The translations under genes were made by a program, and so were the position numbers. A stretch of 55,247 nucleotides of DNA, taken from assembly GCA_030612665.1 (NCBI GenBank), contig JAUWNL010000003.1, forward strand, positions 1 to 55,247, written 5' to 3'. Below the pieces are notes generated by a model, which was not told the origin of the DNA, searched no databases, and saw only the letters and a list, made by a program, of their open reading frames with translations. The first letter of the stretch is position 1. Each line of letters opens with the position of its first letter. Origin of the DNA: an archaeon (lineage in GTDB: Archaea; Nanobdellota; Nanobdellia; Pacearchaeales; UBA284). Below are positions 1-55,247 of the stretch, piece after piece.

Positions 1-121
1 TTTGATCTTTGATAAATGGAATGACAACTGTCCAAATAATTGCTGCTGCTGCAATCACTATAACAATCAACATAACTGTAGCAATCAAGGGCGCGATTCC
101 TTTCTTGTTTTCTATTTTCAT
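1..121 (-). CDS. Pilin-like protein, N-terminal part only (runs off window edge)
   Basis: Minus-strand translation from ATG at 121: MKIENKKGIAPLIATVMLIVIVIAAAAIIWTVVIPFIKDQ; archaeal type IV pilin-like N-terminus. Confidence 0.7.
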   Translation of the reverse strand, partial: MKIENKKGIAPLIATVMLIVIVIAAAAIIWTVVIPFIKDQ

Positions 122-166
122 TTATTTTTTTACCTCTTTTACTCTTTTATTTTATTATTATTTTGA

Positions 167-637
167 TTATGATGGTGAGGGACATGAAACAACAATTACT
201 TTGTTTTCACAAATATATTCTTCCTGAGCTCCTCCTTCAGTTATGCCAAGCAAGATTGGAATAATTTTTATTCTATCTGGAGCCCAACATGTTGTAATTG
301 ATATTGGGTTAGGGTAAGTTTCTCCAGAACGTAAATCAATAGTCACATCCTGTAATTTTGTTGTTCCTGTATTTGTTATTTCAAATATTTGTATTTTATG
401 AACATGAACATTTCCATTATTTTCTATTTGTAGTTGTGTTCCAATAAAATTTATTTCTAGTTGAATATTAGGACAGGCATTTTCAATTGGAACTCCAAAT
501 TTTTCGATTCTCTCACCTTGAAAACTTCTAACCCATAAAAAGATAATTAAGAATAAAGCAATAGCAATGACAATGAGCAATACTGTTGCTATAATCGGTG
601 AAATACCTTTTTTATTCTTCATTTCCATAATACTCAT
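167..637 (-). CDS. Archaeal pilin-like protein
   Basis: N-terminus MKNKKGISPIIATVLLIVIAIALFLIIFLW: basic residues, G-I-S-P processing-like site, hydrophobic helix. Confidence 0.8.
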   Translation of the reverse strand: MSIMEMKNKKGISPIIATVLLIVIAIALFLIIFLWVRSFQGERIEKFGVPIENACPNIQLEINFIGTQLQIENNGNVHVHKIQIFEITNTGTTKLQDVTIDLRSGETYPNPISITTCWAPDRIKIIPILLGITEGGAQEEYICENKVIVVSCPSPS

Positions 638-684
638 AAATATCTAATCTAATTTAAATAGATTTCTATGTGGTTGGAACTGTC

Positions 685-1161
685 TCACTTTGTTCCACTA
701 AACTCACACCCCACTATTTCCTGAACAATCTTGGCTTCAGGACAAAATTTAGTATAATGTTCTTCATAGTCAAATTTAAATGGAATCACTTCAATTTTTA
801 CTACATCAGCTTCATAAGAAATTGTTTTAGATTTTTCTTCATTAATTTCTAATTCTCCAGACTCTGGAACATCTTCCTCACAAATCACCCAACCATCTTT
901 ATCATATAATTTTACTTTTGCAGAACAAGTAAACCTGCCAGTATTTTTTATTGTGATTGTCATTTTATCGTCTTGACAACTATAATCTATAATAGCCACA
1001 CTAATTCCATCACAAGGCTCTTCTGGAAGAGGAGCTTCAGCATAAAATTTGAGATAAGCATAAACCCCTCCAGCCATTGCAAGCGCAAGCGTAATTAACA
1101 AGACATATGATATTAATTCACTAATCCCTTTTTTGTTTTTCATTCCCAGCTTTATTTTCAT
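685..1161 (-). CDS. Pilin-like protein
   Basis: MKNKKGISELISYVLLITLALAMAGGVYAYL N-terminus, E after G-I-S. Confidence 0.75.
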   Translation of the reverse strand: MKIKLGMKNKKGISELISYVLLITLALAMAGGVYAYLKFYAEAPLPEEPCDGISVAIIDYSCQDDKMTITIKNTGRFTCSAKVKLYDKDGWVICEEDVPESGELEINEEKSKTISYEADVVKIEVIPFKFDYEEHYTKFCPEAKIVQEIVGCEFSGTK

Positions 1162-1532
1162 TTTTCACATACATAAAATTCATTTTCTTTTTCTCGCGTC
1201 ATCCTAAAACTAAAAGTTTGATAATCTCCAGATGTATTATAATTATATTCAATTTCAACATCATATTCATCTTCAAATTTTCCTGTTAAACTTTTTAATT
1301 CATCAATAAATGTTTGGCTAAGAGGATTTGGTTGTTCTGTCTCTGTTATAAATTCTTTATGAAGTTGTTGAGCTTCATAATAATAATTTTCGCACACAAG
1401 ATTAAATTGTTCAAGCGCAGTATTTTTTGTTTCAGATGTATTGAACAAAACTGTAGCACTCAACAATAAAGCTCCTATGACCACAGCCATGATAAGGAAA
1501 AACTGTCCTTTTTTACCTCTTTTTCTTTTCAT
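1158..1532 (-). CDS. Pilin-like/secreted hypothetical protein
   Basis: KRGKKGQFFLIMAVVIGALLLSATVLF N-terminus; overlaps the downstream pilin-like gene by 4 nt. Confidence 0.65.
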   Translation of the reverse strand: MKRKRGKKGQFFLIMAVVIGALLLSATVLFNTSETKNTALEQFNLVCENYYYEAQQLHKEFITETEQPNPLSQTFIDELKSLTGKFEDEYDVEIEYNYNTSGDYQTFSFRMTREKENEFYVCEK

Positions 1533-1557
1533 CTTTTACTTTATTCTTATTTTAAGT

Positions 1558-1818
1558 GAGCAGGCCCAGAAATTGCTTAATACCAAACTAAGAAGTTTAC
1601 CCAACTTCTTCTTGATTTTGCAACCCCACAAGCATCTAAACTCTAATTTAGGGCTGCTTCCTTCCGGAACTGACCCGCTTCCTTAAAGCAAGATCAAGCA
1701 GGACAAAATTTCATTGTTGAAATCAGGACTTTTTAGTTAATATATCACTCATCCTGTCAGGTCTGCCATAAAGCCCGTTTGCAAATGGCGCAGGGCTAAC
1801 ACGCCAACCCGCCTGCTC
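1558..1818 (-). ncRNA. Signal recognition particle RNA (7S RNA), archaeal type
   Basis: Minus strand has helix 8 signature GGGTCAGTTCCGGAAGGAAGCAGCCC; termini GAGCAGGC...GCCTGCTC are complementary; about 261 nt. Confidence 0.9.
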
Positions 1819-1949
1819 GAATAAATCAAGAAATAGTGTTTTTTAAAGCTTGTTATTTGCTTATTTAGAATTTTAAGAAATTATTACTTAACAAAAATTT
1901 ATAATATAAAAAGAAAGATTTATAAGTATCAATAGAAAAAGTTGTTAAT

Positions 1950-2684
1950 ATGACAAAAATAATAAAATATATAGTAGGATTCCCATTAAATATAAAACCC
2001 CGATCAAGAATATTTGAAAATTTTAAGAAAATCTATCAATTTAAAAAAGAGAAGGTTGATGTTTGGGCATATAGCGGCCCCTTCACAAGAGAAGATTTTG
2101 ATGCATTACACAGTATATTAACCTCTGAACAATATTTTAATTTAAAAAATATTACTCTAAGGAACAGGTCAAAGATATTGTCTTTAGTAAAAGAGAGTAT
2201 ATTCGGTAATCTTCAATTAACTAACAAATACCACAAAGAACAACTAAAAAGTCTGCCAGAAACTTCTGAAAATTTCTTGCCAACATTGGAAGAATTACTT
2301 GATCATAAAGACTCCCCTTTATGTTGGGATGATGCTCAAAGATACTTATTAGAACAAGCTAAAAAAAGTGGGTTGCATGTTCCAATTTCATTTTCTTATT
2401 ATTATGAAAATATGTTTGAAGATTTGACATATAATAAAAAAGTTTTAGTATTTATAAATAATATTTTAGAGGGAAAAGTTACTTTAAGAAAAACAGGTCA
2501 ATATAATGATCCAAGAGCAGGATATTTTGAAGAAGGAAAAATAAAAATTAATGTTTTAGGACAAGAAAAAAGAGCAGATTGGAATTCATGGCAAGGTAAT
2601 TCTTTAAGATGGATAGTTGATCCTAAAATAAGAAAGGGAATTCTAAAGGAAAAAGAAGAAGGAATTATATTCATAAGATTATGA
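1950..2684 (+). CDS. Hypothetical protein, 244 aa
   Basis: Intact ORF with upstream AT-rich promoter-like sequence; no recognised domain. Confidence 0.6.
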   Translation: MTKIIKYIVGFPLNIKPRSRIFENFKKIYQFKKEKVDVWAYSGPFTREDFDALHSILTSEQYFNLKNITLRNRSKILSLVKESIFGNLQLTNKYHKEQLKSLPETSENFLPTLEELLDHKDSPLCWDDAQRYLLEQAKKSGLHVPISFSYYYENMFEDLTYNKKVLVFINNILEGKVTLRKTGQYNDPRAGYFEEGKIKINVLGQEKRADWNSWQGNSLRWIVDPKIRKGILKEKEEGIIFIRL

Positions 2685-2757
2685 AAATATTCTTGAAACT
2701 ATTATTAGATAATTTTTTTACTAAATCCATCAATCAATATTTTCACAGAACTCTTTT

Positions 2758-3474
2758 TCACCATGTTGCATGATCAATTCTTATATTAAATTCTACAAGC
2801 TCATCATTGACTAGAACTGGACAAGCATATTCATTATCAAAACTATTACAATATTCTTTATTTTCATTTATAGGATCTTCAACAAGAACACTATATTGTC
2901 CATTTGGCAAACCTATTTCATAATATCCCTCTTGATTTGATATGACAGTTACAATTGGTTCTTGTTTTATAATTTTACATTCAAATGGATTTTCAAGTTT
3001 TTCACAAAAAGTATATCTAATTAATTTATTATCTTTTTCAGGACAGGACATATACCATCCTTCACTCCTAGAACCAATTAACTCACAGGTTATTTCGCAA
3101 TCACAGCTTTCACCAGATATTTCTTCACTGTCTTCATACCAAACAGATGTTCCAAGATAATACCCTTCTTTAATATCATCTTTACCTATTAATTCATAAA
3201 TTTTTACTGTAGTTGAAAGTTTATTTATTAAACATTCGAGGCCTGCTGGAGGCATACAATTTCCTTGATATAAGGTAACATGTCCTTTGATTCCTTTTTC
3301 TATCTGTGTACTTTTACAATCTTCTGGACAGTTTTCATAATTTTCTCCTTCCTCGCAAACATGGTCTCCACAATAAGGCTCTTTTTCTTCTTTAACCACA
3401 AAGAGAAAGAGTATTGCTATTACGAATAAAAAAATTATCAAAGAAGTAATAAGAATAACTTTATAATTTCCCAT
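2758..3474 (-). CDS. Membrane-anchored extracellular protein with Cys-rich module and carboxypeptidase-regulatory-like domain
   Basis: N-terminal TM; YCGDHVCEEGENYENCPEDC; C-terminal YYEIGLPNGQYSVLVEDP...IRIDHATW. Confidence 0.65.
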   Translation of the reverse strand: MGNYKVILITSLIIFLFVIAILFLFVVKEEKEPYCGDHVCEEGENYENCPEDCKSTQIEKGIKGHVTLYQGNCMPPAGLECLINKLSTTVKIYELIGKDDIKEGYYLGTSVWYEDSEEISGESCDCEITCELIGSRSEGWYMSCPEKDNKLIRYTFCEKLENPFECKIIKQEPIVTVISNQEGYYEIGLPNGQYSVLVEDPINENKEYCNSFDNEYACPVLVNDELVEFNIRIDHATW

Positions 3475-3496
3475 ATTTTTTTGAGTTGTCTTGTAT

Positions 3497-3673
3497 TTAA
3501 TTAAGTTTCCCTTCCAATCTTTTTATCTTCATAATCCAATCTCTATCTTCTGGCCTTTTTATTACTTTTGCTTCTTTATTCTTTATTTCTATCACAAAGG
3601 TCCTATAATACGATTTATTATTATCAAAGAATTCAAAAGTTATTTTATAATGTTCGCTCTTTTCTTCACTCAT
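3497..3673 (-). CDS. Small hypothetical protein, 58 aa
   Basis: Minus-strand ORF MSEEKSEHYKITFEFFDNNKSYYRTFVIEIKNKEAKVIKRPEDRDWIMKIKRLEGKLN, not in supplied track; explains the region better than the low-complexity plus ORF. Confidence 0.45.
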   Translation of the reverse strand: MSEEKSEHYKITFEFFDNNKSYYRTFVIEIKNKEAKVIKRPEDRDWIMKIKRLEGKLN

Positions 3674-3826
3674 TTTTCTATCTGTCTATCTGTTTTATTT
3701 TTATTTTTATTTTCAAAGTGCGGGAGACACGCAGAAAATTATCTTAGCATATCGCTAAGATTTAGCTTTTTTAATCTTTTTAATTTTATCATTCTAATGA
3801 GTCCTAATATTTATAATTTTTCTTTT

Positions 3827-4186
3827 TTAATTTAAATCTAAACTTATTTTAATTGCTAAATCTACTTTCTTCAAAATATAAGGATCCAAAGAACCAATTT
3901 TTTTTATCAATCTTGTTCTATCAATTGTTCTGATTTGGTTTAATAGAATAGTTGAATCTTTGTTTAATTTAGAATCTTTCTTAAGAATAAAAACATTTGT
4001 AGGAAACTCCTTTTCATAAACTTTTGAGGTAATTGCAGCAACTATTGTTATTGGAGAATGTTTATTAGATATATCATTTTGAATTATTAATACAGGCCTA
4101 ATCCCCCCCTGTTCACTTCCTTTTATTGGTTCTAAATTTGCAAGAAAAATTTCTCCTCTTTTTGGAATCATATTTACCATTCCCAT
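3827..4186 (-). CDS. mazF: MazF/PemK-like toxin
   Basis: RGEIFLANLEPIKGSEQGGIRPVLIIQND...ITSK...LLNQIRTIDRTRL motifs; overlaps upstream antitoxin ORF. Confidence 0.9.
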   Translation of the reverse strand: MGMVNMIPKRGEIFLANLEPIKGSEQGGIRPVLIIQNDISNKHSPITIVAAITSKVYEKEFPTNVFILKKDSKLNKDSTILLNQIRTIDRTRLIKKIGSLDPYILKKVDLAIKISLDLN

Positions 4187-4404
4187 TCATCTAAATTTTC
4201 TATTGCTTCAAACTCTTTTGCAATCTTTAAATTTTCTTTTGCCATCTCTTTACAACCTTCTATTAAAAGTTGCTTTTGTTCTCTCCTATTTTTTTCAGCA
4301 ATTTTCATTAGATCTAAAATTACTTCTTCATAAGTTTCTTTATTAGTCTTCATTTTATCTAAAGCATTCTTAACATTTTCATTAAGCTGTATGGTGGTTA
4401 TCAT
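4174..4404 (-). CDS. Antitoxin of MazEF-like pair, RHH-like N-terminus
   Basis: MITTIQLNENVKNALDKMKTNKETYEEVILDLM followed by acidic C-terminus; 13-nt overlap with mazF. Confidence 0.8.
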   Translation of the reverse strand: MITTIQLNENVKNALDKMKTNKETYEEVILDLMKIAEKNRREQKQLLIEGCKEMAKENLKIAKEFEAIENLDEWEW

Positions 4405-4406
4405 TT

Positions 4407-4427
4407 AACTATAGAATTTCTATAGTT
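4407..4427. promoter_or_regulatory. 21-bp perfect palindrome between TATA box and antitoxin start (putative autoregulatory operator)
   Basis: AACTATAGAA-T-TTCTATAGTT; TATA-like TTTATAAA adjacent at about 4425-4433; antitoxin ATG at 4404. Confidence 0.7.
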
Positions 4428-4460
4428 TATAAATATTTTGTTTTTAAGTCTTAAGGGTTT

Positions 4461-4529
4461 ATTTTCATGGTTTTATTATTGTTCTTATATTTTTATACGC
4501 CCTATGGAGGGTGTACATCCCATGAAAAT
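4461..4529. repeat. Nested inverted repeats in the tRNA-Leu/antitoxin intergenic region
   Basis: ATTTTCATGG (4461-4470)/CCATGAAAAT (4520-4529) and TACGCCCT (4496-4503)/AGGGTGTA (4508-4515, one G-T). Confidence 0.6.
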
Positions 4530-4544
4530 GCTAGAAAGATAGTA

Positions 4545-4628
4545 TGCGGGAGACAGGGTTCGAACCTGCGTAGGCACTAAGCCACAGGATCTTAAGTCCT
4601 GTTCGTTTGACCACTCCGACACTCCCGC
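4545..4628 (-). tRNA. tRNA-Leu (UAA)
   Basis: Acceptor GCGGGAG/CTCCCGC, GGTTCGAACCT T-arm, anticodon loop CTTAAGA, variable arm, 84 nt. Confidence 0.95.
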
Positions 4629-4671
4629 ATACGAGAAAAAGAGAAAAGAAAGTATAAAAATTTAACTCTTG

Positions 4672-6090
4672 CTAACCCTTAACAACGCCAATTGGCTTTA
4701 ATCTAACAACAAGATTTCCGATTCCTGCTTCATGACTAACTCTAACAACTTCTTCTATGTCTTTGTAAACCTGGGGAGCTTCTTCTGCAAGTCCTCTCCA
4801 ACTCCCAGTCTCAATATCAATTCCTTTTTTTTCTAATTCCTGCTTTATTTTTTCTCCACTGATAGTTTTTCTTGCCCGAGTTCTTGACATTAATCTTCCT
4901 GCACCGTGTGCAGTGCTGCTAAATGATACTTCTTCTGCTTTTTTTGTTCCTATTAAGACATAAGATGCAGTCCCCATATTTCCTGGAATAAGAACAGGCT
5001 GGCCAACTTTTCTATAATCACTTGGAACTTCTGGATGGCCAGGGCCAAAAGAACGAGTTGCTCCTTTTCTCATAATTAAAACCTGTTTTTCTTTTCCGTC
5101 AATAATATGTTTTTCAAATTTAGCAATATTATGACAAATGTCATAAACAACATCTATTTTTAGGTTAGGAAAATAATGTTTTAGATCCTGTCTAACCCAA
5201 TGAGTTATAAGCTGTTTATTTGCAAAAGCAAAATTAGCAGCAGCGGCCATAGCTGACAGATATTTCTTTCCAAGCTCACTTTTTATTGGAGCATTTACTA
5301 ATTCTCTGTCTTGTTTTGGCCATCCATATTTATTCTCCATTTCTTTAATATAATCACTTGCTACCTGATGCCCTAACCCTCTTGAGCCACAGTGAATCAT
5401 AATTGTAATTTGTCCTTTTTCTAAACCAAAAATTTTAGCAATTTTTTCATCAAAAATTTCATCGACAACCTGAATTTCTAAAAAATGATTTCCAGCCCCA
5501 AGGCTTCCTAATTGAGATTTGCCTCTTGATTTTGCTCTTTCTGAAACTGCAGAAGAATCTGCTCCCTTAATACAACCTTGTTCTTCTGTATGAAGATAAT
5601 CTTGGTTAATACCATAACCTTTTTTAACAGCCCATTGAGCTCCTTCTTTTAAAACATCATTTAGTTCTTGTTTACTAAGTTTTAATTTGCTTCCTTTTCC
5701 TACTCCTGAAGGAATTGTTCTAAACAAAGAATGAATAATTTCTTTTTTGCCTTTTTTTTCTATATCTTCAAGTTTTAAATTTGTTTTTAGTAAACGAACA
5801 GAGCAATTAATGTCATAGCCAATTTCGCCTGGAGAAATTACTCCCTTATTTATATCAAATGCAGAAACTCCCCCTATACATGCCCCATATCCTTGGTGAG
5901 CGTCCGCGCATACTACTATATTTTTCAAAACTCCTGGCAAAGAAGCCATATTCATAGACTGTTTAATTGTATCATCTTGTTTTATCTTTTCTAGTAATTT
6001 TTTAGATGCAAAAATTATAACTGGAACTTTCATATCCCCAAATTTTTCTATTTTCCAAGTTACATCATTTATTTTTTTAATTTCAACCAT
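4672..6090 (-). CDS. rtcB: RNA-splicing ligase RtcB
   Basis: GVISPGEIGYDINCSVRLL, GSLGAGNHFLEIQ, MIHCGSRGLGHQ, TAHGAGR motifs; ORF open to 6123, start probably MVEIKK. Confidence 0.95.
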   Translation of the reverse strand: MVEIKKINDVTWKIEKFGDMKVPVIIFASKKLLEKIKQDDTIKQSMNMASLPGVLKNIVVCADAHQGYGACIGGVSAFDINKGVISPGEIGYDINCSVRLLKTNLKLEDIEKKGKKEIIHSLFRTIPSGVGKGSKLKLSKQELNDVLKEGAQWAVKKGYGINQDYLHTEEQGCIKGADSSAVSERAKSRGKSQLGSLGAGNHFLEIQVVDEIFDEKIAKIFGLEKGQITIMIHCGSRGLGHQVASDYIKEMENKYGWPKQDRELVNAPIKSELGKKYLSAMAAAANFAFANKQLITHWVRQDLKHYFPNLKIDVVYDICHNIAKFEKHIIDGKEKQVLIMRKGATRSFGPGHPEVPSDYRKVGQPVLIPGNMGTASYVLIGTKKAEEVSFSSTAHGAGRLMSRTRARKTISGEKIKQELEKKGIDIETGSWRGLAEEAPQVYKDIEEVVRVSHEAGIGNLVVRLKPIGVVKG

Positions 6091-6106
6091 TTTTTCTTTT
6101 CTTAAT

Positions 6107-6526
6107 TTAAACATCCACAACAACTTGGCATATAAATTTATCTTTTTGTTTTTTCACAAACATTTCATTATATGTTATAGCTTTAACATCTAGTTCAGTT
6201 TTATAATTTTTAGCATTGTCTCCTAAAGCTTCCACGTTTAACTCATAATCTCCATTTTTCTTATTTATTTTTAGATTTTTAATTTTTCCAAGCAAAAAAT
6301 CTTTAGAATCTAATAAAAAAATAAATTCTTCTAAAAAATTATAAAGCAAATTCTCTAAATCTTTTCCCTTAATTTTTATTTGTTTTTTAATTAAGGGTTT
6401 TATTTTCTCTTTGCACATAATATTGATAAGCGCATAACTTGCATTTTCAAAAGCTTTTTCTAATGTTTTGCCGAATGCCTGAAACTTAACATCAGCAGTA
6501 TGTTCTAAAAATTTATATTTTCTCAT
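6107..6526 (-). CDS. Archease
   Basis: MRKYKFLEHTADVKFQAFGKTLEKAFENASYALINIM; immediately upstream of rtcB. Confidence 0.93.
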   Translation of the reverse strand: MRKYKFLEHTADVKFQAFGKTLEKAFENASYALINIMCKEKIKPLIKKQIKIKGKDLENLLYNFLEEFIFLLDSKDFLLGKIKNLKINKKNGDYELNVEALGDNAKNYKTELDVKAITYNEMFVKKQKDKFICQVVVDV

Positions 6527-6533
6527 TTTATTT

Positions 6534-6935
6534 CTATTCCCAGATATATAATGTAAATTTTTTATAATTTTCAGATGATGCAATAATGATTGAAGAAGCA
6601 AAAATTTCTTTGTTTAATGGTTTTTCCATTCCTCCCTCACAACTCTTTGGAGTTACGAGATCCTCAATTGAGAATGCATAATCATAATCTAGAATTATAT
6701 TTCCACAATCTAAGTCATCACAATTTAGATTTAAGATTTCTTGTCTGATTACATTATCTTTTTCTATCTTTAAGACAAGATCATTTGCCCTTTGTTGCAT
6801 GTTTGTTTCCTTTACTTCTGCTTTATTCATTATAATCATTACAAACCCAATAAGTATGATTATGGCCATGCAAGCTTCTACAACACGAAGCCATCCTCTT
6901 TTATTTTTGCTTTTACCAAACACGTAAGATAACAT
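6534..6935 (-). CDS. Pilin-like/pseudopilin-like protein
   Basis: KNKRGWLRVVEACMAIIILIGFVMIIM N-terminus. Confidence 0.6.
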   Translation of the reverse strand: MLSYVFGKSKNKRGWLRVVEACMAIIILIGFVMIIMNKAEVKETNMQQRANDLVLKIEKDNVIRQEILNLNCDDLDCGNIILDYDYAFSIEDLVTPKSCEGGMEKPLNKEIFASSIIIASSENYKKFTLYIWE

Positions 6936-7446
6936 TTTCTGTTGTTATTCCACCATTTTTTAATAATTTAATTTCAATTTCCTTTGCATTTATTGAGACT
7001 TGTTCTGGAGGTTTTTCACTATTTGTCGTAGGTTTTTCATCAATAATTATTTGAAAATCCTTCTCTGAGTCAAATGTATCAATAGCATCATAATCATAAA
7101 TATTTATTTTCATTGGAAAAGTGTAATGTTCCTCACTAAATTCACATTCAGATACTATATTTGCCATATCCGTCTCATTCGTATAAACTTTATAATAAAG
7201 TAATTCTTCTTTAACAATTACCTTGCCACTATAACAACCCATACTTGTTTTAGTATAAAATACTAAATTATATTGCGATTTTGTACGTTCTTTAAATTCT
7301 TCTTCAAGAGCATTGAGTTGAACTTGAGAAGGTTCTTCTGAAATAAAAGTTGGTCTTGCTAAAATCATCACCATCACAATCCCCGCTAAAAAAATTACAA
7401 TTGAGAGAATTGCTTCAATATGGGTTATGCCTCTTTTATTCCTCAT
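6913..7446 (-). CDS. Pilin-like protein
   Basis: MRNKRGITHIEAILSIVIFLAGIVMVMIL N-terminus; overlaps next gene by 23 nt. Confidence 0.65.
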   Translation of the reverse strand: MRNKRGITHIEAILSIVIFLAGIVMVMILARPTFISEEPSQVQLNALEEEFKERTKSQYNLVFYTKTSMGCYSGKVIVKEELLYYKVYTNETDMANIVSECEFSEEHYTFPMKINIYDYDAIDTFDSEKDFQIIIDEKPTTNSEKPPEQVSINAKEIEIKLLKNGGITTENVILRVW

Positions 7447-7610
7447 GTTTTTAATATGATTTTTATTCTTTTAATGTTTTTGTTTTCTCTTTCTAGTTTC
7501 TTTTCATCTTTAAAAAAGCTTTTAAACCTTAAAAATTTAATGAATTGATTTTTAAAGGTTCTTAAAAATTTAACAGAAATTTTTATAAACTTTTAAAACT
7601 TACTGGGTTT

Positions 7611-8219
7611 ATGAGTGACAGAAGAAAGGTAAAAAAGGTTATAAAAAAAACATGGAATTTTCTATGGAAGAGCAATAGTATTTGGAGTTGGTTAATTGAC
7701 CTGGTACTTATATTTTTAATTGTTAAGTTTATCTTTTTTCCATTATTTGGATTGATTTTCGCTACTTCCTTACCTTTTGTCATAGTTGAGAGTGATAGTA
7801 TGCATCATCACGGAAATTTTGATGAATGGTATAATCAATTTGGTTCTTGGTATGAAAATAATGGCCTTACAAAACAAGAAATTATTGAATGGCCTTATGG
7901 AAATGGACTTGATAAAGGAGACATAATAATTGTTCTGGGAAAAGAACCAGGAGAGTATGAGGTGGGAGATATAATTATCTTTAAGACGAAAGTTCAAACT
8001 ACTCCCATCATTCACAGGCTTGTTGATGTTGAACAAGAAGAAAATGAATTTATTTTTTCAACAAAAGGCGACAATAATCAAAGACAGTTAGTTTATTTTG
8101 GATTTAACATTGAAAAAGACATTAAACAAGAAAATGTTCTTGGCAGAGCTGGTTTAAGAATTCCATATCTTGGATGGGTTAAACTAGTTTTTGTGGAATT
8201 GTTTAAAGGATTCTCTTAA
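7611..8219 (+). CDS. Signal peptidase I (archaeal/ER type)
   Basis: FVIVESDSMHHHG, GDIIIVLG, GDIIIFKT...PIIHRLVD, TKGDNN motifs. Confidence 0.9.
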   Translation: MSDRRKVKKVIKKTWNFLWKSNSIWSWLIDLVLIFLIVKFIFFPLFGLIFATSLPFVIVESDSMHHHGNFDEWYNQFGSWYENNGLTKQEIIEWPYGNGLDKGDIIIVLGKEPGEYEVGDIIIFKTKVQTTPIIHRLVDVEQEENEFIFSTKGDNNQRQLVYFGFNIEKDIKQENVLGRAGLRIPYLGWVKLVFVELFKGFS

Positions 8220-8381
8220 ATTCTTTCTAATTTAATAATATTTTTTCTTATATCTTCTTATATATTTTCAAAAAACACAAACTATTTAAACGACTAAAAG
8301 TTACAACAACCTAATTTATAATCATTAAAAAAGAGCTAGAAAATAATAATCTAAAAAATACTAAAGCATTAAAAAAGAAAA

Positions 8382-8690
8382 ATGAAATTTTGTCCTAAAT
8401 GTGGTTCGATTCTCATTCAAAAGAAAAAGAGATTTGCATGTCCAAAGTGTGGTTATGTATCTAAAGACAAAATCAAGCTAATGAGTTCTGAAAAAATAGT
8501 GAGCAATAGTAAGATAGCAGTGCTTCATGAAAAAGATTCAAATGTTTGGCCAATAGTTTCAGTAACATGTTCAAAATGCGGCAATGATCAAGCTTTTTTC
8601 TGGACTGCCCAGATGAGGGCAGCAGATGAAGCAGAAACAAGATTCTTTCGCTGCACCAAATGTAAACATACCTGGCGAGAATACTCTTAA
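8382..8690 (+). CDS. Transcription factor S (TFIIS/RpoM-like)
   Basis: MKFCPKCGSIL...; C-terminal CSKCGNDQAFFWTAQMRAADEAETRFFRCTKCKHTWREYS. Confidence 0.95.
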   Translation: MKFCPKCGSILIQKKKRFACPKCGYVSKDKIKLMSSEKIVSNSKIAVLHEKDSNVWPIVSVTCSKCGNDQAFFWTAQMRAADEAETRFFRCTKCKHTWREYS

Positions 8691-8772
8691 CAATACTTTT
8701 GATTTTTTTTGATTAATTGGATTAATTGGGAAATGCAAAGTTTATAAATTAGTTTTCTTTTTCAATTCCATT

Positions 8773-8844
8773 GGGCCCGTAGCTCAATGGTAGAGCACTT
8801 GGCTCTTAACCAAGGTGTTGCGGGTTCGAAACCCGTCGGGCCCA
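8773..8844 (+). tRNA. tRNA-Lys (CUU)
   Basis: GGGCCCG/CGGGCCC acceptor, anticodon loop CTCTTAA, GGTTCGAAACC T-arm. Confidence 0.95.
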
Positions 8845-8882
8845 TTCCTTATTTTATTCCATTCCTTATCCCATATTTCAAA

Positions 8883-9236
8883 ATGAATGAAGAAAAAAGA
8901 AATAAAATTCTCAATTTAATTGATAAAGCTAGAAAAGAACACGCATTAATTATTGTCGAAGGTAAAAAAGACGAAGCAGCTTTAAAAAAACTTGATCTGA
9001 TTAATATCTTCATTCTCAAGAAAGGAAATCTTCCAGATGCAATTGAGAACATAATTAATAAAAAAATAAAGAAGTGTGTTATTCTTACTGATTTTGATTG
9101 TGAAGGCAGAAAACTCTATATGATCCTTAAACGAGAACTTGTAAAAAATGGTATCAGAATCGATGATAAACTAAGAATAATTTTAATGAAAGAAAAATTA
9201 AGTCATATTGAAGGAATTGATACCTTCTTATCTTAA
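8883..9236 (+). CDS. Toprim-domain protein (RNase M5/small primase-like)
   Basis: ALIIVEGKKDEAALKKL...CVILTDFDCEGRKL; start refined to ATG 8883 because the longer ORF reads through the tRNA. Confidence 0.8.
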   Translation: MNEEKRNKILNLIDKARKEHALIIVEGKKDEAALKKLDLINIFILKKGNLPDAIENIINKKIKKCVILTDFDCEGRKLYMILKRELVKNGIRIDDKLRIILMKEKLSHIEGIDTFLS

Positions 9237-9803
9237 TTAATATTTCAAGTTTTCTTTACAATTCTCACATACAAACATATCTCTAAATTTATATAACAAG
9301 TCAAAAGCCCCACACTCATCACAAGCACCTTCCCTCATCCATTTTTCTCCACCAGTCCCTCTTATCCTTTTCCATTTCTGCTCTTCTTCTTTAATCTGCC
9401 AATGCTCTAACGCAATGTCAAGCAAGGTTGGTTGAATCTTTAATATGTCTTTTAATGTAACCATTCCAATAACTTTTCCATCAACAAGAACAGGCAACCA
9501 TCTAGCTTTGCTCTTTTTCATCTTGAGCATGGCTTGATATATATCTTTTGAAGGAGGTATAGTTGCTGGTTTTTTTGTCATTACGTTACTAGCTGTAGTC
9601 TTCTCTAAATCTTTTTTCTTGACTAACGCTCGAAGAATGTCCTTTTCAGTGATCAAGCCAACAAAATGTTGATTTTCTTTGACAATAAGCGATCCAACTT
9701 TATGATTAACCATTTCCCTAGAACACTTAGAAAGATTATGGATAGGTTTGACTGAGATAAAATTCCTGGTCATAATATCTCCAACTTTAATTCCAGTTTT
9801 CAT
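9237..9803 (-). CDS. CBS-domain protein with C-terminal zinc ribbon
   Basis: VGDIMTRNFISV...VGLITEKDILRAL...VMTKKPATI...; CDECGAF...CENCK. Confidence 0.85.
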   Translation of the reverse strand: MKTGIKVGDIMTRNFISVKPIHNLSKCSREMVNHKVGSLIVKENQHFVGLITEKDILRALVKKKDLEKTTASNVMTKKPATIPPSKDIYQAMLKMKKSKARWLPVLVDGKVIGMVTLKDILKIQPTLLDIALEHWQIKEEEQKWKRIRGTGGEKWMREGACDECGAFDLLYKFRDMFVCENCKENLKY

Positions 9804-9908
9804 TTCCTTAGCCTCAATCTTGATAAATGCAAGAAATATTTAAACTTTGTCATTTCAGGCCTTTTAATCTATTTATTTTGATGTAGTTACAATCTAGATT
9901 ATTCTTTA

Positions 9909-9924
9909 GAAAGCTTTTTAAATA
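9909..9924 (+). promoter_or_regulatory. BRE/TATA of thermosome gene
   Basis: GAAAGCTTTTTAAATA about 100 nt upstream of ATG, near-identical in core to the promoter at 34993. Confidence 0.55.
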
Positions 9925-10024
9925 TCCAAATATGATTTGATATACATAATATAGATAATATACACCATATCCATAATATCTATAGAATATACATCCGGCG
10001 AGGGAAATAAATAAACAAATAAAT

Positions 10025-11677
10025 ATGGCACAAGACAAACAACCCATTTTCATACTTCCTGAAAATGTTCAGAGAATGATGGGCAAAGATGCTCAGAGAA
10101 ATAATATTCTTGCAGCAAGAATTGTAGCTGAAACTGTCAAAACCACTCTTGGTCCTAAAGGGATGGACAAGATGTTAGTTGATTCTATGAATGATATTAC
10201 TGTCACAAATGACGGTGTCACAATACTCAATGAAATAGAAATTGAACATCCAGCAGCAAAGATGATAGTTGAAATTGCCAAGACTCAAGAAGATGAAGTG
10301 GGAGATGGAACAACTACAGCAGTTATTTTTGCAGGCAAGCTGCTTGAAAATGCTGAAAAACTTCTTGATGAGAAGATTCATCCAACTGTCATAGCCCGTG
10401 GTTATAGACTTGCTTCTGAAGAAGCCCAGAAAATATCAAAAGAATTAGCAATTAGAATTACCCCAGAACAAAAAGATCTCCTTAAGCAAATAGTAATAAC
10501 TGCAATGACTGGAAAAGGTGCAGAAGCAGCAAAAGAAAAATTGAGTGAGATTATAGTTAATGCAGTCAGGCAGGTTTTAAAATCAGGCCCAGAAGGAATA
10601 AAAGTTGACAGAGCTAGCATAAAATTAGAAAAAAAGAAAGGAGAGGGAATTGAAGATACTCAACTTATATCTGGAATAGTTCTTAACAAAGAACGTGTTA
10701 ATTCAGATATGCCAGAACAAGTTATTAATGCTAAAATTGCATTACTTGATACAGCTCTAGAACTAAAGAATCCTGAAACAGATACAAAAATCCAAATCAC
10801 AAGCCCAGAACAAATTCAGGCTTTCATAGATCAAGAAGATAAAGCACTTAGGGATATGGTTGATAAAATCAAGAAAGCTGGAGCAACAGTTGTATTATGC
10901 CAAAAAGGAATTGATGATGTTGCCCAATATTATTTTGCCAAGGAAAAAATCTTTGCAGTAAGAAGAGTAAATAAAAGTGATATGGAACTTCTGGTCAAAG
11001 CCACAGGTGGAAAAATAGTCTCAAATTTAAATGAACTCAAACCTGAAGAGCTTGGTTATGCCTCCAAAGTCGAAGAAAAAACAGAATCTGAGGATGAAGG
11101 GATGATTTATGTAACAGGATGTAAAAATCCAAAGGCTCTCACAATTCTTATAAGAGGAGGAACAGAACATGTTATCGACGAGCTTGAAAGAGCTATTAAA
11201 GATGGTATTGGTGACGTGAGTATTGCCCTTGAAAAAGGATTTGTTGTTGCAGGTGGAGGGGCTTTTGAAATGGAATTAGCCAAACGTTTAAAAAAATTCT
11301 CTCATAGTATAAAGGGTAGAGAACAACTTGCTATAAATCTTTTTGCAGAATCACTCGAAGTTATTCCAAGAACCTTAGCAGAAAATTCTGGACTTGATCC
11401 AATTGATATTCTTACTGAACTCAAGGCACATCATGATAAAGATGAAAAAACAATAGGCTTAGACCTTAGCACCTCATCATTATCAACTTCAAAAGGGGGA
11501 GAAATTTGTAATACCCTTGAAAGAGGAATTATTGAGCCACTTGAAATAAAAGTTCAGGCAATCAAAAGCGCAAGTGAAGTTACAATGATGATTCTAAGAA
11601 TCGATGATGTCATAGCAAGCGGCAAAGGACCACAAGGCCCATCACAAGGCATGCCTCCTGGAATGTCTCCGTACTAA
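10025..11677 (+). CDS. Thermosome (group II chaperonin) subunit
   Basis: [24 protein letters not shown]...TNDGVTIL...[17 protein letters not shown]...[11 protein letters not shown]. Confidence 0.97.
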
Positions 11678-11697
11678 ATATAAATACTCAACCCAAA

Positions 11698-12114
11698 ATG
11701 GCAATAACAGTAGATAGTGGATGGATGAGAATTATTCCAGAAAAGATGTATAAAGAGCTTTTTTCTAAATATTCTAAACTTGAAAAAGATAAAGGTAGCA
11801 TTTATGTTAAAAACAATAAGACTGGAGAAGAATACTCTATTGAAATGTCTCATGAGGAATTTCATCAACATGAACTAAAGATGATGCAATGGTATCATGA
11901 TATGTTTCCCATTATTAAAAAAGAATTTAGTGAAGCAGGACTCATTTTTCATCCAAAACCAAATAATAGAACCTCTGAAGCATCATACTTTAAGGAAAAA
12001 TGGGGAGAATTTGTTATATGCTTGAGAAATGCTACAAAAGAAAAAAGAAAAAAAATTGATGGATTGGCCAAAAAACTTGAAGAAAAACATGATATCAAGA
12101 TAGACATTACTTAA
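11698..12114 (+). CDS. Hypothetical protein, 138 aa
   Basis: Intact ORF directly after thermosome. Confidence 0.6.
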   Translation: MAITVDSGWMRIIPEKMYKELFSKYSKLEKDKGSIYVKNNKTGEEYSIEMSHEEFHQHELKMMQWYHDMFPIIKKEFSEAGLIFHPKPNNRTSEASYFKEKWGEFVICLRNATKEKRKKIDGLAKKLEEKHDIKIDIT

Positions 12115-12154
12115 ATACTAAACTTTAAATATTTCCTTCTTTTCATTTTTTCAT

Positions 12155-12225
12155 GCGCTAGTAGTCTAGTGGTAAGACGCGACGTTGCCAACGTTGTGAC
12201 CTGGGTTCGAATCCCGGCTGGCGCA
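12155..12225 (+). tRNA. tRNA-Gly (GCC)
   Basis: GCGCTAG/CTGGCGC acceptor, anticodon loop TTGCCAA, GGTTCGAATCC. Confidence 0.94.
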
Positions 12226-12237
12226 TTGCATTAAAAA

Positions 12238-12996
12238 ATGTATGAAATGTTTAAATTTAAGAAAGGAAACCCAGAGAATTTGAAAGGAAAATTCTCTATA
12301 TTTTTTAGAGAGATAAGTAGAGATAAACTTTTTGCTATAATTGGTTCTACTGAAGACTCAGACCTTTCTAAATTTTTATCTAAATATACATATTTTGAAC
12401 CATCACAGGAGCCTATTACAGAAGATGAAAAAATTAAAGGATATATTGTTTATTCTAAAATACCAATCCAGATGAAAGATGAGCAAGAATTAGAAGAATT
12501 TGAAGATATAGAAAGAATCTATTTAGGGGAATTATTCTTAGAAGATGCAAGCAATATATCAGAAATATTAAAATCTGCATTTATGGTTTATTATTCTCAT
12601 TATTATTCTCAGATTAGAGGCAATAATTCTAAAATCCAGAAATTTATTAGAGATATAAAATACACGGGAAATTTCTATACAGATTTTGAACCTGATAAAT
12701 TAAAGAAAAACATGCGATCAAAACTTTCACATATCTTAGATTCTATTCAGTTTAATAGAGGAAGGGATTTAGAAAAAGGATTATTTGACCTCAAAATGTT
12801 CTTGAGAGAATTTCCAAATCAAGAAATTGTAACGAAGATGATAAAAGTGGCTAAAAGCAGCAGTGTGAAAAAACTTGATTTCCTCGATCTTTTGATAAAT
12901 GAAATAGCTGCTATTCGTGGTGAAAATTATGAGGAAGCAGGAGAAATAAAGAAAAAGATAAAAAAACTTGAGAGAAAGATTTCAAAAGATATTTAA
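12238..12996 (+). CDS. Hypothetical protein, 252 aa
   Basis: Intact ORF; C-terminal charged helices. Confidence 0.6.
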   Translation: MYEMFKFKKGNPENLKGKFSIFFREISRDKLFAIIGSTEDSDLSKFLSKYTYFEPSQEPITEDEKIKGYIVYSKIPIQMKDEQELEEFEDIERIYLGELFLEDASNISEILKSAFMVYYSHYYSQIRGNNSKIQKFIRDIKYTGNFYTDFEPDKLKKNMRSKLSHILDSIQFNRGRDLEKGLFDLKMFLREFPNQEIVTKMIKVAKSSSVKKLDFLDLLINEIAAIRGENYEEAGEIKKKIKKLERKISKDI

Positions 12997-13039
12997 ATTA
13001 AATCTGACTTGGTTATTTATAAATATATAAAGAGAAAAA

Positions 13040-13540
13040 ATGGCAGAAGAAGATAAGATTTATGAAACAAAACTTAAGCATGCGGGATTATTTGATTTCA
13101 AAGAATTATATAAATTCTTCTATGAGTGGTTCACTTCTTATCAATATGTTGTTGCTGAAAAGAAATATGAAGAAAAAATTGTTCCAGAAGGAAAGGATAT
13201 TGAAGTAGAATGGGAATGTCTAAGAAAGATTAGTGATTATTTCAGGTTTAAGGTTAAAATCACTTTCAGAATCACTGGAATGGTTTCAGTTGAAGTTCAA
13301 AAAGGCAATGTGAAGATTAAACTTAATAAAGCGCAAGTTGAAGTTAAAGCTGCAGGTTATCTTGAAAAAGATTATGAAAATAGATGGGAAAGAACTCCTG
13401 TTGCTAAGATTATGAGGGGAATCTATGATAAATATATTATCAGGAGCAGAATCGAGCAATACGAAGATAAACTTGCCACAGAAGTTGATGAAGCAATAGC
13501 CCAAGTCAAAGCTTTCTTAGCTCTTGAATCTAGAAGATAA
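13040..13540 (+). CDS. Hypothetical protein, 166 aa
   Basis: Intact ORF with TATA-like TTATAAATATATAA just upstream. Confidence 0.65.
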   Translation: MAEEDKIYETKLKHAGLFDFKELYKFFYEWFTSYQYVVAEKKYEEKIVPEGKDIEVEWECLRKISDYFRFKVKITFRITGMVSVEVQKGNVKIKLNKAQVEVKAAGYLEKDYENRWERTPVAKIMRGIYDKYIIRSRIEQYEDKLATEVDEAIAQVKAFLALESRR

Positions 13541-13553
13541 ACATTTTATTTTG

Positions 13554-14180
13554 TTAGAATTTATTTCTAAGATGTAATACAGTTTTTTCAAGGGTTTTTT
13601 CATCACGATATTTTTTCCAATTCCAATTAGAAGATTTTGTGTGAGAAGCCACCATTTTTCTAAAATATTGTAGAGGCCGGTGAAAATTTTGCTCTGATAA
13701 CAGCTGAGTTCCTTCTAGATTTTCAACATATAAATAAGATCTATTTGTCTCACATAATTCTCTTGCTTTTTCAAAACCTTCAACTCTTTCAACTCGATAG
13801 AAATGTCCCTTATTTCCTAATCTCCCCATCATATCTATTGCCCAATCATTAGTTATATCTATTCCTGGAACGACATGTAAATGAGCATGATCAATTGATT
13901 TTCCTGATTCAGTCTCTCCTAATCTTGGTCCATGTTCAAATATTAAAGAAGGTTTTTTATATGCCTCAGATATCACTTTTTTTACATCATTTATCAATTC
14001 ATTCATTTCACTACGATCTTTTGGAGGTATCATTCCGAATCCAAGATAATGTTCTTTGGACACAATTAATAAATATCCTTCAATTCCTAGGGATCCTAAA
14101 GTTGGAATAACAAAGAAATTTGGAGTTTCACAAAGTAATCTTTCTTCATATAGCGCAGCTCCGAGTTCACAACAGGTCAT
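13554..14180 (-). CDS. HIT-family (histidine triad) protein
   Basis: SIDHAHLHVVPGID triad motif; LLIVSKEHYLGFGMI. Confidence 0.75.
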   Translation of the reverse strand: MTCCELGAALYEERLLCETPNFFVIPTLGSLGIEGYLLIVSKEHYLGFGMIPPKDRSEMNELINDVKKVISEAYKKPSLIFEHGPRLGETESGKSIDHAHLHVVPGIDITNDWAIDMMGRLGNKGHFYRVERVEGFEKARELCETNRSYLYVENLEGTQLLSEQNFHRPLQYFRKMVASHTKSSNWNWKKYRDEKTLEKTVLHLRNKF

Positions 14181-14227
14181 CAGAAAGAGATATAAACATC
14201 ATTTAAAAAATTTATGCAATTAAGAAA

Positions 14228-14932
14228 TTAATAAGTCTCGAATCTGATTTCTACTTTTTCAAAATAAGGATTAAGAATTTTCTTGAATTCTTCAAGCTGT
14301 TCTTTCTTGAAAGTCTCTTTCTTGTTATATCTTTTATCAAGACAATCCTTAGCGCGGAATTGTTGAATATAGAAAGATTTAGCTCCTTTCAATTCTTTTC
14401 CAATTTCAATTAAATTTTCTTTTGTTATTAATCCTGGGACAACCGTAGTTCTAAATTCATGCTCTGGGAATTTTTTTATTATCTCGATACTTTCTTTTAT
14501 ATTATTAATATTAATCTTTTCCCTAATTACATTATCATATTGCTCTAGCGAAGCTTTAATATCCATAGCAATATAATCAATAAGATTTTTTTTGATTAAT
14601 TCTTGCAACATCCCAGGATTTGTTCCATTTGTGTCAAGCTTGATTTTATAACCAATTTCTTTTATTTTCATTAGAAATTCTGGAAGTTCTGGACTTAATG
14701 TTGGCTCACCGCCAGTAATACAGACTCCATCAAGAAAATCTTTTCTTTCATACAAAAAAGATATTATCTCTTGTTCTGTATAAGTCTTTAATTTTTTTGC
14801 TTCTTCTGGCAAAACTAGCGAAGGGTTATGACAATAAGGACATTTAAAGTTACAACCAAAAAGAAAGATAGTTGCAGCTATCTTACCTGGATAATCCAAA
14901 AGAGTCATTTCCTGAAGTCCTTTAATTAACAT
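14228..14932 (-). CDS. nrdG: Anaerobic ribonucleoside-triphosphate reductase activating protein (radical SAM)
   Basis: GCNFKCPYCHNPSLV, CITGGEPTL; genomic proximity to nrdD. Confidence 0.88.
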   Translation of the reverse strand: MLIKGLQEMTLLDYPGKIAATIFLFGCNFKCPYCHNPSLVLPEEAKKLKTYTEQEIISFLYERKDFLDGVCITGGEPTLSPELPEFLMKIKEIGYKIKLDTNGTNPGMLQELIKKNLIDYIAMDIKASLEQYDNVIREKININNIKESIEIIKKFPEHEFRTTVVPGLITKENLIEIGKELKGAKSFYIQQFRAKDCLDKRYNKKETFKKEQLEEFKKILNPYFEKVEIRFETY

Positions 14933-15018
14933 TTTTTATTTCTCCTTTCCTTTTTCTTCCCCTTATTCTTAGCCTGCTTTTTATAAACAATCCTAATGAT
15001 AGAAATATTTAAACATTT

Positions 15019-15819
15019 TTATTCTACAGGAACTACGCTTCTTTCTGGAGGATTTCCTTTGTAAAGCATTGATTTTTCTCTTATCAAAGTTATTTTTATC
15101 TCCTCATTTCTTTCATCTAATGGAATAAAAAAATAATATCCTACAGGATCTATATCAATCCATCCTTTCTCAGTTTCTATACAGATCCAAACATGATCTC
15201 CTATTTCTTTTTCATTTTCTATGATTTTTCCAAATTTCATGTAACAAGGGATTCCATAATAATTCAATAATGCAAAATAAGCTGGAGCAAGGTCATTGCA
15301 ATCTCCCTCAGAATCATTAATAAGATTTTCTATACCTGAAGAGCCAAGAGTTATTTTTCCCCTGTGGATTTTATTTGAAATATGCGAGTACATTCTTTCT
15401 AATTTCTCTGAAACTTGCAAATTTTCATGGGAATATTCTTCATTTAATTTAATCAATAATTCTTTAAGGGGTTTATGATGTTCATCTAACTTATCTAAAG
15501 GAATTTCATCAATTTTTTTGATAATTTGCATATTCCATATTGTATTAAGCAAGGTAAAGCCCTGAGATCCAGCTGCTTCATACTTTGTTAATGGTCTAAA
15601 TTTAAGTTGGCGCTCTCGTTTATCTACTGATTGCAAAAAATCTATTTCTTCTCTGGAGAAATCTTTATTTGTCAAATTTAGATAATTCTCATTTATTCCA
15701 CCATAATGCTCATTAAATCTTTTTGTTTTAGAATTATAGATTCTATGTCCAGAATCATTTGGAGGACAAGAAAGACCAAGTAATAATATTAATGGAATTA
15801 AGAAATTTTTAAAACCCAT
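15019..15819 (-). CDS. Putative lipoprotein with transglutaminase-like domain
   Basis: N-terminal LIPLILLLGLSC lipobox-like; DSEGDCNDLAPAYFALLNYYGIPCYMKFG...GDHVWICIETEKGWIDIDP (Cys-His-Asp arrangement). Confidence 0.65.
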   Translation of the reverse strand: MGFKNFLIPLILLLGLSCPPNDSGHRIYNSKTKRFNEHYGGINENYLNLTNKDFSREEIDFLQSVDKRERQLKFRPLTKYEAAGSQGFTLLNTIWNMQIIKKIDEIPLDKLDEHHKPLKELLIKLNEEYSHENLQVSEKLERMYSHISNKIHRGKITLGSSGIENLINDSEGDCNDLAPAYFALLNYYGIPCYMKFGKIIENEKEIGDHVWICIETEKGWIDIDPVGYYFFIPLDERNEEIKITLIREKSMLYKGNPPERSVVPVE

Positions 15820-15871
15820 ATTTAATCATACAGATTTCTTTTTTTAAGTTTTTATATGATAAAATATATTC

Positions 15872-15961
15872 TTATTCTTCTAGTTCAACAGTTATTGGCT
15901 CTGCATTCTTTATGTATTCTGGTTCAGGAACTTTATTTCCAACATCCTTGCATGTATGCAT
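15872..15961 (-). CDS. Possible micro-ORF, 29 aa
   Basis: MHTCKDVGNKVPEPEYIKNAEPITVELEE between two annotated genes; no clear SD. Confidence 0.25.
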   Translation of the reverse strand: MHTCKDVGNKVPEPEYIKNAEPITVELEE

Positions 15962-16014
15962 CAAGATAACATTTCAAAGATGTTGCCCTTACCATCTTAT
16001 GATTATCTTTTCTA

Positions 16015-16245
16015 TTATCTTTTCTTTTTCTTCTTTTTACTTCCACATTTTGAGAAGATAAAGATATAAAGAATTTCAAGGATTGCAAGAGTGTTTACAA
16101 CAAGCAAGACAATAAACCAGACAATGTGTTTTCTCCTTGCTGCTTTCCACAATGCTACTCCTTTCCATGGAGCAGTCCATATAGTAACTAGAAGAATGAA
16201 CCACACCCCCCATGACGCAACAATCTGGTTAATTTGTTCTAACAT
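16015..16245 (-). CDS. DUF5652-like small membrane protein
   Basis: WGVWFILLVTIWTAPWKGVALWKAARRKHIVWFIVLLVVNTLAILEILYIF. Confidence 0.75.
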   Translation of the reverse strand: MLEQINQIVASWGVWFILLVTIWTAPWKGVALWKAARRKHIVWFIVLLVVNTLAILEILYIFIFSKCGSKKKKKKR

Positions 16246-16291
16246 TTTCTGTTCTTTTTTCTCTCTTTTTTATTTTACTTTCTATTTTTAT

Positions 16292-18397
16292 TTATTCTTT
16301 TAAGTTAACTTTCTTTAGATTATAAGTTTTTCTTTCTTGATATTCTTCCTTTTTTCCTTTATTCCAATCATGAACAGGCCTAAGATAACCAACAACACGG
16401 CTATAGACTTCAGCAGGCTTTTTACATGTTGGACATTTATGTTTTTCTCCTTTAATATATCCGTGGTCAGGACAAATTGAGAATGTTGGAGTTAAAGTGA
16501 TATAGGGGATTTTAGAACTATTACAAATTTTTTTTACTAATAGTTTTGCATGTTTTCCTTCTATTCTTTCACCGAGAAAACTATGGAAAACTGATCCACC
16601 TGTGTATAAAGTTTGCAGTGGTTCCTGATGTTTTAGAGCAGAAAAAAGATCATTAGTATAACCAACTGGCAGGTTTGTAGAATTTGTGTAATAAGGCTCT
16701 TTTTTTCCTGCAGTTATTATTTCAGGATATGTTTTTTTATCTATTTTAGCAAGCCTATATGACGTGCCTTCTGCAGGAGTAGCCTCAAGATTATAAATAT
16801 GCCCAGTATGTTCTTGGAATTCTTTTAACCTTTCCCTCATAAAATTAAGAGTCTCAACAGCAAATTTTTGTCCTTCTTTTGTTGCAATCCCATTATTTTT
16901 TCCAAAGAGATTTAAACAAGCTTCATTCATTCCAACAAGCCCAATTGTTGAAAAATGATTGTTAAGGTTTCCAAGATATCTTTTTGTATAAGGCAGCAAC
17001 CATTTCTGTATATTCTTATCAACAACTTTTCTCTTTATCTCAAGAGAACGCATAGCAAGGTACATTAATTGTTCAAGTCTTTCATAAAATCTCTCTTTGG
17101 TTTTGCTTAAATATGCAATTCTAGGCAGGTTCATAGTGACGACCCCAACACTGCCAGTACTTTCACCAGAACCAAAAAGGCCTCCAGTAACATTTCGCAT
17201 TAATTCTTTCATATTCAATTGAAGACGACAACACATTGACCTTACATCTCCAGGATTTAAATCACTATTAATAAAATTCTGAAAATAAGGCAGGCCATAT
17301 TTAGCTGTCATTTCAAATAATTTGTCAGCTATCTCACTATCCCAATTAAAATCTTTGGTTATATTATAAGTTGGAATAGGAAAAGTAAAAACACGGCCTT
17401 TTGCGTCTCCCTCTGTCATTACTTCAATAAAAGCTTTGTTAATAACATCCATTTCATTTTGATAATCTCCATAAGTACTCTTTTGTAGTTTGCCACCGAT
17501 TGTTACATGTTGATCTTTCAAGTCATCTGGAACAGTTAGATCAAGAGTTAAATTAGAAAATGGACTTTGCCCCCCCCAACGACTTGATACATTCATATTA
17601 AAAACAAATTCTTGGATTGCCTGCTTAACTTCCTTGTAGCTAAGATTATCTGCCCTGACAAAAGGCGCAAGATAAGTATCAAAACTACTGAAAGCTTGGG
17701 CACCAGCCCATTCATTTTGGAGAGTGCCTATAAAATTAATCATTTGTCCTACTGCAGTCCTGAGGTGCTTTGGAGGAAGACATTCAACTTTCCCAGGAAC
17801 TCCGTTAAATCCTTCATGAAGAAGCTGTCGAAGACTCCAGCCAGAACAATAGCCACAAATACTTCCACTCATATCATGAATATGTATATCCCCATCAAAA
17901 TGAGCTTTGGCAATTTCAGGAGGATAAACCTGGTTCATTCCATAGTAAGCCATTACTGTTCCTGCTGCATGCCATAACAATCCAGAATAACTATATGTAG
18001 CATTAGCATTTTCATAAACACGCCAGTCTTCTTTGGCAATATAATCTCTAATAATCTGCTGAGAATCAATAAGTAATTTTCTTGTGTCTCTCAACTTTGT
18101 ATGTTCCTCACGATAAAGAATGAATGCTTTAGCTGTTTTAGCATGACCCCCTTCAATAAGAACCTTTTCAACATAATCCTGGATTTCTTCAACAGTAGGG
18201 GCTCTTTTCTTATATTTTTCCTTCAGAATTGTGGTTATTTCATCAGCAATTTGTTCAGAGGTTTTTCTATCCTGACCACCAACAGCACGAACTGCTTTCC
18301 AGATAGCATCAGTAATTTTTTCTTTATCAAATTCAACTAACCTCCCATCTCTTTTTCTTATCCTAAAAATACTTTCTTTTTCTTTCCTCTTTTTCAT
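16292..18397 (-). CDS. nrdD: Anaerobic ribonucleoside-triphosphate reductase (class III)
   Basis: ATP-cone N-terminus; CPTCKKPAEVYSRVVGYLRPVHDWNKGKKEEYQERKTY glycyl-radical region; ORF open to 18496, start probably MKKRKEKES. Confidence 0.95.
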   Translation of the reverse strand: MKKRKEKESIFRIRKRDGRLVEFDKEKITDAIWKAVRAVGGQDRKTSEQIADEITTILKEKYKKRAPTVEEIQDYVEKVLIEGGHAKTAKAFILYREEHTKLRDTRKLLIDSQQIIRDYIAKEDWRVYENANATYSYSGLLWHAAGTVMAYYGMNQVYPPEIAKAHFDGDIHIHDMSGSICGYCSGWSLRQLLHEGFNGVPGKVECLPPKHLRTAVGQMINFIGTLQNEWAGAQAFSSFDTYLAPFVRADNLSYKEVKQAIQEFVFNMNVSSRWGGQSPFSNLTLDLTVPDDLKDQHVTIGGKLQKSTYGDYQNEMDVINKAFIEVMTEGDAKGRVFTFPIPTYNITKDFNWDSEIADKLFEMTAKYGLPYFQNFINSDLNPGDVRSMCCRLQLNMKELMRNVTGGLFGSGESTGSVGVVTMNLPRIAYLSKTKERFYERLEQLMYLAMRSLEIKRKVVDKNIQKWLLPYTKRYLGNLNNHFSTIGLVGMNEACLNLFGKNNGIATKEGQKFAVETLNFMRERLKEFQEHTGHIYNLEATPAEGTSYRLAKIDKKTYPEIITAGKKEPYYTNSTNLPVGYTNDLFSALKHQEPLQTLYTGGSVFHSFLGERIEGKHAKLLVKKICNSSKIPYITLTPTFSICPDHGYIKGEKHKCPTCKKPAEVYSRVVGYLRPVHDWNKGKKEEYQERKTYNLKKVNLKE

Positions 18398-18673
18398 CTT
18401 CTTTCTTTTCTTCCTTTCCTTACTTCTTTTACCTCTTTTATAAATTGTAGATAATAATAAAAAACAATAATAAATAATAACAACAGTAATAATCATAATA
18501 ATTGTAATAATAATAAAGATATACTCGACGATTTAGTTTTTAAATATAGTTGTTTTATATAATAATATTCCACCTTTTGTTCACGACTTTTGAGTTAAAT
18601 CAAAACTTCTTTTTCTATTTAAAAATCTTTTGAGAAAACTTTAAAAGGTGAAAATAAACCAAATTAAACCAAA

Positions 18674-19474
<801 letters not shown>

Positions 19475-19479
19475 CTTTT

Positions 19480-22149
19480 TTACCTTTTTCTTAGTTTATT
19501 AAGTCTCTTTTCTTTTATAATTTTTACTACTTCAAAAATAATTATCCCTGAAACTGCAAGTGGAATAACAATCATCCAATCTCTTATAGTGAGGGGAACA
19601 ACTCCAAATAAGGTTCCAAGAGGAGAATAAATAAGGATTATCTGGAGCATAATAGCAATAATAACCGCTCCTGTAAGATATTTATTTGAAAAAATTCCTA
19701 TTTTATGCAATGGTTTATTTGAACGGCAAGTAAATATAAAGAACATCTCAAAAATAATTCCTGTTGTTAATACGAGGGTCCTTATTTTTTCTATATTATA
19801 AGCAGATTGTAATCCTAAATGAAAGATGACAAGTTCTGCAATAAAAGCAAGTAATGCAGCAAACACCAAGAACAGAGTTATCCCCTGAAGCATTGATTTC
19901 TCTTTAATAGGTTTTTTATTCAAAACACTCTCCCCTTTTTCCACACTTAAAGCAAGAGCAGGGAGACTATCAGTCACTAGATTAGTCCATAAAATCTGCA
20001 GAGGTAATAAAGGCAAAGGTAGTCTCATGATAATAGAATAAAGAACAATCATCAATTCAGAAAAATTAACTCCAAGAAGAAACTTTGTTGATTTTTTTAT
20101 ATTATCATAAACAATTCTTCCTTCCTTGACACCTTTCACAATTGAAGCAAAATTATCATCAATAAGAATAATATTTGAAGTTTCTCTTGCAACATCACTT
20201 CCACGGATTCCCATTGCAATCCCTATGTCTGCTGCTTTGAGAGCAGGAGCATCATTTACTCCATCACCAGTCACAGCAACTATCTCTTTTTTTTCTTTCA
20301 AGATATTTATTATTCTTAATTTATGTTCTGGGCTAATTCTTGCAAAGATTGTAATATCATCAATCCTTGATTTAAGTTCAGAATCACTCATTCTTTCGAG
20401 CTCATCAACGTTAATTGCCTCCCCCATCAAACCAATTTTATTAGCTACAGCTTTAGCAGTCAACAATGAATCTCCAGTAATTATTTTTATTACTATGCCA
20501 GCATTTTCAGCTGCTTTAATAGCCCCCCTGACTTCTGGTCTTGGAGGATCCATCATTCCTTCAAACCCTATGAAAACCAGGTTTTGTTCAGCATCTTTTT
20601 GTTTAATCTTGCTTGCTTTCATGTTTAATTCTTTAAATGCAAATCCAAGAACTCGCAATCCAGAAGAAGCCATCTCTTCATAAACATGAATAATCTCTTT
20701 TTTTCTTGCTTGAGTTAATTGTTGAATCTTACCAAAAACAATTTCCTTAGAACATCTTTCAATCAACACGTCTGGAGCACCTTTAACATAACTTATTATT
20801 TTTCCATCTTGTTGCCTGCGTCTTATAATTGACATTAATTTTCTTGAAGAACTAAATGCGAATTCTTTAATTCTTAATTCTTCTGCAGTTAATTCTCTTT
20901 TATCAAATCCATAATCTAATGCTGCCCTAAGAAGAGCTTTTTCTGTTGGATCTCCAAAAAATATTTTTTTATCATCAATTTCTTCAATCCTCGCATTATT
21001 ACAAAGACAATTTGTTTTAAACAAAATCTCAAGGCTTTTTTCTTTATCTCTTTCTTTATCTTTCTCTCTCTTCACTTTTTCTAATTCAATCAATTTATTA
21101 TCATAAAATAAATCTGTAACTGTCATCTTTTCACTTGTTATAGTTCCTGTTTTATCACTACAAATCACAGTAACTCTACCAAGAGTTTCAGCAGAAGGAA
21201 GTGTTCTAATCAAACTTTTTTGTTTAAACATTCTTTGAACAGCTATTGCCAAACAAATAGTGATTACTGCTGGAAGACCTTCTGGAACAGCAGCAACAGC
21301 AAGACTTATTGAAGTCAATAAAACATCAAATTTATCCATTCCAAGGAAGAATCCAATTAATCCAATTAATACTGAAATAAAAATAATAAATAATCCAACT
21401 TTTTTTGCAAAGCTGTCTATTCTTTTTTGCAAAGGGGTTTTTTCCTGCTTAACTTTTTGCACCATAAAAGCAATTTTTCCAAATTCAGTATTCATTCCTG
21501 TAGAGAAGACAACAGCCTTAGCAGAACCCAACACAATACTTGTTCCAGAATAAACAATATTCTCTCTATCAACGAGAGGAACATCAATCTGCATTTTTTT
21601 TGTGAATTTTACTGCTGCTACACTTTCTCCAGTTAATATGGCTTCATTGACTTGTAATCCCTGGACTTCAATGAGCCTTGCATCAGCAACTATCTTATCT
21701 CCTTCTTGCAAAATAAGAATGTCCCCAGGAACAACTTCAGATGCATGAATTTCATAAAATACATTATTACGTAGAATTTTGGCTTTAGGAACCAACATTT
21801 TTCTTAATTCCCTAATTGAATTTTCTGCTTTATAATTTTGAAAAAAACCTATAGAAGCATTTACAATAACAATAGCCATAATTACATAGAAATCTATCCA
21901 GTGATTAAGTAATGCAGAAATTCCCGCAGCAATCACCAATAAAAAAATAAAAAAAGAATTAAATTGAGAAAGAAGAATCAACAAGGGCCTTATTCTCCCT
22001 TTTCTTTTTATCTCGTTTTTACCAAATCTCTCTAATCTTAATTTAGCTTCTTTATTCCCTAATCCTTTCTTGTTGCTTTTTAATTCTTTAATAACAGCAT
22101 CACAAGAAAGCGCATGCCAAGCTATCCCACCTTCAACCTCTTTTTCCAT
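19480..22149 (-). CDS. P-type cation-transporting ATPase (Ca2+-ATPase-like P2)
   Basis: ILTGESVA, VICSDKTGTITSEKMTV, VKGAPDVLIERC, TGDGVNDAPALKAADIGIAMG. Confidence 0.95.
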   Translation of the reverse strand: MEKEVEGGIAWHALSCDAVIKELKSNKKGLGNKEAKLRLERFGKNEIKRKGRIRPLLILLSQFNSFFIFLLVIAAGISALLNHWIDFYVIMAIVIVNASIGFFQNYKAENSIRELRKMLVPKAKILRNNVFYEIHASEVVPGDILILQEGDKIVADARLIEVQGLQVNEAILTGESVAAVKFTKKMQIDVPLVDRENIVYSGTSIVLGSAKAVVFSTGMNTEFGKIAFMVQKVKQEKTPLQKRIDSFAKKVGLFIIFISVLIGLIGFFLGMDKFDVLLTSISLAVAAVPEGLPAVITICLAIAVQRMFKQKSLIRTLPSAETLGRVTVICSDKTGTITSEKMTVTDLFYDNKLIELEKVKREKDKERDKEKSLEILFKTNCLCNNARIEEIDDKKIFFGDPTEKALLRAALDYGFDKRELTAEELRIKEFAFSSSRKLMSIIRRRQQDGKIISYVKGAPDVLIERCSKEIVFGKIQQLTQARKKEIIHVYEEMASSGLRVLGFAFKELNMKASKIKQKDAEQNLVFIGFEGMMDPPRPEVRGAIKAAENAGIVIKIITGDSLLTAKAVANKIGLMGEAINVDELERMSDSELKSRIDDITIFARISPEHKLRIINILKEKKEIVAVTGDGVNDAPALKAADIGIAMGIRGSDVARETSNIILIDDNFASIVKGVKEGRIVYDNIKKSTKFLLGVNFSELMIVLYSIIMRLPLPLLPLQILWTNLVTDSLPALALSVEKGESVLNKKPIKEKSMLQGITLFLVFAALLAFIAELVIFHLGLQSAYNIEKIRTLVLTTGIIFEMFFIFTCRSNKPLHKIGIFSNKYLTGAVIIAIMLQIILIYSPLGTLFGVVPLTIRDWMIVIPLAVSGIIIFEVVKIIKEKRLNKLRKR

Positions 22150-22182
22150 AAATCATTTAAACTATTATTGATTATAAACTTT

Positions 22183-23034
22183 ATGATAAATTTCACCAAC
22201 ATCAACATTCTTTTTGAAATAGGGTCATTTAAAGTTCATGCTTGGGGGTTAATGTTTGTCATAGCCTTTATTATTTCCTTTTTATTAATTCTAAGAGAAG
22301 CTAAAAAACAAAAAATTGATTCTAGACATATCTATAATATTGGATTATACATTTTACTTGGATCATTGATTGGTGCAAGACTTTTTTATGTCATAGAACA
22401 CTTGCCTTTCTTTTTACAAGATCCCCTCAAAATTCTTTTAGTCTGGCAAGGTGGCTTGACAAGTTATGGTTCTCTACTTGCAATTTTTTTCGTTTGGTTA
22501 TACATAAGGAAACAAAAAGATCTCAGTTTTTCAAAAATCCTTGACATAATGGCTCCATATATTGTTCTTGCATTTGCAATAACAAGAATTGGTTGTTTCC
22601 TTCGAGGATGTTGCGGAGGTATTGCAACAGACTTGCCATGGGCAGTTAATGGAAAACATCCAACACAACTCTATGAATCAATCTACAGCATGATTATTGT
22701 TTTCATTCTTCTAAGACTCAAAAAAATAAAAAAAGCAGGAAAGAAAACAAGATTCAAAATTCTTCTCAATAAAAAAGGCGCAATGTTTTTATATTTCCTC
22801 GGCATGTATTCTTTCTTCAGATTCTTCAATGACTTTCTCCGTGTTTATGAAACATTCTTTTTTGGTTTTGCATTAAGCCAGTGGATAGCTCTTGGAATCT
22901 TTGTTTCTTCTATGGTTTTGCTTATAAAAACTCGCTCTAGTTTTGCTATTTGGAAAATTAAGGATTCAGTAAAATTTGTAAAAAAAATTAGAGCTGAGAG
23001 TGAAAAAAGACTTTTAAGACGGAAAATAGAATAA
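22183..23034 (+). CDS. lgt: Prolipoprotein diacylglyceryl transferase homologue
   Basis: GSFKVHAWGLMFVIAF, GARLFYVIEH, WQGGLTSYGSLLA, RIGCFLRGCCGG, HPTQLYESIYS, RFFNDFLRVYE...SQW; ATG refined to 22183. Confidence 0.87.
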   Translation: MINFTNINILFEIGSFKVHAWGLMFVIAFIISFLLILREAKKQKIDSRHIYNIGLYILLGSLIGARLFYVIEHLPFFLQDPLKILLVWQGGLTSYGSLLAIFFVWLYIRKQKDLSFSKILDIMAPYIVLAFAITRIGCFLRGCCGGIATDLPWAVNGKHPTQLYESIYSMIIVFILLRLKKIKKAGKKTRFKILLNKKGAMFLYFLGMYSFFRFFNDFLRVYETFFFGFALSQWIALGIFVSSMVLLIKTRSSFAIWKIKDSVKFVKKIRAESEKRLLRRKIE

Positions 23035-23100
23035 GAGACATAAGTATATTTATTGGTAATTTATATGGAATAGTTAAGCCAGCTCACCCCAAAAAATAAT

Positions 23101-23892
23101 TTATTTCAAAATAGTGCTTTTTCTTACATGGCTTTTGTTATTAACTCTTAATACAGAAAAATAGTGTCCGTTATGTTCTGGTTCAAATTTATAATTATAA
23201 TCTCCAGGAGATTGGTTTTCATCAACAATTTCTCCTACTTTAACTCCAAGAAGACTATAAATAGAAAGATTAACTTGCGCATTACTTTTCAATGTGTAAT
23301 CTAATTCAATTTTTTTTGAAGGATTAACACCTGTTTTAAAATTATAAAGTATTTTTTCAAGACCTTTTTTTTCTTCAGTTCCTACACTTGTAGATATTTT
23401 AGCATAAAGATAATCTGCTTTCCACAAACTATCTACATTACCTGTAGCTAATGATTTTATTTGTGTTTCAAGACCAAATATATCTTGCCACGTCCAAGAT
23501 TTTTGTCCTGTTATATCATATTCAATAATATTTGGTACTGAATCTCCTAAAAATGATTTTTCTATACCTTGCCATGGAGGTGTTCCATCAATATAACCTT
23601 TCATTAAAAGAGAATCATCAACAAATCCAGAGATATTATTTAGAGCACAAATCCTTACATTCGTAATAATCTGGTTAGTTGTTTCAGCAGGAGTAGGATC
23701 TCTTAGAGAAACTCTCAGTTCTTTATTATCTTTGTCACAAAAAGAATATTGGCTGTCAGCAACAAATGTATTTTCTGGATTTATCCATTTATTTCCAGGA
23801 TTCGAAGTTACTCCGTCAGCTGGCAATTCTAATAATAATGGTTTAGCAAGACTAGCTAAAAAGAATAATGTAACAGCAAGTTTTTTAAACAT
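23101..23892 (-). CDS. Secreted protein with C-terminal T9SS/FlgD-Ig-like domain
   Basis: Signal peptide MFKKLAVTLFFLASLAKP; C-terminal NPSKKIELDYTLKSNAQVNLSIYSLLGVKVGEIVDENQSPGDYNYKFEPEHNGHYFSVLRVNNKSHVRKSTILK. Confidence 0.7.
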   Translation of the reverse strand: MFKKLAVTLFFLASLAKPLLLELPADGVTSNPGNKWINPENTFVADSQYSFCDKDNKELRVSLRDPTPAETTNQIITNVRICALNNISGFVDDSLLMKGYIDGTPPWQGIEKSFLGDSVPNIIEYDITGQKSWTWQDIFGLETQIKSLATGNVDSLWKADYLYAKISTSVGTEEKKGLEKILYNFKTGVNPSKKIELDYTLKSNAQVNLSIYSLLGVKVGEIVDENQSPGDYNYKFEPEHNGHYFSVLRVNNKSHVRKSTILK

Positions 23893-23930
23893 TTTACTTA
23901 AATTTTAAACCTCTGATGGATTTATAAAGT

Positions 23931-25148
23931 TTATGCAAGTTCACCCCAACCAATAAGTCTCCAATGTCCATTATAATTTCTAGCTATACCAAATCTGTCT
24001 TCTAAGAAAGGAACAATCGGGATCTTCAGAAAAAGTTCAGTAACTTTCTCGCGTGCAGATGTGACTTGCCCGACACTAATAGAAGTATTTACACTTAACA
24101 TTAAAGTTTCATTGCTCTTAATCTTTTCAACAGCTAATTTTTCTTTTGTACCAACAATTTCCTTGAATAAATTAACTTTAAGTTTAATCTTATTAGTTAT
24201 TTCAGGAAGGGTTCCACCAAGAGAAGCGACACAACCAGATAATGAATCAGCTTTAGTCAGCAAAGGGTCAAGACTTGTTTGAATAGCAAGGCTTCCAGAA
24301 GGTAAAGCCTCATCAAGATTGTTTTTCCCTGAACGCAAGGCAATAATTTTTGTCTTGATTGTTTCATATTCTGTTTTATTCTGTTTTTTCAGAGATTTCC
24401 CAGGTTTAATTTCAATCTCTTGTCCAACAACAAGCTTTCCTTTCTTGAGAGTTCCACCAAGAATTCCTCCCCTAAGCTGTTCAGGTTTTGTTCCAGGTTT
24501 GTTAACATCAAAACTTCTAGCCACAAGGAATAAAGGCTTGCTCTTGACATCTCTTTCAGGCACCTCAAGTTCATTAATAACTTCAAGAATAGCAGAAATA
24601 TTAACTGCTTGCTGTCCACAAACAGGAATTATCTCAGCATTTTTAGCAATAGTTCCTTTGATAAATTCCTTAATCTTCTTATACTGTGCGAGTGCTTGTT
24701 CTTTAGTAACAAGATCAAGTTTATTTTGAATAATAATAATTTGTTTTATCTCCTTACTTTCCAAGGCTAGCAGATGTTCTTTGGTTTGTGGTTGTGGAAA
24801 ATCCTCATTAGCTGCAATAACCAACATGGCAGCATCAATTATAGCAGCTCCTCCGAGCATTGTTGCCATCAACATCTCATGTCCAGGAGCATCAATGAAA
24901 CTAATATATCTCACCTCTTCAGTCTTACCACCACATTCACATTCTTCTTTGATTGTATACATCCCACATTTTTCACACTTCCTAATAACTGCATCAGCAT
25001 ACCCCAACTTGATTGTAATTCCTCTTTTCAGCTCTTCAGAATGTTTATCACTCCAAACTCCAGTCAGTTGATAGAGTAAAGTTGTCTTGCCATGATCTAT
25101 ATGTCCTACAAGACCAATATTCAATACAGGTTGTTTTGTTATCATCAA
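23931..25148 (-). CDS. Translation initiation factor 2 subunit gamma
   Basis: NIGLVGHIDHGKTTLLYQLTGVWSDKHSEELKRGITIKLGYAD; zinc-binding Cys; FIDAPGHEMLMATML. Confidence 0.96.
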   Translation of the reverse strand: MMITKQPVLNIGLVGHIDHGKTTLLYQLTGVWSDKHSEELKRGITIKLGYADAVIRKCEKCGMYTIKEECECGGKTEEVRYISFIDAPGHEMLMATMLGGAAIIDAAMLVIAANEDFPQPQTKEHLLALESKEIKQIIIIQNKLDLVTKEQALAQYKKIKEFIKGTIAKNAEIIPVCGQQAVNISAILEVINELEVPERDVKSKPLFLVARSFDVNKPGTKPEQLRGGILGGTLKKGKLVVGQEIEIKPGKSLKKQNKTEYETIKTKIIALRSGKNNLDEALPSGSLAIQTSLDPLLTKADSLSGCVASLGGTLPEITNKIKLKVNLFKEIVGTKEKLAVEKIKSNETLMLSVNTSISVGQVTSAREKVTELFLKIPIVPFLEDRFGIARNYNGHWRLIGWGELA

Positions 25149-25205
25149 AACAGAAAAGAAAACACTCTTTTAAATATTTCTCAATCTAACTTAATTTAAT
25201 TTTCC

Positions 25206-25388
25206 CTATTCACATGCATGTATACGCATCCCTTGAAGTGAGAATTTCTTTCTTTCATTTATCTTATTTTCATCACAAATTAATTTTTCTAAGTTTTCAT
25301 TTCCATAAACTTCAAAATTATCTTCATAACTATCCCCATACATCTCTACATATATCTTTAGAAGAGTATATATTCCTTTTACTGGCAT
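25206..25388 (-). CDS. Small hypothetical protein, 60 aa
   Basis: Intact short ORF between aIF2-gamma and S6e. Confidence 0.4.
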   Translation of the reverse strand: MPVKGIYTLLKIYVEMYGDSYEDNFEVYGNENLEKLICDENKINERKKFSLQGMRIHACE

Positions 25389-25549
25389 TTTATTTTCTTA
25401 GTTAAATCTTTAGTAGATGTCTTTTTTAGAGAAAGATTATATTTAAAGATTTATAGTAATAGAAATATATTCTTATAATATATACAAAAAAGAATAATAA
25501 TAAAAAATAAAATAAATGAAGATAATAATAAAAATAAAATAAAAAAAGT

Positions 25550-26074
25550 TTATTTCCCTTCTTCAGTTGATTTTTCGTCTCCTTTTTCTGCTGGTTCTTC
25601 TTTTTTCTCTTTAGCAGGTTCCTCTTCTTTTGTTTCTTTCTCTTTAGTTTCTTCTTCAGTTTTCTCTTCAGGTTTTTCTTCCTTACCAAAAACTTCTTCA
25701 AGAGGCTTAGTTCCTTGTTTAATCACAGATAAATTTATTTGAATAATACCTTCATCAATTGTGTTAGCATGAACACTCTTTCTAAGTTTGAGCCCTTTAA
25801 CAGGCTTTCTCAACTTTTTCTTTTTTTTCACCTTTCTCAATCCCTTGCCTCTAGTCAAAAGCACTCGTTTCAAGCCCATGCCTTCAACATCAGCAAGAGC
25901 AGGAAAACCTTGCTTGTCACTTGCGCCAGTGATCTTAAATTCATAACCATCCAGCCTAGAATCAAAATCTTTTCCAGCAACACTCTCTCCAACCTTCTTT
26001 CCATTAAAGACAGGAGCTTCTATCTCAAGCTTGTGTGTCTTTCCTTTCTGCGATATATTTAATTTAAATACCAT
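25550..26074 (-). CDS. rps6e: 30S ribosomal protein S6e with acidic/lysine C-terminal tail
   Basis: MVFKLNISQKGKTHKLEIE...DGYEFKITGASDKQGFPALADVEGMGLKRVLLTRGKG; tail EEKPEEKTEEETKEKETKEE. Confidence 0.94.
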   Translation of the reverse strand: MVFKLNISQKGKTHKLEIEAPVFNGKKVGESVAGKDFDSRLDGYEFKITGASDKQGFPALADVEGMGLKRVLLTRGKGLRKVKKKKKLRKPVKGLKLRKSVHANTIDEGIIQINLSVIKQGTKPLEEVFGKEEKPEEKTEEETKEKETKEEEPAKEKKEEPAEKGDEKSTEEGK

Positions 26075-26090
26075 CTTAATATTTTATCTT

Positions 26091-26351
26091 TCAAATTTCA
26101 CTTACTAAAGGAACTTCTAAATTATTTACGTTTATTATCCCCTCCAAGTTTTTTAAAAATTCTGTTACTCTTCTTTTTAAAAAAAAACCATTCCTGAAAG
26201 AAGGTTTTTTTATAATTTTTTTAATTTCTGATGAATGTGGCTCAAAAGTAAACTGGTCATTTGGTAACTCATTTATGCGCCCATATCTTTCTAATATCTT
26301 TAGTATCATTGTTCTATAATGTGAATCAGTTGTTGTGATTAGATATTCCAT
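26091..26351 (-). CDS. Hypothetical protein, about 86 aa
   Basis: MEYLITTTDSHYRTMILKILERYGRINELPND...; next to infB end. Confidence 0.55.
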   Translation of the reverse strand: MEYLITTTDSHYRTMILKILERYGRINELPNDQFTFEPHSSEIKKIIKKPSFRNGFFLKRRVTEFLKNLEGIINVNNLEVPLVSEI

Positions 26352-26353
26352 TT

Positions 26354-28081
26354 TTATATCCCCCAAGTTGCCTTAATTTTCCTTTTTATTTGAGCAATTT
26401 CTTGAAGTAATGAAATTTCTTCTTTGCTTAAATACTTTTTGTTTTCCCTGAGAATTCTAAACTCATCTTCATTTATATTAGAATAAAGGAAATCATCTTC
26501 TTTAACTTGTCTACCAAACGTGACTTTAGGAAGAGAAATAGCTAATTCTTTTCCTTGCCCTGCTTTATCAATATTCTTGCTTTCATGTTGCATTCCCTTA
26601 ACCTTGGCTATCTCATTCCCATCAGAATTCATTAACCTAACTCCACTTTTCAAGGTTCCAATCTCAATTCGAACACCAAAAACAGCAGGTTTGCTCTGTC
26701 TGAAACAACAATTTCTAAGGATCTTGAGCTTGCAAGGCATTGTAACTTTTTCAAGTTTCTTTCTTTCAATTTCAATGGCTTTCTTTTCTCGCCATTTAGC
26801 AAGTTCTTCAATAATATGATAAATAATCTCACTTTCAATGACATGAATCCTTTCATCACCAATTTCTTCTTCAATTGTGACATTAAAAGCAACAATAACA
26901 GCATTTAATGGCTGAGTTTCTAGATTTGCAATTGCAGAAACAACATTCCCCCGAGTGACATTGCCTATTCCAGCTTTACTGATTTTAATTCCATTTTTCC
27001 TAAGCAAGTCAATAAGTGCCTCAAGCGAGCCAAGACCTTCAGCCTTGACAATAATTCCTTTTTTATCCAGCTTAATTGATTCAGAAATTTCTTTTTGAAG
27101 TTCTTGTTTTAACTCATCAATATCTCCAGTCTTGACAGCAAAAGGCATCCCAGGAACTAGGCCTTCTGTTGTAGGCAGCTGAAGTCTTATCCCAGCTGCA
27201 GCAATAACCTCCTCGCGTAATTCATAACCTCTACCAAAAGGTAATGCCTCAAACAAAGACCTCATCTTTATTACAACAGGCTCTTCAAAACCAGCAACAA
27301 TAATTTCATCTTCCTTTTTCAACCTCCCATCATAAAGAATTGCTTCAATACAAGTAAACCCCTTCTCCTTTTTTATCTCAAGTATTGTGCCTTTTCCTTG
27401 CTCCCCAATATTTAATTTCCCTTTAAGGAATCTTTGAGCAAGTCCAGCAAGCATGACCATTAATTCAGGCAATCCCTCACAGGTTTTTCCAGAACAAGGA
27501 ATAAGCGCGAGTTGTTTGCTAAAATTTCCAATTCTATAAAAAATCTCAGAATCAAAACCAAGAGCATTAAACGAGCCCAGAATATTATAAAACTTTTTTT
27601 CAAAATCTTTTTTAGTGAATTCATTTTGACTTTCAATATTCTCGCGAAGATCCTCATGAATTTTCTTCCAACCAGCAATCCTATCAACTTTATTAAGAGC
27701 AACAATAAAAGGAATTTTATTCATTCGAAGCACTTCAATACTCTCACGAGTCTGCTCCATAATTCCTTCATTAATATCAACCACAAGAACAGCAAGGTCA
27801 GCAAGTGCTCCACCACGTTTCCGGAGATTTGTAAAAGCAGCATGTCCTGGAGTATCAATAAAAAGAAAACCAGGAATCTCTAAATCTATTCCAAACTTTT
27901 CAAGCAATGAGCCGCATTTCTCTTTAATATGATCTGAAGGAACTTGAGTAAAACTAATCTTTTGAGTAATAGCGCCAGCTTCTTTACCCGCAACACAGGT
28001 GCCCCTAATACTATCTAAGATAGTTGTCTTGCCATGGTCAACATGGCCTGCTACAGTCACGATTGGTTGTCTAATTTTCAT
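26354..28081 (-). CDS. infB: Translation initiation factor aIF5B
   Basis: MKIRQPIVTVAGHVDHGKTTILDSIRGTCVAGKEAGAITQKI; DTPGHAAFTNLRKRGGALADLAVLVVDI. Confidence 0.96.
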   Translation of the reverse strand: MKIRQPIVTVAGHVDHGKTTILDSIRGTCVAGKEAGAITQKISFTQVPSDHIKEKCGSLLEKFGIDLEIPGFLFIDTPGHAAFTNLRKRGGALADLAVLVVDINEGIMEQTRESIEVLRMNKIPFIVALNKVDRIAGWKKIHEDLRENIESQNEFTKKDFEKKFYNILGSFNALGFDSEIFYRIGNFSKQLALIPCSGKTCEGLPELMVMLAGLAQRFLKGKLNIGEQGKGTILEIKKEKGFTCIEAILYDGRLKKEDEIIVAGFEEPVVIKMRSLFEALPFGRGYELREEVIAAAGIRLQLPTTEGLVPGMPFAVKTGDIDELKQELQKEISESIKLDKKGIIVKAEGLGSLEALIDLLRKNGIKISKAGIGNVTRGNVVSAIANLETQPLNAVIVAFNVTIEEEIGDERIHVIESEIIYHIIEELAKWREKKAIEIERKKLEKVTMPCKLKILRNCCFRQSKPAVFGVRIEIGTLKSGVRLMNSDGNEIAKVKGMQHESKNIDKAGQGKELAISLPKVTFGRQVKEDDFLYSNINEDEFRILRENKKYLSKEEISLLQEIAQIKRKIKATWGI

Positions 28082-28227
28082 GCAAACTTAAAAGAAAATT
28101 AACTTTTAAATCTTACTTCTTTTTATGCCTTGTAGAAAGAGAATAAGAACACAAGATAAAGATAAATTTAGTTAACAAACAGAGCCCTCTTAGAAAGATT
28201 TAAGAATTAGAAAATTATATACTTTTT

Positions 28228-28548
28228 ATGAAAGTGATAACCTTTATGGTATTAATAGCATTCTTTCTGATGTTTTTATTTTTTATAAACGGATGTGTCA
28301 AAGACAACATTGAATGGGAAAAAACAGACAACTTATGGCGAGCAACAAATATGACCTGTTTAGAAGAAAAGCACATAGATTATCTTTGTATTGATAACTG
28401 TTATGAAGAAACAACAGATATATGGCAATTTTGTCAAGATAAAGGAACTATAAAACAAACAAACACTGGAATAGACGTCCTTTGTTTTCCCCAAAGTTGT
28501 ATTCCCCAGATTATCGAAGAAGAATGTACCGTGGTTTGTCCACTTTAA
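28228..28548 (+). CDS. Small putative lipoprotein, Cys-rich
   Basis: MKVITFMVLIAFFLMFLFFINGC lipobox-like; 8 further Cys. Confidence 0.55.
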   Translation: MKVITFMVLIAFFLMFLFFINGCVKDNIEWEKTDNLWRATNMTCLEEKHIDYLCIDNCYEETTDIWQFCQDKGTIKQTNTGIDVLCFPQSCIPQIIEEECTVVCPL

Positions 28549-28560
28549 ATCTTATTTAAA

Positions 28561-29385
28561 TTACCTAAAAACAATTCCAGCATAACCAACAGCAGTATTA
28601 TAATCCCCAGAAATATCTCCACTTGTATAATAATCAATGAGTTTGGCTTGCCATTTTTTGATTTTAGCTATTTCACTTAAAATTGTTATTCCATATATCC
28701 CACAAACAGTTGATTTTTCAGCTAAACTGTAGAAACCTTTAGAATCATTCTTTGAAATTTCAAGAATCATATTATTATCTAATCTAAACAGGTTTTCCTT
28801 AACATCCTTACTAAATGGAATAAATCCATATGAAGCACCATAATGAGTAAAATCAGATGAAACAATAATTGCTTCGTTAACAATAATCTCAGAAAGAATC
28901 CCAGCAATTTTCTTACAATCTTCATAACTTAATCCACCCAAGATAATAGAAACAATTTCAAATTTTTTCTGGCTAAGTTGTAAAAAAGGAAGCTGAACTT
29001 CAATACTATGTTCAGATTGATGAGCCTTTTCATTGACCTCAACAACAATCCTCTCTTTTTCCAGCTTTTTCATAATTCTCTCACTAAGACTTTTATTACA
29101 TTTGACAATTCCTAAAGGTGTTTCAAAATTCTCAAGACTAAAACATACTTTCGAGCCAATCCCAGAATGATTAACTCCCAAAATAATAAAATCTTTTTTA
29201 TTAGGAATCAAGCTAAATGTCTTGCCAGCAAGTTTCCCAGAAAACATGTATCCAGCATGTGGAACAATCGCAGCATGAACATTCTCCCTTTTACCAGAAC
29301 CAAGAAACTTCTCAACTTGTTTCTTTAATTCATCCTTGTCCGCAGGATAAAATTGACCTGCAACAATTGGTTTTCTCATAGTCAT
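28561..29385 (-). CDS. MEMO1 family protein
   Basis: RKPIVAGQFYPADKDEL, IVPHAGYMFSGKLAGKTF, ILGVNHSG, SSDFTHYG. Confidence 0.92.
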   Translation of the reverse strand: MTMRKPIVAGQFYPADKDELKKQVEKFLGSGKRENVHAAIVPHAGYMFSGKLAGKTFSLIPNKKDFIILGVNHSGIGSKVCFSLENFETPLGIVKCNKSLSERIMKKLEKERIVVEVNEKAHQSEHSIEVQLPFLQLSQKKFEIVSIILGGLSYEDCKKIAGILSEIIVNEAIIVSSDFTHYGASYGFIPFSKDVKENLFRLDNNMILEISKNDSKGFYSLAEKSTVCGIYGITILSEIAKIKKWQAKLIDYYTSGDISGDYNTAVGYAGIVFR

Positions 29386-29407
29386 GCAAAATTAAAAGAA
29401 AAAGCAA

Positions 29408-29860
29408 TTAAAAACATTCCTGTTTATCTGCATCAAGAAATAATTGATTCATTCTCCGGCCGAAATTCCAATCTAACATTGCTAAATACATCTTATCTTC
29501 GGGGATATATTTTTCATATGGTAATCCAGACATCTTAGCAATTTCTTCCGATACAAAAAGTCCTGAAGTCAATTGAACTGGTTCTAAGAAACGGTCTATA
29601 AAACTTATTTTTCCATTAATTGGATGAATGAATACTTCTCCTCCAATTTTATTAATATACTCCCCCAAATGGTCATTATTAGAAAGAAGATGATATTTTA
29701 ATGGAATCCCAATTTGGAATAAACGTGGAGCATCTTTCCATTCTTTTTTAGGAAAAACAGTTATTGGACAATAGCATAAACTATCTCTTTCAATGATTTC
29801 TCTAAAAAGTGATTCAATTCTCGAAAAATCTTTTCTTAAATATATCTCAGATTCTTTCAT
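29408..29860 (-). CDS. Hypothetical protein, 150 aa
   Basis: Intact ORF; overlaps upstream gene by 4 nt. Confidence 0.55.
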   Translation of the reverse strand: MKESEIYLRKDFSRIESLFREIIERDSLCYCPITVFPKKEWKDAPRLFQIGIPLKYHLLSNNDHLGEYINKIGGEVFIHPINGKISFIDRFLEPVQLTSGLFVSEEIAKMSGLPYEKYIPEDKMYLAMLDWNFGRRMNQLFLDADKQECF

Positions 29861-30228
29861 TTTTTTCTCAATCTTTTTTCAACTTTAGTAACATAATTTT
29901 CTGATCCATTAAGCCCAGTATCTTCTGTATCTGGAAAATAACCTTCTCTTTTGAATTCAGCTTCTCTGAAATCAGGAAAATCTTCTAATAGTTTATAATA
30001 AATCTTATACATTTTGTCTTCAATTCTAGCTTTTTCTAGTGTTTCTTGATCAGTTTTTCCTAGACTAGCCACATGAATAATATATGCCATTAAATTACCA
30101 ACAATATGATGATAATGTGTGAATTTATCTGAAACTCCAAATCTTTTTGGAAATTCATTTATCATCTCACGCCAGTGCAGCTCTTTCTGTTTAAATTCCT
30201 CAATAATCTTTTCTAATCCAGTTACCAT
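29857..30228 (-). CDS. Hypothetical protein, 123 aa
   Basis: Intact ORF; translationally coupled to downstream gene. Confidence 0.55.
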   Translation of the reverse strand: MVTGLEKIIEEFKQKELHWREMINEFPKRFGVSDKFTHYHHIVGNLMAYIIHVASLGKTDQETLEKARIEDKMYKIYYKLLEDFPDFREAEFKREGYFPDTEDTGLNGSENYVTKVEKRLRKK

Positions 30229-30310
30229 AGAAATTGTCCTAAGAATGATTTTATAAACTTATTGTTTTACTTCAATCTTCTTAATTCCCATCTCCTTCAA
30301 CTGGGCTTTC

Positions 30311-31522
30311 TTAAAGCAATAACCATTTCCAAACTGGTCGCACAATCAACTTTTTGCCCCCAACCAAGAACTCATCTTCTTGATTAAAAGTCAAAATTAA
30401 ACCCTCACTTAAACTAAACCTCTTTAAAGCATTTACTAATCCTTCTATTTCCCTGTCTTTATTTTCTTCAGTTAAATCAAAACAAACTTGAATTGCCCCA
30501 GTAATTTTATCTTTTTCTTTGACTACAAAATCACATTCATTTTTTTCCTGAAAATAAAAAATATTTTTGAATCTTCTTCTCAAGCCTAAGAAAACAGCAT
30601 TTTCTAGCATCTTTCCTTTATCCTTTGAGAAAGAAGCAGAATTTGCATAAGAGAAGCCATTATCAATTGAATAGACTTTTTTTGGATTTACTTGTTGCTG
30701 CTTGTATGAATAACTAAATCTTGGGATTGTGAATATTAAATAAGAATTCTCGAAATGAGATATATAATCAATAACACTCTGAACTGACTTGATTTTAAAC
30801 ATCTTCTTTATAGAATTATAAGAGAATTCTTTTCCTACATTGCTAATGAGATAAACTGCAATTTTGTTAAGTACATCTGTATTTTTTATGCCAAACCTGA
30901 CAGCAACATCTTTCATAACTACATCTGAAAGCAGCTCATGATTAATAGCAGGATCATCTTTTTTCAGATATTCTGGAAAACCTCCTTTGTTCAAATATTC
31001 CTCGAAAGATTCTGCTGACGGCCTCTTCTTTTTCATATCCAAAAATTCCCTATATGAAAATGGAAATAATTCTAACTGTAGGTGCCTGCCAGTCAGTTTT
31101 GTTCCGAGCTCAGTGCTTAACAGAGAGGCATTAGAACCTGTTATCAAGACTTTTTCCTTTTTGTCAATCAAATATCTTATGAATTTCTCCCATTTTTTAA
31201 TGTTCTGGATTTCATCAAAAAAATATATTCCTCCTTCACCATATAACTCTTTCATTATCTGCTCGGCTTTGTTAAAATCAGAAAGCTCAAAATCCCCCAA
31301 TCTGGGGTCTTCAAGATTGAGATAGCAGCCTCTTTTCTGTTTTTTTAAAATCTGGTGGAGAAAAGTGCTTTTTCCACATCTCCTTATTCCTGTAATCAAA
31401 AGAGCAAAGGAGTCCCTAATTTTAATGTCTTTTATTTTCTCTCTCAAAATGCCAAGATCTAATCTGTTTAAAGACTCTCTTTGCGCAAGTATTACTTCTT
31501 TAAGCATGTCACGTGTTATCAT
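30311..31522 (-). CDS. AAA-family ATPase with DUF4143-like C-terminus
   Basis: LLITGIRRCGKSTFLHQIL, IYFFDEIQNIKKWEKFIRYLID, VLITGSNASLLSTELGTKLTGRHLQLELFPFSYREFL. Confidence 0.9.
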   Translation of the reverse strand: MITRDMLKEVILAQRESLNRLDLGILREKIKDIKIRDSFALLITGIRRCGKSTFLHQILKKQKRGCYLNLEDPRLGDFELSDFNKAEQIMKELYGEGGIYFFDEIQNIKKWEKFIRYLIDKKEKVLITGSNASLLSTELGTKLTGRHLQLELFPFSYREFLDMKKKRPSAESFEEYLNKGGFPEYLKKDDPAINHELLSDVVMKDVAVRFGIKNTDVLNKIAVYLISNVGKEFSYNSIKKMFKIKSVQSVIDYISHFENSYLIFTIPRFSYSYKQQQVNPKKVYSIDNGFSYANSASFSKDKGKMLENAVFLGLRRRFKNIFYFQEKNECDFVVKEKDKITGAIQVCFDLTEENKDREIEGLVNALKRFSLSEGLILTFNQEDEFLVGGKKLIVRPVWKWLLL

Positions 31523-31576
31523 AGGATTATAGTGTTCATAAGATATATAAATCTTTCTATTAGCAGTAGAAACTAT

Positions 31577-31595
31577 TTTCTATTTAGAATAGAAA
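31577..31595. repeat. Inverted repeat upstream of DUF4143 ATPase
   Basis: TTTCTATT-TAG-AATAGAAA. Confidence 0.45.
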
Positions 31596-31724
31596 CTTTA
31601 ATCTCCAGAGAAAATTTAGAGCTGAAGTGATTGAAGTGACAGAGTTGTAAGAGAAGTTCGCGCCATTTTCCAACAGCTTATAAGAAAGTCAATTAAATCA
31701 ATCTTCTTCTTTCTCTCACCTATC

Positions 31725-32984
31725 TTACTTCACTTCTTTTATCTCCTTTATCCCCATTTCTTTGAGCTGACTTTTGGGAATTCTCCTAATGAGTTTTTTC
31801 ATATCAAAAATCTTTCTCTGTGCTTTAGCATATAATCTCTTGTTCTTTACAAAGGTTTTTTTCCATGTTTTTTTGAATTTCTTAATATGTTTTTCAGGGA
31901 TATTCAATGGAGGCCCAGCAATAACATAATTTTTTTCTGGTTCTTTGTAAATAAAATAAAATTTTGCTTCTAGATTTTTCTCAGAAAATCCAAAAATACT
32001 TCTTATAACTTTAAAACCATTTTTTTTAAGAATAAATTGCAGATATTCATAGAATTTCCTTGTTTTGCTACCAGCAACATCAACTTTCTTTTTTAATGTA
32101 GTAACTTGAATTGTCACAAATTTTGCTTTGTTTCTCTTTGTTTCTTTCTTTAATGCTTCAATGTTTATTTCATGTTTAAAAAAATATGATTCTGAAGATC
32201 TTTTCAAGTATTTTTTGGCGACTTTAATAAATTTTTCAAGTGTCTTAAAACTAAGAGCAGCTGCAGCATTCCTATCTTTCTGAACAGGATCAATAAGAAT
32301 GATTGGTGAATGAAGTTTTGCTTTGTTTAATGAATGCATTACTTGTGCTTTGCTTGAATAATATTTCTTAGGATCAATAACTATTTTTTCTTTTCCATTC
32401 CATTTTGTCATTGCTCTTAGGAACTTCATGAATGAGCCATAATAACAAACAAGAACTTCAAGAACATAACCACTAAATCCGCGGATGTAGGATTCAGCTC
32501 CATAACAATCAGCACTATAGCTAAATGCCTTGGCAAGCCTAATTTCATCAGCAAGTTTCTTATTCTTTTTTATCTTACTTAGAATATAAGTGACATGAAG
32601 AGGCGAGACATCAGTAATATTTACTGCTTCTTCTGCTTTCTTGATTTTAAGTATTGGAACTAATTCAATTGTAATTTTATTGATTTTGACTTGAAAATAA
32701 TCCCTAGAACCATGAAGTCTTATTGCCTTGATTTTATGTTTTTTTAAAATCTTGCTTAGAAAATCAGCAAGTTTATGGCTCTGCTTAGCCATCTTATAAG
32801 GAAACATGACAAAAACATCCACATCATAACCTTTATCTCTCTTGACAAGAGTTTTCTTGGCATAACTTCCTCCAATAAAAAGTTCTATTCCTCTGCCTTT
32901 AATCTTCATAACTCTGTTTAGAGCTTCTTTTATCTCATCAAGATCTTTTTTCTCAGGCCTTATTTTTTCAAATACTTTTTTCAT
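31725..32984 (-). CDS. cca: CCA-adding enzyme (archaeal class I tRNA nucleotidyltransferase)
   Basis: IRPEKKDLDEIKEALNRVMK...ELFIGGSYAKKTLVKRDKGYDVDVFVMFP; catalytic GS...DVD. Confidence 0.93.
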   Translation of the reverse strand: MKKVFEKIRPEKKDLDEIKEALNRVMKIKGRGIELFIGGSYAKKTLVKRDKGYDVDVFVMFPYKMAKQSHKLADFLSKILKKHKIKAIRLHGSRDYFQVKINKITIELVPILKIKKAEEAVNITDVSPLHVTYILSKIKKNKKLADEIRLAKAFSYSADCYGAESYIRGFSGYVLEVLVCYYGSFMKFLRAMTKWNGKEKIVIDPKKYYSSKAQVMHSLNKAKLHSPIILIDPVQKDRNAAAALSFKTLEKFIKVAKKYLKRSSESYFFKHEINIEALKKETKRNKAKFVTIQVTTLKKKVDVAGSKTRKFYEYLQFILKKNGFKVIRSIFGFSEKNLEAKFYFIYKEPEKNYVIAGPPLNIPEKHIKKFKKTWKKTFVKNKRLYAKAQRKIFDMKKLIRRIPKSQLKEMGIKEIKEVK

Positions 32985-32986
32985 AC

Positions 32987-33400
32987 TTATTTCAACCCCT
33001 TTTTAATTATATAAATTAATTCCTTTATATCTTTTTCTAATTCTTCTGTAATTGAATGGAAAACAATTTCATCATCTATACTGCCATACTCATGAGCAAT
33101 TATATTTCTCATACTCTTTGCGTCTTTAAGTTTTTCTGTAAGTTCAGACGAAATTATTTTATTTTGTAAAAGAATATCAAATGCATGTAAATCACTTTCT
33201 GGAAGAGATAACCTTCTTTCTTTAATAAATAAAAATGTTAAATCAATTACTGCTTCTATAATTATTTCAGCATATCTCTCACATGCAGCTTTTGCCTTTA
33301 AATCGTGAATATATTCTTTTAGATTAATTGGTCTTATTTCATTAAGTTCAGATAAATATTTTTCTATATCTTTAATTTTATCTTTAATTCTTTCGTTCAT
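32987..33400 (-). CDS. hepT: HepT-like HEPN ribonuclease toxin (DUF86)
   Basis: SMRNIIAHEYGSID (RxxxxHxY); stop lies 2 nt from cca ATG. Confidence 0.9.
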   Translation of the reverse strand: MNERIKDKIKDIEKYLSELNEIRPINLKEYIHDLKAKAACERYAEIIIEAVIDLTFLFIKERRLSLPESDLHAFDILLQNKIISSELTEKLKDAKSMRNIIAHEYGSIDDEIVFHSITEELEKDIKELIYIIKKGLK

Positions 33401-33890
33401 ATAAAACTTTCCCCTTATTATCAATTTCTTTTTTTATTTTATCTGGAAGAATATTATAAACCTGTATTTCTATTTTTTTGTTTACTTTTCTTAAAATATC
33501 TAATCTAAATTGCATAGCTTCTTTTTTTGTAATTTGAAAAAATTCTACTGCAAGGTCTATATCAGAAGATAAAGTTAACTGGCGTTCTACTATTGACCCA
33601 AACAAAATAATTCTTTTTATTCTTTTGAAATATTTGCTTTCTAGAATAACTTCTTTTGCTTCGGAAATCATCTCTTTGATTATTGCTCCATGTTTGAGTT
33701 GAAAATCCTTAACAAATGGTGCAAGTGCATTAATTGCTTCAAACTTTTTTCTTATATCTCGAGAAAGCCTTGTTTTTTCTGAAGCTTTCAAACTCACTCC
33801 AAGCAATTGCTTCTCAATAATCTTTAACTCTCTCTTTCCAAATATTTTCCTTAGATTTTCGTCCTTTTTAACAACACTTAATAAATTCAT
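33384..33890 (-). CDS. mntA: MntA-like nucleotidyltransferase antitoxin
   Basis: RIILFGSIVERQLTLSSDIDLAVEF (GS-X10-DXD); overlaps hepT. Confidence 0.9.
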   Translation of the reverse strand: MNLLSVVKKDENLRKIFGKRELKIIEKQLLGVSLKASEKTRLSRDIRKKFEAINALAPFVKDFQLKHGAIIKEMISEAKEVILESKYFKRIKRIILFGSIVERQLTLSSDIDLAVEFFQITKKEAMQFRLDILRKVNKKIEIQVYNILPDKIKKEIDNKGKVLYERKN

Positions 33891-33906
33891 TTTATTATCT
33901 CCATTG

Positions 33907-33921
33907 TGATAATAGTTATCA
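33907..33921. promoter_or_regulatory. Inverted repeat between TATA-like box and mntA start
   Basis: TGATAA-TAG-TTATCA; TATA-like TTTAAATATA further upstream. Confidence 0.45.
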
Positions 33922-33999
33922 GCATAGCGATATATTTAAATCTTTCTTTTCTGGCCTTATTTTTTCTAATACTTTTTTCATTTCAGTTTCTTTTCTCAT
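33919..33999 (-). pseudogene. Truncated 5' remnant of cca
   Basis: ATG at 33999 encodes MRKETEMKKVLEKIRPEKKDLNISLC*; MKKVLEKIRPEKKDL matches cca start MKKVFEKIRPEKKDL (41/48 nt identical, 33934-33981 vs 32937-32984). Confidence 0.85.
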
Positions 34000-34111
34000 A
34001 TAACCTCAAAAGAATTGAAATTTAAAAAAGCTTGGTTATTCTCTTAATTATACTAACGAGTATATTGCCAAAAAATATTTAAGATAAGAATTTCTTTTAT
34101 TTTATATTAAA

Positions 34112-34897
34112 ATGACAAACTTTCATTTTGGTCCTGCTGGTCTCGGTGGTGTTAAAGAAGCAATTGGAAATCTTGAAAGATACAAGAAATTAGGTCTTGA
34201 TGCCTGTGAAATTGCTTTTACTTATCAAGTTTATATAAAGAAAAATTCTGATGCCAAAAAGATTGGCAAGGCTGCACAGAGGTTAGGAATAAAGCTTAGT
34301 ATTCATGCTCCTTATTATATTAACCTCGCAAGTAAAGAAAAGAAAAAGATTGAGGCAAGCAAAAGAAGAATTCTTGATTGTTGTGAGAAAGCTCATTGGC
34401 TTGGAGCAGATTATGTTGTGTTTCATGCAGCTTATTATAGTGGCAGGAATGAACAAGAAATTTATGAAATTGTCAAGAAAGAAATAATTGATATGCAGAA
34501 AATTATTAAACAGCGAAATTGGAAAGTGAAACTTTGTCCTGAAACAACTGGCAAGAAAAGCCAGTTTGGCTCGCTTGATGAATTGCTTAGACTTGCCAAA
34601 GAAACAGGATGCTTTTTTTGTGTTGATTTTGCTCATCTTCTTGCACGTGATGGAAAGATTAATTATGATTCAGTTTTTGGAAAGCTAAAAAATCTTGTGC
34701 ATATTCATTCTCATTTTTCTGGAATAGTTTATGGCAAGAAAGGTGAACAGAGACATGTTGTTACTGATAGTGAGAAACTTTTGCAATTGCTGAGATTTGC
34801 CAAGAAAAATCATGTCAAAGACATTACAATTATTAATGAAAGTCCTGATCCTGTTGGAGATTCAATTAAGGGCCTGAAGATGGCTTCTAAACTGTAA
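34112..34897 (+). CDS. nfo: Deoxyribonuclease/endonuclease IV (AP endonuclease family 2)
   Basis: LSIHAPYYINLAS, DYVVFHAAYY, CPETTGKKSQFGSLDELLRLA, FCVDFAHLLARDG, HIHSHFSG. Confidence 0.92.
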   Translation: MTNFHFGPAGLGGVKEAIGNLERYKKLGLDACEIAFTYQVYIKKNSDAKKIGKAAQRLGIKLSIHAPYYINLASKEKKKIEASKRRILDCCEKAHWLGADYVVFHAAYYSGRNEQEIYEIVKKEIIDMQKIIKQRNWKVKLCPETTGKKSQFGSLDELLRLAKETGCFFCVDFAHLLARDGKINYDSVFGKLKNLVHIHSHFSGIVYGKKGEQRHVVTDSEKLLQLLRFAKKNHVKDITIINESPDPVGDSIKGLKMASKL

Positions 34898-34954
34898 TTT
34901 TTCTTTATTTTCCTTTTCCGACGCTATTTTTACAAGTTTTTCTTGATATTATTA

Positions 34955-34976
34955 GTTACCACTTGTGTTGGGTAAC
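34955..34976. promoter_or_regulatory. Inverted repeat upstream of S-layer-like gene promoter
   Basis: GTTACC-N10-GGTAAC, about 17 bp upstream of BRE/TATA. Confidence 0.4.
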
Positions 34977-34992
34977 AAATAACCGAACAATA

Positions 34993-35005
34993 GAAAGCTT
35001 TATAA
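34993..35005 (+). promoter_or_regulatory. BRE/TATA promoter element of S-layer-like gene
   Basis: GAAAGCTTTATAAG-like element, shared core with thermosome promoter. Confidence 0.55.
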
Positions 35006-35112
35006 GGCATTATCACTTGAAAATAGCAACACATTTTTAGTTTACATGAACTCCATGCAGGCTAAAAAAATTATAAAAAATTAAATTAAACTAAAAAACA
35101 AAAAAACAAAAA

Positions 35113-36480
35113 ATGAAAAGCAAACTTGGTTTGTTTTTTGTCTTATTCACCGCTTTAGTAGCAGTATTTGCTGGCGCTATAACTGTATCAGCTCTTGAAC
35201 AAGTTGATATAAAAGAAATGACAGTTTATGTTGATGGTGAACTTACTTGGTATGGCTATTGTACATACAATGGCATAAGAATCGCTCCAAACCATGAACT
35301 TCCATATATTGATGGCGGACGTGGCTGGGAATGTGAAAGTATCCAGTATAGTATTCCATCAATTGAACGTGATGAAGTACTTCCTGTAAAGGTTGTATTC
35401 ACACCACAAGAAAGTCATGACGAAGTTGTTGTTAAGAGTTGGATAAATGGTTATAGAGAAGACATAGAAGATGAAACTGCAAGATTTGATATGTTTAAGG
35501 ATTACACCTACAACAAGTATCTTTATTTGGATATTCCTTCAGATATAGATGCTAAGGAACGTTACACTCTTTATGTAGAAATACATGATAGTGAAGTTTT
35601 CGAAGGTGTTTTCAAAGCACAAATTGATCTTCAGGTTCAAAAAATCTCAAATGTTCTTGATATAAAGTCTGTTGAATTTTATGCTGGTCGTGATATTTGC
35701 GGCTGTTATAAAGAACAGATAAGCAAGGGAATTTGTGGAGAATGCTATGTTGATTTCGAAGCTGGTTCAACCTTATATGCTGATGTTGTTGTAAAAAACA
35801 TGGGCAGTCAAACTCAAAAGGATGTTTACATCACAATGAGTGTAGCTGGCGAATGTATTGAAAGAACAGTTTATTTAGGAGATCTTAATGCAGGTGAGAC
35901 TGAAAAAGTCACACTTTACATTATATTGCCTGATCAAGCTGGAACTTATGAAATAGAAGTTGAAACTTTCAATGATGATGTTAGTGCAAAGATTGAACAA
36001 ACTCTTACTGTAGCTGAAAGTGAAGCAGATGTTAGCATTATACTTGAACAAACAAGAAATAATGTTGTACAAGGCGGAAGTGCTGTTTACAGTGTTTATG
36101 TTGCAAACACAGGTTCAGCTGAAACTTTCATAGTTTCAGTAGAAGGAACAAGTGGTTGGGCAACTGCTCAGGTTAACCCTGTAACTTTCACTCTTGGTGA
36201 AGGTCAGAGTAAACTTGTTAACATATATTTGAATGTAAACGAAGAAGCTCTTGCTGCTGAACATCAATTCACAGTTAAGGTATCTTACGGTGGAGAAGTA
36301 AAAAGCTATAATTTCAGTGCAAATGTTACTGAAACTCCAGGACTTGAACTTAAGTACTTACTTTTAATAATTGGTATAGTACTTGCAGTTGCTATTTTAG
36401 TATTGTTAATCTTACTTTTAACTAGTAAGAATGGCAAGTCTAGGATAGAAAAGCCTGAAGAAGAATATAGCTATTACTAA
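35113..36480 (+). CDS. Putative S-layer/cell-surface protein, signal peptide and C-terminal TM
   Basis: MKSKLGLFFVLFTALVAVFAGAITVSA; CARDB/NEW3-like Ig repeats; C-terminal LLLIIGIVLAVAILVLLILLL. Confidence 0.75.
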   Translation: MKSKLGLFFVLFTALVAVFAGAITVSALEQVDIKEMTVYVDGELTWYGYCTYNGIRIAPNHELPYIDGGRGWECESIQYSIPSIERDEVLPVKVVFTPQESHDEVVVKSWINGYREDIEDETARFDMFKDYTYNKYLYLDIPSDIDAKERYTLYVEIHDSEVFEGVFKAQIDLQVQKISNVLDIKSVEFYAGRDICGCYKEQISKGICGECYVDFEAGSTLYADVVVKNMGSQTQKDVYITMSVAGECIERTVYLGDLNAGETEKVTLYIILPDQAGTYEIEVETFNDDVSAKIEQTLTVAESEADVSIILEQTRNNVVQGGSAVYSVYVANTGSAETFIVSVEGTSGWATAQVNPVTFTLGEGQSKLVNIYLNVNEEALAAEHQFTVKVSYGGEVKSYNFSANVTETPGLELKYLLLIIGIVLAVAILVLLILLLTSKNGKSRIEKPEEEYSYY

Positions 36481-36508
36481 CAAGACAAGAACAACAAACA
36501 AAACAACC

Positions 36509-36590
36509 AGTTATTTTTTTCTTTTTTTTCTTTTTTAAATTTTTTTTCTTTTTTTCTTTATTTTTTATTTTCTTTATTTTTTTTATCATG
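36509..36590 (+). terminator. Poly-T rich transcription terminator region
   Basis: Multiple long T tracts directly after the S-layer-like gene. Confidence 0.6.
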
Positions 36591-36698
36591 ATTTTTCTAT
36601 AATCTCCCATATTTTCTCTTTATTTGAAAACAAAAGTATATTTTCTCTTATAATATTTAATTTATAATAATCTTTATATATGATTTTTTGTTATTTTT

Positions 36699-36731
36699 GC
36701 TATTGATTTTGCTATCGATTTACTATCGATA
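36699..36731 (+). repeat. 12-nt imperfect tandem repeat in leader of surface protein gene
   Basis: GCTATTGATTTT-GCTATCGATTTA-CTATCGATA. Confidence 0.6.
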
Positions 36732-36757
36732 TAGTGATAAAAAAGATAATAAGAAAA

Positions 36758-39088
36758 ATGACAAAAATACCAAAGAAATTTTTATTGGCGTCTGTGTTTC
36801 TATTGTTATTAATCCCAATTATTCCCCTCGTAGCAGCTGATTTTTCTATAGAAACAGAAATGACTACTAATTCTGTATGCCCAACCCATACAATTCTTAT
36901 ACAAGATATAGTAACTAGTACTGTGAATGCTCCATACAGTGTGACAATCACAGGTCCTGCTGCGTCATTCACAACTGCAGTGCCTCCAGGTTTTTATCTT
37001 GAAGCAGGCCAGAGCCAAACTGTTTTCTTATATATAACACCTCCAAGTAGCACCATGCCTAACACATATGAATTAATTGTTACTATTGAAAGCCAAGGCA
37101 CAAGCAAACAAGTAACTCATGATATTATTGTTGAAAATTGTCATAGTACGTCATTAACAGCCTCACCAAAGACAATTGAGATTTGTTCATGTGATGAAAC
37201 TGACGTTATTCTTACTCTTGAGAATCAGGGAGAGTATCTTGAAGAATATGAATTATCTGCTGAAGGTTTTGCAAGCAGCTGGATAACTCTATCTTCTGAT
37301 GAAATTGACTTGCTGCCTGATAGCAGCATAGATCTTACTGCACATATCCAAGTTCCTTGTGGAAAAGCAGGAGATTATGAAATCACTTTTAATGTTGAAT
37401 CAAAAAATTCTATAGCAGAAGCATCTGACAATGTTCTTATCAAAGTTTATCCTTGTTATGATTTTATTATTAGTACAGAAAAAACTCTTTATGAAGTATG
37501 TGAGAAAAATGATATAATAATTCCTGTTTCAATTAAAAATCTTGGAACTCAAGATAACACTTATAAAATAAATTTTGATGGTCCAAATTGGGCAAGTATT
37601 GATATGAAAGAAATCTCAATCAACAAAGGAGAATCAGACTCATTCAATATAAATGTAGCCCCACCATTAAGAACAACAGGTCAGTTCACACTCGAATTAG
37701 AAATAATGTCAATAAATGGCAAAGTCATAAAAAAAGAAGAAATCACAATTGATTCAATAAAATGTTATGATTTTTCTATAAGTATTGAAGAAGAACAAGA
37801 AATAATTTGTAATGGTCTTAGCACTACTTACGCTATTGATCTTAAAAACTATGGCAAGTTTGATGCAACATACTCCATAGTTCTTGAAGGACCTTCATGG
37901 GCAACTCTCAGCCAAGATGAAATTTTCTTAAATCCTAATGAAAAGAAATCACTAACACTTACTGTTGCACCCCCAGAAAATACTTTTGCTCAATCTTATG
38001 AAATAAAAATAAAAGCAACAGACCAAGAAACAAAGCTTAGTGGAGAAGATTCTTTGAGTGTTACAACAGCTACACAAAAACAATGTTATCAACCTTTCAT
38101 TACAACTGAAAAAGAAATCTTTGAAGTAGCACGAGACAATACTGCTACAGCATTATTTATAATTGAAAACAAAGGAACTCAAGAAGGAATTTATGATATT
38201 GTCGTTACTGGCACAGCCACACAATTCTCCCAGATAAATCCTGGAACTATTACAATAAAACCAGCAAAAGCTGAAAATCTTTATCTTTATATTGCTCCAT
38301 CTCCAGATGTGGATCTTGGAACTTACACTGCTACTATAACAGCAAGACTCAAAGATTCGACAATTCTCGCAACAAAAACAATCACAATTAATGTTATTGA
38401 AGGAAAAGAAACAGAACCAACAGTAACACCAGCTCTTGATCTCGGAAAAATATGGGGCAATATTATAAATTTCTTCAAAGGCATTTTCACATTTGAAAAA
38501 GAACCAGAAGATGAAGTTATAATAATTGGCGAAGGCGAAGCTGAAGCTGAAGCTGAAGCAGAAAGTGAAAGCGAGGCAGAAGCTGAAGCAGAAGGAGAAT
38601 CAGAAGGCGAGGGTGAACCAGTTACTGGAACTGCTCCTTATCTTGTTAAAGACATTCCAAACATTAAAATAGGAATTAATGAAGCTTATACTCTTGACCT
38701 TAATGAATATTTTGGAGACCCAGATGATGATGCTTTATTTTATACTGCAGTCAAGCCTATCAACATAACTCTTCAAATGGTTCAAAACGTTGTAACAATA
38801 AAACCAGAGAATGGTTTTGAAGGTGAAAGAATAATTATCTTTTATGCAAGTGATGGAGTAGATACAGTAACAAGCAATGACATTACAATAACTGTTGGTC
38901 AAGCAACTGAAAAAGAAGTTGCAATAGATTTTGCAAGAATCCTAAGTGATTATAAATATTATTTTATTGGCGCTGCAATTATTATTCTCATTATCATAAT
39001 TCTTTTAAGCGGACTTGGAGAGAAAATTGTTGATTTCTTTGAAGAAGAAGTTGAAGAAAAACCAAAGAATAACAATAAGAAAAAATAA
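36758..39088 (+). CDS. Surface protein with repeated NEW3/CARDB-like Ig domains, acidic linker, C-terminal TM
   Basis: Repeating C.DFxIxTEKxxyEVCE...GTQDNTY...SW...DEI..NP units; AEAEAEAESESEAEAEAEGESEGEGEP; start refined to ATG 36758. Confidence 0.75.
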   Translation: MTKIPKKFLLASVFLLLLIPIIPLVAADFSIETEMTTNSVCPTHTILIQDIVTSTVNAPYSVTITGPAASFTTAVPPGFYLEAGQSQTVFLYITPPSSTMPNTYELIVTIESQGTSKQVTHDIIVENCHSTSLTASPKTIEICSCDETDVILTLENQGEYLEEYELSAEGFASSWITLSSDEIDLLPDSSIDLTAHIQVPCGKAGDYEITFNVESKNSIAEASDNVLIKVYPCYDFIISTEKTLYEVCEKNDIIIPVSIKNLGTQDNTYKINFDGPNWASIDMKEISINKGESDSFNINVAPPLRTTGQFTLELEIMSINGKVIKKEEITIDSIKCYDFSISIEEEQEIICNGLSTTYAIDLKNYGKFDATYSIVLEGPSWATLSQDEIFLNPNEKKSLTLTVAPPENTFAQSYEIKIKATDQETKLSGEDSLSVTTATQKQCYQPFITTEKEIFEVARDNTATALFIIENKGTQEGIYDIVVTGTATQFSQINPGTITIKPAKAENLYLYIAPSPDVDLGTYTATITARLKDSTILATKTITINVIEGKETEPTVTPALDLGKIWGNIINFFKGIFTFEKEPEDEVIIIGEGEAEAEAEAESESEAEAEAEGESEGEGEPVTGTAPYLVKDIPNIKIGINEAYTLDLNEYFGDPDDDALFYTAVKPINITLQMVQNVVTIKPENGFEGERIIIFYASDGVDTVTSNDITITVGQATEKEVAIDFARILSDYKYYFIGAAIIILIIIILLSGLGEKIVDFFEEEVEEKPKNNNKKK

Positions 39089-39100
39089 GTTTCTAGTATT

Positions 39101-41494
39101 CTAAACCTTCAAACTAATTATTCTACTGATACCTTCATGCATTGTGGCTCCATAAAGAGTATCTGCTTGGCTCATTGTTGCATCATTATGGCTGATTATT
39201 ATATATTGAGATTGTTTTATATGGCTTCTTAATAATGAAGAAAGCTTTTCACTGTTGTGTTTATCAAGAGCTGCATCAATCTCATCGAGAATATAAAAAC
39301 AATAAGGCTTGAATTCTTGAATAGCGAAAATAAAGGAGATAGCTACAATAACTTTTTCCCCTCCTGATAACGATGAGGCATCAACTTCTTTACCCTTTCC
39401 AATTTTCACGATTATGTCAACTCCACCAGAAAAAGGATCTTGTTTGTTTTCAAGTTCTAACAAGGCTTTGCCTTTATCACTAAGCTTTATAAAATTATTG
39501 CCAAACCCTTCATTAAGTCTATTGAAAGTTTCCATAAAAGAACTTTTCTTTTTTTTGTCTACTTCATCAATAATCTTTAGGATTTCATCTTTCTCTTCCT
39601 TGAGCTTGTTAACTTTTTCTAGAATTTCATCATATTCTGCCTTGACCTTATCATAAACCTCCAGGGCCCTGAGGTTGACTGAACCAATTTCATCAATTTC
39701 TTTTATAGCTCTTCTGAGTTTATTTTCAAAATCAAATCTAGTTCTTCCTTTACTGATTTCTTTTATTTTTTCTTCTATATCCTTATACTCTTGAAACTCG
39801 CTTGTGAAAGCCTCTTGTTCAGCATCTATCTTAGCTTTTTCAATCCTTAAGTTATTAACTTCATTTTCTATAATCTTTGCATTACTTTCCTTAGCAACAA
39901 CATTTTTTTCATGTTCCTTGAGTTGCTCCCCCAGTTTGCTTTTCTTTTCAAGGAGTTTTTGAAATTCCCCTGTAAGACGTTTGCCTACTTTTTCTTTATC
40001 AAATACTTGCTTTTCTTTAATTCCTTTTTCTTTGAGCATTTTTTCCACAGAAGATTTAATTTCCTGTTTTTCTTTAGTGCTTTTCTTTATAATATTTCTA
40101 ATTTTATCAATATCTTTTTTTGCAAGACTTATTTCAAGATCAATATCTCGCCTTTGAGGAATTTTTTCCATATCTATTGTTTCAAGAACTTTGTCAAGCC
40201 TTTCTATATCTATTTTTCCGATTTTTTCAAGCTTTTTACAGTCTTTATCTATTTCTTTGATAATTTCCTGAACTTTTGGGGTGAGATTATAAATATCTTT
40301 TTCATCAATAAGTTTCTGGAGCTCTTGACGATATCTCTCCATTTTCCCAATAAAATCAGAAATTAATGAAAAGTTAGTGGCTGCCTGCTTAATCTTTTCA
40401 ACTATTTTTTTAATCTCAGCCTTATAGTCAATAACCTCATACCCTTCACCCCTCTCGCTTTCAAGTTTTTCAATTTCTTTGAGTATAGAGGTAATTTCAT
40501 TATTCAAACCTATCATCCTTTTTTCTATGTTGCTGTATTGTTCTTTATAATGTTCAAGCTTAATATTAACAACTGCACTTTCTGATTTAAGATCAGAAAT
40601 TTGATTGAACAATGATTCTTGTTCAACTCCAGACGTGCTCTTTATATTTTCATCAATCTCATTTACTTGTTTTTTTATCTTATTAATTTCTTCTTGAATA
40701 ATATTGACTTTATTATTTTGTTTTCCAATAATTTTTTCCTTCTCTCCAATTTTCTTGTTGAATCTAGCTCCCAAATTTTCTTTTTCCCCCATTTTCTTGA
40801 AAATAAGGCAAGCCTTATATCTTCGAATAGCTTTCTTAAGATTTTTATATTTCAATGCCTGTGCTCTTTCTTTATCAAGATTTCTTAAGTAGGCTGTTCT
40901 CTGATTGAGAATGATTTCAACTTCCTTGAGCTTGTTCTCAGTCTTTTCTAATTCTCTAAGACTTCTCTTCTTACGTTCTTCATAGATACTAATTCCTGCA
41001 ATATCTTCGATAATCCCACGTCTTTCTTCAGAATGCATTTTAACAAATTGGTCAATTTCTGCCTGAAGAATTATGTTGAAACCATAAGGGTCAATTCCCG
41101 CCTGTGCCAAAAGCTCTAGGACTTCTTGCCTGGTTTTAGTTTGATTATTTATTTTATAGATGCTTGAACCAGTTTTCTTTACAATTCTGGATATTGCAAC
41201 TTCTTTTTCTGGCAACGAAAAAGTATTGTCAGAATTATCAAAAACCATAGTTACTTTAGCTTGTTGTGCAGCTTTCCCTTCTTTACCTCCATGAAAAATC
41301 AAGTTAGAGGCTCTCAAAGCCCTCATACTCTTAACCCTTAATCTTCCAAGAACAAAACAAATAGCGTCAGCTAAGTTACTCTTGCCTGCTCCATTAGGTC
41401 CAACCACAACATTCAAACCTTTTTCAAGCAAAAGATCAGTTGGATGAGCAAATGACTTGAAACCTTGAAGTGTTAATTTTTTTATATGTGGCAT
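39101..41494 (-). CDS. Short SMC-family ATPase (797 aa)
   Basis: GPNGAGKSNLADAICFVLG; LSGGEKVIVAISFIFAIQEFKPYCFYILDEIDAALD; coiled coil between. Confidence 0.9.
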   Translation of the reverse strand: MPHIKKLTLQGFKSFAHPTDLLLEKGLNVVVGPNGAGKSNLADAICFVLGRLRVKSMRALRASNLIFHGGKEGKAAQQAKVTMVFDNSDNTFSLPEKEVAISRIVKKTGSSIYKINNQTKTRQEVLELLAQAGIDPYGFNIILQAEIDQFVKMHSEERRGIIEDIAGISIYEERKKRSLRELEKTENKLKEVEIILNQRTAYLRNLDKERAQALKYKNLKKAIRRYKACLIFKKMGEKENLGARFNKKIGEKEKIIGKQNNKVNIIQEEINKIKKQVNEIDENIKSTSGVEQESLFNQISDLKSESAVVNIKLEHYKEQYSNIEKRMIGLNNEITSILKEIEKLESERGEGYEVIDYKAEIKKIVEKIKQAATNFSLISDFIGKMERYRQELQKLIDEKDIYNLTPKVQEIIKEIDKDCKKLEKIGKIDIERLDKVLETIDMEKIPQRRDIDLEISLAKKDIDKIRNIIKKSTKEKQEIKSSVEKMLKEKGIKEKQVFDKEKVGKRLTGEFQKLLEKKSKLGEQLKEHEKNVVAKESNAKIIENEVNNLRIEKAKIDAEQEAFTSEFQEYKDIEEKIKEISKGRTRFDFENKLRRAIKEIDEIGSVNLRALEVYDKVKAEYDEILEKVNKLKEEKDEILKIIDEVDKKKKSSFMETFNRLNEGFGNNFIKLSDKGKALLELENKQDPFSGGVDIIVKIGKGKEVDASSLSGGEKVIVAISFIFAIQEFKPYCFYILDEIDAALDKHNSEKLSSLLRSHIKQSQYIIISHNDATMSQADTLYGATMHEGISRIISLKV

Positions 41495-41590
41495 TTTTTC
41501 CTCCTTTTTTATTCCTTTATACTTCTTCGAGGCAAAACCATTATTTAAAATTTATTATGGTGGAAAAGAAAGATATTTATAACATTTTAC

Positions 41591-43189
41591 TTGAATACAT
41601 CTATGAAAAAGTGGGGGATCTTTGGAATTTTGATATTAGTATTCCTTACAATTATTTTTATTAGCGGCTGTATTGAAGAAGATATTGAGAATATTCCTGA
41701 ATCTGAATTGCAAGAAATATGTGCAGGAGAATCCTGGCCTTCTGATGGTTGTAATGTTATAGAGGATTTACAAGGGAGACAATTATGTGAAAAATGTAAG
41801 GAGTTGTTAGGTTATGTAAAAACCGATGGTGAAGGCCCAGAAGGAGGAGTAGCATCTAATTCTCAATTTAGTCTTATTGAAGGTGACAGTGAAAGTTGGA
41901 TGGTAGTAGAATCAATAATTGGAGTATATGTACCAAGCCCAACATGGTTTAGATTTGATTATCTAAATGAAGGGCCATCTTTAAGATGCAAACAATTTGC
42001 AAACTTAGAAAATGCTCAAAATAATGTTAAGCCATTAGGTGAAGCAGTTGTAGATTATGTTGGAACAACAACTGAACCTTATTTATTTGAATTTGGTGAA
42101 CGAGGTACAACTTTTGTTAATTTAGTTGTTGGTGTTTTAAACTTTCCTCCAAATAATTATGCTATTTATCAGGGTGAAGCAGAAGAAGTACAAGAAGATG
42201 GTTATCCTATACCAAAAGAAGGCCTTGAAGCAGAGGCGATTTTTAGTGCTGATAATATAGTTCAGGTTACTTCTTTTACAGGAGAAGGATTATCTGCTGA
42301 TCCGGACTTTAGTCCAGATGGAAGACAGATAGCTTTTAGTAGACTTACTAAAACAGGTGAGGATAAAAATGGAAATATGTATATTATAAATATCGATGGA
42401 ACAGGGCTCACTAAAATCGGACATGAATATCTTTATGATCCTTCTTGGAGTCCTATTGATAATAGAATATTATGTTATGGAGGAGAAGATAGTGATTTAT
42501 ATATAATTGATTTAAATGTAGATAAAACAAATGCAGTTCCTTTTGGCATGAAAAACTCACATTTAGCAATATGGAGTCCTGATGCAACAAAGATTGCTTA
42601 TGCAGTTTATGATAATAGTAATGCACCTGTCCCATCAAGTGATCCAACTTGTGATGGAACAGGAGTTTTAGGTTCAATTTGGATTATGAATTCTGATGGA
42701 ACTGGAAAAACTCAATTAACAACTGAAGAAGAGGGTTATTGCAGTGGTCCATCTTTTAGTCCAGATGGCTCAAAAATTGTTTATAACAAAGGATTCATTC
42801 ATGGCAGTACACCTTTTTTAATTCACAGACCAGCACATGAAATTTGGGTAATGAACAGTGACGGCTCAAACAAGCATGCAATCTATAAACCAGAAGCTAG
42901 CATACATTATATGTATCAAAATGCTTGGAGTAAAAATAATGAAATTATGTTTCCAAGAATTTGGTGGAAAAGAAGACCTCAAATATGGAGTATAAACTCT
43001 GATGGAACTAATCCTCAATGTTTGATTAAAGTTCCAGAACTTTCTCAACCAGAAGATGCTGCTCATGAATTTATGTATGGCGATGTTGCCTGGGATAAAA
43101 CTGGAACTAAAATAGTATCAACACAAGAAATAAATCCAGGACCAGATATTTATGAGGATTGCAATATTGTTATATTTTCTTTAGAATGA
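41591..43189 (+). CDS. Lipoprotein with TolB/PD40-like beta-propeller
   Basis: LTIIFISGC lipobox; repeated FSPDGRQIAFSR, PSFSPDGSKIVYNKG, WVMNSDGSNKH. Confidence 0.85.
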   Translation: MNTSMKKWGIFGILILVFLTIIFISGCIEEDIENIPESELQEICAGESWPSDGCNVIEDLQGRQLCEKCKELLGYVKTDGEGPEGGVASNSQFSLIEGDSESWMVVESIIGVYVPSPTWFRFDYLNEGPSLRCKQFANLENAQNNVKPLGEAVVDYVGTTTEPYLFEFGERGTTFVNLVVGVLNFPPNNYAIYQGEAEEVQEDGYPIPKEGLEAEAIFSADNIVQVTSFTGEGLSADPDFSPDGRQIAFSRLTKTGEDKNGNMYIINIDGTGLTKIGHEYLYDPSWSPIDNRILCYGGEDSDLYIIDLNVDKTNAVPFGMKNSHLAIWSPDATKIAYAVYDNSNAPVPSSDPTCDGTGVLGSIWIMNSDGTGKTQLTTEEEGYCSGPSFSPDGSKIVYNKGFIHGSTPFLIHRPAHEIWVMNSDGSNKHAIYKPEASIHYMYQNAWSKNNEIMFPRIWWKRRPQIWSINSDGTNPQCLIKVPELSQPEDAAHEFMYGDVAWDKTGTKIVSTQEINPGPDIYEDCNIVIFSLE

Positions 43190-44163
43190 AATCAAAATAT
43201 ATTGTGATTGGAATAATAATTTTAGTGATAATAGTTGGGGTTATTTTTATTATTAATCCTTTTAAACAAGAAGCAGAAACAGGAGATGGGGGAAATGGAC
43301 AAACATCTGAATCTGTTGAACCTCTTGAAGTAACCCAGCTCACTTCTTTTGAAAATGCTATTGACCCAGATTGGAGCCCTGATGGAAGCCAAATTGTTTT
43401 TTGTCGTATGCAGGGGCAGACTCAAACTCTATACTTAATCAATGCTGATGGAACTGGACTCACAGAAATTGGCCTGGGGTTTGACCCATCCTGGAGTCCT
43501 GTAGAAGATAACATAGCATACGAATTGAACAATCAGATTTACACTATGAACTCTGATGGGAAGGACAATTCTCCATTGACAACTGAGCCAAGCAATTCCC
43601 AGCCTGCTTGGAATCCAGATGGAACTAAAATTGCATATACTCATTATGAATCTGGAAAACCATCAATTTGGATAATGAATTCTAATGGAACAGAAAAAAC
43701 TCAACTTACTACAGAAGAGGATGAGCCATGTTCCTGGCAGTCTTTTAGTTATGATGGCTCAAAAATCGTTTATATTAAAGGACAAGTATGGTATCCTAGT
43801 TCTGAAAGATTTCCAAAAGTGCCAAATGAGATTTGGATTATGAATAATGATGGCTCAAACAAACATCAGATATATGCTCCAAGTGATACTTATCAGTGGA
43901 TATTCCAACGAGCATGGAATAAAAATGAGGAGATTATATTTGGAACATCTCCCCTCCAAGAAATAAAAATTCCAGAAATTGGGATTATAAATAGTGATGG
44001 TAGTAATCTTAGATTTATACTTAATCCTCCAATGGATTCTTTAGGTATGCCTGAATGTATTTATGGTGATACTGTTTGGGATAATTTTGGGACTAAAATA
44101 GCACTCACTAAAAAAATGATAGATGGACCAATCAACATCGCTACTGTTTCTTGGGAAGAATAA
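43186..44163 (+). CDS. TM-anchored TolB/PD40-like beta-propeller paralogue
   Basis: MKSKYIVIGIIILVIIVGVIFI; DPDWSPDGSQIVFCR, AWNPDGTKIAYTHY; ATGA overlap with upstream gene. Confidence 0.85.
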   Translation: MKSKYIVIGIIILVIIVGVIFIINPFKQEAETGDGGNGQTSESVEPLEVTQLTSFENAIDPDWSPDGSQIVFCRMQGQTQTLYLINADGTGLTEIGLGFDPSWSPVEDNIAYELNNQIYTMNSDGKDNSPLTTEPSNSQPAWNPDGTKIAYTHYESGKPSIWIMNSNGTEKTQLTTEEDEPCSWQSFSYDGSKIVYIKGQVWYPSSERFPKVPNEIWIMNNDGSNKHQIYAPSDTYQWIFQRAWNKNEEIIFGTSPLQEIKIPEIGIINSDGSNLRFILNPPMDSLGMPECIYGDTVWDNFGTKIALTKKMIDGPINIATVSWEE

Positions 44164-44176
44164 ATTAAAATATAAA

Positions 44177-44389
44177 ATGAAAAGAATATTAAAAAAAATT
44201 AATAAACCCCAAAAAATCTTCTTTGCAATCCTTATAGCTTTTGCAGTTATTTCTTTTTGGAGGGGAGTTTGGGGTTTAATGGATTTATATTTATTTCCAA
44301 ATGATTATGAACTAAGTCTTTGGATATCAGTAATGCTTGGTATTGGGATTCTTATCCTCAGTGGATACTCACTTAGAAAATTGATTTAG
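44177..44389 (+). CDS. Small membrane protein, two TM
   Basis: MKRILKKINKPQKIFFAILIAFAVISFWRGVWGLMDLYL...; start refined. Confidence 0.6.
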   Translation: MKRILKKINKPQKIFFAILIAFAVISFWRGVWGLMDLYLFPNDYELSLWISVMLGIGILILSGYSLRKLI

Positions 44390-44499
44390 AAAATTAATAT
44401 CCTCTCTTTTAATGTTTTTTTATATGTTTAAAATTATTTAAAATTTATTATGCTGAATTAAACGATACTCTTTTATACTTCTTGTCCCTATTTTTTATT

Positions 44500-45054
44500 A
44501 TGACTTTAATAGATCTTTTGAGAAAGCATTCTCTTGTTATTGGTATAATCGCCATGATTCTTTTGGTTATAGGCACAATTGTCGAAGGCGGCTCATTGCT
44601 TCAGAAATTGCTTTTTGTGATTGGTGCACCAGTATTAGGATTTACTGCTTATTTAAATAAACAAAAAATGTTTATAACACTTCAAATAATTGTATCAATC
44701 GGCGCAATTCTTGCATTTTTTGGTGACATCTATACGATTTTAAGATATACTATTTTAGTTGGTAGTGCAATATTTGCGATTGGCTATTTAATAAAAATAA
44801 ATTATTATAAAAAAGATTTATGGTGGCCATTGGGAGGTTTAGGTCTTTTAAGCATAGCAGTAGGATTTGCAACAAATGCAATTGCTTTCCCAATATTGTT
44901 TAATTCTCTACTCGCTGCGGGTGGAATTTTAGTGGCTATTTATTCTGCAATTGGATTTTTCCATTTTAAGGTTAGAATCGCAGCCATTTGGCTTATATTA
45001 AATATAATATTTAGTATAAACCCCCTAAGAATCGTTTTTTCTCAAATTTTATGA
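44500..45054 (+). CDS. Multi-TM hypothetical protein
   Basis: Several hydrophobic helices; start refined to MTLIDLLRKH. Confidence 0.6.
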   Translation: MTLIDLLRKHSLVIGIIAMILLVIGTIVEGGSLLQKLLFVIGAPVLGFTAYLNKQKMFITLQIIVSIGAILAFFGDIYTILRYTILVGSAIFAIGYLIKINYYKKDLWWPLGGLGLLSIAVGFATNAIAFPILFNSLLAAGGILVAIYSAIGFFHFKVRIAAIWLILNIIFSINPLRIVFSQIL

Positions 45055-45079
45055 TAGAAAATCAGAAATATATCAGAAA

Positions 45080-45775
45080 TCAGAAATCCTTGAGCCTTTT
45101 TTGCGTTTTTTTATTGACATGGTTCTTCCATGTCTGCCATGTCTTACGTACTATTCCAAGTTCAGCAAATTCATCACCTTGTTCTCTGAGAAATTTCTTA
45201 CAAAGCGGATCAGCAGGATAACCAGAACCACACTCAATTCCATATTTTATTTTTATTTTTTCAATCTCTGCATCTCTCGTTACTTTACCAAGAATCGATG
45301 CAGCACTGACAATAGCATGATTTACATCAGCCTTATGTTCACATCTCATGTTTATTTTCACATTTTTATTTTCAATAATGTGTTTCATCAAATAATCTTT
45401 CCATGATTCTCTATTAACAGAAGGGCAATCAATAATAATCTCTACTTCCTTTAGTTTTAGTTCATCGACTTTTTTCATAAGCAGATTGATAATTTCAGCT
45501 GCTTTTATGGCTTCAACTTTATTAAGATTAATTCCAGAATTTAATTGATGGTCTATTTCTTGTGCAGGGATTTTAATAATATAATGTGCAGAAATAAATT
45601 TCTTTATTCTTTTAGCAAGTAACTCGCGTCTTCTTGGAGTAATCATTTTTGAATCCTTAGCTCCTAGTTCCTTGAGGATTTTAATTTGTTTTTCATCTGC
45701 AAGGATTCCTGCAAGTACCATTGGTCCAATTACTGGACCACGTCCAGAATCATCAATTCCAATGAAGTATTTCAT
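45080..45775 (-). CDS. rnhB: Ribonuclease HII
   Basis: FIGIDDSGRGPVIGPMVLAGI; KLKEVEIIIDCPSVN; KADVNHAIVSAASILGKVTRD. Confidence 0.95.
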   Translation of the reverse strand: MKYFIGIDDSGRGPVIGPMVLAGILADEKQIKILKELGAKDSKMITPRRRELLAKRIKKFISAHYIIKIPAQEIDHQLNSGINLNKVEAIKAAEIINLLMKKVDELKLKEVEIIIDCPSVNRESWKDYLMKHIIENKNVKINMRCEHKADVNHAIVSAASILGKVTRDAEIEKIKIKYGIECGSGYPADPLCKKFLREQGDEFAELGIVRKTWQTWKNHVNKKTQKRLKDF

Positions 45776-46419
45776 TTTTCAAAAAATCCTCCATGAGTAT
45801 ATTTTCTATTTATGACTGAAAGTACTTTAAATTCATTAGTATATTTGTTTTTTCTTATATTTCCTTTCATTATTTTATAATCTTCTGTTTTTAATTCAAG
45901 ATTTTCCAAAGCTTTTTTTGGATTTTCTAAAAGCAAATTTACATCTTTCCTTTTAAATGCCATATAATCTAACCACAAACTTTTTGGTCTATAGATCCCA
46001 TTTTTTCCGCACATCTCTTGTATTATATCAAAAGAAAGAATGATTAAAGAGTCAATATTATCTAATAATTCTTTTTTAAGTTCTTCAATATTAAATCTAT
46101 CGGCAATAGGTTTAACTTTATGAGAGAAAAAAGCATAATATACTTCAGGATCTTTGAAAAAAAAATCCAATTGGCTATATCTCCCCTCTGCAAGATTTTT
46201 ATGTAATAAATATTGTCTTTCAAGAATTAGAAATCTATCTTTATAATGGCCTCCTTTTACTTCTACACATCTATGCTTATCAAAATCAGTTATGTCTATC
46301 TCTCCAACTTCTCGATTATTTCCTAAATGTGTTCTTTTTCCCTTGAATAAACCTTGGAATAATTCTTCAAAAGTTTCTCCAATTATTATTTTTCCAAGTT
46401 CAACTCCAATAGTGGTCAT
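45772..46419 (-). CDS. Hypothetical protein, possible PD-(D/E)XK nuclease fold
   Basis: GEIDITDFDKHRCVEVKGGHYKDR resembles D-x(n)-ExK; overlaps rnhB by 4 nt. Confidence 0.45.
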   Translation of the reverse strand: MTTIGVELGKIIIGETFEELFQGLFKGKRTHLGNNREVGEIDITDFDKHRCVEVKGGHYKDRFLILERQYLLHKNLAEGRYSQLDFFFKDPEVYYAFFSHKVKPIADRFNIEELKKELLDNIDSLIILSFDIIQEMCGKNGIYRPKSLWLDYMAFKRKDVNLLLENPKKALENLELKTEDYKIMKGNIRKNKYTNEFKVLSVINRKYTHGGFFEK

Positions 46420-46434
46420 TTTTCCTTAGCCAAA

Positions 46435-46510
46435 TAGCGAGGGCGGGATTTGAACCACGCGACCTCAGGGTTATGGGCCCTGCGAGCACTCCAGGCTGCT
46501 CCACCTCGCT
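46435..46510 (-). tRNA. Initiator tRNA-Met (CAU)
   Basis: AGCGAGG/CCTCGCT acceptor with A1-U72; anticodon stem CAGGG/CCCTG (three G-C pairs), loop CCCATAA. Confidence 0.93.
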
Positions 46511-46562
46511 ATCACTATTTTAAATAAAAAGATTTTTTAAACCTTGCTATACTCTATTTAGC

Positions 46563-46811
46563 ATGTCAGGACCAGGACAAGGAAAATATCCTATTAAAGC
46601 AAAAGTTTATTTGCATGAAAAAGGAAAGAGCCGAGCTCGTATTACTCATATAGATATTGAAAGTCCTGAGATTGCGAGAATCATAGGAAAAGAGGCTACT
46701 TATTGTGCAGGCAAGTCAGGAGGTTGTTTTATTGGCTTGAAAAAAGAAATGATTAAAAGAGCTGAAAACATTATCAAGAAAAGAAAAAAGGCAGAAAAAA
46801 ATGAGACATAA
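46563..46811 (+). CDS. Small basic hypothetical protein, 82 aa
   Basis: MSGPGQGKYPIKAKVYLHEKGKSRARITHIDIESPEIARIIGKEATYCAGKSGGCFIGLKK. Confidence 0.6.
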   Translation: MSGPGQGKYPIKAKVYLHEKGKSRARITHIDIESPEIARIIGKEATYCAGKSGGCFIGLKKEMIKRAENIIKKRKKAEKNET

Positions 46812-47031
46812 AATTAATTTTATAAGATATGAAGGATTCATACTTGTTGGTTTTATTATAGCTATGGGCGCTATGATAAAGATAACTGGAGTTTATGATT
46901 TTTCTTCTAATTGGTTTTGGTTCCTCGTTGGAATAGGACTTGTTATTGAGGGAACAATTTCATTCATCAAACAACGCCGTTTTGATAGAAAGTTTAAGAT
47001 AATTGAGAGAAAAGGAATCAAGGAATATTAA
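46801..47031 (+). CDS. Small membrane protein, two TM
   Basis: Intact ORF overlapping upstream stop by 11 nt. Confidence 0.55.
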   Translation: MRHKINFIRYEGFILVGFIIAMGAMIKITGVYDFSSNWFWFLVGIGLVIEGTISFIKQRRFDRKFKIIERKGIKEY

Positions 47032-47117
47032 CAAAATAGATTAACAAAACATATTAATAAAACATATTGACATCTTAATCCCAAAGTTTAAAAATTAAAA
47101 ATCATCTATTCCTGTAT

Positions 47118-47199
47118 GCCGGGATGGCCCAACGGTAAGGCGCAAGGTTGCTAACCTTGTTTCCGCAAGGATATCTGGGTTCGATTCCCAGTCCCGGCG
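47118..47199 (+). tRNA. tRNA-Ser (GCU)
   Basis: GCCGGGA/TCCCGGC acceptor, loop TTGCTAA, long variable arm, GGTTCGATTCC. Confidence 0.95.
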
Positions 47200-47253
47200 T
47201 TTTAGAATTCTTAATAAACATTAATAATTAAAAAAGAAAAGATTTTTATTATT

Positions 47254-49050
47254 CTACCTGAAACCATAATGTTTCTTATGTACTGAAAAGTTGATTTCAA
47301 AGGGAAACTTAATCTTTTTTCTGAAGATAAATCCAAGAATTCCTGTTGCTACAATTACAGCTCCAACAATTATCCAAGCCCAGACTGGCAAGCCTAGCCA
47401 CCATTTGTTTCCTATCCAATCAAACTTAATTTTTTCTTCAATCCATTCTTTAACATCATTATATGCTCTTTCAAACCACTGGAAAACTATGAACTTAGAA
47501 GATTTTTCACACGAGTTATTTATACATTCAAAACCTAAAGCACATCCACAATCTTGGCAACAGGTTGTTGAATTTTCATCAGGGTCACAAATACCATCAC
47601 CACATCCTGGTCCTGTTCCTACAGTTTCTCCAGTTATCCTTTTATCAGAGACAATTACAAAATCACTGAACCCAGGACTTTCAGCTTCAAAGAAAGCGTA
47701 ATTTATTTCATCTTGACTTAAGTCTTCTGTATCAAGTTCTTCCCAGCCTTCCTTGTATCTGTTGAGATTAGTCGTATCCCTGTGATGATCATAGAAGAAT
47801 GATTTAGCAATAGAAAATTCTATATTAACACTTGTCAAATCCTCGTCACTAATTCCAGTTGGTTCTATCTGGAAATATTTGTAAACCTTATTATCCTCAG
47901 AATATTTTGTTACACCAGCAGTCGTAATACTAATAACTTGTTTTACTTTCAAACAAGTATTACTCAAAGCTTTATTTGGAATAATTGTAATTTTTCTTAT
48001 TCCAATTTCCTCATTATCAACTTCATAATCTATTGTTGCTCCAGCTTCGAGAATATCCCAACATTTTTCTTCTGTTCTTGGTTCTGGCTCTCCTTCTCCC
48101 TCGCCCTCGCCTTCGGCTTCACCCTCACTTTCTGCCTCACCTTCTGCTGGTGGTTCTTCGAGGACAGTGTAATTTGCAGTCACCCGATGAAAATTTCCTG
48201 CTCTATCAGTTGCTGTGAAGGTTGCAGTTTTTTGTCCAGCACTGTTTGTATTACATCCAGTTCCAGAACAAGTTATTTCATTATCAAGATTATCTGTAGC
48301 AGTGCAATTACAGTTTATGGATTGATCTATATCATATTCAGAATCATTTGCAACCCCCGTACTGGTTATTACTGGATCAGTCCAGTCTATGGTTAAAGTT
48401 CTTGTTTCACTTGAATTTATTCTTTTGAGAGTATCATTACAGGTAATATTCCAAGTATGGTGCCCTTCAGGAAGATTTGTCTGAAAAAAATTATTTTGAG
48501 AACCATTTAATAAAGGAATTTGTGTGGATGTTAGATTAGTTATATTTTTTTGTTCTGTTACATTCCAAGTCAAATAGCAAGTATGTAATAGAACATCTGA
48601 GGGAGTGTAATCAAATGAAATATTTGTTGAAGGTGTATTTAAATTATTTATAGGATCATTTAAATTAATTACAGGAAAAGTGTTATCAACTATGACATTT
48701 GTGCTTATATCTGAAGCTTCAGTATATTCATCAAGAAGTGCTGCTCTCCCAATTGCATTAAATGTATAAGTACCATCACTTAATTGGATAGAATTATTAT
48801 CACAAATAAAAGTCTTGTCTGTACTACTTGCAGTATCATTAAAACAAATAAGAGTCCATTCAGGATTGTTGCTGTAAAAAGATACATTATCAGCAATTCC
48901 AGTAATTGTTGTATTAAAAGTATAAGTTCCATTTATTACATCCTCATCTGCAGGAGCATTTAAGGTAATTCCACTAATCTCTGCAATTGCAAAACATGCC
49001 AGAAGAATTATGATAATTGTTGATGAAAAAATTAAATATTTCTTGTTCAT
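47254..49050 (-). CDS. Secreted Ig-like protein with PGF-pre-PGF-like domain, Cys-rich module, C-terminal TM
   Basis: EFSIAKSFFYDHHRDTTNLNRYKEGWEELDT...FEAESPGFSDFVIVS; CGDGICDPDENSTTCCQDCGC; acidic AEGEAESEGEAEGEGEGEGEPEP linker. Confidence 0.75.
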   Translation of the reverse strand: MNKKYLIFSSTIIIILLACFAIAEISGITLNAPADEDVINGTYTFNTTITGIADNVSFYSNNPEWTLICFNDTASSTDKTFICDNNSIQLSDGTYTFNAIGRAALLDEYTEASDISTNVIVDNTFPVINLNDPINNLNTPSTNISFDYTPSDVLLHTCYLTWNVTEQKNITNLTSTQIPLLNGSQNNFFQTNLPEGHHTWNITCNDTLKRINSSETRTLTIDWTDPVITSTGVANDSEYDIDQSINCNCTATDNLDNEITCSGTGCNTNSAGQKTATFTATDRAGNFHRVTANYTVLEEPPAEGEAESEGEAEGEGEGEGEPEPRTEEKCWDILEAGATIDYEVDNEEIGIRKITIIPNKALSNTCLKVKQVISITTAGVTKYSEDNKVYKYFQIEPTGISDEDLTSVNIEFSIAKSFFYDHHRDTTNLNRYKEGWEELDTEDLSQDEINYAFFEAESPGFSDFVIVSDKRITGETVGTGPGCGDGICDPDENSTTCCQDCGCALGFECINNSCEKSSKFIVFQWFERAYNDVKEWIEEKIKFDWIGNKWWLGLPVWAWIIVGAVIVATGILGFIFRKKIKFPFEINFSVHKKHYGFR

Positions 49051-49169
49051 TTTCCTCTTTTGTTTCCTCTTTTATCTTGCTCTTTATAAAAAATTAAGGG
49101 AAAAATAGTTTAAATATATTTCGTTGGTACAATGCAAATATAAAACATAAAGAAATAAAAGAGGTAAAG

Positions 49170-49244
49170 ATGTTAAAAGAATATTATGGTTATGATTATG
49201 GAAATTATGATTATAGAAACAAAGATAATCAAAATAAATACTAA
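49170..49244 (+). CDS. Tyr-rich micro-ORF, 24 aa
   Basis: MLKEYYGYDYGNYDYRNKDNQNKY; preceded by AAAAGAGGTAAAG and TATA-like TTTAAATATATTT. Confidence 0.45.
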   Translation: MLKEYYGYDYGNYDYRNKDNQNKY

Positions 49245-49333
49245 ATAAATACTAAAAATCTAGATTTATCTAAGATTATAAGATTAAAAACATTGGTTAA
49301 TTAAAAATCCTTATAATAAACAACAGGTAAACA

Positions 49334-50521
49334 ATGGGATTTATTGATTTTTTAAAAAAATTAATAGAAAAGAATAGAACTAAAGAGTCTGAAAGAGAAA
49401 CAGAAAAAGTGGCTTTTGATGAGATTGGAGATTGGGTTGAAAACAAAGGAAAAGAAATTAAAGATAAAGAAAAAGAGGTTTTTGTTTTGATACAGGAAAA
49501 AATTAATTTTTTTATTAATGAACTTAAGGAAAAAGCAGATATTTTAGAGAGTGTTGATGTTGATTCAATAAAGACTAAAGATAAAATTAAATCCATAGTA
49601 AATGAAGGAAGGGAAAAATACCTTGAAAAAATAAAAGATTTCTCAGAGAGTTTAAGTATATTGAAAAAAAACAACCTTGAGGAATTTATTTTGGATGTAA
49701 ACAAACTTTATTACAATTTTAGTAAGAGTTCACGTATGAGTTATGAAAGAACCACTATTTTAATTGGAAAGGAAATAGGTAATATAAAAGAGAGAGTAAC
49801 TGGTTTTTCTAAATATTTAACAAAGACATTTGATAAAAATAAAGATATTATTAATTCTTCTAAAATAATCTCTTTTATTAAATTAAAATTAAAGCATGTT
49901 ATTGAAATGGAGAGGATTCTTAAGGAAATTGATGAATCAATAACCTCTTTAGATAAAAAAATAACTGAAAAAAAACAAGAAAATAAGGAAATTATTGAAG
50001 AAATTGAAAAGATTAAAAAAGAGAAAAGTTATATTGAAAATTTAAAAAAACAAGAAAAAATTAAATTATTGGAGGGGGCGTTAGAAAAAGATATTTTCAG
50101 TTTAAGGCAACTTATTGATTTTAAAGCACTGGCTAATTTTTTCCATATTTTTGAAGAACAAATGAATATTGTAAAATCTCATAAAGAAGATTTTCAAACA
50201 AACTTTCAGGGAGATGGTGGGGCAAGCATTCTAATCCTGCTTGACGAAGCTAAATTAAATAATGAAGCAATCTTAGCCAAGATAAAACAAATTAATGACA
50301 AAAAAGACGAAATAATCAAAAATAAAGCAACAATTAAGAAAGATGAAATTGAAGATTTATTAGCTGAAATAAAAAAGATAAAATTAGAAATTGAAAAGTT
50401 AAATAACGAAAAGGCAAAAAAGCTAAAAAGAGGCGAAAGGCTTAAAATAAGCAGAGAAAAAATAATAAACTCAATAAAACAGGGGCTGGCTAAAATAAAT
50501 GTGATTATACTAGATGTTTAG
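49334..50521 (+). CDS. Coiled-coil hypothetical protein, 395 aa
   Basis: Long K/E-rich heptad-like sequence, no recognised domain. Confidence 0.65.
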   Translation: MGFIDFLKKLIEKNRTKESERETEKVAFDEIGDWVENKGKEIKDKEKEVFVLIQEKINFFINELKEKADILESVDVDSIKTKDKIKSIVNEGREKYLEKIKDFSESLSILKKNNLEEFILDVNKLYYNFSKSSRMSYERTTILIGKEIGNIKERVTGFSKYLTKTFDKNKDIINSSKIISFIKLKLKHVIEMERILKEIDESITSLDKKITEKKQENKEIIEEIEKIKKEKSYIENLKKQEKIKLLEGALEKDIFSLRQLIDFKALANFFHIFEEQMNIVKSHKEDFQTNFQGDGGASILILLDEAKLNNEAILAKIKQINDKKDEIIKNKATIKKDEIEDLLAEIKKIKLEIEKLNNEKAKKLKRGERLKISREKIINSIKQGLAKINVIILDV

Positions 50522-50703
50522 TATATAAAATCACTGAGAAAAAATTTAACTCAATGCAAATATTTTTATATCAAATCCCTCTTCTAAAATATATCTTTTG
50601 AAATATATAAATTACAGATTATAAGTTATAATATAAAGTATAATATAAAATATAAATTATAAAAAAAGAGGTAAGAGAGATAATAGAAACAAGAGAGGTG
50701 TGA

Positions 50704-52500
50704 ATGGTGATTGATATATCTACTATAGCTAGTTTTTTTTCAGGAATTCTTTCAGCTCTAGGTACAGCTTTTTCTTCATTTTCTTCTGGAGTTTCATCTC
50801 TACAAATTTTACTTTCCCAGCTTCCTGAGAGCCAGGCTGTATTGATTAGTATAGGATTAATTATTATTGTTGCCGCTTTCTTTGCCTTGGTTATGAAATC
50901 TCTTAGACAAGAAATGATTCCCGCATATATTATTGCCGGCCTGATAATCGGCCCTCTTGTTCTTGGTTTGGTGAAAAATACAATTTTGATTTCAGTTTTT
51001 GCTGAGATTGGAATAGCTTTCTTGTTGTTTGTTGCTGGACTTGAAATTAGTATTTCAAAATTAAAGGAAACTTCTCTTGGTTCTGTACTTGCTGGATGTT
51101 TTCAAATTGCAATAATTGGCGCAGCAACTTTCTTTATTTCTCAGGCTCTAGGCTTTTCTTTGATTACAGGGATTTATCTTGCCTTAATTTTATCATTTAG
51201 CTCAACTATCCTTGTTATCAAATTACTTGCAGATAAATATGAAGTTAATACCTTACATGGCAGAATAATCATTTCAATTCTTTTGATACAAGATATTGTT
51301 GCAATCTTTGCTCTTGCTTTACTTTCAAAGGAATTTTCTTCATACTTTATTTTTATTGCTCTAACAAAACTGGTTTTAATGTTATCATTTGCTTTTATTT
51401 TAAACAAAACTGTTCTTAAGCCTTTATTCAAATTTTCCTCAAAATCCCCAGAATTATTATTTATTGTTGCTATAGCTTTCTTATTTTTATTTGCTGCTTT
51501 CTCATACTTATTAGGCTTTTCAATTATTATTGGTTCTTTTATTGCAGGTCTTGCTCTAGCTAATTTACATTATAAAACAGAGATAGAATCAAAAATCAGA
51601 CCTCTTCGTGATTTCTTTGCAATCATATTTTTCGTGTCACTTGGAATGTTGCTTACTTCATTTAATATTATACCTATTATTATTCCATTCCTCATTTTCC
51701 TTGCTCTTGTTTTAATTGCCAAACCATTGATTATTGCATTTTTTGTAAGAATCGTAGGCTACAAAAGAAGAACAAGTGCTTTGACAGGATTTGGTCTTGC
51801 TCAAATATCCGAATTTTCATTGATTCTTGCATTCCAAGGTCTTCTTTTAGGAATGTTAACACAAGAAATATTTACAATTGTTGTCCTTATTGCTATAGTC
51901 AGTATGGGTTTAACTCCTTATTTTATCAAAGGAAGCATGACACTCTATTCAAAGACAATCGGGTCATTATGGCTCTTAGACAAACTGCCAACTTTCAGAG
52001 AGAAAACAAGATACAAGGGAGAAAAAAAGAAAACTGTCCTATTGATTGGTTGCCACAGGATGGGTTCTATATTTTTGAAAAAACTTAAGAAATACCATCA
52101 CAAAATCCTTGCTGTAGATTTTAATCCTGAAATTATTAAATCTCTTGAAAATAAGAATATCTCGGCGATTTATGGAGACATCTCAAATACAGAAATTTTA
52201 AATCACTTACCACTTAAAAGACTTAGGGTTGTTATTTCAACTATTCCAAGAAAAGAAGATAATCTTCTTATAATAGGTTATTTCAAAAAATTTTGGCCAA
52301 GAATTTTTATTGTAGTGACTGCACAGAATATTGATGGGGCTCTTGAAATGTACAAAGAAAAAGCTGACTATGTTATGTTGCCACTGATTACGACCGCTGA
52401 AATGAGCGTAAATATGATTAAGAAATTAAATAAATGGCAATTTAGGAAATTAAAAAAAGATCATATAAAATATCTAAGAGAACTGAAGAAAGAGATCTAA
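50704..52500 (+). CDS. CPA2-type cation/proton antiporter with TrkA-N domain (Kef-like)
   Basis: AYIIAGLIIGPLVLGLV, FLLFVAGLEIS, LSFSSTILVIKLL; C-terminal VLLIGCHRMGSIFLKKL...YGDISN. Confidence 0.92.
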   Translation: MVIDISTIASFFSGILSALGTAFSSFSSGVSSLQILLSQLPESQAVLISIGLIIIVAAFFALVMKSLRQEMIPAYIIAGLIIGPLVLGLVKNTILISVFAEIGIAFLLFVAGLEISISKLKETSLGSVLAGCFQIAIIGAATFFISQALGFSLITGIYLALILSFSSTILVIKLLADKYEVNTLHGRIIISILLIQDIVAIFALALLSKEFSSYFIFIALTKLVLMLSFAFILNKTVLKPLFKFSSKSPELLFIVAIAFLFLFAAFSYLLGFSIIIGSFIAGLALANLHYKTEIESKIRPLRDFFAIIFFVSLGMLLTSFNIIPIIIPFLIFLALVLIAKPLIIAFFVRIVGYKRRTSALTGFGLAQISEFSLILAFQGLLLGMLTQEIFTIVVLIAIVSMGLTPYFIKGSMTLYSKTIGSLWLLDKLPTFREKTRYKGEKKKTVLLIGCHRMGSIFLKKLKKYHHKILAVDFNPEIIKSLENKNISAIYGDISNTEILNHLPLKRLRVVISTIPRKEDNLLIIGYFKKFWPRIFIVVTAQNIDGALEMYKEKADYVMLPLITTAEMSVNMIKKLNKWQFRKLKKDHIKYLRELKKEI

Positions 52501-52516
52501 AGAAAGAGATTTAATT

Positions 52517-52535
52517 GATAATCTAGCTGATTATC
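52517..52535. terminator. Possible hairpin between convergent genes
   Basis: GATAATC-TAGCT-GATTATC. Confidence 0.35.
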
Positions 52536-52565
52536 TATCTGATTATTATTTATTAGTTGATGATA

Positions 52566-54056
52566 TTAGTTGATGACAATTGCCTTTGAATCTTTAAAGA
52601 TTTTTTCTGCGTAATTCAATTTTCTTTTATTTTCTGAATAAATTGTAGCAATTATATCATTCTTTTTTACAAAATCTCCGACTTGCTTATGAAGATAAAT
52701 GCCTGCTCTTTTGTCTGCAGGACATCCAGCGACTCTTGCAACAAAATTTATTTTTTTATTATTCATTTCTTCTATCTTGCCATGTTCTTCTGCAATAATT
52801 ATTTTTTTGAAATTAGCTAACCTTAATTTTTCATTTAAATCTCCAAAGTTTCCGTGCTGTGCCTTTATAATCTCCTTGAATTTTTCAAGAGCTTGCCCTG
52901 AATTAAGGATATATGAAGCAAGCCTTTTACCATGACCTTTTTTTGTTTTTCCAGCAAGTTCAAAGATTAGCCCAGCAAGAACAATTGCTTTAGCCTCGAG
53001 ATCTAAAGGTCTTGATTTTTCTCTTACAAGAACTGCAAGGATATCTCTCATTTCAAGAACAGGGCCTATTCCTTTTCCTATTGGTTGATTTCCATCTGTT
53101 AATGCTATCATGATTTTTAGTCCAAGAAGGGTTGATATTTTATGGAATTTTTTTGCAAGTTTTTTTGCTTGTCCAAAATTTACTTTTGCTCCTTTTCCAA
53201 AAGGAATATCAAGTAAAAAATGAGTTGCACCAACTGAAACTTTTTTTGCAAGAATCGAAGCAATGAGTTGTGCCTGAGGGTCAATACCCATTATCCTCTC
53301 TACTTGTATTATTTTATCATCTGTAGGTGCCAAGCCAAGAGAACCACCCCAGACGAGACATGCATTATTCTTATTTACTATTTTTTTAATCTCTTCAAGT
53401 GAAAATTCTACATTGCATAAAGTTTCAATAACATCTGCAGTTCCAGCAGCACTTGTTATAGCTCTCGATGATGTTTTGGGCATCACGAGTCCTGTGGCAG
53501 CACAAATCGCAATAACAATCGGAGTAGTCCTATTTCCTGCTATTCCTCCAATACTATGTTTGTCTATAATCATCTTTTTATTTAAATCAAGAATTTTTCC
53601 AATCTTGACCATCGCATTGGTTAGTGCAATTGTCTCATTATCATTCATTCCATAGACATACATTCCAGAAATAAAATAAGCAATTTCAGTTTCAGTTAGA
53701 GAATTTTTATATATATCCTTCATTATAGAAAAAATTTCAGTATAACTGAGTTTTTTTCCTTGCAGCTTTTTCAAAATAAAATTAGTACTTAAAGGTTTTA
53801 ATGCTGGTTCAATATCTACTAAAGAATCTTCTCTTAATCTGAGTTTCTTGAAAATTTCATAAGAAACAACAATTTCATCTTCTTTAAGAATGCCTGTTGC
53901 AATATCAACAATTGAAATTATTTCTTGATGATCTTTTTTCTTTCTTATAGCTACTCTTTCTCCAGAATGAACATCTAGTTTTTGAGAAACTTTTTGATGA
54001 ATAATTGCTACAGGACGACCTGCCAAAAATTTTAAAGATTTTACTTTTAGTAACAT
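52566..54056 (-). CDS. deoA: AMP phosphorylase (archaeal thymidine phosphorylase family)
   Basis: DKHSIGGIAGNRTTPIVIAICAATGLVMPKTSSRAITSAAGTADVIETL; N-terminal extension typical of archaeal AMP phosphorylase. Confidence 0.92.
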   Translation of the reverse strand: MLLKVKSLKFLAGRPVAIIHQKVSQKLDVHSGERVAIRKKKDHQEIISIVDIATGILKEDEIVVSYEIFKKLRLREDSLVDIEPALKPLSTNFILKKLQGKKLSYTEIFSIMKDIYKNSLTETEIAYFISGMYVYGMNDNETIALTNAMVKIGKILDLNKKMIIDKHSIGGIAGNRTTPIVIAICAATGLVMPKTSSRAITSAAGTADVIETLCNVEFSLEEIKKIVNKNNACLVWGGSLGLAPTDDKIIQVERIMGIDPQAQLIASILAKKVSVGATHFLLDIPFGKGAKVNFGQAKKLAKKFHKISTLLGLKIMIALTDGNQPIGKGIGPVLEMRDILAVLVREKSRPLDLEAKAIVLAGLIFELAGKTKKGHGKRLASYILNSGQALEKFKEIIKAQHGNFGDLNEKLRLANFKKIIIAEEHGKIEEMNNKKINFVARVAGCPADKRAGIYLHKQVGDFVKKNDIIATIYSENKRKLNYAEKIFKDSKAIVIN

Positions 54057-54101
54057 AACAATAATCTCCCTCTTTTACCTCTTTTTTAATTTTTCAAAAT
54101 T

Positions 54102-55109
54102 CTATTTTCTTTTTTTATAAATTTGTATAAATATTAAAATATATTCTATAATAATAGGGCCTACAACTAATCCAACTGGTCCAATCAATGCAAGTCCTCC
54201 CAGCATGCCGACGAGGGCTATTGCAGGATTTATTTTTCCTTTTTTTCCTACAATATGTGGCCTTATAACATCATCAATTAATCCAACAATGATTAATCCA
54301 TAAACCATCAATAAGATACCATTTACAACATCTCCTGATGCAATCATCATCAATCCAACAGGAATCCAAACAAGCCATGCACCAACAAAAGGCAAGATTG
54401 AAAGGAATACAGCAAGTACAGTGAAGAATAAAGGAGATGGAGCACCAAATAAATAAAAGGAGATTCCTGCAGTAATACCTTGGATAATCCCTATGATAAT
54501 TTGTCCGAAGATTGTTGCATTTGCAATGTCTGCAGATCTTTTTAAGAATCTGTCTTTTATCTTTTTTTCAAAAGGAAATAAACTATAAAGATTTTTGATA
54601 ATTTTTTTACCATCTCTCAAAAAGTAGAAAGTCACAAAAAAAGTAACAAAGATTTGTAAGAATAATTTTGGAGCATCAGTAATCACAGTTCCAGCACTAT
54701 TCATGAAACTATTAATTGCTTCTGTTGCTGTTTGTTGGATTGAAATTGTTAATTGCCTGCTTAATTCCGGAGCATCTATAAATATTCTAGATAGAAGATT
54801 ATTTATTATATTAAATATATCAATTTTTTGAATTGAAAGATAAAGATTAAAAGCTTCTTTTATTGCGATTTGTGCTATAAACCATAACATGACTGCCACA
54901 GCTGCAATAAAAACAAACGTTATGATCCCTGCACTTAAATTAGGTTTTTTTATTAGCTTGACTAATCTTTTATGAATTGGGTGTAACATGTATGCGAAAA
55001 CTGCAGCAAATAAAATTGCCCCTATAAAAGGTTTGATCAGAAAAAAGGTTAATACAATTAAAGCGAGAAATATAGTTATTGCTAAAATTTTCTTCACATC
55101 TTTTTCCAT
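54102..55109 (-). CDS. AI-2E family (UPF0118/PerM-like) membrane protein
   Basis: FAAVFAYMLHPIHKRL; FVTFFVTFYFLRDGKKI; C-terminal DDVIRPHIVGKKGKINPAIALVGMLGGLALIGPVGLVVGPIII. Confidence 0.92.
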   Translation of the reverse strand: MEKDVKKILAITIFLALIVLTFFLIKPFIGAILFAAVFAYMLHPIHKRLVKLIKKPNLSAGIITFVFIAAVAVMLWFIAQIAIKEAFNLYLSIQKIDIFNIINNLLSRIFIDAPELSRQLTISIQQTATEAINSFMNSAGTVITDAPKLFLQIFVTFFVTFYFLRDGKKIIKNLYSLFPFEKKIKDRFLKRSADIANATIFGQIIIGIIQGITAGISFYLFGAPSPLFFTVLAVFLSILPFVGAWLVWIPVGLMMIASGDVVNGILLMVYGLIIVGLIDDVIRPHIVGKKGKINPAIALVGMLGGLALIGPVGLVVGPIIIEYILIFIQIYKKRK

Positions 55110-55247
55110 AATACAACAAGCTTTTTATATCTTATAAACTTTTTTAAATAAATCAAAAAAGAGAGAAAATATAAAAACAATATAAAACCAATATAAAAAC
55201 AAAGATTTAAATATATCTGTTACTATCAAGAAGTAGTATTAAAATGG

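Follow-up and report, generated by a model that had tools for sequence, protein, structure and literature searches.

Results

An mntA-hepT pair ahead of cca

The window, that is the whole stretch of 55,247 nucleotides analysed here, is contig C4 of a 668-kb draft genome that is 84% complete. On its minus strand, a reading of the sequence and the list of open reading frames (ORFs) give the order short ORF, mntA, hepT and cca. The product of mntA (33384..33890) is a nucleotidyltransferase antitoxin of 168 aa that matches Pfam Polbeta (4.9e-14; 52.7 bits, above the cut-off of 26.9), and that of hepT (32987..33400) is a HEPN ribonuclease toxin of 137 aa, recognised by Pfam HepT-like (3.9e-27) and by NCBIfam HepT_toxin NF047751 (99.4 bits, above the cut-off of 60). 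Judged by sequence, the pair is a type VII (HepT/MntA) toxin-antitoxin cassette, a class in which MntA would neutralise HepT by AMP transfer. It has in common with known type VII systems the two-gene operon, the RX4HXY toxin motif (here RNIIAHEY) and the GSX10DXD antitoxin motif, the residues of which are invariant in an alignment of MntA relatives; it differs from them in a conserved N-terminal extension of MntA of ~80 aa, and in the score of MntA against the NCBIfam model NF047752 (42.2 bits, below the model's cut-off of 60). A single-sequence structure prediction of MntA, with a mean pLDDT of 49, was too poor for use.

Downstream, cca (31725..32984) opens with MKKVFEKIRPEKKDLDEIKE at 32984, 2 nt past the hepT stop; Pfam and NCBIfam assign its 419-aa product as an archaeal CCA-adding enzyme, the NCBIfam cca model being matched below its cut-off. 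Upstream, the short ORF (33919..33999) opens at 33999 with MRKETEMKKVLEKIRPEKKDLNISLC and runs into the module promoter, where its stop ends at 33919. Beyond it lies a divergent plus-strand gene for an AP-endonuclease-like TIM-barrel protein (34112..34897; Pfam PF01261, 1.4e-26), the start of which forms the boundary of what we read below as the old cca promoter region.

The mntA promoter (33895..33946, minus strand; GAAAGA-TTTAAATA) comprises a BRE/TATA box, GAAAGATTTAAATA, followed by operator-like repeated half-sites (TATC/GATAA), and is common to other module copies. In 58 of the 69 related modules surveyed below, mntA is preceded by an inverted repeat that is exact over 5 nt, its arms 8 nt apart; the half-sites are GGTTA in 38 and GATAA in 19, a division into two classes that for the most part agrees with the MntA tree. 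Perhaps MntA is an autorepressor, its N-terminal extension of ~80 residues being a fused DNA-binding part.

The same genome holds a second mntA-hepT module (G000:C20:2907-3803; L002, L075), which has 72% DNA identity to the first, sits on a distant branch of the MntA tree, and is placed 1 nt ahead of a small gene opening MRKETRKEIKKE. By eye it too has a stub-like sequence (MRKERK), but the match was not significant.

A direct repeat brackets the pair

The short ORF and the start of cca share a direct repeat of 42 bp. Its left (upstream) copy lies at 33940..33981 and its right copy, read directly as the present cca start, at 32943..32984; aligned without gaps (33981-33940 against 32984-32943), they agree at 38 of 42 nt, with a start-to-start spacing of 997 and, between them, 955 bp made up of the mntA promoter, mntA and hepT. 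An earlier note on this DNA had reported the likeness as 41 of 48 nt, a count that adds two codons to the present match, and the likeness is real; the distance of 997 bp that it gave for two copies bracketing the toxin-antitoxin genes is borne out. All four mismatches within the 42 nt fall at third codon positions.

The repeat has a local alignment score of 64, against 45 for the best of 2000 dinucleotide shuffles and 36 for the next best place in the window. Searched against the whole 668-kb genome, the remnant region found only two significant matches, one to the start of cca, at E 1.9e-10, and one to 21 nt within the mntA promoter of the second module; the worry, voiced in the same note, that the similarity might be a common motif can be laid to rest for this genome. 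The final 7 nt of the match (GAAAGAT), where the promoter region overlaps the left copy, double as the start of the mntA BRE/TATA box, and because that box belongs also to other module copies, the precise point at which the remnant stops is ambiguous. Elsewhere in the window, another direct repeat of ~40 nt (28059-28098 and 29363-29402) lies at the starts of two genes that we take to be IF2/aIF5B-like and Memo-like; it may be a further scar of insertion, or the two gene starts may be alike by chance.

The upstream copy as the probable original start

The ORF that holds the upstream copy, MRKETEMKKVLEKIRPEKKDL..., has seven extra N-terminal codons (MRKETEM) after a GAGGT motif at 34007-34003. 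The present cca is seven codons short of this predicted start, and its N-terminus is the shortest of 22 orthologues compared: 35 residues precede its GGS motif, against 39-59 in the 21 others and 42 in a cca extended by the stub. Moreover, some orthologues and the stub read VLEKI where the present cca reads VFEKI, so that the Leu of the stub looks ancestral. Because the stub provides an N-terminus of usual length and an ancestral-looking residue, and the present cca is the shortest, the upstream copy is best read, from these comparisons, as the original cca start, with today's cca restarting at an internal Met (old Met8) right after hepT. When genome contigs were scanned for closer relatives of this cca, the matches were of 41-44% only.

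The usual length of the stub N-terminus likewise upholds the earlier proposal that a truncated cca start was left on the far side of the module together with its old upstream region. There, a TATA-like TTTTTTAAAT (34020..34029) was read directly on the minus strand at 34029-34020, ~20-30 nt ahead of the stub ATG, and is a candidate for the old cca promoter; this element stands as first described, whereas the label 'leaderless' that came with it is uncertain because of the GAGGT motif upstream of the ATG.

Repeats around related modules

Our survey took in 69 modules whose MntA belongs to the same subfamily (36 from the order, a further 33 from the class); in each, the sequence ahead of mntA was compared with that around and past the hepT stop, at a threshold score of at least 40. 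Seven of the 69, the cca locus included, reached that score with direct repeats of 20-78 bp that flank the module at its edges; among the 36 modules of the order, the cca locus alone gave a strong repeat at the DNA level. Mismatched pairings (n=1725) produced a single score of at least 40 (the maximum, 43), then 35, with a 99th percentile of 31, and control blocks of matching geometry, taken from other loci, produced none (0/461). Fisher's test of modules against these blocks gives p = 4.8e-7 (~5e-7), and against all controls pooled p = 2.6e-5, values that are descriptive, since the test regions and the threshold were set after the first cases had been seen. Some control blocks in the window and in module flanks did contain strong repeats, among them tandem paralogues, low-complexity sequence and one gene-start resemblance.

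The duplicated targets vary. Besides the 42 bp at the 5' end of cca, they are a promoter region in G487 (68 bp, 66/68 identical), the 5' end of a gene in G376 (78 bp), and gene 3' ends in G470 (L124; 60 bp, an unnamed gene), G491 (41 bp), G291 (33 bp, 33/33 exact) and G464 (20 bp, 20/20 exact). Four of these genes we take, from our own reading of the sequences, to be ribbon-helix-helix-like (G376), TrmB-like (G491), TspO-like (G291) and lipoyl-synthase-like (G464). At all seven loci the copies lie at the two edges of the module: the left one ends at, or within ~60 nt ahead of, the TATA box, and the start of the right one falls in the interval from 38 nt before to 10 nt after the hepT stop. At G470, the duplicated gene end occurs a third time, in degenerate form, ~270 nt past the hepT stop and beyond a small ORF on the reverse strand, as though one site had been struck by two insertions.

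An eighth module, in G044, has a stub of its downstream LigD-phosphoesterase-like gene at the protein level, found by translated and position-specific tests; in G083 and G123, weak stub-like matches to downstream gene starts were not significant. The remaining 61 of 69 modules have no detectable duplication, and given this number, either the duplications decay or other routes of insertion exist. Among the genomes searched for an empty site, none was a close relative lacking the module, either for cca or for G487, G464 and G291.

Several modules stand directly before pgk-like genes (G203, G175, G149, G058, G083) or LigD-phosphoesterase-like genes (G179, G147, G044, G169, G123). As these modules come from several separate branches of the MntA tree, the recurrence suggests that preferred insertion sites exist besides shared descent. 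In the same archaeal class, 4 of 61 vapC-like loci (L238, L203, L171, L187) have flanking repeats of 29-95 bp around or near the gene; the same mode of insertion may be general for toxin-antitoxin pairs here, tandem paralogues being another possible source of the vapC-like cases.

Discussion

Ten other genomes of the same family were searched, with no match at cca, and contain no comparable module, except for G009, which has a relative elsewhere in its genome (53% identity), and the nearest MntA (74%) comes from another family of the order; on these grounds the module at cca probably arrived horizontally. The absence of a comparable module from the family genomes, together with the recurrence of the same arrangement around related modules, also agrees with the first claim made for this locus, that mntA-hepT is inserted at the 5' end of cca, and we infer an empty, module-free cca site before it. 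We consider it quite likely that the locus records the insertion of a cassette without a transposase, with a target duplication of ~42 bp, and that it is one case of a recurrent mode. Between the copies, the ORF list and Pfam reveal no transposase gene, only mntA and hepT; of the 25 longest inverted repeats, not one links the two ends of the cca-locus module; and duplications of 20, 33, 41, 42, 60, 68 and 78 bp are not the short, fixed-length ones left by a DNA transposon or insertion sequence. Since the duplications are long and variable, the module ends vary, and neither a transposase nor, in the cca-locus module, paired inverted repeats are found, the cassette fits insertion with a long target duplication, and the recurrent scar suggests that it moves without any transposase.

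How might such an insertion have proceeded? A horizontally acquired cassette, composed of its own promoter, mntA and hepT, would have entered the 5' end of cca and duplicated ~42 bp of it, corresponding to codons 8-21 of the original gene. The original start and its promoter would then have been stranded upstream as a dead stub, and the duplicated piece on the other side would have rebuilt a cca that restarts at old Met8, two nt past the hepT stop, and that is probably co-transcribed as part of the toxin-antitoxin operon. The molecular step may have been break repair or template switching rather than the work of a dedicated transposase, and the four differences between the copies may stem from drift. 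Related cassettes would insert at gene starts, gene ends or promoters, with variable duplications of 20-78 bp, the surviving insertions presumably being those whose duplication leaves both neighbours intact. Related modules frequently abut the next gene's start codon exactly, and this tight fit may be explained by the duplication, as the insertions to survive would be those that rebuild the neighbour.

The earlier note had favoured a diverged allele carried with the module over a fresh target-site duplication. On that account the module came joined to the diverged cca of a related archaeon, the stub is resident and the present cca start foreign, and homologous recombination in cca closed the right side whilst a microhomology join at AAAGAT closed the left (homology-facilitated illegitimate recombination). 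Such a route would suit the AAAGAT shared by cca and the module's BRE/TATA box, and the confinement of all four cca differences to third codon positions, although the latter pattern is weak, at ~0.05 if the stub drifts and cca is constrained, by our own rough expectation of 47%. It would suit two other loci as well: the G044 stub matches its module-free congener G046 at 38/54 but its own downstream copy at 34/54, and the G376 copies are identical in their first part and then diverge in a coding-like manner; moreover, the LigD-phosphoesterase and pgk associations are partly common to related modules. However, the duplications in the sister modules G291, G464 and G487 are fresh, and because those of G291 and G464 are identical throughout, no donor allele is needed; the present cca, for its part, is 5'-shortened relative to its orthologues, as expected when it is cut from a resident gene. 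We regard allele import as unlikely at cca; as the copies in G044 and G376 are diverged and coding-like, it may operate by recombination in some cases. A mosaic test of G044, whose congener G046 is diverged, showed a divergent N-terminal region and no clear breakpoint.

Two further readings and one technical concern bear on the proposed insertion with target duplication. A functional coupling would start from HepT-type toxins attacking tRNA and cca repairing tRNA 3' ends, with the stub as a leader peptide; Songailiene and colleagues reportedly found, in 2020, cleavage near the tRNA 3' end. The closeness of cca to hepT speaks for coupling, as does the digestion of tRNA reported for HEPN toxins of the HepT type (cited in a passage of PMC11586414), but we set tRNA repair aside as the reason for the adjacency on the ground that related modules adjoin unrelated genes (pgk, lipA-pdhA, rpe, ligD-like); with the stub explained without a peptide function, coupling is very improbable. 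As for a chance resemblance, or a motif shared by AT-rich, Lys/Glu-rich coding sequence and a promoter box, the genome is AT-rich and the last 7 nt of the match do coincide with the module box, but the alignment score (64 against a shuffle maximum of 45), the uniqueness in the genome and the recurrence at other modules exclude it for practical purposes. The genomes are drafts, yet diverged repeats in different contexts are not easily explained as artefacts of assembly.

That MNT-HEPN modules are mobile and can enter operons was known before: Makarova et al. 2009 (PMC2701414) describe such mobility, with recent operon insertions, for example in Thermus thermophilus HB8 versus HB27. Gene pair and operon insertion are the same as here, but the passage in question gives no target duplication, stub or rebuilt start, and a literature search that covered few subscription journals found no report of such duplications around MNT-HEPN pairs. 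Passages on restriction-modification gene complexes describe insertion with long target duplication (Nobusato et al. 2000, reviewed in PMC3874152; also PMC3031569), and the likeness extends to a toxin-antidote-like pair, the lack of a linked mobile element, and long, variable flanking direct repeats. As those passages have it, restriction-modification duplications are of the order of 100 bp and the mode was shown by a pair of sister genomes, whereas the duplications of the archaeal type VII pairs span 20-78 bp and their mode is shown by recurrence. In Microcystis, a parDE-like pair lies between direct repeats of 152 bp (PMC7935541); these, too, bracket toxin-antitoxin genes, but they contain inverted repeats, are separated from the genes by 120-147 bp, and are not presented as duplicates of the end of an adjacent gene.

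On the question of how toxin-antitoxin pairs pass from one chromosome to another in the absence of a mobile element, a scar that recurs around a single module family offers direct evidence of the mode of insertion. The scar also suggests which of the two copies came first, and gives an account of how a foreign pair can come to abut the start codon of a housekeeping gene, cca for example, and leave that gene intact. Two warnings for annotation follow: a short ORF just upstream of a module of this kind can be a dead gene start, and the gene downstream may be using a secondary start codon. More tentatively, and with rather more doubt than confidence, we posit that in small-genome archaea toxin-antitoxin pairs, both type VII mntA-hepT and vapBC-like, may be mobile by themselves without a transposase, rebuilding their neighbour through long, variable duplications, becoming its operon partner and upstream promoter, and so perhaps making their own loss costly.
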